Shown piece by piece: positions 1 to 38,285 of a stretch of DNA of 38,285 nucleotides; the stretch's first letter is position 1; the number at the start of each line of letters is the position of its first letter. A program made the position numbers and the translations under genes. A model generated the notes under the pieces. It made no database searches. It was not told the DNA's origin and saw nothing but the letters and a program-made list of their open reading frames with translations. Source of the DNA: an uncultured Clostridia bacterium (lineage in GTDB: Bacteria > Bacillota > Clostridia > Oscillospirales > Ruminococcaceae); assembly GCA_947628615.1 (NCBI GenBank), contig CANRAO010000016.1:1-38285 (forward strand), in the 5' to 3' direction.

Positions 1-73
1 GGTGTAGCTCAGTTGGTAGAGCAGCTGATTTGTAATCAGCAGGTCGGGGGTTCAAGTCCGTCCACCAGCTCCA
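1..73 (+). tRNA. tRNA-Thr (TGT), 5' end cut by window edge
   Basis: The anticodon arm CTGAT-TTGTAAT-CAG gives anticodon TGT, which reads ACA threonine codons. The 3' acceptor strand CACCAGC at 63-69 is followed by T70 and an encoded CCA at 71-73. Its 5' partner should be GCTGGTG, but the window opens at GGTG, so about three bases are missing. D-loop and T-loop motifs are present. A second copy of its last bases lies at 249-270 (see the hairpin-array element). Confidence 0.95.
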
Positions 74-270
74 TTTTGTGCTTATAAGGTCAATTAGGGT
101 TAATCTTATTCGGTTCATTTGCTGAGTTAGGACTTGAACCCTGAAAGTAATTTGAAAGGTTATCACCTTTCAAATGAAAGTTTTGCTTTGCAAAACTTTA
201 CGGCGAGGTCGCAGCGACTTTAGGAGCAAGACGCAGGTGCGCAGCACCGTCCGTCCACCAGCTCCATTTT
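56..270. repeat. Hairpin-array element inserted at tRNA-Thr 3' end, flanked by 22-bp direct repeats
   Basis: A perfect 22-bp direct repeat at 56-77 and 249-270 covers the T-arm end, acceptor strand, CCA and TTTT of the tRNA. After one mismatch both copies continue with TGCTT. Between them lies a row of different hairpins: 151-160/165-174 (10 bp, loop TATC), 177-186/190-199 (10 bp, loop TTT), 205-211/215-221 (7 bp with G-T pairs, loop CAG) and 236-240/244-248 (5 bp, loop GCA). The last hairpin ends at 248 and the second repeat starts at 249. The stretch 78-150 has no hairpin of this kind, but 130-140 is an inverted copy of the T-loop bases 49-59. No coding frame is seen. It resembles the element at 35554-35730. 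Confidence 0.7.
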
Positions 271-296
271 ATGCTTCAAATTCAATAATTTAATAC

Positions 297-381
297 GGAA
301 GAGTTCCCGAGTGGCCAAAGGGGGCAGACTGTAAATCTGTTGCTTTATGCTTCGGTGGTTCGAATCCACCCTCTTCCACCA
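297..381 (+). tRNA. tRNA-Tyr (GTA)
   Basis: An 85-nt class II tRNA. The acceptor GGAAGAG at 297-303 pairs with CTCTTCC at 371-377, followed by A378 and an encoded CCA at 379-381. The anticodon arm CAGA-CTGTAAA-TCTG gives anticodon GTA, which reads tyrosine codons. The long variable arm is as expected for bacterial tRNA-Tyr. A reverse-strand reading frame across it is a shadow. Confidence 0.96.
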
Positions 382-390
382 GCAACGATG

Positions 391-508
391 ACGTTGCATC
401 CATATCGCGTACTGAATTAGTATGCGATTTTTGTTTTATTCTCGCGTTAATATAAAGTGCAGAACTTAAAATCAACTGTAGGCAGTTAGTGTTTAGCATT
501 TGCAGAAC
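391..508. repeat. 118-bp direct repeat, copy A
   Basis: Copy A of an intergenic direct repeat. It matches 561-678 at about 108 of 118 positions with no gaps, and the offset is 170 bp. The differences are almost all transitions. No reading frame, hairpin or tRNA-like fold explains it. It starts 9 bp after the tRNA-Tyr CCA end. Confidence 0.85.
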
Positions 509-560
509 GTGAATTTTTATAACTCGCGTTTTTATTTTCAATAGAATTTGCAGTGCAGTA

Positions 561-678
561 ACGTTGCATCCACATCGCGTACTGAATTGGTATGTGATTT
601 TTGTTTTAGTCTTGCGTTAATATAAAGTGCAGAACTTAAAATTAACCGTAGGCAGTTGGCATTTAGCATTTGCAGAAC
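561..678. repeat. 118-bp direct repeat, copy B
   Basis: Copy B of the repeat at 391-508. It ends six bases before the Shine-Dalgarno of the gene at 699, so it forms that gene's upstream region. The 52 bp between the copies (509-560) are AT-rich with no recognised feature. Confidence 0.85.
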
Positions 679-698
679 AAAATGGAGGTGCAGAATAA

Positions 699-1793
699 AT
701 GGGAATTATGCCGAATTGTGATGTTGAAAATGTTATTTCTCTTTTTCACCGCCAAAAACCAATAAAATATACGCTCAAGGAAATTCGCTTGCAGGCTGAC
801 GACAGCAGATGGGTGATTTATGTCGATTTATCTGACGGAAAATATGTTATCAAGATTGCCTCAAATAATTTTACAACAGCAGAGAGGGTCAATGCGTGGG
901 CAGACCTGATTGAGGAATATGGAAAAATGGGATACTACAGTCCATGTTTATTGCTCAGTAAAAACGAAAATTACGCAGAGTGTGCTACATTTAAAGGCAA
1001 GAAATGTATAGTTTGGGAAGAGGAGTTTGCGAAATATAACTTCATATGCGATTTGGATAAGTCTGCTTATACAGATAAGAATAATCGGTATACCTATCAT
1101 GATGAACTTATTGCCTTCTTTGGAAAGGTGGGGGAAAAGCACTTTAAAGGCTTTCCCGGAAAATCAGGCTGGGTAAGATTAGAACCGTTCGGTCGTGGGG
1201 ATTCTGTTGACGAAATAACTGAATGTGTTCAGACTTTAGATGCCCTTGTAAAAAGCGACGCTCCGCATTACATTAAGCGCTGGCAGGAAATATTAAGGCT
1301 ATGGGAGCAAAATCAGAAGAAACTTCAGGAAGTATATCCTTTGCTGCCTACATCTGTTTTTCAGGGAGATTGGAGTGAGAGCAATCTTCTCCTTGACGAC
1401 AACGGACATTTTAAGGGCATAATCGACTATAATCTTGCAGGTGAAGATACGGTCCTGAACATTTTTATGTCTATGATATTCTTTGGCTTAAGCTATCAGC
1501 GGAAAAAATCATCAAGTCCTGATGATTTGCCGATTTTAAATGAAACAACACAAAACTCTGTTATTGAAATAATGCTGGAGACACTGAGAAGTTTTAAGAA
1601 ATACTATCGATTTACCGAAACAGAGGTTTGCGCTGCGCCTTTACTGTATAAATATATTATCAGTATTGAATACAGTGAGATCAAGGCGTTTAAGCAATAT
1701 TCAAAAAACGACAAAAAACTCAATCAACTTTTTGATTTTATGGAGAACGAGCTAAAAAGAGATAATATTGATTTTCGCAGTGCAATGCTTTGA
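699..1793 (+). CDS. Phosphotransferase of the APH/choline-kinase fold
   Basis: A 364-residue soluble protein of the aminoglycoside-phosphotransferase/choline-kinase fold. The Brenner-type catalytic motif is at residues 222-229 (QGDWSESN), with catalytic-base candidate Asp224 and metal ligand Asn229. A second acidic motif, IIDYNLAG, holds Asp243 as the DFG-like metal-binding Asp. The usual His before Gly-Asp is Gln here. The N-terminal half has a degenerate kinase small lobe (KYVIKIAS). GGAGGTG at 684-690 sits 8 nt before the ATG. No resistance subfamily can be assigned; small-molecule or homoserine-kinase-like activity is equally possible. It stands alone and ends at a strong terminator. Confidence 0.8.
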   Translation: MGIMPNCDVENVISLFHRQKPIKYTLKEIRLQADDSRWVIYVDLSDGKYVIKIASNNFTTAERVNAWADLIEEYGKMGYYSPCLLLSKNENYAECATFKGKKCIVWEEEFAKYNFICDLDKSAYTDKNNRYTYHDELIAFFGKVGEKHFKGFPGKSGWVRLEPFGRGDSVDEITECVQTLDALVKSDAPHYIKRWQEILRLWEQNQKKLQEVYPLLPTSVFQGDWSESNLLLDDNGHFKGIIDYNLAGEDTVLNIFMSMIFFGLSYQRKKSSSPDDLPILNETTQNSVIEIMLETLRSFKKYYRFTETEVCAAPLLYKYIISIEYSEIKAFKQYSKNDKKLNQLFDFMENELKRDNIDFRSAML

Positions 1794-1814
1794 TGTTGTA
1801 TTAGAATAAAAAAA

Positions 1815-1847
1815 TGAAAAAACCGCCCTGACAAAGGCGGTTTTTTC
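1815..1847. terminator. Bidirectional Rho-independent terminator
   Basis: Stem AAAACCGCC (1819-1827) pairs with GGCGGTTTT (1836-1844) over an 8-nt loop. It has a T-run on the plus side and an A-run that serves the minus strand, so it closes both the kinase-like gene and the convergent HTH gene. Confidence 0.9.
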
Positions 1848-1855
1848 TTACAAAA

Positions 1856-2188
1856 TTATATTTTTTCATTTTCAATATCCAACAACTTATCAATAGACAT
1901 TTGCATCTCAGGCTTGCTGCGGTATGCTGTAATAACGGCATTTTCATGCGGGGTTAAATAAGCATTTTTTGAAGGATTAGGTTCGTCAATCCAGCCCATA
2001 AGGTATCCCGGGTCGCATTTTAATATTTGTGAAAGTATAGAAACAGTTTGATGTTTTATGTTTTTTATTGTACCGCTTTCATACCTTTGAACGGTTGCAT
2101 CTGTTACATTTAACTTTTTTGCAACATCAGCAAGTTTAAGTCCTAAACTTTCACGGCGTTCTTTAATTCTTTTATTTATTGTTCCCAT
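1856..2188 (-). CDS. XRE-family repressor, cI-like
   Basis: A 110-residue DNA-binding protein. A helix-turn-helix of the XRE/cI type covers residues 5-60 (ADVAKKLNVTDATVQRYESG), followed by a short C-terminal segment with no protease or dimer domain that I recognise. AAGGAG lies 7 nt before the ATG. It is divergent from a second small HTH gene at 2337. That layout and the operator between them match a phage or ICE lysogeny switch, here without a visible integrase or structural genes. It is therefore a remnant, or a repurposed regulator. Confidence 0.88.
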   Translation of the reverse strand: MGTINKRIKERRESLGLKLADVAKKLNVTDATVQRYESGTIKNIKHQTVSILSQILKCDPGYLMGWIDEPNPSKNAYLTPHENAVITAYRSKPEMQMSIDKLLDIENEKI

Positions 2189-2210
2189 TTTTGCACTCCT
2201 TATATTATGT

Positions 2211-2239
2211 ATAATAACATAAACTTACTCACAATGCAA
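2211..2239 (-). promoter_or_regulatory. Promoter of the cI-like gene
   Basis: Read on the minus strand: -35 TTGCAT (2234-2239), 17-bp spacer, -10 TATTAT (2211-2216). It starts about 20 bp upstream of the ATG and faces away from the promoter at 2268. Confidence 0.6.
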
Positions 2240-2267
2240 GATAATTTGATAAATTTCTAAAAAAAGG

Positions 2268-2296
2268 TTGACATTATGATAGTAAGATGTTACAAT
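2268..2296 (+). promoter_or_regulatory. Promoter of the cro-like gene
   Basis: TTGACA at 2268-2273, 17-bp spacer, TACAAT at 2291-2296. This is a near-consensus sigma-A promoter reading into the gene at 2337. Confidence 0.85.
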
Positions 2297-2315
2297 AATT
2301 ACGTGATACGTAATT
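2297..2315. promoter_or_regulatory. Operator-like inverted repeat next to the cro-like promoter
   Basis: A perfect 7-bp inverted repeat AATTACG-TGATA-CGTAATT lies directly after the -10 box, over the expected transcription start. A protein bound here would block the promoter at 2268. The adjacent cI-like or cro-like protein is the obvious ligand, by inference from position. Confidence 0.7.
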
Positions 2316-2336
2316 ATAGCAAAGGAGCAATATCTT

Positions 2337-2573
2337 ATGTACGAGTTGAAAACAGATGTTATTTCATTAAAAAAGATAATGGTTGAAAAAGGCTATAAAA
2401 ATGCAAAAGAACTTTCTAAGAAAAGCGGTATAAATACTTCATTATTAGAAAAGATTTTAAATGGAGAAATACAGCCGTCAACATATATTATGTGTAAATT
2501 AGTTGTTGCACTTGAAATTGATCCGAATATTGCAAGTAATATTTTTTTTAGTCCAGACTTACGTAATAAGTAA
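2337..2573 (+). CDS. Small XRE-type HTH protein, cro-like
   Basis: A 78-residue protein that is essentially one helix-turn-helix domain of the 'transcriptional regulator/Cro-CI' type (NAKELSKKSGINTSLLEKILNG at about residues 21-42). Start chosen at ATG 2337, with AAAGGAG nine bases upstream. It is divergent from the cI-like gene and shares the operator at 2297-2315. No phage gene follows it, only about 540 bp without a normal gene, so its target outside this switch is unknown. Confidence 0.85.
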   Translation: MYELKTDVISLKKIMVEKGYKNAKELSKKSGINTSLLEKILNGEIQPSTYIMCKLVVALEIDPNIASNIFFSPDLRNK

Positions 2574-2850
2574 CTTAAAACCAAGATAAAAAAATTGAAG
2601 CAAGTAATATTATAACAATCGTGGGTTCGGCTTATCACCTCATTTGTATTATTTTATATAATTTTGATTAATATACATTAGTAATATTTATTCTATAGAT
2701 TCCTACTTTTCTTCAAAACAAATAACGCCATACATATTTAAGACTTATTTTAGGGATGTAAATAAGCTAATCATTAAACGTTATGACAATAAAAATAAAA
2801 AAGTAGAATTAATATTTCAATGGCAAATTAGATATTGATAAGCTGATAGG
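2574..2850. other. Intergenic, no gene seen
   Basis: AT-rich sequence with stop codons in all frames and no convincing promoter, hairpin or repeat. It may be decayed accessory DNA linked to the neighbouring HTH pair. Confidence 0.5.
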
Positions 2851-3027
2851 GTTGGGAGCAGCTTATGAGAACTGCTATGGGATTGTCACTCATTATGTAC
2901 GGCTAATAGGCGGTAGTTTTTTATTCCTTAACTGCCGCTTTTATACCGTACACATTTATTCAGATCTTTAAATTAAAAATTAATAAACACAGAAAGGACA
3001 GCTCATATTATGAACTGTCCTTTTGTT
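2851..3027 (+). ncRNA. Candidate structured RNA with a 13-residue micro-ORF and terminator
   Basis: GGGAG at 2854-2858 lies six bases before ATG 2865, which opens a 13-codon frame (MRTAMGLSLIMYG, stop TAA ending at 2906). The frame runs into a long hairpin: outer stem TGTACGG (2896-2902) with CCGTACA (2946-2952), and inner 11-bp stem 2908-2918 with 2930-2940. A second strong hairpin, GACAGCTCATA/TATGAACTGTC at about 2996-3019 followed by TTTTGTTTT, is a terminator. No known RNA family is recognised. It could be a leader, a small RNA or a remnant. Confidence 0.35.
2993..3027 (+). terminator. Rho-independent terminator
   Basis: AAAGGACAG (2993-3001) pairs with CTGTCCTTT (3015-3023). The pairing continues inward with one mismatch, and a T-rich tail follows. 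Confidence 0.75.
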
Positions 3028-3091
3028 TTCACTAATAACATAATGAACTATTTTTTTCATATACATAAAGTAATCCGAATACCCGAGAATA

Positions 3092-3111
3092 ATCCTCGCA
3101 TAAGCGAGGAT
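3092..3111 (-). terminator. Hairpin after the N/Q-rich gene
   Basis: ATCCTCGC-ATAA-GCGAGGAT is a perfect 8-bp hairpin 4 bp past the stop codon of the minus-strand gene at 3116-3277. The tail on that strand (ATTATTCTCG) is only weakly T-rich. Confidence 0.55.
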
Positions 3112-3115
3112 AAGA

Positions 3116-3277
3116 TTAATTGCAGCCCGGGCCGTTTTGTCTTTCACGGTTGTCGTAATTATTCTGATTTGAGTTAGACCACTGATTATTTTCAGACTTC
3201 TTATTTTTGCTTTGGTTCTGGTTTTTGTTCTGACTCTGATTTTGGTTTTTATTCTGATTTTGATTTTTTTCAGACAT
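3116..3277 (-). CDS. Small N/Q/K-rich low-complexity protein
   Basis: A 53-residue protein made almost entirely of Asn, Gln, Lys and Ser (repeats of the type NQNQNKNQ), ending in a short tail GPGCN with the only Cys. The start was set at ATG 3277 because AAAGGAGGGAT lies just before it; the open frame extends further upstream without a ribosome site. No signal peptide or membrane segment is present. Small Asn/Gln-rich proteins of this sort occur in clostridia, but I know no function. It is likely disordered and hydrophilic. Confidence 0.7.
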   Translation of the reverse strand: MSEKNQNQNKNQNQSQNKNQNQSKNKKSENNQWSNSNQNNYDNRERQNGPGCN

Positions 3278-3418
3278 TTTTATCCCTCCTTTGCTGTTAA
3301 TAGTTTTAGCAATAAAGAAAAAAATATACATAAATTTTATTAATTTTAACAGGCGAAAAAACTTTTCATATAATAAAAGGGAAGTAAAAACAAAACTACA
3401 AGCATTTAAAAATAGTGA

Positions 3419-3456
3419 AAGGAGGATTGCTCTTAACTGAGCAATATACAGTAATG
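3419..3456 (+). promoter_or_regulatory. Shine-Dalgarno and ATG separated by a hairpin
   Basis: AGGAGG at 3420-3425 is followed at once by a 7-bp hairpin, ATTGCTC-TTAACT-GAGCAAT (3426-3445), then eight bases and ATG 3454. The linear distance of 28 nt is too long for initiation, but if the hairpin is looped out the effective spacing is 8 nt. The alternatives GTG 3415 and TTG 3427 are not placed well for this site. Phage T4 gene 38 is a known precedent for a folded spacer. Confidence 0.6.
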
Positions 3457-4119
3457 GGAATAAAGTACAACAAATCATTAGGTAAAAGGCTTGCTGATTT
3501 TAGCACAAAATATTACAATCCTCCGCTAAACACAGCGTCGAGAGGTCAGTGTGTATGGTACACTCAAGGTCGTGCAGATGAAAAGACAGGTGTATATATA
3601 GGTGCAAGGGGAAACGGCAGAGATGTTTATGAAAGCTGTAAAAAAGATGGTTTTCAGGTATCAAAGTATCCGAAAACGAATTCGATAGCGTGTTATAACG
3701 GCGGCACATATGGCCATGTAAGGTATGTAGAGTATGTAATAGCCGACAATGTATATTACACAGAGTCAAACGAGAATTCTGATAATATTCTTAACGCAAC
3801 GGATGGAATACTAAAAAAGATGTCTCTGACAAACTGGATGAACCAGCCGAATCTTCAGGGACACGTAGTTGTCAAGAAAGAGAAGCTGATAAACTTCAAG
3901 GTAACAACTGCGAACAAGAAGATAGGTCTTTATAAGTCGAGCAATACTAAAAAGAAGAGCAGAGTAAAATTGGTTAAAGCAGACACTGTAAAGGCAGTAG
4001 CAGGAAGCGGAAAAATAAAAAACGGAAGGGATATAGTAAAGGTATTATACGACAATCGATATTACTGGGCGATAAGAACGACAAAAGCTAAGATAAAGCA
4101 GTTAAAAAGAGTAAAATGA
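3454..4119 (+). CDS. CHAP-domain peptidoglycan hydrolase-like protein
   Basis: A 221-residue protein with an N-terminal CHAP amidase/endopeptidase domain: catalytic Cys33 in RGQCVWYTQGR, His88 in YGHVRYVE, and an acidic partner near Glu104 (YTESN). The C-terminal third is Lys-rich, with short beta-like repeats like an SH3-type wall-binding segment (IGLYKSSN, YYWAIRTT). There is no signal peptide, which is usual for phage endolysins and unusual for host autolysins. Together with the nearby cI/cro pair this suggests prophage origin, but no holin is adjacent. Start ATG 3454 was chosen because of the looped Shine-Dalgarno; an upstream GTG at 3415 would add 13 residues. Confidence 0.8.
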   Translation: MGIKYNKSLGKRLADFSTKYYNPPLNTASRGQCVWYTQGRADEKTGVYIGARGNGRDVYESCKKDGFQVSKYPKTNSIACYNGGTYGHVRYVEYVIADNVYYTESNENSDNILNATDGILKKMSLTNWMNQPNLQGHVVVKKEKLINFKVTTANKKIGLYKSSNTKKKSRVKLVKADTVKAVAGSGKIKNGRDIVKVLYDNRYYWAIRTTKAKIKQLKRVK

Positions 4120-4126
4120 TAAAACG

Positions 4127-4158
4127 ACCCGATAGTGAAAACTGTCGGGTTTACTTTT
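4127..4158 (+). terminator. Rho-independent terminator
   Basis: ACCCGATAGT-GAAA-ACTGTCGGGT is a 10-bp stem with a stable GAAA tetraloop, followed by TTACTTTTTTT. Confidence 0.88.
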
Positions 4159-4264
4159 TTTAATAAAACATATAAAATTAATTTAACTGATATTAAATAG
4201 CACACAAAATCGGGTAAGTTTAAAATCCAAGTGATATTATGTTATCAGACAGGAGGAAAACACA

Positions 4265-5161
4265 GTGGACTGGATAACAGGTATAAGAAGTGCAATAGAT
4301 TACATTGAGGAAAACCTAACCGAAAAGCTGGATATAAACGATATTGCAGGCAGAAGCTTTTCATCGCCTTATCATTTTCAAAGGGTGTTTGGCATTTTAT
4401 GCGGTTACACTGTCGGCGAATATATCAGATACCGCAGGCTTACACTGGCAGGTGCAGAGATAAGCGGAGGTGCTAAGGTAATAGATACAGCAATCAAATA
4501 TGGTTATGAAAGTCCTGACAGCTTTACAAGAGCGTTTGTTAGGTTTCACGGCATAACGCCGTCGCAGGCAAAGAAAAGAAACGCTGACTTAAAGTCGTTT
4601 TCCCGAATGTCTATAAAAATTTCACTGGAGGGCGGAAAAATGTTAAATTACAAAATTGTAAACAAGCCGAGTATGATAATAACAGGTCTTAAAAAACACT
4701 TTGAGGGAGAATCCGGCGACAGGTATAATCAACAGCACGATTTTATGGTTGACGGCGGTACGAGATTCATAAGATACGCATTGCAGGGAATGGCGAACGA
4801 CTGTGAGACAGAATACTGCGTTATTTCAGATATTGCCGACAGCGGTTATTTATTTACTATCGGTGCGGTCATACCCGAATATTTTAACAGCCACCTTGAA
4901 AAGACGGCAGGTAAATACGCCGAACTGTTAAGCGTTATAAAAGTACCCGAGCATCTGTATGTTCAGGTTGAAACGGAGCGTGGAACGAACTGCTTAAACG
5001 AGCATCTTGATTTGCGTAAAAGGCTCATAAACGAGTGGCTGACGACTTCTCCTTATATTATTTCAGACGCACCTGAAATAACCGTTATTCACTTATTCAG
5101 CGAAAACAAAAACGACAGCTATGTGGAGTTACTGATTCCGATAGAGAAGGATAAGGTATAA
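4265..5161 (+). CDS. AraC-family regulator with GyrI-like effector domain
   Basis: A 298-residue regulator. The N-terminal 105 residues form the double helix-turn-helix of AraC proteins (LDINDIAGRSFSSPYHFQRVF, then DTAIKYGYESPDSFTRAFVRF). Residues about 125-298 form a GyrI-like/bacterial effector-binding domain that usually binds small hydrophobic drugs or metabolites. Start GTG 4265 is preceded by AGGAGG. It lies upstream of a TetR-ABC exporter operon but is separated from it by its own terminator and a promoter, so it may sense the same class of toxic compound without being co-transcribed. Confidence 0.9.
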   Translation: MDWITGIRSAIDYIEENLTEKLDINDIAGRSFSSPYHFQRVFGILCGYTVGEYIRYRRLTLAGAEISGGAKVIDTAIKYGYESPDSFTRAFVRFHGITPSQAKKRNADLKSFSRMSIKISLEGGKMLNYKIVNKPSMIITGLKKHFEGESGDRYNQQHDFMVDGGTRFIRYALQGMANDCETEYCVISDIADSGYLFTIGAVIPEYFNSHLEKTAGKYAELLSVIKVPEHLYVQVETERGTNCLNEHLDLRKRLINEWLTTSPYIISDAPEITVIHLFSENKNDSYVELLIPIEKDKV

Positions 5162-5167
5162 TCAATG

Positions 5168-5199
5168 CCGCAGAGGAGTTTCTCTGCGGTTATTTTTTT
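5168..5199 (+). terminator. Rho-independent terminator
   Basis: CCGCAGAG (5168-5175), loop GAGTTT, CTCTGCGG (5182-5189), followed by TTATTTTTTT. Confidence 0.9.
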
Positions 5200-5214
5200 G
5201 TTATAAAATTTCTC

Positions 5215-5243
5215 TTGACAAAAGCTTTATTATAATGTAATAT
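5215..5243 (+). promoter_or_regulatory. Promoter of the TetR-ABC operon
   Basis: TTGACA at 5215-5220, 17-bp spacer, TAATAT at 5238-5243. It reads into the tetR-like gene at 5286. Confidence 0.8.
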
Positions 5244-5252
5244 AACAACTGA

Positions 5253-5272
5253 TATATAACAAATGTTATATA
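5253..5272. promoter_or_regulatory. TetR-type operator
   Basis: A 20-bp perfect palindrome, TATATAACA-AA-TGTTATATA, begins 9 bp after the -10 box and covers the transcription start. A related half-site (TATAACAACTG) overlaps the -10 region. Position and symmetry suggest autoregulation by the TetR protein encoded just downstream. Confidence 0.75.
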
Positions 5273-5285
5273 AAGAGGTGATAAA

Positions 5286-5858
5286 ATGCCGCCTAAGGTC
5301 AAGGTTACTAAAGAGGATATTGTTTCGGCTTCTATTGATATTATACGGAGGTACGGAGCAGAAGGACTGAATGCAAGGTCTATAGCAGATAAACTGGGTT
5401 GTTCCACCCAGCCGATTTACAGTAATTATTCCACTATGGAAAAGTTGAAAGCAGATGTTATAAAATATGCAGGTGTGATTTATCAGGAGTACAATAAACG
5501 TGCAGTAAAAGACGCTGATTATCCTGCTTATAAAGCAATAGGAATGTACTATATCCGCTTTGCAAAAGAGGAGAGGGAATTGTTTAAACTTCTTTTTATG
5601 CGTGATCGTTCAAAGGAAAAAATGCAAATTAATAAAGAGGAGTTTGCAGATATAATTGATCTTGTATCTCAAAGCATAGGGATAAGCAAGGACGAGGCTT
5701 ATCTTTTTCATACAGAGATGTGGATATACGTTCACGGAATAGCGGTAATGATTGTAACTTCATTTTTAGATTGGGATACTGAAACTATAAGTCAAATGCT
5801 AACAGATGTATATCAAGGATTGAAAATAACATATCAGAATAGGAGGACACATAAATGA
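5286..5858 (+). CDS. TetR/AcrR-family repressor
   Basis: A 190-residue TetR-family protein. The N-terminal helix-turn-helix covers residues 8-55 (TKEDIVSASIDIIRRYG, then RSIADKLGCSTQPIYSNYSTM); the rest is the helical ligand/dimer domain of the WHG type. GAGGTG precedes the ATG. Its stop overlaps the ABC ATPase start in ATGA, so regulator, ATPase and permease are translationally coupled. It most likely represses its own operon through the palindrome at 5253-5272 and is released by an exported compound. Confidence 0.92.
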   Translation: MPPKVKVTKEDIVSASIDIIRRYGAEGLNARSIADKLGCSTQPIYSNYSTMEKLKADVIKYAGVIYQEYNKRAVKDADYPAYKAIGMYYIRFAKEERELFKLLFMRDRSKEKMQINKEEFADIIDLVSQSIGISKDEAYLFHTEMWIYVHGIAVMIVTSFLDWDTETISQMLTDVYQGLKITYQNRRTHK

Positions 5859-6781
5859 ACGTTATTGAAATAAATGGGTTGACCAAAAAGTTCAAAGACA
5901 TTACCGCAGTTAAGGATTTGAGTTTCAAAGTTAAAGAGGGAGAGCTTTTTGCGTTTTTGGGATTAAACGGAGCAGGCAAGAGTACGACTATCTCAATAAT
6001 GTGCGGTCAGTTGGAAAAGGATAAGGGCAAGGTTATTATCGACGGAGCTGACCTTGACAGCAATGTTGACAGGATCAAAAGCGAGTTGGGAGTTGTTTTT
6101 CAGAACTCTGTTTTGGATAAGGCTTTGACGGTGAAAGATAATTTGCAGAGCCGGGCGGCTCTTTACGGAATAACTGGTAAAAAGTTTAAGCAAAAACTAA
6201 GAGAGCTTTCTGAACTTCTGGAATTTGAGGACTTGCTCAAACGTACAGTCGGCAAGCTGTCGGGCGGTCAGCGGAGGAGGATCGATATAGCTAGGGCATT
6301 GATTCACAGCCCGAAAATTCTTATTCTTGATGAGCCTACCACAGGTCTTGATCCGCAGACTAGAAAAACTCTTTGGAATGTTATTTCACAACTTAAAAAA
6401 GAAAATAAAATGACTGTATTTCTTACTACCCATTATATGGAGGAGGCTTCCGACGCAGATTACGTTGTAATTTTAGACAACGGAGAAATTGCCGCAGAGG
6501 GTACGCCTTTGCAGTTAAAGAATACATATACGGGGGATTTTATCACGCTTTATAATTCGACAAAAGAGCAGGTTGATATGTTAGGAATGAAATATGAAAC
6601 GGTTCGTGATGGTTTTCGCATAGCTGTACCGAACACAGAAATTGCTACCGAATTGATAGTCAAATATCCTGATGTATTCAAAGACTATGAAATATTAAAG
6701 GGTAAAATGGACGATGTGTTTCTTGCGGTAACAGGCAAGAAACTAACGGAGTTGGAAAACACCTCAAAGGGGGAAATATAA
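5855..6781 (+). CDS. ABC exporter ATPase, DrrA-type
   Basis: A 308-residue nucleotide-binding subunit. Walker A is at 36-44 (GLNGAGKST), the Q-loop at about 83 (VFQNSVLD), signature LSGGQ at 135-139, Walker B ILILDE at 155-160 and the switch His193 (TTHYMEEA). The C-terminal extension (DUF4162 type) ends with MDDVFLAVTGK, as in DrrA-like drug or antibiotic exporters. It overlaps the TetR gene by 4 bp and abuts the permease gene at 6782, so it forms one ABC-2 type exporter with it. Its substrate cannot be read from sequence. Confidence 0.95.
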   Translation: MNVIEINGLTKKFKDITAVKDLSFKVKEGELFAFLGLNGAGKSTTISIMCGQLEKDKGKVIIDGADLDSNVDRIKSELGVVFQNSVLDKALTVKDNLQSRAALYGITGKKFKQKLRELSELLEFEDLLKRTVGKLSGGQRRRIDIARALIHSPKILILDEPTTGLDPQTRKTLWNVISQLKKENKMTVFLTTHYMEEASDADYVVILDNGEIAAEGTPLQLKNTYTGDFITLYNSTKEQVDMLGMKYETVRDGFRIAVPNTEIATELIVKYPDVFKDYEILKGKMDDVFLAVTGKKLTELENTSKGEI

Positions 6782-7675
6782 ATGAAATCGCTTATTATGC
6801 TGGTTATGCGGAATACCAAGCTGTTTTTTAAGGATAAGGGAATGTTTTTTACTTCTCTGATAACGCCGATAATATTGCTAGTGCTTTATATTACCTTTTT
6901 GGGCAATGTTTTTCGTGATACTTTTTCTATGACTTTTCCAAAAGATTTTAACATACCTGAAAAGCTTATAAACGGTTGTGTAGGAGGTCAGCTTTTTTCA
7001 TCGCTTCTTGCTGTTTGCTGTATAACGGTTGCGTTTTGTTCTAATATGCTGATGGTTCAGGATAAGGTAACCGGTACCAGAAATGATTTGACCATTACAC
7101 CTGTTAAAAAATTTACCTTAGCTTTCGGCTACTATATTTCAACTGCTTTGACTACTTTAATTATTTGCTTGATTGCTGCAGCAGCGTCATTTATTTATCT
7201 TGCAAATGTCGGTTGGTATATGTCGGCGGCAGATGTTATGCTGATTATTTTAGACGTTTTCTTACTTGTAATGTTTGGTACTGCACTGTCGTCTATAATT
7301 AATTTCTTTCTCACATCACAGGGACAGATGTCTGCTGTTGGAACTATCATAAGCGCAGGCTATGGCTTTATCTGCGGAGCTTATATGCCGATTTCTCAGT
7401 TCGGCGGAGGTCTGCAAAAGGTTTTGTCTTTTTTACCCGGTACATACGGTACTTCTTTAATCCGAAATCACGCTATGAGGGGCGTGTTTAATGAAATGGA
7501 CTCACAGCATTTTCCGTCTCAGGTTATTGAGAACATTAAAGATTCTATCGACTGCAATCTGTATTTTTTCGGCGATAGGGTAAGCACAAGTGCAATGTAT
7601 GTTATTTTAGCGGGAGCTGTTGCCGTTTTGTTGCTTGTTTATGTTATTATTAACGCTTTGAAAATCAAAAAATAG
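6782..7675 (+). CDS. ABC-2 type exporter permease
   Basis: A 297-residue integral membrane protein with six predicted transmembrane segments (about residues 20-40, 70-92, 112-135, 147-170, 180-200 and 268-292), the pattern of ABC-2 permeases such as DrrB. The start codon follows the ATPase stop with no gap, and AAAGGGGGA lies within the end of the ATPase gene. It provides the membrane channel for the adjacent ATPase. The operon seems to end here; no clear terminator is visible before the next promoter. Confidence 0.9.
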   Translation: MKSLIMLVMRNTKLFFKDKGMFFTSLITPIILLVLYITFLGNVFRDTFSMTFPKDFNIPEKLINGCVGGQLFSSLLAVCCITVAFCSNMLMVQDKVTGTRNDLTITPVKKFTLAFGYYISTALTTLIICLIAAAASFIYLANVGWYMSAADVMLIILDVFLLVMFGTALSSIINFFLTSQGQMSAVGTIISAGYGFICGAYMPISQFGGGLQKVLSFLPGTYGTSLIRNHAMRGVFNEMDSQHFPSQVIENIKDSIDCNLYFFGDRVSTSAMYVILAGAVAVLLLVYVIINALKIKK

Positions 7676-7713
7676 GTTATAAAAATATTTTTTGTTTTCT
7701 AAAAAAATATTTA

Positions 7714-7742
7714 TTGACAAATTTATGAAAATATAGTATTAT
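7714..7742 (+). promoter_or_regulatory. Promoter of the FtsX-like permease pair
   Basis: TTGACA at 7714-7719, 17-bp spacer, TATTAT at 7737-7742. It gives the permease pair its own transcription start, apart from the TetR-ABC operon. Confidence 0.8.
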
Positions 7743-7783
7743 AAATTTAAGCCATTTGGTTTAGAGATAAACGGAGAAATACT

Positions 7784-9049
7784 ATGACTACATTAAAGTA
7801 TATTTTAAAAAACATATATATTTCAATGCGAAAATCCCCGGTGATTTTCGCATTATTTATATTATGTAATATTGTGTCAGTTCTTGTAATAGTTTTCTCT
7901 CACGGCGTTTATCAGAATTATGCGTCAAAAATGATTTCAAATGATTCAGACTGGCAATCAAAATGGATTGAAGATGATCCTTCAATCTCTTTTGGCAATA
8001 TAACAGAAACCTATGTAGCAGATAATGATGTTGTTACCAATTACTATGCCGACGGAGTAAGTACGCTTGGCGAGTTTAGACAGGTATTGGATCTGCTTGA
8101 TGAAAAAACAAAAAGCTCTTTTACAGGATTTTATATGATCTATAATTTTAAGGATACATATAATTTTAAAGCCGAAACAAATGAGAATATAACTATAACA
8201 AGCTCAGATGGTGATATTGATGATGACGGTAATCTTCTTATAAGCAGGCTTGAATATGATTCTTCTGCACATCAATACGGACTATATTCTGGTTTTGCTG
8301 AAAATGCTCGTATTTTAGAAGGAAGATATTTAAAACCACAGGAGGAGCTTGAAGGAAAACACGTTATTTATCTGCCTAGTGGTAGTGATACCAGCTTAAT
8401 AGGAAAGAAAGTCGAGTTTATGGGTATGCAATTAGAGGTAATCGGTGTTGCTGACCCTGAGGTTTTAGGTCAATATATAGTTCCTTTTAAACTGTTGCCT
8501 GATGATTTGACTTTTGATGAGGTAACTATAATGGCTGATAAGCCAATCAGCACTGAAACATATAGAAAAATTAAGGAAGCGTTTACAAGCATATACGGCG
8601 ATAGAGCAAACTTTCCTGAGTTTGAGACAGTAGACCCGACCGAGCAAACCTTCTATGCGTCAATTATGCTGATTTCAATAGCGTTATCTGTACTTGCTGC
8701 GATAAACCTTGCAATATTGTTCAGGTATATTATGCACACACGCAGAAAAACGCTTGCAATTTTCAGGCTGTCGGGCTGCACGAGAATAAAAATTCGCATA
8801 ATGTATTTGGCTGAGGTTGCAGGAATATCAATAATCATATTTGGATTATGTTCGGCGTTGTATCATTATATAATTATGCCTAAGCTGACGTTTGCATTTC
8901 CCAGAATAAAAGAGGTATACTCTTTAAATACATATTTATATCTGTTTGCAATATTTATAATTATTTTATTAGTGGCTATAAATATAATATTTTCGTTAAA
9001 GGTTGAAAAACAGCCTGTTGATATGTTAAAAAAGGCAGGTGATAAGTGA
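7784..9049 (+). CDS. FtsX/MacB-like ABC transporter permease, first of a pair
   Basis: A 421-residue membrane protein with FtsX-family topology: one transmembrane helix near residues 18-40, a large extracytoplasmic domain (about 45-285), then three helices near 288-313, 340-365 and 383-405. The segment AIFRLSGCTRIKIRIMYL before the third helix is typical of the FtsX permease domain. GGAG precedes the ATG. It is followed by a second permease with overlapping stop and start. No MacB-type ATPase is adjacent, so the ATPase must be elsewhere or lost. Confidence 0.82.
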   Translation: MTTLKYILKNIYISMRKSPVIFALFILCNIVSVLVIVFSHGVYQNYASKMISNDSDWQSKWIEDDPSISFGNITETYVADNDVVTNYYADGVSTLGEFRQVLDLLDEKTKSSFTGFYMIYNFKDTYNFKAETNENITITSSDGDIDDDGNLLISRLEYDSSAHQYGLYSGFAENARILEGRYLKPQEELEGKHVIYLPSGSDTSLIGKKVEFMGMQLEVIGVADPEVLGQYIVPFKLLPDDLTFDEVTIMADKPISTETYRKIKEAFTSIYGDRANFPEFETVDPTEQTFYASIMLISIALSVLAAINLAILFRYIMHTRRKTLAIFRLSGCTRIKIRIMYLAEVAGISIIIFGLCSALYHYIIMPKLTFAFPRIKEVYSLNTYLYLFAIFIIILLVAINIIFSLKVEKQPVDMLKKAGDK

Positions 9050-10254
9050 TGCTTTGGCTGGGGTTAAAAGAATTTTTCAGAAGAATTTATACTAATATAT
9101 TTACTGCACTTCAGTTATCAGCAGTGTTTTTGATTCTGTTGGCTATAGTATCAAGCGTTCAGTCAAGAACCGAGTTCTATCTGCCTGTAAAAGATCACCT
9201 TGAGGGTGAAGGTGTATATACAACGAGCATATCTGATGAAAACGGTATTATAAATGAAGATGATTTAATAAAAAAATATCCTGAGGTCGATTCAGTTTTT
9301 ACTTCTTATACACCTGATGTTTTTTATCTTGACAGTGATGGAAAATTCATTTCATACAATGATGAGATAATCAATATGTATACACCAAAGCTGGAATCGG
9401 GCAGGTGGTTTAAAAGTTCAGACAATTCGGCAAATACGCTTTACGGCGTCATAAGCAGCGGAAGCGGTTTAGAAGTAGATGATACAGTTTCGGTGACTAA
9501 TGTTACATATGATCAGAAAACCGACCCTACATTTACGCATCCGATAGAAAAGAATCTTACTGTAAAAATAATAGGAGTATTAGACGAAAAGGCACAGGTT
9601 TTCGGTGCAGACACATATATTACAGATAGCGACGATTTCAGAAATTTATACGGTGATTATGATGAATCGAAGATGCCGCTTTTGCTGCTCAGCCAGAGCC
9701 AGTTAAGCAAAAACGGTGTAAAATACACAATAAACGGCAATAAGCAGATAATAAAATATAAAAGCGGTTTATCAGATGAAAAAATCGAAGAACTGAATAA
9801 AGAGTTTAACTCTGTCAGTGTAATGACGTTGAACAAATTCAGTTCTGCCTCTAAGCTGTATGTATACGAGCAGATCATAAAACTGCTGCCGCTGCTTATC
9901 TGTATTGTATTACTTGTAATAGTAAGCACGGTTTCAATTTCGGCTCTTAATGTCAAAGGTGGCTTGAAAACGTATTCGATTTTCTACGTATGCGGTTCTG
10001 ACAGAGGACAGTGCTTAGGGGTATGTCTTATTAACAGTATACTTACTGCGGGTTTGGCGGCAGTCGTTTCTGTTATACTTATGAATGTTGGAAGTATAAG
10101 CGGTTTGCTGGGAGCAACTGTAATTAAGGCAAGCAGTTTGGGAATTCTGGCGTGTGCAATTGCGTTCATACTTCATATTATATGTTCTATGATTATGCCT
10201 ATAACGCTTATGAGCAAAGGAACATTAAAGGACAATCTGTCTGCAAATGAGTAG
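9049..10254 (+). CDS. FtsX-like ABC transporter permease, second of a pair
   Basis: A 401-residue partner of the preceding permease with the same layout: helix near residues 18-36, an extracytoplasmic domain of about 230 residues, then three helices near 278-300, 325-350 and 358-385. The ATG at 9049 overlaps the previous stop (GTGATG), so translation is coupled; a GTG at 9046 is the alternative start and would add one residue. The two probably form a heterodimer. The cargo could be a lipid, peptide or regulatory signal; nothing here tells which. Confidence 0.8.
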   Translation: MLWLGLKEFFRRIYTNIFTALQLSAVFLILLAIVSSVQSRTEFYLPVKDHLEGEGVYTTSISDENGIINEDDLIKKYPEVDSVFTSYTPDVFYLDSDGKFISYNDEIINMYTPKLESGRWFKSSDNSANTLYGVISSGSGLEVDDTVSVTNVTYDQKTDPTFTHPIEKNLTVKIIGVLDEKAQVFGADTYITDSDDFRNLYGDYDESKMPLLLLSQSQLSKNGVKYTINGNKQIIKYKSGLSDEKIEELNKEFNSVSVMTLNKFSSASKLYVYEQIIKLLPLLICIVLLVIVSTVSISALNVKGGLKTYSIFYVCGSDRGQCLGVCLINSILTAGLAAVVSVILMNVGSISGLLGATVIKASSLGILACAIAFILHIICSMIMPITLMSKGTLKDNLSANE

Positions 10255-10268
10255 TTTATACAGTGTGC

Positions 10269-10297
10269 TTGACATTTTTGCATAATAATTGTAAAAT
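10269..10297 (+). promoter_or_regulatory. Promoter of the cyclophilin lipoprotein gene
   Basis: TTGACA at 10269-10274, 17-bp spacer, TAAAAT at 10292-10297. It lies inside a longer open frame beginning at 10263, which shows that the true start is downstream at TTG 10332. Confidence 0.85.
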
Positions 10298-10331
10298 AAG
10301 TTATTGTAATTTAAAAACAGGAGATGTTATT

Positions 10332-10970
10332 TTGAAACGTATCAAAATTATTTTAACTGCAATACTTATGCTTATGATGTGTATGGGCTTAATAGGCTGT
10401 GGCGATAAAAGCGATTCTGATTCCGCAGAAAAGGGAATGCAGACAGGCAGCTTTGTAATTCAGTTGTTTCCGGAGTATGCACCGAAAACCGTTGAAAATT
10501 TTAAAAGTCTTGTTAAGTCAGGCTTTTATGACGGTCTTACATTTCACAGGGTAATGGACGGTTTTATGGCTCAGGGAGGAGATCCTGAGGGTACCGGTTT
10601 TGGCGGTTCTGATAAAACTATTGTTGGCGAATTTGCTCAGAACGGCTTTACGCAAAACACTCTTTCCCACACAAGAGGAGTTGTTTCTATGGCAAGGGGC
10701 GGTAATGATATGAATTCTGCGTCTAGTCAGTTCTTTATTTGTTTTGTAGACAGCACGTTTCTTGACGGTCAGTATGCGGCTTTCGGCAAGGTAAATGAAG
10801 AGGGTATGAAGGTCGTTGACAAGTTCCTTACAGTTGAGAGAACAGATTCAGGAGAAGAAAAAAACGTGCGTCCTGTTACGCCAATTACGATAAAATCAGC
10901 TAAAATGATAAACGAGACCTCTGACGGTCACGAGCAGGTAGAGATGACCGTTGAATATAAACCTGCATAA
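10332..10970 (+). CDS. Cyclophilin-type peptidyl-prolyl isomerase lipoprotein
   Basis: A 212-residue exported lipoprotein. The TTG start at 10332 is preceded by CAGGAG with 8-nt spacing. A signal peptide with lipobox GLIGC places the lipidated Cys at residue 23. The rest is one cyclophilin domain that catalyses cis-trans isomerisation of prolyl bonds: LTFHRVMDGFMAQGGDP carries the active-site Arg, Phe and Gln, and SQFFICFVDSTFLDGQYAAFGKV follows. The residue at the usual Trp position is Phe and the usual His is Tyr, as in many bacterial forms. It probably acts outside the membrane on secreted proteins. A terminator follows at 11056. Confidence 0.93.
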   Translation: MKRIKIILTAILMLMMCMGLIGCGDKSDSDSAEKGMQTGSFVIQLFPEYAPKTVENFKSLVKSGFYDGLTFHRVMDGFMAQGGDPEGTGFGGSDKTIVGEFAQNGFTQNTLSHTRGVVSMARGGNDMNSASSQFFICFVDSTFLDGQYAAFGKVNEEGMKVVDKFLTVERTDSGEEKNVRPVTPITIKSAKMINETSDGHEQVEMTVEYKPA

Positions 10971-11055
10971 TGCTGATTTATTCTATTGCCTTTGGGTAAT
11001 TCTTTAATGCAGTAACTTTTAGAAATACCGTGCTGAAAACAGCGATAAAAACAAG

Positions 11056-11086
11056 AGCGTTCGGAATTTTTCCGAACGCTTTTCTT
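11056..11086 (+). terminator. Rho-independent terminator
   Basis: AGCGTTCGGAA (11056-11066), loop TTT, TTCCGAACGCT (11070-11080), then TTTCTT. It closes the cyclophilin gene. Confidence 0.9.
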
Positions 11087-11114
11087 GTCTCTCGCTTCTG
11101 GCTTCTAGCCTTTA
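11087..11114. repeat. Heptad repeat block, four units
   Basis: Four tandem 7-mers, GTCTCTC GCTTCTG GCTTCTA GCCTTTA, of consensus GYYTCTA. They directly follow the terminator at 11056. A second block of the same heptad is at 11202-11222. Between the blocks, 11115-11201 has a 7-bp hairpin ACCGGAG-GTT-CTTCGGT (11182-11198) and a TCTGCC/GGCAGA inverted pair, but no gene. Confidence 0.75.
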
Positions 11115-11201
11115 ATTTTTTGTATCTAAGTACTAGTCTGCCAACTGTAACAATATTAAACTATCCAAAGGCGGCAGAGCTACCGGAGGTTCTTCGGTCT
11201 T

Positions 11202-11222
11202 GCTTCTAGTCTCTAGCCTCTA
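11202..11222. repeat. Heptad repeat block, three units, overlapping the yjbQ-like stop
   Basis: Three tandem 7-mers, GCTTCTA GTCTCTA GCCTCTA. On the minus strand they read TAGAGGC TAGAGAC TAGAAGC and supply both the last residues and the TAG stop codon of the YjbQ-like gene. Confidence 0.8.
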
Positions 11223-11604
11223 AATGCACAAAAAAACTTCTCATTCTCGGTCCGTCAAATTCAGTGAAATAAATGCCCTGCCAGGTACCCAAAAGAAGCC
11301 GTCCGTTTTTCACTATGACCGTTACAGAGCTTCCCATAACGCTTGCTTTCAGATGTGCGGCTGAATTACCCTCATCGTGTCTGAACTCAGGGCGGTCGGG
11401 GTAAGTTTCATTTAGAGCGAAAAGCAGGTCGGTTACGACGTCGGGATCGCAGTTTTCGTTGATAGTCATACCCGCTGTTGTGTGAGGATTGAAAACAACG
11501 CATATTCCGTCTTTCACTCCGCTTTTTGAAACAGCCTCCTGAACCATTCTTGTTACGTTATAAAAATTTTCTTTTTCAGTTTTCAGTGTGTATTCATAAA
11601 TCAA
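11206..11604 (-). CDS. YjbQ family protein (UPF0047)
   Basis: A 132-residue member of the YjbQ/UPF0047 family, annotated in some genomes as secondary thiamine-phosphate synthase. The family core is intact: HTTAGMTINENCDPDVVTDLL, then HDEGNSAAHLKASVMGSS and GRLLLGTWQGIYFTEFDGPR. The TTG start at 11604 was chosen because TAAGGAG lies about 10 nt upstream and the length then fits the family; an ATG 24 bp further upstream lacks such a site. The last residues (EARD) and the stop come from a heptad repeat, replacing the usual C-terminus. The true cellular role of this family is unsettled. Confidence 0.88.
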   Translation of the reverse strand: MIYEYTLKTEKENFYNVTRMVQEAVSKSGVKDGICVVFNPHTTAGMTINENCDPDVVTDLLFALNETYPDRPEFRHDEGNSAAHLKASVMGSSVTVIVKNGRLLLGTWQGIYFTEFDGPRMRSFFVHLEARD

Positions 11605-11626
11605 TTTGATCCACTCCTTAACAGTC

Positions 11627-11655
11627 ATAATAACACATAAGGAGATTTTTTTCAA
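11627..11655 (-). promoter_or_regulatory. Promoter of the yjbQ-like gene
   Basis: Minus strand: -35 TTGAAA (11650-11655), 17-bp spacer, -10 TATTAT (11627-11632). Its -35 stands 2 bp from the -35 of the divergent promoter at 11658. Confidence 0.75.
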
Positions 11656-11657
11656 TA

Positions 11658-11686
11658 TTGACGTGATACAATTATAATAGTATAAT
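11658..11686 (+). promoter_or_regulatory. Promoter of the yfhO-like gene
   Basis: TTGACG at 11658-11663, 17-bp spacer, TATAAT at 11681-11686. It is placed back-to-back with the promoter of the yjbQ-like gene. Confidence 0.82.
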
Positions 11687-11745
11687 AAATAGTAATAATT
11701 TTGTAAATATATTTAGTAATGTAAAAATAAAGGATGACATACTTT

Positions 11746-14253
11746 ATGAGAAAACAAAGAGTTGACTTAAAAAATAAAAAAGCAGCAGAGATGTATTTAA
11801 ACAGAACCAAGAGAAATTATCTGCTTGTTTTTTTCGTTGCTGCAATTATAATGATGATCATAATGCTGCCTCTTATGATATATAACGGCGGATATTTTCT
11901 CTATTACGGAGATTATAATTCACAGCAGATTCCTTTTTATAAGCACGTTCACGATGCCGTTGCAAACGGAGAATTGTTCGGTTGGGATTGGGGAACTGAT
12001 CTGGGTTCTCCGCTTTTGACTTCGTATTCCTTTTATAATATTGGCAGTCCGTTTTTTTGGATAACAGAGCTTTTTTCAGAGAATATTACAATAATGCTGA
12101 TCCCAATTTTACTTGCTGTAAAAACAGGTGTTGCGGCTATTACTTCATACGCATATATAGGCAGGTTCATATCAAATAAAAACGCTTGCTTTATCGGAGC
12201 AATGCTTTATGCATTTTCAGGATTTCAGGCGTATAACGTGTTTTTTAACCATTTTCACGACGCCGTAGCATTTTTTCCGTTGCTGCTTCTTGCCCTTGAA
12301 ATGAATATTCAGGACGGTAAAAAAGGAGTGTTCGGACTTTGCGTTGCACTCTGCGGTATTGTTAATTATTATTTCTTTATTGCCGAAGTCGTTTTTGTAA
12401 TAATATATTTCATAATAAGATGTACGGATAAGAGCTTTAAAGTTACATTTGCAAAGTTCCTGAAATTGGCGTTTGAGGCTGTTGCGGGTACATTTATTGC
12501 CTGCGTGATACTTGTGCCGTCGTATTACGCGATTTGTGACAATCCTCGTGTTGACGAGTATCTGACAGGAACTGATATGATAGTTTATCCTGATAAGTTT
12601 AGGATATTAAGAATAATTCAGAGCTTTTTTATGATGCCTGATCCGCCTGCAAGGGTCAATCTGTTTAATTCTCAAACAGCACGCTGGGCGTCTATTGCCG
12701 GTTATCTGCCTATGTTCTCAATGGCAGGGGTTATCGCATTTATGAGAGCTAAAAAGGGTAACTGGATGAAAACCCTGATTATAACTTCGATGATATTTGC
12801 GTTTGTTCCTGCACTCAACTCGGCTTTTCAGCTGTTTAAGGGAACATATTATGCACGCTGGTTTTTTATGCCGATACTTATAATGTGCGTTATGACGGCG
12901 TATGCCTTTGACGATAACAATTTATCTTCTGACGAGCCTGTCGATTTAAAGAAGGGAATACCCGCTGTTGTAATAGTTTTAGAGGCAAGTCTGGCAGTAT
13001 TTTTCCTTCCGACTGCAAATGATAACGGGGATTATGAGTTTTTCAAAATAGCTGAATATCCTGAATTGTTTTACATTCAGTTTATAGTTTCGGCTGCTTT
13101 GTTTGTAGAGCTTCTCGTTATAGTTTATTTCTTTAAAAGAAACAAAAAGTATGTAAGAGCAGTATCATTTGCAACCTGTTTGGCATGTGCAGTAAGTATG
13201 ATGTCTACTGTATATTACGGAATATCTCAAGGTCCTGATCCTGACGACTATATTTCTGTTGTTATTAAAGGCGGAGACAATATAGAACTTCCTTCATATG
13301 ATGAAGCAGGCTACTACAGAATTGAAACAAGTGAGAACACCGATAACTGGCCTATGCTTTGGGGATATTCTACTATTCGTGCGTTTAACAGTACAGTTTC
13401 TACTTCTATTATGAAATTCTATGATATGCTGGGAATAGAGCGTGATGTAGCCTCTCGACCTGATAAAGAATACTACGCTTTAAGAAGTCTGCTTTCGGTC
13501 AAGTATTTCTTTAATGAAATAAATATTGAAAATTCACAGTCAGACGGGAAGAAAAGCGGTTTGTTCGGAATAAACCGTTTCAGCAGTTTGTCTGAAAGCA
13601 GTGAGGATACAGAGGAAAGTCAAACTCTGGATATGTTTGGCTTTAATTATAAAAATACGCAGAACAGTTTTGACGTTTATGAGAATAAGTATTACATTCC
13701 TATGGGCTTTGCATACAACACCTATCTGACATATGATGAATTTGAAACTCTTTCAACCGAAGACAAAACAAGAAATCTTATTTCATCACTTGTTTTGAAC
13801 GATCGGCAGATCGAAACATATAAGGATATATTGACCCATTACGATATAGATGAGTATAACAGCGACAGTGCTTATACTATGGCTTGCAATGATAAGATTT
13901 TGAGATCATGTTCAGAGTTTAAACCTGACAGCAACGGATTTTCGGCTAAAATAAACCTGTCTGACAGTGCTCTTGTATTTTTCAGCGTGCCTTATGACAA
14001 AGGCTTTACAGCTTATGTGAACGGCAAAAAAACCGATATAGAAGAAGTCGACGGGGGACTTTCAGCAGTTTTATGCGGTAAGGGCGAAAATGAGATTCGA
14101 TTTGATTTTGAGCTTTACGGCATAAGACAGGGAATTGCATTGTCGCTTTTGGGAATAGTTCTTCTTGCAGGATATGTTCTGGTTTGCCGAAGGCTGTCAA
14201 GCATAAGAAAGGTAAAGGAAAAGGTAAAGTCGGTTGATTTTTACGAGGAATAA
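11746..14253 (+). CDS. YfhO-like polytopic membrane protein
   Basis: An 835-residue membrane protein of the YfhO family. A conserved extracytoplasmic motif follows the first helix (YYGDYNSQQIPFYKH and WDWGTDLGSP), then about a dozen transmembrane segments up to residue 490. A soluble C-terminal region of about 300 residues and one last helix near 800-822 follow. Family members are GT-C-like proteins linked to glycosylation of teichoic acids or other wall polymers in Firmicutes; acceptor and donor are unknown here. Start ATG 11746 fits AAAGGA at 11728-11733; ATG 11734 would overlap that site. The Nudix gene follows after a short gap and may be co-transcribed. Confidence 0.88.
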   Translation: MRKQRVDLKNKKAAEMYLNRTKRNYLLVFFVAAIIMMIIMLPLMIYNGGYFLYYGDYNSQQIPFYKHVHDAVANGELFGWDWGTDLGSPLLTSYSFYNIGSPFFWITELFSENITIMLIPILLAVKTGVAAITSYAYIGRFISNKNACFIGAMLYAFSGFQAYNVFFNHFHDAVAFFPLLLLALEMNIQDGKKGVFGLCVALCGIVNYYFFIAEVVFVIIYFIIRCTDKSFKVTFAKFLKLAFEAVAGTFIACVILVPSYYAICDNPRVDEYLTGTDMIVYPDKFRILRIIQSFFMMPDPPARVNLFNSQTARWASIAGYLPMFSMAGVIAFMRAKKGNWMKTLIITSMIFAFVPALNSAFQLFKGTYYARWFFMPILIMCVMTAYAFDDNNLSSDEPVDLKKGIPAVVIVLEASLAVFFLPTANDNGDYEFFKIAEYPELFYIQFIVSAALFVELLVIVYFFKRNKKYVRAVSFATCLACAVSMMSTVYYGISQGPDPDDYISVVIKGGDNIELPSYDEAGYYRIETSENTDNWPMLWGYSTIRAFNSTVSTSIMKFYDMLGIERDVASRPDKEYYALRSLLSVKYFFNEINIENSQSDGKKSGLFGINRFSSLSESSEDTEESQTLDMFGFNYKNTQNSFDVYENKYYIPMGFAYNTYLTYDEFETLSTEDKTRNLISSLVLNDRQIETYKDILTHYDIDEYNSDSAYTMACNDKILRSCSEFKPDSNGFSAKINLSDSALVFFSVPYDKGFTAYVNGKKTDIEEVDGGLSAVLCGKGENEIRFDFELYGIRQGIALSLLGIVLLAGYVLVCRRLSSIRKVKEKVKSVDFYEE

Positions 14254-14278
14254 TTTAGACTCTTTTGAAAGGAATAGA

Positions 14279-14824
14279 GTGATCAATATGCACTTAGAGG
14301 AAAAAACCATATCTGTTAAAAAGATTTATGACGGAAAGATAATTAATGTAACACGTGAAAAGATTTTGCTTGAAAACAAGTCCGAAGCGTATCGAGAGGT
14401 AGTTCATCATTCGGGAGGGGTTTGCATTCTGCCGATAACCAGTAATAATGAGATAGTATTTGTCAAGCAGTACAGGTATCCGTTTAAAGAGGTTTTGTTA
14501 GAAATTCCTGCCGGAAAGCGTGAAGAGGGGGAAGACCCTAAAAATTGCGGAATAAGAGAGTTAAAAGAAGAGGTCGGCGCAGAAGCGGAAAGTATAACCT
14601 ATTTAGGCAAGCTCTATCCGACGGTCGCATACGATACGGAAGTTATTTATATGTATATGGCTCAAAATCTCAGCTTTGGTGAGCAGAATTTAGATGATGA
14701 TGAATTTCTCGATATAGTGAAAATACCTTTGCAAAAGGCTTATGAGATGGTTTTTAATGATGAAATTCCAGACGCTAAAACCCAGATAGCGATACTCAAG
14801 GCGTGGTTTATACTGAAAAAATAA
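14279..14824 (+). CDS. Nudix hydrolase, ADP-ribose pyrophosphatase-like
   Basis: A 181-residue Nudix protein. The full Nudix box is present (GKREEGEDPKNCGIRELKEEVGA, matching GX5EX7REUXEEXGU), preceded by VKQYRYPFKEVLLEIPAG, the usual lead-in of ADP-ribose pyrophosphatases. It would hydrolyse ADP-ribose or a related nucleoside diphosphate sugar with Mg2+. GTG 14279 lies 5 nt after AAAGGA and was chosen as start; ATG 14288 would be 14 nt away and give 178 residues. It ends at a bidirectional terminator. No NAD or thiamine operon surrounds it. Confidence 0.9.
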   Translation: MINMHLEEKTISVKKIYDGKIINVTREKILLENKSEAYREVVHHSGGVCILPITSNNEIVFVKQYRYPFKEVLLEIPAGKREEGEDPKNCGIRELKEEVGAEAESITYLGKLYPTVAYDTEVIYMYMAQNLSFGEQNLDDDEFLDIVKIPLQKAYEMVFNDEIPDAKTQIAILKAWFILKK

Positions 14825-14832
14825 TGAATAAT

Positions 14833-14863
14833 AAAAAGCGATAAGATTTTCTTATCGCTTTTT
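14833..14863. terminator. Bidirectional Rho-independent terminator
   Basis: AAAAAGCGATAAGA (14833-14846), loop TTT, TCTTATCGCTTTTT (14850-14863). It separates the Nudix gene from the convergent MATE gene. Confidence 0.93.
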
Positions 14864-14868
14864 ATATG

Positions 14869-16299
14869 CTATGCCTTTTGTGTTTCAGGAATTTTATTTA
14901 TTGATGGGGGAGGATTATCCAGCACGGCAACTGATTGACGATAAACCTTTGTGCTGAAAAGAATACACAAAAGAAGCGAAACAGTTTCAGCAATAGGGAA
15001 TGCGCTCCAGACTGCACTAAGCCCGAAAAGTTTCGATGTTACTATAGCAACCGGAATAAGTACTCCCACCTGACGTGCAATTGAAATTATAAGACTATAT
15101 ATGCCGTGTCCGAGAGCCTGGAATGCACTTATTATTATAATACAGAATCCCGCAGGAATAAAGCTGATAGAAATTATTCGCAAAGCAGGTATTCCGATCT
15201 TGAGCATTTGGTCAGAAGCATTGAAGAAGCTGAGCAGAATTTGAGGGATCGTCTGAAAGATTATCACACCCAGTGTCATATATGAAACTGAAATAATAAT
15301 TGCAAGTTTTAAAACTGAAATAATTCTGCTTTTATGCCTTGCACCGTAGTTGTATGCTACAATAGGTACAAGTCCGTTAGTAAGTCCGAATATAGGCATA
15401 AAGATAAAGCTTTGAAGCTTAAAGTAAATTCCTACGACAGATACTGCAGTCGGGGTGAAGCTGATGCAGATTTTGTTTAGCAGGTATGTCATAACAGAGG
15501 TTATTGACTGCATTATAATAGACGGAAATCCTACCGCATATATCTTCTTTATAATGCGAAAGGACGGTCTGAAGCCAATAAAATTTATATTAATCTCTTT
15601 GTTTTTAAATGTGTTAAATAGTAAACCTAGAATCATTGCAACGATTTGACCGAAAACTGTTGCGGTTGCAGCGCCTGCCACTCCCATTTTCGGAAAGCCA
15701 AATAATCCGAAAATCAGAATTGGGTCGAGTATTATGTTTATTATTGCGCCCGTGCCCTGCATAAACATACTGTATATTGTTTTTCCTGTTGACTGCAATA
15801 GACGTTCAAAGGTTACCTGCATAAATACTCCAAGCGAGATAACTGTTACAATTCTGAGATAGCTTACTCCATAAGCTATTATTTCCTTATTATCAGTCAT
15901 AGCTCTGAAAAAGAGACCTGAAAAGGAGAATCCTAAAATTGCAAATACTATATATGTGCAAAACGCAAGAAAAATTCCGTTTTTGGCTGAATCACTTGCT
16001 TCCTTGAACTTCTTTTCGCCCAGAGATTTAGATAAGAACGAGTTTATTCCGACGCCTGTTCCTGCGGCAAAGGCTATCATAAGACTTTGTATCGGAAATG
16101 CCATAGATACCGCTGTCAGTGCGTTTTCTGATATTTTTGCAACAAATATACTGTCTACTATATTATAAAGCGCCTGAACAAGCATTGAAATAACCATTGG
16201 CAGCGACATTGTTATCAGCAGCTTGTTTGTAGGCATTGTTCCCATCTTGTTTTCCTGAATCGGCGTTTCATTTTCAATTAATTCCGTTCTTTCCGACAT
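14869..16299 (-). CDS. MATE-family efflux transporter
   Basis: A 476-residue membrane protein with twelve predicted helices in two homologous halves. Typical MATE sequences are present: PMVISMLVQALYNIVDSIFV in helix 1 and AAGTGVGINSFLSKSLG in the loop after helix 2. Members export cationic drugs or metabolites by Na+ or H+ exchange; the substrate is unknown. AAAGGA precedes the ATG by 12 nt. It is divergent from the metY-like gene, and the two promoters share a 12-bp motif. It ends at the terminator shared with the Nudix gene. Confidence 0.93.
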   Translation of the reverse strand: MSERTELIENETPIQENKMGTMPTNKLLITMSLPMVISMLVQALYNIVDSIFVAKISENALTAVSMAFPIQSLMIAFAAGTGVGINSFLSKSLGEKKFKEASDSAKNGIFLAFCTYIVFAILGFSFSGLFFRAMTDNKEIIAYGVSYLRIVTVISLGVFMQVTFERLLQSTGKTIYSMFMQGTGAIINIILDPILIFGLFGFPKMGVAGAATATVFGQIVAMILGLLFNTFKNKEININFIGFRPSFRIIKKIYAVGFPSIIMQSITSVMTYLLNKICISFTPTAVSVVGIYFKLQSFIFMPIFGLTNGLVPIVAYNYGARHKSRIISVLKLAIIISVSYMTLGVIIFQTIPQILLSFFNASDQMLKIGIPALRIISISFIPAGFCIIIISAFQALGHGIYSLIISIARQVGVLIPVAIVTSKLFGLSAVWSAFPIAETVSLLLCILFSTKVYRQSVAVLDNPPPSINKIPETQKA

Positions 16300-16359
16300 C
16301 TATGTTTTCATTCCTTTCAATTTTCACCTTGTTATACTTCCTTATACACATATTCAAAT

Positions 16360-16388
16360 ATTATAGCACTATAAATTGTTTTTTGCAA
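16360..16388 (-). promoter_or_regulatory. Promoter of the MATE gene
   Basis: Minus strand: -35 TTGCAA (16383-16388), 17-bp spacer, -10 TATAAT (16360-16365). The spacer and -10 contain the palindrome TTATAG-CA-CTATAA at 16361-16374, plus-strand reading. Confidence 0.8.
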
Positions 16389-16529
16389 CGATTTGATTGT
16401 AAAAAATTTTGAATTGAAAAGTTTGGTTTTTTATTAAGGTATGATTTGTGCAACATTTATCAATATTACACACTAAACTTGTAGGAAAAGTATATTTTGC
16501 ACAAATATATTTAAAATGGAAAAAAGGTG

Positions 16530-16558
16530 TTGACAAAATCTGATTATAGTGCTATGCT
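16530..16558 (+). promoter_or_regulatory. Promoter of the metY-like gene
   Basis: TTGACA at 16530-16535, 17-bp spacer, TATGCT at 16553-16558. TTATAGTGCTAT at 16544-16555 matches the motif in the divergent MATE promoter. A second inverted repeat, ATTCATA...TATGAAT at 16567-16589, lies over the start region and could be an operator. Confidence 0.75.
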
Positions 16559-16622
16559 ATATATAAATTCATACTAATTATATATGAATAATATCAATTC
16601 TAAAGAAATGGGGTAATTTGAA

Positions 16623-17948
16623 ATGGCACAAAAAATAAACACAAAACTTAGAGAAAGAGAGCTTCGTTTTGAGACAAAGCAGCTCCATATCGGTCAGGAG
16701 GAGGCAGATCCTGCAACAGGCGCAAGGGCTGTACCGATTTATCAAACAACTTCATATGTTTTCGACAACAGCGACCACGCTCAGGCAAGGTTCGGGCTTG
16801 CTGATGCCGGTAACATTTACGGACGCTTGACAAATCCTACGCAGGAGGTTTTGGAAAAGAGACTGGCGGCTCTTGAGGGAGGCTCGGCAGGACTGGCGGT
16901 AGCGTCGGGTGCGGCAGCAATTACATATGCAATTCAGAATATTGCAGGTGCAGGCGATCATATCGTTTCTGCAAAGACGGTATACGGCGGTACATACAAT
17001 TTACTTGCGCATACATTAAAGGAGTTCGGGATCGAGACTACATTTGTTGACCCCGATGAAGGGGACGGTGTTTCAGTTTTTAAAAATGCGATAAAGGAAA
17101 ATACTAAGGCTATTTTTATCGAAACGCTGGGAAATCCGAACTCAAATATTGTCGACATTGACGCTTTGGCTGACTTAGCACACGAAAACGGAATTATTCT
17201 GATAGTAGACAACACATTCGGAACGCCCTATCTGATAAGACCAATAGAACACGGCGCAGATGTAGTTGTACACTCTGCGACAAAATTTATCGGAGGTCAC
17301 GGAACATCACTTGGCGGAATTATAGTTGAAAGCGGAAAAACCGATTGGAAAGTAAGTGGAAAATACCCAAGTATTTCAGAGCCATGCGACAGCTATCACG
17401 GCGTAGTGTTTGCAGACGCTGCCCCGAATGCAGCGTTTGTAACAAGAATAAGGGCGGTGCTTTTGCGTGATACAGGAGCCGCAATTTCACCTTTCAACGC
17501 ATTTTTACTTCTTCAGGGATTGGAAACCCTTTCACTTCGTGTTGAAAGGCACGTTGAAAATACACTTGCAGTTTTGGAATATTTAAAGTCGCAGCCGCTT
17601 GTTGAGAAAATCAACCACCCGTCAGTTGAGGAAAACGGATACAAAGAGCTTTATGATAAGTATTTCCCTAATGGAGGAGGTTCTATATTCACTATAGAAA
17701 TCAAGGGCGGAACAAATGAAGCTAAAAAATTCATTGACAATCTTGCTGTATTTTCGCTTCTTGCAAATGTTGCAGACGTTAAATCGCTGGCAATTCACCC
17801 TGCTACGACTACCCATTCACAGCTTAGCGAAAGCGAGCTTTTAGAGCAGGGTATCAAGCCGAACACAATTCGCTTTTCAATAGGAACAGAGAACATAGAC
17901 GATATTATTTACGACCTTGACGAGGCTTTTAGAGCAATTACAGAATAA
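16623..17948 (+). CDS. metY: O-acetylhomoserine sulfhydrylase (MetY)
   Basis: A 441-residue PLP enzyme of the Cys/Met metabolism family. It joins O-acetylhomoserine and sulfide (or methanethiol) to give homocysteine (or methionine) in the cytoplasm. The PLP lysine is Lys221 in [11 protein letters not shown]; other motifs are [18 protein letters not shown], and [16 protein letters not shown] near the end. The length and the insertion near [11 protein letters not shown] match MetY rather than shorter cystathionine gamma-synthases. The ribosome site is weak (GGGGT). It has its own promoter with two inverted-repeat motifs, so it is probably controlled by sulfur supply. It sits alone and ends at a strong terminator. 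Confidence 0.93.
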
Positions 17949-17975
17949 TAAATTTTAATCATATCTCTCATAAAT

Positions 17976-18010
17976 AAGTCCTGCACTAATAAATGTGCAG
18001 GACTTTATCT
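17976..18010. terminator. Bidirectional Rho-independent terminator
   Basis: AAGTCCTGCAC (17976-17986), loop of 8 nt, GTGCAGGACTT (17995-18005), T-rich on both strands. It lies between metY and the convergent GH51 gene. Confidence 0.9.
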
Positions 18011-18024
18011 TTATATAAGGTTTG

Positions 18025-19500
18025 CTAAATCTTGAATTTAAAGGCTGTTACAGAATGTGCAGGAAGAATAACCCTCAGCTTCTCTCCCTGAATCTCAAAG
18101 CCGTCATAATCAGCAATGCTGACAGTATTATTGTCAAAGCTGTTATATGAGTGGATTTCTGCATTTACAATTTGAGATGTTACGTCATTTATTTTGCCTT
18201 GCTCGGGGTCTATCAGCATTGTGCAGTCCTCGTCGAGAGAGCAGTTAGACATTGTCAGGAAAAATTCGCCGTCTTTTTTTGAAAGCGAATATGTTATCAT
18301 AGGAATAGTTTTATCCGCTTTTTCTAAGTCCGGTGCGGCAAGACTAGTTTTTACCAGTTCTGCGTCGTGGTGAGGAAGATACATCTTAAATATCTGCCAC
18401 GTCGGAGTTTTTACAAGGCGTTCTCCGTCGCTGAGAAGCACTGATTGAAGTACGTTCATCACCTGTGCGAGATTTGCCATAATGACCTTGTCTGAGTGAT
18501 TGTTGAATATATTAAGATTAATTGCTGCAGTTATAGCGTCACGCATAGTGTTCTGCTGATAAAGAAAGCCCGGATTTGTTCCCTCCTCAACGTCATACCA
18601 GCAGCCCCACTCGTCTACAATGAGTTTTATTTTACCCTCAGGGTCGTACTTGTTCATTATTGCACAGTGCTTTGTAATGATCTCTTCCATATACATTGCG
18701 GCAGAGATAGTATTATAATACTCGCTGTCGTCAAATGTTAGAGCAGAGCCTTTTTTAGACCAGTCGCCTGTAGGCAGGGTGTAGTAGTGAAGGGATATAG
18801 CCCCTGTATGCCACGCCTTTAGGTTCTGCATAATTGTTTCTGTCCAGTTATAGTCGTCAGCGTTAGGACCGCAGGCTATTTTTATCATATCAGGCGTACT
18901 GAAGTTTTTCGCAAAGGTTTCATATCTGCGGTATTCGTCAGCATAAGCCTCAGGACGCATATTACCGCCTCCGCCCCAGTTTTCGTTGCCTATGCCGAGA
19001 TATTTCAGTTTCCAAGGCCTTTCTCTGCCGTTTTCCTTTCTCTCGAGTGCATAAGGAGAGTTTCCGTCATAAGTTATGTATTCAAGCCAGCTTGCAAGCT
19101 CAGAAACGGTACCGCTTCCCAGATTGCCGGCAAGATAAGGCTCACAGCCGAGCTTTTCGCAGAGATCGAAAAATTCGTTTGTGCCGAAGCTGTTATCTTC
19201 GACAACACCGCCCCAGTTTGTGTTAAGTATAGGTCTGCGGTTTTTGCCCACGCCGTCGTGCCAGTGGTATTCGTCGGCAAAACAGCCGCCCGGCCAGCGA
19301 AGTACGGGGATCTCGATTTCTTTCAGTGCGTCTATTACATCGTTTCTAACTCCGTCAGTATTAAGAATAGGCGAATCCTTTCCTACAAATATACCATTAT
19401 ATATACATCTTCCCAAATGTTCTGAGAAATGACCGTATATCTCTTTGTTGATATGGCTTATAGTCTTTTCCCCATCGAATTTAAGATAAGCGGTTTTCAA
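18025..19500 (-). CDS. Alpha-L-arabinofuranosidase, glycoside hydrolase family 51
   Basis: A 491-residue GH51 enzyme with a TIM barrel and a C-terminal beta domain. The acid/base is Glu173 in GIGNENWG and the nucleophile Glu297 in [19 protein letters not shown] is another family motif. There is no signal peptide, so it cleaves arabinose from imported arabino-oligosaccharides in the cytoplasm. TTG 19500 was chosen because AAAGGA lies 9 nt upstream; a TTG at 19509 would sit right against that site. It follows a Gfo/Idh/MocA gene in the same direction by 18 bp, so they form an operon read from the promoter at 20567-20595. Confidence 0.95.
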
Positions 19501-19518
19501 ATCAGCCAATCCTTTCTG

Positions 19519-20508
19519 TTAGTATTTTACACCTGCCTGATTTAAACAGGTCTCCATAATTTTCATTATATCAAGGGTGTCTGAATGAGGGATAAGATTA
19601 CTTTCCAGCCTGCCCTCTCTTATGCACCTGTTGACTTCCTCAAATTCATACTCGTAGCCGTTGAATTTAAAAGGAAGTACTTGCTTATCAAGCACGTTTC
19701 CCATATCGTCATACAAGGTTGTTTCAGCAGTGCAGTGGAACCAGTTGCCCATAACTATCCTGCCTTTATCGCCAACGATTATCGCTTTGTTTTCGTCTTC
19801 AAAATCAAATCCGCAGAAGGTTATGCCGTAAGCGTCCTTGTATTTTAAAATTATGCTGTCATCAAAGTCGACATTTGTTTTGCCGAGATGTGAGTATGTA
19901 TGGATTTCTTCAGGGTGTGTACCCAAAAAAGCACTTACAAAAGTAATCGGATAAACGCCCAGATCAAGAATTGCCCCTCCGCCTAATTCTTTTATGAAAA
20001 GCCTGTCGGTTTTATCAAACGGCACTGCATTTGAAAAATCTGCTTTTATCATTTTGATCTTGCCGACTTTTCCGCTTTCTGCCCATTCTTTAGCCTTTCT
20101 GAAAGCAGGCTGACACTTTGTCCACATAGCCTCCATAAGGAACAGTTTCTTTTCCTTTGCTAAATCCATAAGCTCTTTAAATTCGCCGGCGTTAAGTGTA
20201 ACCGATTTTTCACAAAGAACGTGCTTTCCTGCGTTAAGGCACAGCTTTGTATTTTCAAAATGACAGCTCATAGGCGTTGCGATATATACAACGTCTATAT
20301 CGGGGTCTGATACAAGCTCTTCATAGCTTGAGTATGCCCTTTTTATTCCGTGACGTTTTGCAAAGTTCTCCGCTTTGTCTGACGAGCGTGAGGCAACAGC
20401 CAATAACTCCATATTGTTCTCTTCAATGTTTTCCATAAACTTCATAGCTTTAGCTGCCGTTTCGGCAATTTTTCCTGTGGCAAGAATACCCCAATTCAAT
20501 TTTTTCAT
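19519..20508 (-). CDS. Gfo/Idh/MocA-family oxidoreductase
   Basis: A 329-residue NAD(P)-dependent dehydrogenase of the Gfo/Idh/MocA family. The N-terminal Rossmann fold starts with WGILATGKIA, followed by HVLCEKSVTLN with the conserved Lys. The C-terminal domain has EAMWTKCQP and GGGAILDLGVYPI, as in the dihydrodiol dehydrogenase/xylose dehydrogenase-like branch. Such enzymes oxidise or reduce sugars and sugar derivatives. The neighbouring arabinofuranosidase suggests a pentose or related substrate, by inference only. ATG 20508 follows AAGGAG by 6 nt; the open frame continues upstream without a ribosome site. Confidence 0.92.
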   Translation of the reverse strand: MKKLNWGILATGKIAETAAKAMKFMENIEENNMELLAVASRSSDKAENFAKRHGIKRAYSSYEELVSDPDIDVVYIATPMSCHFENTKLCLNAGKHVLCEKSVTLNAGEFKELMDLAKEKKLFLMEAMWTKCQPAFRKAKEWAESGKVGKIKMIKADFSNAVPFDKTDRLFIKELGGGAILDLGVYPITFVSAFLGTHPEEIHTYSHLGKTNVDFDDSIILKYKDAYGITFCGFDFEDENKAIIVGDKGRIVMGNWFHCTAETTLYDDMGNVLDKQVLPFKFNGYEYEFEEVNRCIREGRLESNLIPHSDTLDIMKIMETCLNQAGVKY

Positions 20509-20566
20509 AGGCGTCTCCTTATTAATTATTAGAATATTTATCCTTAAAGTAATTTTATACATTTAA

Positions 20567-20595
20567 AGTATAGCTTAAATATTTTGAAGTGTCAA
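20567..20595 (-). promoter_or_regulatory. Promoter of the Gfo-GH51 operon
   Basis: Minus strand: -35 TTGACA (20590-20595), 17-bp spacer, -10 TATACT (20567-20572). The start lies about 50 bp upstream of the ATG at 20508. Confidence 0.85.
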
Positions 20596-20639
20596 CGGCA
20601 GAGAAGGAGTTTTAAATGTTAAAATCAGTTTTAGATTTC

Positions 20640-20668
20640 TTGAAAATCTTAGCGGAATATGATACAAT
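20640..20668 (+). promoter_or_regulatory. Promoter of the cysteine desulfurase-thiI operon
   Basis: TTGAAA at 20640-20645, 17-bp spacer, TACAAT at 20663-20668. It starts about 35 bp before the ATG at 20710. Confidence 0.78.
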
Positions 20669-20709
20669 AATCTACAAATGATTTTAGTTCTGTTCAGAGG
20701 TATTAAATA

Positions 20710-21855
20710 ATGATTTACTTTGATAATGCCGCAACAACAAAACCTTGCGATGAAGCGGTAAAAGCCGTGAGCGATGCTTTAAAAACAAATTGGTCTAATC
20801 CGTCAAGCCTGCACGGGCTTGGTCTTAAAGCGGAGCAGGCTGTAAATTCAGCACGGGAGATAATAGCAAAGTCTCTTGATACCGACAGCGAATGTATATA
20901 TTTTACGTCGGGGGCGACAGAGAGCAATAACCTTGCTATATTCAGTACGGCTAAGACGATTGGCAGACATAAAAAGAAAATAGTTACCACAGCAATAGAA
21001 CATCCGTCTGTTTTACAGCCGATAAAGTATCTTGAGGAAAATGGATTTGAGGCGGTTTATGTAAAGCCCGACAAATCAGGAGAGATAAATCCTGCAGATA
21101 TTGTTTCAGCGGTTGACGATAACACCTGCCTTGTTACCTGTCAGCTTGTAAATAACGAAACAGGATATATACTTCCTATCTCAAAGGCTTATAAGGCGAT
21201 AAAAAGACTTTACCCGAAGGTCATTACCCACTGCGACTGCGTTCAGGGCTTTATGAAGCTAAATGTTTCGGCAAACAGTCTTAATTCTGACCTTATCAGC
21301 TTAAGCGGACATAAGATTTACGGCCCCAAGGGAGTAGGGGCGTTATATGTGAAAAAGGGAGTAAGGGTACTTCCTGTAAACTTCGGCGGAGGACAGGAAA
21401 AGGGAGTGCGCTCGGGAACAGAGGCTGTACCCAACATAGCAGGTTTCGGAGTGGCTGTTGAGGCATTTTCCAAGAGTATAGATAAGCGGTATGAAAAGAT
21501 GTGCGAGTTGTCAAATTATCTCTTTAAGCAAACTGAAACGGTTGAGGGTGTAAAGGTAAATAAATTCAGCGAAAGCTCTCCGTATATAGCGAGCGTTACT
21601 GTGGATAATATAAAATCCGAGACTTTGCTCCATTATTTAGAGCAAAACGGTATCTACGTTTCAAGCGGTTCGGCTTGTTCAAAGGGTAAAAAGAGCGGCG
21701 TGCTTAAAGCGTTCGGTTATGATGACAGGGCAATTGATTCAACAATCAGGCTTAGCTTTTCGTATGAAAATAAAATGTCTGAGATAGATGAGTTTATTAA
21801 GCAGGTCAAAAATGCACAAGCAGAACTTGTAAAAATCGGTCAGAAAAGGAATTAA
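20710..21855 (+). CDS. Cysteine desulfurase, NifS/IscS-like
   Basis: A 381-residue class V aminotransferase-fold PLP enzyme that converts cysteine to alanine and holds the sulfur as a persulfide. PLP Lys202 is in LSGHKIYGPKG, and the persulfide Cys323 is in the loop SSGSACSKGK. The N-terminus IYFDNAATT is typical. GAGGT precedes the ATG. The thiI gene begins 4 bp after its stop, so its likely role is to feed sulfur to ThiI, like the NifZ-ThiI pair of Bacillus subtilis, rather than general Fe-S assembly; no iscU or iscR is near. Confidence 0.94.
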   Translation: MIYFDNAATTKPCDEAVKAVSDALKTNWSNPSSLHGLGLKAEQAVNSAREIIAKSLDTDSECIYFTSGATESNNLAIFSTAKTIGRHKKKIVTTAIEHPSVLQPIKYLEENGFEAVYVKPDKSGEINPADIVSAVDDNTCLVTCQLVNNETGYILPISKAYKAIKRLYPKVITHCDCVQGFMKLNVSANSLNSDLISLSGHKIYGPKGVGALYVKKGVRVLPVNFGGGQEKGVRSGTEAVPNIAGFGVAVEAFSKSIDKRYEKMCELSNYLFKQTETVEGVKVNKFSESSPYIASVTVDNIKSETLLHYLEQNGIYVSSGSACSKGKKSGVLKAFGYDDRAIDSTIRLSFSYENKMSEIDEFIKQVKNAQAELVKIGQKRN

Positions 21856-21859
21856 AGAT

Positions 21860-23038
21860 ATGAAAGAAATTATTTTGTGCAAATACGGCGAGATCGCTCT
21901 TAAAGGGCTGAATAAGCGAACCTTTGAGGACGTTTTGGTCAAAAACATAAAAAGAAGATTAAATCAGTTAGGCAAATTTCACTATACAAGGTCGCAGTCT
22001 ACTATTTATATAGAGCCTTTAGACGATAACGCTGATGTTGACAAAGCTATAGATAAGCTGAAAAAGGTGTTCGGAATCGCTAAGATCAGCCGAAGTATTG
22101 AGTGTGAAAAAAGTCTTGAGGGAATAAATAATACTGCTGTTCCGGCACTTGAGGATACTTTGCTGGGGGCAAGAACCTTTAAGGTCGAAACCAAGAGAGC
22201 GGACAAGACCTTTTATCTAAAATCGCCTGAGATCTCAAACGAGGTCGGCGGAATGATTTTAGACGCTTATCCTCATCTTGAGGTGGACGTGCATGCTCCT
22301 GATGTCGTTGTGCTTGTTGAAATAAGAGAGAATAACGCATATGTCAGCGCCGAAAAAATTGACGGGGCAGGCGGAATACCGATAGGTACTTCGGGCAGGG
22401 CAATGCTTCTTTTATCCGGCGGAATAGATTCTCCTGTTGCAGGATATATGATAGCAAAGCGGGGAGTAGTTCTTGACTGTATTCATTTTGAGTCGCCGCC
22501 GTATACTTCAGAGCGTGCTAAGCTAAAGGTCATAAAGCTGGCAGAGCGTATGGCTGAATACACAGGCAGAATAAAATTCCACTGCGTTCCTTTCACGAAA
22601 ATTCAGGAAGAGATAAAAAACAACTGTCCTGAGGAACTGTTCACTATAATAATGAGAAGACTTATGATGGAGATCGCAGACAAAATTTGCGAAAGAGACC
22701 GAATACAGTGCTTAGTCACGGGGGAGAGCATAGGTCAGGTCGCAAGCCAGACTATGTCTGCAATGGTGTGTACAGACGTTGTTGCAAACCGCCCTGTTTT
22801 CAGACCGCTTATAGGAATGGATAAGTCAGAGATAATTGCCGTTTCAAGAAAGATAGAAACCTTCGATATTTCAATAGAGCCTTATGAGGATTGCTGTACG
22901 GTGTTTACGCCAAAGCATCCCAAGACTAAGCCTAACATTAAAGACGTTGAAGCAGGTCAGGCGATGTTTGATTTTAAACCTTTGGTCGATGACGCAGTAG
23001 AGAATACATTCTGCGAGTTTATTGAAGCTAAAAGATAG
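21860..23038 (+). CDS. thiI: tRNA 4-thiouridine sulfurtransferase ThiI
   Basis: A 392-residue enzyme that adenylates and thiolates uridine 8 of tRNA. In order: an N-terminal ferredoxin-like segment (LCKYGEIALKGLNKRTFE), a THUMP domain at about 60-165, and the PP-loop ATP site at residues 186-191 (SGGIDS). GESIGQVASQT and EDCCTVFTPKHPKTKP follow. The C-terminal rhodanese domain of the E. coli enzyme is absent, as in most Firmicutes, so sulfur must come straight from the partner desulfurase encoded just upstream. AAAGGA precedes the ATG. No obvious terminator follows in the 250-bp gap. Confidence 0.95.
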   Translation: MKEIILCKYGEIALKGLNKRTFEDVLVKNIKRRLNQLGKFHYTRSQSTIYIEPLDDNADVDKAIDKLKKVFGIAKISRSIECEKSLEGINNTAVPALEDTLLGARTFKVETKRADKTFYLKSPEISNEVGGMILDAYPHLEVDVHAPDVVVLVEIRENNAYVSAEKIDGAGGIPIGTSGRAMLLLSGGIDSPVAGYMIAKRGVVLDCIHFESPPYTSERAKLKVIKLAERMAEYTGRIKFHCVPFTKIQEEIKNNCPEELFTIIMRRLMMEIADKICERDRIQCLVTGESIGQVASQTMSAMVCTDVVANRPVFRPLIGMDKSEIIAVSRKIETFDISIEPYEDCCTVFTPKHPKTKPNIKDVEAGQAMFDFKPLVDDAVENTFCEFIEAKR

Positions 23039-23049
23039 GTTTTTACTAT

Positions 23050-23157
23050 ATCAAACACACTATTAATTACAATGGTTTCTAATTGATTACAGCATAATAT
23101 TTTTCAATCTAAATACTGTCGATTTATACATTTTAAATACTATATATTGTGTTTGAT
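23050..23157. repeat. Widely spaced inverted repeat
   Basis: ATCAAACACA at 23050-23059 and TGTGTTTGAT at 23148-23157 are perfect inverted copies 88 bp apart, in the gene-free stretch 23039-23289. The interior is AT-rich. It might fold as a long hairpin at the end of the thiI transcript, or be chance. Confidence 0.35.
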
Positions 23158-23168
23158 GTCTGAATTTG

Positions 23169-23211
23169 GTTACAAAAAAGTTACAACAGCATTGATTGTT
23201 TTGGTTATAAT
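23169..23211 (+). promoter_or_regulatory. WalR-like box and -10 upstream of pncC-srtB
   Basis: GTTACA-AAAAA-GTTACA at 23169-23185; its complement is TGTAAC-TTTTT-TGTAAC, an exact fit to the WalR (YycF) consensus TGTWAH-N5-TGTWAH. PhoP-type boxes have a related form. A TATAAT at 23206-23211 lacks a good -35, and the box overlaps the place where the -35 should be, which is the layout of an activated OmpR-family promoter. The start would be about 70 bp before the pncC-like gene. Confidence 0.55.
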
Positions 23212-23289
23212 TACTTAACCTATTAGCAATAAATTCAATAAAATCAGAAAAATACTGTAAGATTTATATAAAAAAGAAGGTCGAAAAAG

Positions 23290-23829
23290 GTGCAATATAA
23301 CAAAAGTGACAAATCGGTAACAGAAAGTGTTGACATGCTTGCTGGAAGTGTAGTAAAATATTGTAGTAGCAAAGATTATACAATAAGTACGGCTGAAAGT
23401 CTCACGGGAGGAATGATAAGTAAGTTTATCACATCTGTTCCTGGAGCGTCGGAAATTTTTGAGCTGGGTGTGTGTTCCTATTCTGACAGGATAAAGAATA
23501 AGGTGCTCGGAGTTAAAAATGAAACGCTGTCAAAATATACTGCTGTCAGCAAACAGACAGCAGAGGAAATGTCAGCCGGTATCAAGAGCTTATCAAACAG
23601 TGATATTGCCGTTGCCGTAACGGGAGTTGCGGGGCCGAGCGGGGGAACTGATGAATGTCCCGTCGGAACGGTTTATGTTTCTGTTAGGTTTAAAGACAAG
23701 TGTCTTACAAAAAATCTGGAGCTTTATAAAAAGTATAATAATCTTTGCAGAGAGGACATAAGATTATTAACAACAAAAGAGGCTTTTGAAATGATTCTTG
23801 AGCTTACAAAGAAAGCTGAGGTAGTTTAA
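23290..23829 (+). CDS. pncC: CinA C-terminal domain protein / NMN amidohydrolase PncC
   Basis: A 179-residue protein made of the CinA C-terminal domain, which as PncC deamidates nicotinamide mononucleotide in the NAD salvage cycle. Motifs are AESLTGGMISKFITSVPGAS and VTGVAGPSGGTDECPVGTVYV. The N-terminal molybdopterin-like domain of full CinA is missing, as in PncC. GTG 23290 was chosen, with AGAAGG nine nt upstream. The stop is followed directly by the sortase ATG, so the two are co-transcribed. That pairing and the WalR-like box upstream put an NAD enzyme in a cell-wall operon, which is unexpected. Confidence 0.9.
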   Translation: MQYNKSDKSVTESVDMLAGSVVKYCSSKDYTISTAESLTGGMISKFITSVPGASEIFELGVCSYSDRIKNKVLGVKNETLSKYTAVSKQTAEEMSAGIKSLSNSDIAVAVTGVAGPSGGTDECPVGTVYVSVRFKDKCLTKNLELYKKYNNLCREDIRLLTTKEAFEMILELTKKAEVV

Positions 23830-24891
23830 ATGTCAATTGAAAATGAGCTATCCAGTCTTGAAAAAAGAGACGACAGCAATTTCTTTTTAAGAGTGTTAAA
23901 GTATTTTTGTCCATGGAAAGGCGATACGCTTTCTGATATAGTCAGAAAGATTATCTTTATAGCGTCTATTGTTATCTTCTGCATATCGCTAGGCGAGCTT
24001 ATCGACTTCTACAACGGAAGTGACGAGGAGCTTCAGACGATTGCAGAGATTCAGGAGTTTGAGCCAGGTGCAAATAAAGAAGAAACTCCAGTGCAGCTTC
24101 CGAAAGAGAATATAATAACTCCAGAAAAGATGCTTCCAAAATGGTATGAGCTTTATTCGCTTAATCAGGATATTATAGGCTGGGTAAAGATTGATACATT
24201 CAGAGCAAAGAAGAACGATCCGAAGACCTGTTTTATCAACTATCCTGTGGTTCAGGTAGAGGATAACAAGGAATATCTTCACAAGGATATTTACGGAAAC
24301 ACATTGGAGTCGGGAACGCTCTTTGCAGATTATTTTGTTCCGATAACGCCGTTTCACAGACCGGACATTATAACAATTTACGGTCACAATATGAGAAGCG
24401 TAGGAACAATGTTCACTCATTTGGGTGAATACAAACGAGGGGTAAAGTTCTTAAAGGATAACCCGATAATTGATTTTGATACTCTTTATACTAACGGAGA
24501 CAGATATATAATTATAGGTGCTTATATAGCGAACTATAAGGAAAGTCAGGATGACGGAAAGGTTTTCTACTATTGGAGATTCACCGATTTCGACAACGAC
24601 AAATATACGTTTCAGAAGTTTAAAGAGGGTATTGATAAGAGAACTTGGTATTCAAACAGTATCGACTATAACGAGAATGACGAGTATATAACTCTTTCGA
24701 CCTGTTCAAATGAGGTCGACGATCTGAGATGGGTTATCACAGCAAGAAAAATCCGTGAGAAAGAAACAGATAAAGATATTGAGCAAATGGTTAACTCGTA
24801 TCAGAAAAAAGAGGATAAAGACATTTATCTTCCGAAGTGCTGGAGAGATGTTTGGGGTCAGGTTACTATGTATAAGGGCTGGGACTACTAA
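23830..24891 (+). CDS. Class B sortase
   Basis: A 353-residue membrane-anchored transpeptidase. A cytoplasmic N-terminus of about 37 residues is followed by one helix at about 38-58, then a sortase B domain with catalytic His186 (IYGHNM), Cys292 (TLSTCS) and Arg300 (LRWVITAR). Class B features are the long insert between His and Cys and the YPVVQVEDNKEYLH segment. It would anchor proteins with an NPQTN- or LPxTG-like signal to peptidoglycan or build pili. No protein in the window ends with such a signal plus hydrophobic tail. The start abuts the pncC stop. Confidence 0.93.
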   Translation: MSIENELSSLEKRDDSNFFLRVLKYFCPWKGDTLSDIVRKIIFIASIVIFCISLGELIDFYNGSDEELQTIAEIQEFEPGANKEETPVQLPKENIITPEKMLPKWYELYSLNQDIIGWVKIDTFRAKKNDPKTCFINYPVVQVEDNKEYLHKDIYGNTLESGTLFADYFVPITPFHRPDIITIYGHNMRSVGTMFTHLGEYKRGVKFLKDNPIIDFDTLYTNGDRYIIIGAYIANYKESQDDGKVFYYWRFTDFDNDKYTFQKFKEGIDKRTWYSNSIDYNENDEYITLSTCSNEVDDLRWVITARKIREKETDKDIEQMVNSYQKKEDKDIYLPKCWRDVWGQVTMYKGWDY

Positions 24892-24911
24892 GCAAACAGC
24901 ATAAATGTTAA

Positions 24912-24929
24912 TTACTGCTAAGGCAGTAA
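24912..24929 (+). other. Small hairpin after the sortase gene
   Basis: TTACTGC-TAAG-GCAGTAA (24912-24918, 24923-24929) followed by AATAAATTT. It is too weak to call a terminator with confidence, and could allow read-through into the 3D-domain gene. Confidence 0.4.
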
Positions 24930-24970
24930 AATAAATTTATAATTTCAAAAATTCTTTGGAGAGGAACATT

Positions 24971-26026
24971 TTGAAATTAAGGCAGCGGTTTTTTAGCTGC
25001 CGGAAAGGCAAAGTGATTGAAATGAAGCGGAAGGACACTATTGAAGGTGTCTCTTGTAAGGACAATGTTTTTGAACTTAACGGGAGAACATTCTTCAAGG
25101 GACTGGGAGCTAAGCTGAGTATCGTTATTGCCGGAATATTAGCAATCGGAGCAGTTTCATTAACGGCTCTTGCTGATAATGAGGGCATAGCTTCAAGCGA
25201 TGCGAACACCGAAGCGTCAACAACCACAACCCAGAACAACCCAACAGCAGAGGCAACAACTGTATCAGCTACAATGAGCTGGTGGAAAGCAGGAGTATCT
25301 GAGTATGATTTAGTTCACACTGAGAATGTAACAGAGCTGGTTACTACTGTTACAGAAAAGCACTCAGACATAACAACGACAGCGAAAGAGAAAGAAGCTG
25401 TTAAAGAAACTACTGCTACTGTTGCATTAAGTACAAAAGAAAAAGCAGTCAAAAAAGAGAAAACGACTGCAGAAACAGACGACAAAAAAGCAAAAACAAA
25501 AAGTGTAGATATAAAGACAACAGTAATAGAAGCTGACGTTTTATATGTTCAGGAAGATGTAAAGTTCAGAAAGAGGCCGAGTACATCTGCTGATGTAATT
25601 AAAATTGTCGAGCAGGGCGAGAAGGTTAATGTTACCGGCGAAGAGAAAAACGGTTTTTATCCTGTAAAGGTCGGAAATAAGTCGGGATATATTATGGCTT
25701 CATATCTCGGAACTAAGCCTTCTAACGTAACTACAACTGAGGAAAGCGTATCTAAGGAATATATAGGTACCTTTAAAGTTACGGCTTATACGGCAGGGTC
25801 TTCTGCAAGAACTGCAAGCGGAACAACATGTGAGGCAGGCAGAACAATTGCAGCTCCAAGCAGTTTTGCTTTCGGTACAAAGTTGATGTTCAACGGCAAT
25901 GTGTATACTGTAGAGGATAGAGGCAGTGCAATCGTCAATAATGTTCTTGACCTGTACGTTGATTCTGAAAGTGAGGCTGTTCAGTGGGGAGTAAGATACG
26001 TAGAGGTTTATAAAGTTAATAACTAA
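24971..26026 (+). CDS. Secreted SH3-3D domain wall protein
   Basis: A 351-residue exported protein. A cytoplasmic stretch of about 48 residues precedes a signal/anchor helix (KLSIVIAGILAIGAVSLTALA). Then come a Thr-rich region with the motif SWWKAGVSEYDL (residues 103-114), a Lys/Thr linker, an SH3 domain (about 178-238) and a C-terminal 3D domain (about 247-351). The 3D domain shows its three Asp (VEDRG, LDLYVDS), as in RpfB/YabE-like enzymes that cut glycan strands. TTG 24971 follows GGAGAGGA; ATG 25022 is the alternative start. It shares the WKAG motif with the next gene, and a strong terminator follows. Confidence 0.85.
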   Translation: MKLRQRFFSCRKGKVIEMKRKDTIEGVSCKDNVFELNGRTFFKGLGAKLSIVIAGILAIGAVSLTALADNEGIASSDANTEASTTTTQNNPTAEATTVSATMSWWKAGVSEYDLVHTENVTELVTTVTEKHSDITTTAKEKEAVKETTATVALSTKEKAVKKEKTTAETDDKKAKTKSVDIKTTVIEADVLYVQEDVKFRKRPSTSADVIKIVEQGEKVNVTGEEKNGFYPVKVGNKSGYIMASYLGTKPSNVTTTEESVSKEYIGTFKVTAYTAGSSARTASGTTCEAGRTIAAPSSFAFGTKLMFNGNVYTVEDRGSAIVNNVLDLYVDSESEAVQWGVRYVEVYKVNN

Positions 26027-26059
26027 TGGCATTTTAATCTGAATTAATGAATTATAAAT

Positions 26060-26097
26060 AAGAAAGTTGAGAGTTTTCTTGACTTTCTTATTTTTTT
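26060..26097 (+). terminator. Rho-independent terminator
   Basis: AAGAAAGTTGAG pairs with CTTGACTTTCTT (26060-26089, 6-nt loop, two G-T pairs), followed by TTTTTTT. Confidence 0.85.
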
Positions 26098-26244
26098 GTA
26101 TTATCATTAATATGTGTAAAAATTTTTAGTATTTTGTGCAGAAAAACAGATTTATAAGTAAATTTTCGGCATTACAGCATAAACGTATTGCCGATTTCGA
26201 CAGTCATAGATACTGCAGGATACGGTTAAGGAGAGGCAGAGGAT
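26098..26244. other. Upstream region of the SpoIID-like gene, no firm promoter
   Basis: A 147-bp AT-rich stretch between terminator and start codon. No TTGACA-like -35 with good spacing was found; candidate -10 sequences are weak. GGAGAGG before the ATG is a good ribosome site. Confidence 0.4.
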
Positions 26245-27567
26245 ATGAAAAAAATTAAATCTTTTTTCGATAAGATCAAAAACAGAAATATTGTATTTGT
26301 TTTAAGTCTTGTTGTATGTGCAGGTGTAATTTCATTTGTTGCTTTTGGTATGAATGGGGCCGAAGGAAATGCAATTAAAATCGATAATTCAAGTGAAACA
26401 TTAACAACAACTGTTACTTGGTATAAAGCAGGACCTGAACTGTATGAGCTTAATTCGCAATACGGCGTTTTTCAAAAAGTTTCAGCAACTACAGTTAAGG
26501 CGTCTGTATCAAAGAATACGGAAAAAACTGCTTTAAAAAACAAAAAAATAACTACACAGACAACAGCGTCTGCTGTGACGATTGGTAAAGGGACAGTAAA
26601 AACAACTGTTATTAAAAAAGTAAAAAGAAAAATAAGTACAACTGTTACTTCTAAACCTGCTAAGATAACTAAAAAGAAAAAGAAGAAAAAGAAAAGAATT
26701 ACTACTACCACTCAAACAACAACAGTTACAACAAAGGCATATACGCCTTCAAAGGCAAAAGCCAATACATATAGTACAAGAGATATTTCTGAGGAAAAAT
26801 ATACTGTTAAAAGTATTACCACAGGTAAAAAAATAAAGTCGGACGGCTTTGATATACTATGTCAGATAGTAAACGGTGAAATAGGCTCTACCTGGAACGA
26901 GGAGGCTATAAAGGCTCAGGCAGTTGCCGCGTATACCTACCTTAGATACTGTAAGGAAAAAGGCATTACTGCTGAACTTGGCGTGAAATCAGGTTATGAT
27001 TCAAGACTTGAGAAAATAGTCAAATCAGTTGAGGGTCTTGTTTGTACTTATGACGGTTCGTTGATAGACGCTGTTTTTTGTGCTTCAACCGCAGGCTGTA
27101 CGGCTGACTGCTCAAATGTATGGGGCGGAAGTTATCCGTATCTCAAATCTGTTGACAGTAAGTATGACGCCGATTATGACCCTAATTACGGAGTAACTAA
27201 AACTATAGCAAAGGCAGACGTTAAGAAAATACTTCAAAAGCAGGGTGTTAAGCTTTCGACTAAAAAGAAAAATTGGATAAAGGTTTTATCAAATTATAAC
27301 GGTAAGTATGTAGGCGATGTTTCAATCGACGGTCAGATAACTCTGACAGGTACTAAGATACGCTCGCTTTTTGAACTTAAATCTGCTGCGTTTACCGTTA
27401 AATACAGCAATAAAAACTTTATATTTACTACATACGGCTACGGTCACGGCGTCGGAATGAGCCAGTGGGGCGCACAGCTTTACGCAAGCAAGAGCGGATA
27501 TAAGTTCGACCAGATTTTAAAGCATTACTACAGTGGTATTGATATTTCGCTGTCGCAGGAGATTTAA
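26245..27567 (+). CDS. SpoIID/LytB-domain secreted protein
   Basis: A 440-residue exported protein. A signal/anchor helix at 17-36 is followed by the motif TWYKAGPELYEL (58-69), then a linker of about 110 residues rich in Thr and Lys with a run of eight Lys near 146. The C-terminal SpoIID domain (about 200-435) shows NGEIGSTWNEEAIKAQAVAAYTYLRY and YGHGVGMSQWGAQLYASKSGY. SpoIID is a lytic transglycosylase acting on denuded glycan in spore engulfment, and LytB-type proteins stimulate amidases. The Thr/Lys linker would be a disordered wall spacer. This is a paralogue-type protein, not the classic SpoIID (no spo genes near). Confidence 0.9.
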   Translation: MKKIKSFFDKIKNRNIVFVLSLVVCAGVISFVAFGMNGAEGNAIKIDNSSETLTTTVTWYKAGPELYELNSQYGVFQKVSATTVKASVSKNTEKTALKNKKITTQTTASAVTIGKGTVKTTVIKKVKRKISTTVTSKPAKITKKKKKKKKRITTTTQTTTVTTKAYTPSKAKANTYSTRDISEEKYTVKSITTGKKIKSDGFDILCQIVNGEIGSTWNEEAIKAQAVAAYTYLRYCKEKGITAELGVKSGYDSRLEKIVKSVEGLVCTYDGSLIDAVFCASTAGCTADCSNVWGGSYPYLKSVDSKYDADYDPNYGVTKTIAKADVKKILQKQGVKLSTKKKNWIKVLSNYNGKYVGDVSIDGQITLTGTKIRSLFELKSAAFTVKYSNKNFIFTTYGYGHGVGMSQWGAQLYASKSGYKFDQILKHYYSGIDISLSQEI

Positions 27568-27610
27568 TGAGAACTTGAGTAAATGGCAAAAGTTAATATG
27601 AGAAATAATA

Positions 27611-27649
27611 AAAGAAGCAAGAGATTAGGTTTTCTCTTACTTCTTTTTT
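27611..27649. terminator. Bidirectional Rho-independent terminator
   Basis: AGAAG-C-AAGAGA pairs with TCTCTT-A-CTTCT (27613-27644, one C-A mismatch), with an A-run and T-run on either side. It lies between the SpoIID-like gene and the convergent HTH gene. Confidence 0.85.
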
Positions 27650-27669
27650 GTTACTAAATATTTATATTG

Positions 27670-27963
27670 CTATTTATTATTTTTATTTCTTAATGTTTCA
27701 AGAGTATGCTGAAGAAGTTCTATATCTTCTTTGCTTAAATCAGTTAATTTTAAAGACTGTTCACTTTCTAAACCAAGTAAATAATCGGTCGAGACGTGAA
27801 AAATTTTAGATAACTTAATCAATGCTTCAGGAGATGGGGAACGATCTTGATTTTCATAATAAGAAATCATTGATTTTGAAGTCCCCATCCTTTCAGCTAA
27901 TTGAGTTTGGTTAAAACCCATCTGTTTTCTTAACATTTTCATTCTCTTGGCAAAGTTATCCAT
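27670..27963 (-). CDS. XRE-family transcriptional regulator
   Basis: A 97-residue DNA-binding protein. An XRE helix-turn-helix (NQTQLAERMGTSKSMISYYEN) spans residues 1-65 and ends with the common STDYLLGL turn; a short acidic helix follows (LSKEDIELLQHTLETL). ATG 27963 was chosen because TGGAGG lies 10 nt upstream; the frame stays open a further 30 bp. It resembles the HTH gene at 28078 in length, the STDYLLG turn and the C-terminal helix, so the two look like paralogues. No target can be named. Confidence 0.88.
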   Translation of the reverse strand: MDNFAKRMKMLRKQMGFNQTQLAERMGTSKSMISYYENQDRSPSPEALIKLSKIFHVSTDYLLGLESEQSLKLTDLSKEDIELLQHTLETLRNKNNK

Positions 27964-28034
27964 TAATCTAACGCCTCCAAAAATATTATACAAAAAAATA
28001 GTAAGATTTTGGCGAAAATTTGGTACAAATTCAG

Positions 28035-28063
28035 TTGACTTATATGGAAAATTATTGTATAAT
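28035..28063 (+). promoter_or_regulatory. Strong promoter facing the 3' end of an opposite gene
   Basis: TTGACT at 28035-28040, 17-bp spacer, TATAAT at 28058-28063. It reads plus-ward, but the next gene (28078-28377) is on the minus strand, so a transcript would be antisense to it. An A/T hairpin follows directly and may stop it. Confidence 0.5.
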
Positions 28064-28069
28064 GTAAAA

Positions 28070-28096
28070 AAATAAATTTAAAATTTATTTTTTCTG
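28070..28096. terminator. A/T-only hairpin at the end of the HTH gene
   Basis: AAAAAATAAAT...ATTTATTTTTT at 28070-28096 forms an 11-bp all-A/T stem with T-runs on both strands. It overlaps the last codons of the minus-strand HTH gene. The stability is low. Confidence 0.5.
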
Positions 28097-28377
28097 TTGT
28101 TAAGAAATATTTGTATTAAATTTTGAAGTGATTTTACTTCTTCTTCATTTAATTCGGATATATTTAACATTTTCGTATTATCTATTCCGAGAAGATAATC
28201 AGTTGATATATGAAAATAATTAGCAATTCTAATCAATATATCAGTTGACGGATAACGCTCGGTATTCTCACAAAAAGAAATAGTAGTATTTGATACACCT
28301 ATCCTATCAGCTAATTCTTGTTGTGTTAACTTAGCATTCGTTCTTAATTTTTTTAATTTCTTTCCGAAATCAACCAT
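28078..28377 (-). CDS. XRE-family transcriptional regulator, paralogue
   Basis: A 99-residue DNA-binding protein with an XRE helix-turn-helix (TQQELADRIGVSNTTISFCEN) and the STDYLLGI turn, then a C-terminal helix (LNEEEVKSLQNLIQIFL). ATG 28377 follows GAAGGGA by 7 nt. It is related to the HTH protein encoded at 27670, which lies just downstream in the same direction. It is divergent from the AbrB-like gene at 28511. The 133 bp between them hold at least one strong inverted repeat that could be the shared operator. Confidence 0.87.
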   Translation of the reverse strand: MVDFGKKLKKLRTNAKLTQQELADRIGVSNTTISFCENTERYPSTDILIRIANYFHISTDYLLGIDNTKMLNISELNEEEVKSLQNLIQIFLNNRKNKF

Positions 28378-28456
28378 ATTAATCCCTTCTTTACAAGTAT
28401 AGTTTACCAAATATTTGTTCGATTATGGTTGAATTTTATTCCAAATTTCATTGAAA

Positions 28457-28479
28457 TTTATTCGATTTGGTCGAATAAA
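28457..28479. promoter_or_regulatory. Operator-like inverted repeat between HTH and AbrB-like genes
   Basis: TTTATTCGA-TTTGG-TCGAATAAA is a perfect 9-bp inverted repeat. A related, weaker copy, TTCGA-TTATGG-TTGAA, is at 28418-28433. The strong copy overlaps the likely -35/spacer of a promoter whose -10 is TATTAT at 28482-28487, reading toward 28511. Confidence 0.65.
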
Positions 28480-28510
28480 ACTATTATATAAAATAAGGAG
28501 TATTAAAATA

Positions 28511-28768
28511 ATGTCATATGGTGTAATAAGAAAAATTGACAAGCTTGGCAATATAGAGATACCTGTTAATATAAGACGGGCATTAGATATAGAGGCAGGG
28601 ACTCTGATGAACATTACAAAAGACGGCGAGACTATTCTTTTAAATAGATGTGAAAACAATTGTGTTATATGTGGTCGTGGAGAATTCTTGTATGATTTTA
28701 GGAGGAAAAAATTATGCAAGTATTGTATTGCAATGATTAATGAAATGTTTAATATTGATATAGATTAA
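28511..28768 (+). CDS. AbrB-family regulator with C-terminal zinc ribbon
   Basis: An 85-residue protein. The N-terminal SpoVT/AbrB swapped-hairpin DNA-binding domain (SYGVIRKIDKLGNIEIPVNI, residues 2-50) is followed by a four-Cys zinc ribbon: CVIC at about 57-60 and CKYC at about 73-76. This two-part form is common for AbrB-like transition-state regulators in clostridia. ATG 28511 was chosen because AAGGAG lies 10 nt upstream. It is divergent from the HTH gene at 28078 and followed by a ribbon-helix-helix gene, so it sits in a block of four small regulators. Confidence 0.9.
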   Translation: MSYGVIRKIDKLGNIEIPVNIRRALDIEAGTLMNITKDGETILLNRCENNCVICGRGEFLYDFRRKKLCKYCIAMINEMFNIDID

Positions 28769-28847
28769 TTTATGAGGGATGTACGTTTTTAAGGGGAATA
28801 GTCTCGCCCATATTTTAAAAATTAAAAACAAGGGGAGTTTTCTACTA

Positions 28848-29084
28848 ATGTATAAACAATCCAAGAATGCTCGGGAAACTGAACGAATAACTATTAATAT
28901 TGATTCTGAGTTATTGTACAAATGCAAACAAATATGTAAAAGCAATGGATATGAATTAGAGCAACAATTAGAATTGATATTGAGCAATTACGTTTATAGA
29001 TTTGAATTGAATCACAAACCTATAAGCATGATAGATTATAGGCTAAAAAGACAGAATGAGAAAAAAAGTGACACGGACGAATAA
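28848..29084 (+). CDS. Ribbon-helix-helix (Arc/CopG-like) DNA-binding protein
   Basis: A 78-residue basic protein. Residues 13-52 fit a ribbon-helix-helix: a short beta strand RITINID, then two helices (SELLYKCKQICKSNGYELEQQ, then LELILSNYVYRF). The tail is charged. ATG 28848 follows AAGGGGAG by 10 nt. It lies 79 bp after the AbrB-like gene in the same direction and may share its transcript, ending at terminators near 29164-29228. Proteins of this fold act as plasmid copy regulators, antitoxins or local repressors; no toxin partner is seen. Confidence 0.7.
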   Translation: MYKQSKNARETERITINIDSELLYKCKQICKSNGYELEQQLELILSNYVYRFELNHKPISMIDYRLKRQNEKKSDTDE

Positions 29085-29163
29085 GCCAATATTTATGATT
29101 AAGCAGCATAGTTTAGATGAGGAGTACATACACCGAAATTTTCTCAAGGCCTCCTATTGAAGA

Positions 29164-29228
29164 GAGCAACGGTGGCTCTATATATTTTTTCCTTTAAGAA
29201 AAGCACTCTAATGATGAGTGCTTTTTTT
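29164..29228 (+). terminator. Two consecutive hairpins, the second a strong terminator
   Basis: AGAGC...GCTCT (29164-29179) is followed by ATATATTTTTT. Then AAGCACTC-TAATGAT-GAGTGCTT (29201-29223) is followed by TTTTTGAT. Upstream, AGGAG and CTCCT (about 29120-29156) form a further weak pair. The rest of the 328-bp gap 29085-29412 holds no gene. Confidence 0.82.
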
Positions 29229-29305
29229 GATATAATGACTATAAATTAATAAGGCTAACAACAAAAAATAACTAAAAAATAATGAAAAAATTGCGTTTAC
29301 CCCCC

Positions 29306-29334
29306 TTGTAAATTAAAATCTAATGTGATAATAT
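29306..29334 (+). promoter_or_regulatory. Promoter of the GH94 gene
   Basis: TTGTAA at 29306-29311, 17-bp spacer, TAATAT at 29329-29334, about 70 bp before the start codon. A C-run (CCCCCC) directly precedes the -35. Confidence 0.72.
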
Positions 29335-29412
29335 AGAGATACTGTTTATGTGAGGAAAAAATGTAGACTTACAGACGGAAAATAATTCTATTAATATATA
29401 AGGAGAGATAAT

Positions 29413-31821
29413 ATGAAGTATGGTTACTTTGACCTTAAAAACAAGGAATATGTTATCACAAGACCCGATACTCCTGCTCCGTGGGTAAACTACTTAGGCT
29501 CGCCAGAGTATGGAGCAATCATATCGAACAATGCGGCAGGCTACAGCTTTGTAAAAAGCGGTGCTAACGGAAGAATTGCAAGATACAGATTTAATTCAAA
29601 TATGGCACTTCCGGGAAGATATATCTATATAAGAGATAACGAGACGGCAGACTATTGGTCTGCATCGTGGCAGCCTGTGGGGAAGCCGCTTGATAAGTAC
29701 AAGAGCGAATGTCATCACGGAACAGCTTATACAACTATAAAGAGCGAATATGCAAATATCGCAGCAGAGACTACATATTATGTACCGAACGGAAAGACAT
29801 ACGAGGTTTGGAGATGCAGAATCACCAATAACGATACTAAGGAAAGAAAGCTGTCTGCATTTGGATTTATTGAGTTTACAAACGACAACAACTATGAACA
29901 GGATCAGGTGAATTTACAGTACACACTGTTTATAACAAGAACAAGCTTTGAGGGAAATAAAATTCTCCAGCATATCAATGAAAACAGCGGCAAAGACGAG
30001 ACAGGCTCAAACCACAGAGAAAGATTTTTCGGTATGGTCGGTGCACCTGTTACTTCCTGCAACGGAGATCTCGATAGCTTTATTGGGCCTTACAGAACAT
30101 ACTCAAATCCTATAGCTGTTGAAAACGGCAAGTGCGACGGCAAGATGAACTTCAATACAAATTCGTGCGGTGCTTTGCAGTCTGAATTTACTCTTGCTCC
30201 GGGCGAGACAAAGGAACTTATTTATGTTTTAGGTCAAAGAGACAACGTTGAGGCTGATAAGATTCTTAAAAGCTATGAAGAGCCGGGCAAGGTCGACGCT
30301 GAAGTAAATGAGCTTGTTACATACTGGCACGGAATTTTAAACAACTTCCAGATAAAAACTCCAAGCGAAGAGTTTAACAATATGATAAACGTGTGGAACG
30401 CATACCAGTGCTTTATCACGTTTATCTGGTCGAGAGCGGCGTCGTTTATCTACTGCGGTTTGAGAAACGGCTACGGTTACAGAGATACTGTACAGGATAT
30501 TCAGGGAATAATTCACTTAGCGCCTGAGTTTGCTCTTGACAAAATAAAGTTTATGCTGTCTGCGCAGGTCAATAACGGCGGAGGACTTCCTCTTGTAAAG
30601 TTCGACCACAATGCAGGACATGAAAATTGTCCTGACGAGAACAACGAGAACTCGGCATATGCTAAGGAAACAGGTCATCCGTCATACAGAGCGGACGACG
30701 CTTTGTGGCTGTTCCCGACGATATTAAAGTATATCGGAGAGAGCGGAAACAAGGACTTCTTAGACGAGGTTATCGTTTATGCAAACGGCGGTGAGGATAC
30801 TGTTTACGACCATCTAAAGAACGCAATAAGATTTTCTATGGAGCGTCTTGGCGCACACAATATGCCGGCAGGTCTTCACGCAGACTGGAACGACTGTCTT
30901 AGAATGGGCAAGAAGGGCGAGTCTACCTTTGTGGCATTCCAGCTTTATTATGCAATGAGCGTAATCAAAGATATGGCAGAGGAAAAGAACGATACGGAAT
31001 ATGTTGAGTATATAAACAAGGTTCAGTCTAAGCTTGGCGAAGAGCTTGATAAGTGCTGGGACGAGGACAGATTTATCAGAGGAATCAGAGATAACGGAGT
31101 TGTTGTCGGCGCTAAGAAGGATAAGGAAGCTAATATGTGGCTCAATCCTCAGAGCTGGTCGGTTATTTCGGGCTTTGCATCGAAAGAGCAGGCTGAAAAG
31201 GCTATGGAAAGCGTTCATGAAATCCTCAACACGCCATACGGCGTTAAGCTGCTTGAACCGCCTTACAAGGACGATTATTTCGACGGTGCTATTATGCACA
31301 TATTCAATCCTGACACTAAGGAAAACGGCGGAATCTTCTCGCAGTCGCAGGGCTGGGCAATTTTAGCTGAGTCTCTGCTCGGACATGGAAACAGAGCGTT
31401 TGAATATTTTATGGAAAGCTCTCCTGCCGCTATGAACGACAAGGCAGAAATCAGAGTGTTAGAGCCGTATGTTCACGGACAGTTTACCGAGTCGACACGC
31501 TCGCCTTTTGAGGGACGTTCTCACGTTCACTGGCTGACAGGTACGGGTTCTACCGTTATGGTAGGCTGCGTTGAGGGTATCTGCGGTATGAGACCTAACT
31601 TCGACGGTCTTGTAATTGACCCGTCAATACCGTCAGAGTGGAACGGCTTTGAAATTGAAAAGAACTTCAGAGGCTCGCACCTTTCAATAAAGGTGAATAA
31701 CGACGCTCACGTTGAAAGCGGAGTTAAATCTGTTATATTGAACGGTGAAATGCTTGACGGCAAGCTGATTCCGGCAGATAAGCTTAAAGAACAAAACGAC
31801 ATTGTAGTTGTGATGGGATAA
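29413..31821 (+). CDS. Cellobiose phosphorylase, glycoside hydrolase family 94
   Basis: An 802-residue cytoplasmic enzyme that splits cellobiose with phosphate to glucose 1-phosphate and glucose, saving ATP after cellulose breakdown. The start KYGYFDLKNKEYVITRPDTP and the length match GH94 cellobiose phosphorylases. The catalytic acid lies in the DWND motif (Asp491/Asp494); other motifs are RNGYGYRDTVQDIQG and the phosphate-loop region SPFEGRSHVHWLTGTGST. There is no signal peptide. AGGAGA precedes the ATG. It has its own promoter and terminator and no transporter nearby. Cellodextrin phosphorylases are longer, so cellobiose is the better guess. Confidence 0.95.
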   Translation: MKYGYFDLKNKEYVITRPDTPAPWVNYLGSPEYGAIISNNAAGYSFVKSGANGRIARYRFNSNMALPGRYIYIRDNETADYWSASWQPVGKPLDKYKSECHHGTAYTTIKSEYANIAAETTYYVPNGKTYEVWRCRITNNDTKERKLSAFGFIEFTNDNNYEQDQVNLQYTLFITRTSFEGNKILQHINENSGKDETGSNHRERFFGMVGAPVTSCNGDLDSFIGPYRTYSNPIAVENGKCDGKMNFNTNSCGALQSEFTLAPGETKELIYVLGQRDNVEADKILKSYEEPGKVDAEVNELVTYWHGILNNFQIKTPSEEFNNMINVWNAYQCFITFIWSRAASFIYCGLRNGYGYRDTVQDIQGIIHLAPEFALDKIKFMLSAQVNNGGGLPLVKFDHNAGHENCPDENNENSAYAKETGHPSYRADDALWLFPTILKYIGESGNKDFLDEVIVYANGGEDTVYDHLKNAIRFSMERLGAHNMPAGLHADWNDCLRMGKKGESTFVAFQLYYAMSVIKDMAEEKNDTEYVEYINKVQSKLGEELDKCWDEDRFIRGIRDNGVVVGAKKDKEANMWLNPQSWSVISGFASKEQAEKAMESVHEILNTPYGVKLLEPPYKDDYFDGAIMHIFNPDTKENGGIFSQSQGWAILAESLLGHGNRAFEYFMESSPAAMNDKAEIRVLEPYVHGQFTESTRSPFEGRSHVHWLTGTGSTVMVGCVEGICGMRPNFDGLVIDPSIPSEWNGFEIEKNFRGSHLSIKVNNDAHVESGVKSVILNGEMLDGKLIPADKLKEQNDIVVVMG

Positions 31822-31840
31822 ATGATAGTAGTATAATGAG

Positions 31841-31863
31841 GGTGCAGTTAAACTGCACCTTTT
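31841..31863 (+). terminator. Rho-independent terminator
   Basis: GGTGCAG-TTAAA-CTGCACC (31841-31859) followed by TTTTATTATT. Confidence 0.85.
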
Positions 31864-31871
31864 ATTATTAA

Positions 31872-31900
31872 TTGACACCATATAGTATAGATGATATAAT
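31872..31900 (+). promoter_or_regulatory. Consensus promoter of the zinc-ribbon membrane protein gene
   Basis: TTGACA at 31872-31877, 17-bp spacer, TATAAT at 31895-31900: a full match to the sigma-A consensus. It suggests strong constitutive transcription of the gene pair at 31975 and 32476. Confidence 0.92.
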
Positions 31901-31974
31901 ATTATTGTCGGTATATGAAATATTCTGTGTTTGCTTTTAGTATGCTGATAGTAATTAATAGGAGAATGATAGGT

Positions 31975-32466
31975 ATGTCAAAGTTTTGTTACAAATGCGG
32001 TGCTCAGTTGGATGACGAAGATATATTCTGCAATAACTGCGGAACAAAGCAGGAAGAAACGGTACAGGCACAGCCGTCTAGGGATTATCAGAACGCACAA
32101 AGTTACACAGGCAGTTCACTTGTTATGTCAAAGAGCATAGGAGTTTGCATAATTTTATCAATAATCACCTGTGGGATATACAGTCTTTATTGGCTTTATT
32201 GTATGGCTGAGGATTTAAACCGTATTTCAGGAAAGAATGATACATCAGGCGGATTGGTCGTATTGCTGAGTATTATTACCTGCGGTATTTATGAATGGTT
32301 CTGGCTGTATCAGGCAGGAGATAAGATTAATCAGGGTAAAATGCAAAGAGGAGTTCCGGCTGATTCGAGCTTAGGTATTTTGTATTTGGTGCTTGGCATT
32401 TTCGGATTTTCAATTATATCATATGCGCTTATTCAAAACGAGATAAATAAATTTGCAGTAAACTAA
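31975..32466 (+). CDS. Zinc-ribbon plus DUF4234-like membrane protein
   Basis: A 163-residue protein. A four-Cys zinc ribbon (CYKCG...CNNCG) opens the chain, followed by a Gln-rich linker and a membrane region with three or four helices of the DUF4234 type, with the twice-repeated motif SIITCGIY[SE]xxWLY. ATG 31975 was chosen, with AGGAG upstream; the frame extends 60 bp further without a site. Function is unknown. Zinc ribbons joined to small membrane domains are common in Firmicutes. It is co-transcribed with the DUF2752 gene 9 bp downstream. Confidence 0.85.
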   Translation: MSKFCYKCGAQLDDEDIFCNNCGTKQEETVQAQPSRDYQNAQSYTGSSLVMSKSIGVCIILSIITCGIYSLYWLYCMAEDLNRISGKNDTSGGLVVLLSIITCGIYEWFWLYQAGDKINQGKMQRGVPADSSLGILYLVLGIFGFSIISYALIQNEINKFAVN

Positions 32467-32475
32467 TTTTCGCTT

Positions 32476-32853
32476 ATGAAAAATCGTGCAATAAAGGTAA
32501 GCATATTTTTTATAATACTGATACTGTTAGGAATTGCCTATTATTTTATTACGTATTTAACAGGACTTTACATACCGTGTTATATCAGGTTGATCACAGG
32601 GTTTAGATGTCCCGGCTGCGGAATTTCTCATATGATCATAAATATTTTTCATATGAATTTTAAAGCGGCGTATAAGTCAAATCAGTTGTTATTTTTAACG
32701 TCGCCGATCATTATTGCAATGATTGCCCGTGAGGTCTATTGTTATATCAGGTATGATACGCACAAAACAGATAAATGGATAGAGATTACGGCAATTATAC
32801 TTATAGCTTTGTTTTTGGCATTTGCCGTTTTGAGAAATATTTACGGATTTTAA
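32476..32853 (+). CDS. DUF2752-family membrane protein
   Basis: A 125-residue protein with three predicted helices (about 8-28, 72-90 and 100-118). The hallmark RCPGCGISHMI follows the first helix; CPGCG is the signature of DUF2752, whose function is unknown. No clear Shine-Dalgarno lies before ATG 32476, so translation probably depends on the gene just upstream. It ends at a perfect palindromic terminator. Confidence 0.85.
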   Translation: MKNRAIKVSIFFIILILLGIAYYFITYLTGLYIPCYIRLITGFRCPGCGISHMIINIFHMNFKAAYKSNQLLFLTSPIIIAMIAREVYCYIRYDTHKTDKWIEITAIILIALFLAFAVLRNIYGF

Positions 32854-32881
32854 AATGCGAAGAGAATATTCTCTTCGCATT
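32854..32881. terminator. Bidirectional terminator, perfect palindrome
   Basis: AATGCGAAGAGAAT and its exact complement form a 28-bp palindrome. It overlaps the stop codon of the convergent amidase gene. Confidence 0.85.
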
Positions 32882-33920
32882 AATTTTCTATATATGTAAT
32901 ACCTAGTGTTTTCATTATGCCTTTTGAAATCGCTTCAGCATAAGATTTGTAGTTTTTGTCAAACTGCTTATTGTCAGATACGTTGGTAACGTATCCTGTC
33001 TCAAGCATACAGCTCGGCATATTGGAGAGCTTGTTTACAAAAAAGTCTTCTCTGTTGTTTGAACCTTTTATGACGTCTCCCATTTTCATTTTTGTAACCT
33101 TTGACATTTCTTTGAAAATATTTTTTGAGAGCTTCATAGACATTGAAGCTTTGTTTTTTTCTTGCTTTTTTCTGACGTTGCTTTTGTATTTAGGATTGTG
33201 AGTGTAGATATTAAATCCGTTTGCCGAAGATACAGCAGCCGCATTTCTGTGAAAAGAAACAAACAAGTCAACTTTTGCTTTGTTCGCCTTTTTTATTCTC
33301 TCCTTTAAATCGGCTATTGAAGTATAGTTTTTATCTTTGTCTGTTCGCGACATATATACTTTTACACCTTGTTTTTTGAGAATTTTTCTTACCTGTTTGG
33401 CAATCTTTAAGTTGTCGTCGCGTTCATATTTTCCGTCTGTTCTTATTGCGCCTGCGTCTATTCCTCCGTGACCTGCGTCGAGCCATACGCTTTTTGAACT
33501 GTCAACTATATTAAAGAGCGACTTTGCAGTTGCTTTTTCTGTTTTGTCGTAATTTTCAAATACTATTTTAATTTTATATGTACCGGCAGCTGCTTTTTCA
33601 TTATCCTCTCCGTCTTGGGAAAAATCCCATTTCAGTGAGAATTCTTTATCGTCTGCATTTTGTATTTTTTTATCCTTGACAAGAGTTTTTATAATCTCAC
33701 CGTAATCGTCAAGCACCAAGACCTTTACAAATCCTTTTTTGTTTACCTTAAACTTGAACTTCATAGTTTTTGTACTTATATTGGGTGCAAACGGAACGGT
33801 TTTTATTATTTGTGCTTTAAGTTCGACCTCCTGACTATCTTCTGCATATGAAAAGACAGCAGACTGCGATGCAATAAGCAGTAATAACAATACGCTTATT
33901 ATTTTAATAAAGTTTCTCAT
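32880..33920 (-). CDS. N-acetylmuramoyl-L-alanine amidase (Amidase_3), secreted
   Basis: A 346-residue exported wall hydrolase that cuts the bond between muramic acid and L-Ala. A signal peptide at 1-26 (cleavage near SYA-ED) precedes a beta-sandwich like the FlgD Ig fold (about 45-138) and a C-terminal amidase_3 domain. Zinc ligands are His151 (DAGHGG), Glu166 and His224 (SFHRN); catalytic Glu307 is in MLETGY. No wall-binding repeats are present, so the Ig-like domain may do that job. GGAAGG precedes the ATG. It lies 49 bp after glpK in the same direction without a terminator between them, so read-through is possible. Confidence 0.94.
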   Translation of the reverse strand: MRNFIKIISVLLLLLIASQSAVFSYAEDSQEVELKAQIIKTVPFAPNISTKTMKFKFKVNKKGFVKVLVLDDYGEIIKTLVKDKKIQNADDKEFSLKWDFSQDGEDNEKAAAGTYKIKIVFENYDKTEKATAKSLFNIVDSSKSVWLDAGHGGIDAGAIRTDGKYERDDNLKIAKQVRKILKKQGVKVYMSRTDKDKNYTSIADLKERIKKANKAKVDLFVSFHRNAAAVSSANGFNIYTHNPKYKSNVRKKQEKNKASMSMKLSKNIFKEMSKVTKMKMGDVIKGSNNREDFFVNKLSNMPSCMLETGYVTNVSDNKQFDKNYKSYAEAISKGIMKTLGITYIEN

Positions 33921-33969
33921 TTGATTTTACCTTCCAATTTTTTATATATCCTCAATAACGTTTTAATGT

Positions 33970-35448
33970 TTACAATGTTGTACGCTCAACAGCCTTTTCC
34001 CAGCCCGACAAAAGGGCAGTTCTCTTTGTTTCGGGAATATCGGGAGTGAATTTATAGTCGATCTTCTGATTGTTTTTTATATCATTCATACTCTTCCAGT
34101 AGCCTGATTTAAGCCCTGCAAGGTACGCACAGCCGAGAGCCGTTGTTTCTATACACATAGGGCGGAGAACTTCGCAGTCTGTTATATCGCTTTGAAACTG
34201 CATAAGAAAGTTATTTTCACAAGCTCCCCCGTCAACTTTAAGAGTGTTGATTTTTATACCCGAATCAGCTTCCATAACTTCAATAACTGCGTTTACTTGA
34301 TATGCAATTGCCTCAAGAGCCGAGCGAGCTATATGCTCTTTAGTTGTACCTCTTGAAAGTCCGCAAAGAACTCCTCTTGCATCGGAATTCCAGTAAGGAG
34401 CGCCGAGACCCACAAATGCAGGAACAAAATAAACCCCATTTGTGTCAGGAACAGACAGTGCTAAAGGCTCGCTTTCTGCGGCAGAGTCAATAATTTTAAT
34501 TCCGTCACGAAGCCATTGAACAGCCGCTCCTGCTGCAAAAACAGAACCCTCAGACGCATAGGCTATTTTTCCGTCCACGCTCCATGCAATAGTTGTCAGA
34601 AGTCCGTTTTGAGAGATAACAGGCTCAGAGCCTGTGTTCATAAGCAGAAATGCCCCTGTGCCGTATGTACATTTGAAGTCGCCTTTATTAAAACACGTCT
34701 GTCCGAAAAGCGACGCCTGCTGGTCGCCTGCCACACCGCAGATTTTAATTTTACCTTTTCCTATTAATTTTGTATAACCGTAGTCATCGCTTGATTCACA
34801 AACCTTCGGCAGCATACTTTTCGGAATACCAAGAAGTTTTAAAATGTCATCGTCCCATTCAAGAGTATTTATATTAAACAGCATTGTTCTTGACGCGTTT
34901 GAATAATCTGTGGCGTGAACTCTTCCTTCGGTGAGTTTCCATATAATATAGCTGTCAACTGTTCCGAACAAAAGTCTGCCGCTTTTAGCTCTCTCACGAA
35001 CTCCGGAAACATTGTCAAGAATCCACTTTATCTTTGTTGCAGAAAAATAAGGGTCGATTATAAGACCTGTTTTTTCCTTTATCATTTCTGAATATCCGTT
35101 TTTTACAAGCTCTTTGCAGTAGTCTGATGTTCTTCTGCACTGCCATACAATGGCATTATATACAGGTTCACCTGTTTCTTTATCCCAAATAATCGTAGTT
35201 TCACGCTGGTTGGTTATGCCAATTGATGAAATATCGCCTGCATCAAGATTTTTGCTCAAAAGGACCTCTCTTGCAGCGGTAAGCAGAGATGACCAAATAT
35301 CATTTGGATTATGTTCAACATATCCGTTTTCTTTAAAAATCTGGGGGAATTCCTTCTTTTTTTGAGCGACAATTTCACCGAATTTGTTAAATAATATTGC
35401 ACGAGATGATGTAGTGCCCTGATCAAGGGCTAAAATATATTTTTTCAT
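33970..35448 (-). CDS. glpK: Glycerol kinase
   Basis: A 492-residue FGGY-family kinase that phosphorylates glycerol to sn-glycerol 3-phosphate with ATP. The N-terminus has YILALDQGTTSSRAILFNKFG, the substrate region has NQRETT and WQCRRT, and the ATP region has LKVDGGACENNFLMQFQSD. ATG 35448 was chosen because AAAGGA lies 9 nt upstream; the frame continues upstream without a site. No glpF, glpD or PTS phosphorylation context is nearby. The upstream region has an inverted pair ATTTTGCA...TGCAAAAAT that could be an operator. Next to the amidase, it could also feed glycerol phosphate to wall polymer synthesis. Confidence 0.95.
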   Translation of the reverse strand: MKKYILALDQGTTSSRAILFNKFGEIVAQKKKEFPQIFKENGYVEHNPNDIWSSLLTAAREVLLSKNLDAGDISSIGITNQRETTIIWDKETGEPVYNAIVWQCRRTSDYCKELVKNGYSEMIKEKTGLIIDPYFSATKIKWILDNVSGVRERAKSGRLLFGTVDSYIIWKLTEGRVHATDYSNASRTMLFNINTLEWDDDILKLLGIPKSMLPKVCESSDDYGYTKLIGKGKIKICGVAGDQQASLFGQTCFNKGDFKCTYGTGAFLLMNTGSEPVISQNGLLTTIAWSVDGKIAYASEGSVFAAGAAVQWLRDGIKIIDSAAESEPLALSVPDTNGVYFVPAFVGLGAPYWNSDARGVLCGLSRGTTKEHIARSALEAIAYQVNAVIEVMEADSGIKINTLKVDGGACENNFLMQFQSDITDCEVLRPMCIETTALGCAYLAGLKSGYWKSMNDIKNNQKIDYKFTPDIPETKRTALLSGWEKAVERTTL

Positions 35449-35553
35449 ATGTATATTCCTTTCAGAAATTTTGCATTTTTTATTTTGTGAAAAGTGCAAA
35501 AATCAGCGTCAACATAAAAACCTTGCCTTTTGTCTCTTTTTATTGCTTTATTG

Positions 35554-35730
35554 CTTTGAGGTTATTATATCGAAATTAGTGTGAAACGAAGTTTCACAGT
35601 TTTGCGGAGCAAAACCAAAGGCGTTAGCCTTAAATTAAGATACAATGTTCTCAAAGCGGAAATCTTTGATTTACGGCAATGCAAAAAGCATTGCAAGGCT
35701 TTCACAAGAAAGCCCTTTGAGGTTATTATA
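35554..35730. repeat. Hairpin-array element with 16-bp direct repeats
   Basis: CTTTGAGGTTATTATA occurs at 35554-35569 and 35715-35730. Between the copies are six different hairpins in a row: 35581-35587/35591-35597 (7 bp, loop GAA), 35599-35605/35609-35615 (7 bp, loop GGA), 35618-35622/35627-35631 (5 bp), 35660-35664/35668-35672 (5 bp, loop TTT), 35676-35682/35688-35694 (7 bp, loop of five A) and 35697-35703/35708-35714 (7 bp, loop ACAA). The last ends one base before the second direct repeat. The GTTTTGC/GCAAAAC stem is also found in the element at 56-270. No coding capacity. Confidence 0.75.
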
Positions 35731-35785
35731 CCATATAAATCGACAAAAGGAAATATTAAAATTCAATAAAAAATAGCGATTGCTC

Positions 35786-35832
35786 TTGACATTTAGCTCA
35801 AAAGGGTATACAATGGTTACAAATCGGTTACA
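35786..35832 (+). promoter_or_regulatory. Promoter with downstream WalR-like box
   Basis: TTGACA (35786-35791), 17-bp spacer, TACAAT (35809-35814). GTTACA-AATCG-GTTACA at 35816-35832 has the complement TGTAAC-CGATT-TGTAAC, an exact fit to the WalR consensus TGTWAH-N5-TGTWAH. Its position just after the -10 box would suit repression of this promoter. Activation of a weaker promoter further down is also possible, since 116 bp remain before the start codon. Confidence 0.6.
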
Positions 35833-35948
35833 CAAAATTGATTATATTCGGTTAGTGTAAACCTATTTATTCATAACAAAAGCAAACAGATAGATAATAA
35901 TGCTTATAAAAGGTATTTAGTTAAAAGGAAAGGGAAAAGATAACAGAT

Positions 35949-37277
35949 ATGAAAAGCAAAAGAATTAAGAGGCTTACTGCATTAGTTCTTTCGTTTTTGG
36001 CAGTAGTTTCTGTGTTTACAATAAACAATTATGACAGCGGAGGAATACAAATATCCGCTGCACCTACATATGAGGATTATCAAAGGCAAATCGCCGATTT
36101 GGAAAGTCAGGAGAGAGAGCTTGATAAACAGATCGCAAAAAACGCAGAAAATCTTGCTGATGAACAAGCAAAGCAGGAGGCTTTAAGCAAGAAGATCTCG
36201 ACAATTGAAAACAAGATCTCCACATTTGAAAAATACAGTAAAGAGCTTGAGAAGGATCTAGCGGAAACAGACGCAAAAATCAGAGAAACTCAAGCCAATA
36301 TGGAGCAGAAAGAAAAAGAAATTAAGAACGGCATTGCGGATTTTAAGTCAAGGCTTAGGGCAATGTATGTCTCGGGGGCTGAGTCTTATACACAGGTATT
36401 GCTTGAATCGGAAGACTTTTACGATATTCTCATGCGGTTTGAGCTTGTAAAGAGAGTAGCAAAACATGACAACGATACGATAGACAAGCTCCTTGAGCTG
36501 AAGAAGCAGTATGAGAATGAACAAAAGAAGTATCAAGGGCAAAAGAAGCAGATGGAAGAAACTGCTCAGAAATACGCAAAACAGCTTTCCAATTTATCGA
36601 AGGAGCAGTCGAATCTTGAAGCATTGAAGGCTGAAAGCGAGGCTAATGCGGCAAACATTCAAAGTCAGAATGAGGAGCTAAACGATCAGAGAAGTCAGGT
36701 TTTCAGCAAGAAGGCGCAGGCTGAATACAACGCAACCACCACGACTACGACAACTACTACTCAGGCTGCTACAACTTACATACCAAGACATAACAATTAT
36801 TCAAATAACGGTTTGTCCGGGAATTCAGGAAGCAATAATTATTCAAACAACGGATATTCAACTAACAGCGGAAATTCATCAAGCAATTCTGGCAGTTCAA
36901 GCGGCGGATACTCAGGAGACATTGGAACGGTAATTTCTTATGCCAAGAGTATGGTAGGCGGTTCATATGTCTGGGGCGGTTCAAGCTACCGTGCGACAGA
37001 CTGTTCGGGTCTTGTAATGCTTTCTTATGCACAGGTAGGAATTTCACTTCCGCATAATGCCGCTGCTCAGGCAGGGTACGGCAAATCAGTAAGCTATGAC
37101 AGTATGCAGCCTGGAGACTTGATTTTCTTTGGAGCTAGCATCTATCATGTTGCAATGTATATCGGTGACGGTATGATGGTACACGCTGAGAACTCAAGCA
37201 CAGGAATAGTTATTTCCTATGTATCTTCGTTCTCGCAGTACAATCCGATTTCCGCAATCAAAAGAATCATATATTAA
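35949..37277 (+). CDS. CwlO/PcsB-like NlpC/P60 peptidoglycan hydrolase
   Basis: A 442-residue secreted hydrolase. A signal peptide (1-38, cleavage near ISAA) precedes a long coiled coil (about 40-265, heptad Lys/Glu/Gln), a run of nine Thr, a Ser/Asn/Gly-rich linker, and an NlpC/P60 domain (about 325-442). The catalytic residues are Cys352 (TDCSGLV), His400 (YHVAMYIGDG) and His412. The coiled coil plus NlpC/P60 is the CwlO/PcsB layout, where FtsEX activates a D,L-endopeptidase for wall growth. AAGGGAAAAG precedes the ATG. The WalR-like box in its promoter region fits, since CwlO-type genes are classic WalRK targets. Confidence 0.92.
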   Translation: MKSKRIKRLTALVLSFLAVVSVFTINNYDSGGIQISAAPTYEDYQRQIADLESQERELDKQIAKNAENLADEQAKQEALSKKISTIENKISTFEKYSKELEKDLAETDAKIRETQANMEQKEKEIKNGIADFKSRLRAMYVSGAESYTQVLLESEDFYDILMRFELVKRVAKHDNDTIDKLLELKKQYENEQKKYQGQKKQMEETAQKYAKQLSNLSKEQSNLEALKAESEANAANIQSQNEELNDQRSQVFSKKAQAEYNATTTTTTTTTQAATTYIPRHNNYSNNGLSGNSGSNNYSNNGYSTNSGNSSSNSGSSSGGYSGDIGTVISYAKSMVGGSYVWGGSSYRATDCSGLVMLSYAQVGISLPHNAAAQAGYGKSVSYDSMQPGDLIFFGASIYHVAMYIGDGMMVHAENSSTGIVISYVSSFSQYNPISAIKRIIY

Positions 37278-37282
37278 AAAAT

Positions 37283-37312
37283 ACAGACGGCTCAACGTTT
37301 CGGGCTGTCTGT
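37283..37312 (+). terminator. Hairpin after the NlpC/P60 gene, weak tail
   Basis: ACAGACGGC (37283-37291) pairs with GCTGTCTGT (37304-37312) with one G-T pair. The tail TATACGGAG is not T-rich, so it may act in RNA processing before the tRNA rather than as a terminator. Confidence 0.5.
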
Positions 37313-37317
37313 TATAC

Positions 37318-37410
37318 GGAGATGTCGCCTAGTCCGGCTTATGGCGCACGACTGGAACTCGTGTTGACGTTTGTAGCGTCTCGAGGGTTCGAATCCCTCC
37401 ATCTCCGCCA
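37318..37410 (+). tRNA. tRNA-Ser (GGA)
   Basis: A 93-nt class II tRNA. The acceptor GGAGATG at 37318-37324 pairs with CATCTCC at 37400-37406, followed by G37407 and an encoded CCA at 37408-37410. The anticodon arm CACGA-CTGGAAC-TCGTG gives anticodon GGA, which reads UCC/UCU. A long variable arm is present, as required for tRNA-Ser. Confidence 0.97.
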
Positions 37411-37413
37411 TGA

Positions 37414-37446
37414 AACCTCGTAAACAAAGCGTTTGCGAGGTTTTTT
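37414..37446 (+). terminator. Rho-independent terminator after tRNA-Ser
   Basis: AACCTCGTAAAC pairs with GTTTGCGAGGTT (one T-G pair) over loop AAAGC, followed by TTTT. Confidence 0.9.
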
Positions 37447-37448
37447 CT

Positions 37449-37659
37449 GTGTCATAAAAACGATAATAAAATATGACACAAATACTAAAAAGGCGACGAA
37501 AAGGCGACGTAATAGAAGTGATTTATTTTAAATAATAATCAATAGGATAAAATAAACGGTAAGCTAAATTGTTTTTCGTATCTTTTTAAGCATAAAATAA
37601 CACGAGTTACATAGTTAATAATGAGGCTGATTTTGACAAATCAGCCTCATCTCATATAA
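37449..37659. other. Gene-free stretch with inverted and tandem repeats after tRNA-Ser
   Basis: GTGTCATA (37449-37456) and TATGACAC (37472-37479) form an 8-bp inverted pair. AAAAGGCGACG is repeated in tandem at 37488-37498 and 37499-37509. A 13-bp hairpin, ATGAGGCTGATTT/AAATCAGCCTCAT with loop TGAC, lies at 37621-37650 without a T-run. Direct repeats next to a tRNA 3' end can be arm sites of an integrase, but no integrase is visible. Confidence 0.5.
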
Positions 37660-37726
37660 ATGCTGCTCGTCCTAATAAGGACTCGCAGATTAATAGTATT
37701 TATTTTATATAGTATATATAATTTTA

Positions 37727-37766
37727 ACGGAAAAACGGAAAAACGGAAAAACGGAAAATCGGAAAG
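37727..37766. repeat. Octamer tandem repeat overlapping a ribosome site
   Basis: Four copies of ACGGAAAA (37727-37758) and a variant TCGGAAAG (37759-37766). The last copy runs into the Shine-Dalgarno AAAGGAG of the gene at 37777. Confidence 0.88.
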
Positions 37767-37776
37767 GAGCATATTA

Positions 37777-38142
37777 ATGATAAAGATAACCAAATTAAAA
37801 GAATGTGATAATATTAGCAGTCCTATCTGTGGGTATATCAAAATGAAACTCAAACAAATGATTGAAGAATATTCAGTAGAGAGCATTTCAGATTTCGGTG
37901 CGATATACTTGATTGAAAATGATAAAGATATTGAGAATTTTAATGCTATGGGTTTTAATGAACCGATTTCACATTACATACCAGAATATATAAAAAGAAT
38001 ACACATTAATGACGGCTTTCAGGATATAAGTTACCTTGAAAGCTGTTTTATTTTTTCTGATGGGTATGGAATTGTTATAATTGGAAAAGAACATCTGTTT
38101 GAAAAATATTTAGATATTGACAAGTATTTACTTGAAAATTAA
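37777..38142 (+). CDS. Hypothetical protein, unrecognised
   Basis: A 121-residue acidic soluble protein with no signal peptide, membrane segment or motif I recognise. It contains alternating hydrophobic strands near the end (SCFIFSDGYGIVIIG) and is rich in Ile, Asp and Glu. Start ATG 37777 was chosen because AAAGGAG lies 9 nt upstream; the frame continues upstream through the octamer repeats without a start that has a ribosome site. Small acidic proteins like this next to a tRNA are often cargo of an integrated element, for example immunity proteins, but nothing in the sequence proves that. Confidence 0.65.
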   Translation: MIKITKLKECDNISSPICGYIKMKLKQMIEEYSVESISDFGAIYLIENDKDIENFNAMGFNEPISHYIPEYIKRIHINDGFQDISYLESCFIFSDGYGIVIIGKEHLFEKYLDIDKYLLEN

Positions 38143-38243
38143 GTAAAAAAGGAGGTTTGGCTCTATTTGGAAATTTACAAGGAATTTTTCATTTGTATTT
38201 TCAAATTGGCTAAAATATAATGAAAATGTTGAATTTTAAAGGA

Positions 38244-38285
38244 ATGGAGTGTAACTGTGAGATGTGTGCCGATATAGATATGTAT
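38244..38285 (+). CDS. Possible start of a gene cut by the window end
   Basis: A frame opens at ATG 38244 and stays open to the last base (14 codons, beginning MECNCEMCADIDMY). A second in-frame ATG at 38262 would be 12 nt after GGAATGGAG and may be the real start. Too short to identify. Confidence 0.3.
   Translation, partial: MECNCEMCADIDMY

Follow-up and report, generated by a model that had tools for sequence, protein, structure and literature searches.

A Hairpin-Array Repeat of Clostridia and Its Probable Insertion at Extended -10 Promoter Boxes

INTRODUCTION

Small hairpin-forming repeats are common in bacteria, but for most of them it is unclear what they target and what moves them. 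Palindrome-associated elements of the IS200/IS605 type are short and noncoding and contain parts that fold back on themselves.

Among the described systems, the BOX elements of Streptococcus pneumoniae are assembled from boxA, boxB, and boxC modules, their mobilization has been proposed to depend on ISSpn2-like terminal inverted repeats, and the abstract of the paper calls them parasitic (PMC3049150). In Correia elements, 26-bp inverted repeats mark the ends (PMC3049150). The repeat described here shares with BOX its small, modular, interspersed character, its potential to form stem-loop RNA, and a variable number of internal modules, but insertion at a -10 box does not feature in the available part of the BOX description, the comparison being one of descriptions rather than of sequences (PMC3049150). 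Like Correia elements and promoter-bearing miniature inverted-repeat transposable elements (MITEs), it is short and noncoding, lies near genes, and carries or affects sigma-70-like promoters (PMC10969869); those elements, however, are described as bringing their own promoters (PMC10969869), whereas here the host -10 box is the probable target and the two ends show no inverted match. Hairpin repeats arranged in alternating domains and in clusters are also a feature of REP/BIME sequences and their RAYT transposases (PMC2817692, PMC3733652), but the domains here are linked by GTT, while those of REP/BIME are palindromes tagged with GTAG or CGTC (PMC3733652). The GTT-bearing boxes resemble integron attC sites by eye only. 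A limited search of open-access PMC full text (including PMC2267715) gave, in the portions available, no description of this repeat or of any bacterial repeat targeted to -10 boxes. The repeat probably works like other small nonautonomous repeats such as BOX and Correia, with an unusually exact target, and is not assigned to any of these families.

RESULTS

The locus lies in a 38,285-nucleotide stretch of DNA from an uncultured Clostridia bacterium (contig CANRAO010000016.1), referred to below as the window. The sequence CTTTGAGGTTATTATA is a 16-bp direct repeat with exactly two copies in the window, at 35554-35569 and 35715-35730, and six hairpins are packed between them. These are hairpin 1 (35580-35598; stem of 8 bp, loop of 3), hairpin 2 (35599-35615; 7 bp, loop of 3), hairpin 3 (35618-35631; 5 bp, loop of 4), hairpin 4 (35658-35675; core AAATC-TTT-GATTT, containing the recurrent AAATCTTTGATTT), hairpin 5 (35676-35694; 7 bp, loop of 5), and hairpin 6 (35697-35714; 7 bp, loop of 4). 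Under a strict rule (perfect stem of ≥6 bp, loop of 3 to 8) there are 105 hairpins in the 38 kb, and 4 or 5 per 140 bp are found solely in intervals over the array. The six hairpins between exact repeats that an initial annotation had reported are thus present where it placed them, in the densest 140 bp of the window. That annotation also proposed folding both strands, and both fold better than their shuffled counterparts, with z-scores of -6.1 for the plus strand and -8.1 for the minus strand and none of 200 shuffles equally good on either.

In the predicted fold, hairpins 1 to 3 lie inside one long outer stem, overlooked in the initial annotation, in which CTCAAAG (35650-35656) pairs with the CTTTGAG of the left repeat. 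The CTTTGAG of the right repeat (35715-35721) may be an alternative partner of CTCAAAG and would then enclose hairpins 4 to 6. This second pairing is absent from the minimum-energy fold of the window, where CTCAAAG is paired with the left arm, and we infer a second three-armed domain because isolated right domains of relatives fold in this way. The junction at 35714/35715 that had drawn attention before is exact in position and is the point where the last hairpin abuts the pairing arm CTTTGAG. For the same 16-bp repeat, a reading as a plain target duplication does not hold: CTTTGAG is a pairing arm, and in the family only up to ~9 bp (ATTATANCA) is target-like.

The window copy can be described in terms of two domains and three boxes. 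The left box (35554..35572) consists of the arm CTTTGAG, the linker GTT, and then ATTATATCG, the left copy of the -10-like target; its CTTTGAGG part is missing at the left end of several other arrays and is retained here. The left domain, ATT...AAT (35564..35646), comprises the outer stem and hairpins 1 to 3 and follows the same plan in other genomes. It is joined through the conserved box AATGTTCTC (35644..35652; AAT, GTT linker, CTC) to the right domain, CTC...GAG (35650..35721), which holds hairpins 4 to 6 and the putative outer stem CTCAAAG/CTTTGAG. The right box GAGGTTATTATACCA occupies 35719..35733 on the minus strand, and within it TGGTATAAT (35725-35733, minus-strand reading) is an extended -10 box that faces the gene on the left, as was also seen by comparison with empty-site orthologues.

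That gene encodes an FGGY-family carbohydrate kinase (33970..35448, minus strand; likely ATG at 35448 by eye), called glpK in the initial annotation, and the distance from the -10 box to its ATG is ~277 nt by hand count. By position and orientation, the array would be part of the promoter and 5' leader of this kinase gene. The initial annotation had described the array as upstream of the cell-wall hydrolase gene on the other side, which is an NlpC/P60 peptidoglycan hydrolase gene (35949..37277, plus strand). We reject a role as a regulatory element of the hydrolase gene, which is a neighbor only: the array is placed and oriented for the divergent kinase gene, and the hydrolase gene has its own promoter-like sequence, TTGACA-N17-TACAAT, outside the array (35786..35814, plus strand).

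Two other repeats lie near the left end of the window. At 56-270 there is a separate hairpin-array family beside a tRNA 3' end that has been duplicated (the anticodon looks like TGT); an 81% relative is found in G007, and G005 has two tandem copies that overlap. At 380-690 there is a ~130-bp direct repeat, in two copies, between a tRNA gene and an open reading frame (ORF) at 699. The initial annotation had grouped 56-270 with the present array. We reject this link, since the 56-270 family lacks the conserved boxes (by eye). Overall, the initial annotation was right that the array is a real element, and it is revised as to the gene served, the nature of the 16-bp repeat, and the link to 56-270.

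By sequence comparison, the array is one copy of a dispersed noncoding repeat that is patchily distributed in Clostridia, many of which live in the gut, the class being assigned by the names of the matches. The unit is modular: fold-back domains of the form ATT...AAT and CTC...GAG are joined by GTT linkers, with three small hairpins in each domain of the window copy. Many long forms have several, often three, hairpins per stem, and short forms have one. The tandem array L188 displays the plan as repeats of ATT-hairpin-AAT, GTT, CTC-hairpin-GAG, GTT, in which the last box alone is extended to ATTATANCA. The gap between boxes is 35 to 38 nt in 116 of 149 units (loci from L103 on), and in a separate set the right-domain gap is 35 to 39 nt in 166 of 204. 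Because the searches set the boxes in advance, box conservation is partly by construction; the -35 spacing, the agreement of the variable base, gene orientation, and domain length described here are independent of it.

The stems are conserved as pairs, which the initial annotation had proposed as a test in relatives. Mean folding z-scores are -4.2 for 75 right domains (near-duplicates removed) and -3.3 for 61 left domains. Among 55 distinct right domains of the 41-nt class, the one class to which the following values apply, 95% of pair cells are Watson-Crick compared with 74% in shuffles, double changes occur in 11 of 14 pairs (shuffle maximum, 9), and there are 15 further pair types (shuffle maximum, 12). 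All of these values are above those of all 300 shuffles, which ignore relatedness. The raw count for left domains favors the minus strand over the plus strand (44 versus 16), and an RNA-strand bias in the stems is not significant against dinucleotide shuffles (P values of 0.23 and 0.07), which supports neither side. The A' box (TATGATACAAT) was considered as a general second promoter and rejected because many copies have GGAACAAT, GATTCAAT, or GTTTCAAT at that place (by eye).

Other genomes carry the array as well. With the whole intergenic region as the query, 13 of 41 genomes (the window's own and relatives) were matched, several through the flanks only; with the element alone, matches were found in 6 of 15 genomes of the genus, including the window's own. 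G005, G010, G002, and G004 have further copies elsewhere in their genomes. Among 295 genomes of the order, 50 have the right box with ≤1 mismatch, some single matches of which may be chance, and none has the reversed pattern. A pattern of two boxes, which misses units with a right-domain gap of >65, the window's own unit among them, matched at least 119 stretches in a named genome collection, and the names given for 80 of them are clostridial or unspecific. The same pattern was found in 11 of 391 genomes of a class sample (2 from the window's order and 9 from other orders, 8 families in total) and in 1 of 398 genomes of a phylum sample; since this sole match falls inside the window's order, the count outside the class is 0 of 383. 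A viral contig collection gave no matches to the exact two-box pattern; long-form and diverged units would escape this pattern. Exact right boxes number from 1 to 45 per genome across 19 distinct genomes (21 entries, two genomes having been entered twice), with the maximum in Faecalispora jeddahensis and none for the reversed-pattern control in any of the 21 entries. Many of the genomes examined are drafts.

A second dispersed repeat, which contains CAAGGTGGCGAGCCGCCAC, was seen at L042, in the right flank of the G005:C5 array. It matches dozens of places in the genus, often ~100 bp apart, with many in G000 (e.g., G000:C3:121870-122276).

The element spreads within genomes, because some copies at different loci of one genome are 97 to 100% identical while copies at one orthologous site are 57 to 58% identical. 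The highest identity is among units at three loci of G002 (C54, C10, and C17; 97 to 100%), and units at two loci of G004 are 97 to 98% identical; the low value is for G002C10 compared with G004C7, which occupy one orthologous site in two species. The C12 and C32 copies of G002 are 53 to 69% like the near-identical G002 group and are older copies or members of other subfamilies.

Empty-site alleles, whose lack the initial annotation had set beforehand as a possible refutation, exist in relatives, in five orthologous site groups within the genus. The first is the window's kinase site, which is empty in G005, G009, G014, and G002; the second is a site occupied in G005 (C5) and G004 (C33); the third and fourth are the G002C12 and G002C54 sites; and the fifth is the site that G002C10 and G004C7 share. 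Among the genus genomes, the G002C32 site has no clear empty orthologue and the G002C17 site has none. Copy number also differs at one place: the window's kinase-hydrolase locus has one unit in G000 and two tandem units in G007. Two further alleles were observed: in G010, the orthologous kinase site has a solo box and no array (L016, G010:C13), and in G014, the site of G010C1 has a truncated right end (L293, G014:C3) and is not an empty site. Both are possible traces of array loss.

On the minus strand, the right box has the sequence TGNTATAAT of an extended -10 box. A TTGACA-like hexamer (≥5 of 6 positions) stands at a spacer of 17 in 25 of 132 right flanks, compared with 1 of 129 control windows placed 100 bp further on, and spacers of any other length between 8 and 25 have 0 to 2 such hexamers each. 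The remaining 107 of the 132 flanks have no strong -35 hexamer at 17 bp. (The -35 counts and the 51-unit and 44-unit counts of the variable base below use loci from L083 on, and the -35 set omits units with another unit ≤150 bp after them.) By simple ORF calls on loci from L103 on, 101 clusters have a left ORF; in 79 of these the left gene is transcribed away from the array, and in 22 it points at the array. The right gene reads rightward in 56 of 103.

Of 53 records with complete boxes, 51 single units were retained. The variable base N of ATTATANCA is equal at the two ends of 37 of them and unequal in 14. The expected number of agreements is 14.6, and none of 2,000 shuffles reached the observed one; in the same 51 units, the variable positions 9 to 13 next to N have no significant excess of agreement. 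In a differently filtered set, N is equal in 39 of 44. In F. jeddahensis, N differs from site to site and is equal in 13 of 17 neighboring box pairs of one array (hand count). The agreement of N at both ends, together with the position at an extended -10 box, fits duplication of a target of ≤9 bp. This statistical signal points to target site duplication, which would be a property of the family that the window copy does not display. That copy is an unclean example: its two N bases differ (T on the left, C on the right), its -35 at 17 bp matches TTGACA at 2 of 6 positions (hand count), and it has a full box at the left end.

Beyond the shared ATTATANCA, the left end mostly has TAA followed by variable sequence, and the right end has GGTT before ATTATANCA (AACC on the other strand) in all 51 single units, with only one of the four bases free in the search pattern. 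Terminal inverted repeats, a feature of MITEs, were looked for in these 51 units, and no inverted match between the ends was found. Because the other three bases were fixed by the pattern, this comparison shows the absence of an inverted match and not the exact terminus.

DISCUSSION

We conclude, with a probability of roughly 0.7, that the array belongs to a noncoding, nonautonomous mobile repeat that inserts at an extended -10 box, duplicates its target, and supplies a hairpin leader to the gene on its left. A repeat of ~100 to 165 bp, made of two fold-back domains with GTT linkers, would insert into host promoters at TGNTATAAT, facing one way with respect to the promoter, and up to ~9 bp of the box (ATTATANCA on the plus strand of the element) would be duplicated. 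At the right end, the host -35 would remain beside a complete -10 box, so that the start of transcription should be preserved there. The left gene's message would then begin with a chain of hairpins, linked by AAC in the RNA, that may affect its stability or expression. Copies would grow or shrink as tandem units through the repeated boxes.

One possible alternative is a cassette moved by site-specific recombination of the tyrosine-recombinase or integron-like kind, in which the element's own box recombines with a similar host box and no target is duplicated. The box-like sequence at both ends, tandem growth, and the solo box at the G010 orthologous kinase site are consistent with this, and so are two insertions, G002C12 and G002C54, whose left side looks like the element and whose right side looks like the host; in insertions of the G002C54 type, the left N looks element derived and the right N host derived. 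However, simple recombination does not predict that N is equal at both ends in 37 of 51 units although N varies by site within a genome, and we consider this alternative unlikely.

We find it quite improbable that the arrays are inherited regulatory leader RNAs of particular genes, similar to riboswitches or attenuators, and not mobile at all. Structured compensatory stems and a location in 5' leaders are what such an RNA would have, but the target genes are unrelated, as judged from the window's FGGY kinase gene and six of 23 left genes checked by Pfam. The six are of the RuvC, Ppx/GppA, RadA-like ATPase (our own reading), cytidylate kinase, response regulator, and polysaccharide flippase types. 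In addition, orthologous sites are empty in relatives, some copies are far closer to copies in the same genome than to the copy at the orthologous site, and no Rfam family falls on the arrays. An Rfam search of the window at gathering scores returned three tRNAs only, and a search of six array loci at an E value of ≤1 returned two matches, neither on an array. Separately, the BsrG type I toxin-antitoxin RNA family matches L217:2361-2588 (minus strand) weakly, scoring 33.7 bits where the gathering score is 55.

A hairpin element of the REP/BIME or IS200/IS605 type (for the latter, see PMC7290912) that depends on a Y1 (HUH) transposase for its movement is a very improbable explanation. The element is hairpin based, nonautonomous, intergenic, and tandem, as that explanation would have it, and the window's genome has one Y1 gene. 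However, Y1_Tnp genes were detected in only 7 of the 21 genome entries, which are 7 of 19 distinct carriers, one of the seven by short stretches only. None was found in the other 12, including the 45-copy genome, G160, G047, and G116, which sets the repeat apart from both the RAYT-associated and the IS200/IS605-type elements, and we therefore reject the Y1 transposase as the general mover. Y1-moved elements of either kind are not known to duplicate their targets, whereas the present family has a target-duplication signal. Finally, although intergenic AT-rich DNA often holds stems, a fortuitous group of terminators or slippage products with no family behind it is refuted by relatives in other genomes, many of which have the same boxes and spacing, and by the folding-energy z-scores.

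A trans-acting enzyme would presumably move the nonautonomous repeat that we favor. In 9 of 11 long inter-box gaps that were examined (ORFs read in 8), there were ordinary genes or no gene and nothing element-like by eye. We suggest tentatively that an integration machinery recognizes the extended -10 box itself, or the promoter complex once it is open, duplicates the box, and installs a hairpin leader while leaving the promoter unbroken. By analogy, and just as tentatively, a -10-recognizing element of this kind might be a bacterial equivalent of the retroelements that integrate at transcription start sites.

The target of this family, the host extended -10 box, can be read almost to the base. 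If confirmed, these insertions would amount to natural, repeated experiments in which structured leaders are fitted to unrelated genes of Clostridia, and they would point to an enzyme that finds promoters.
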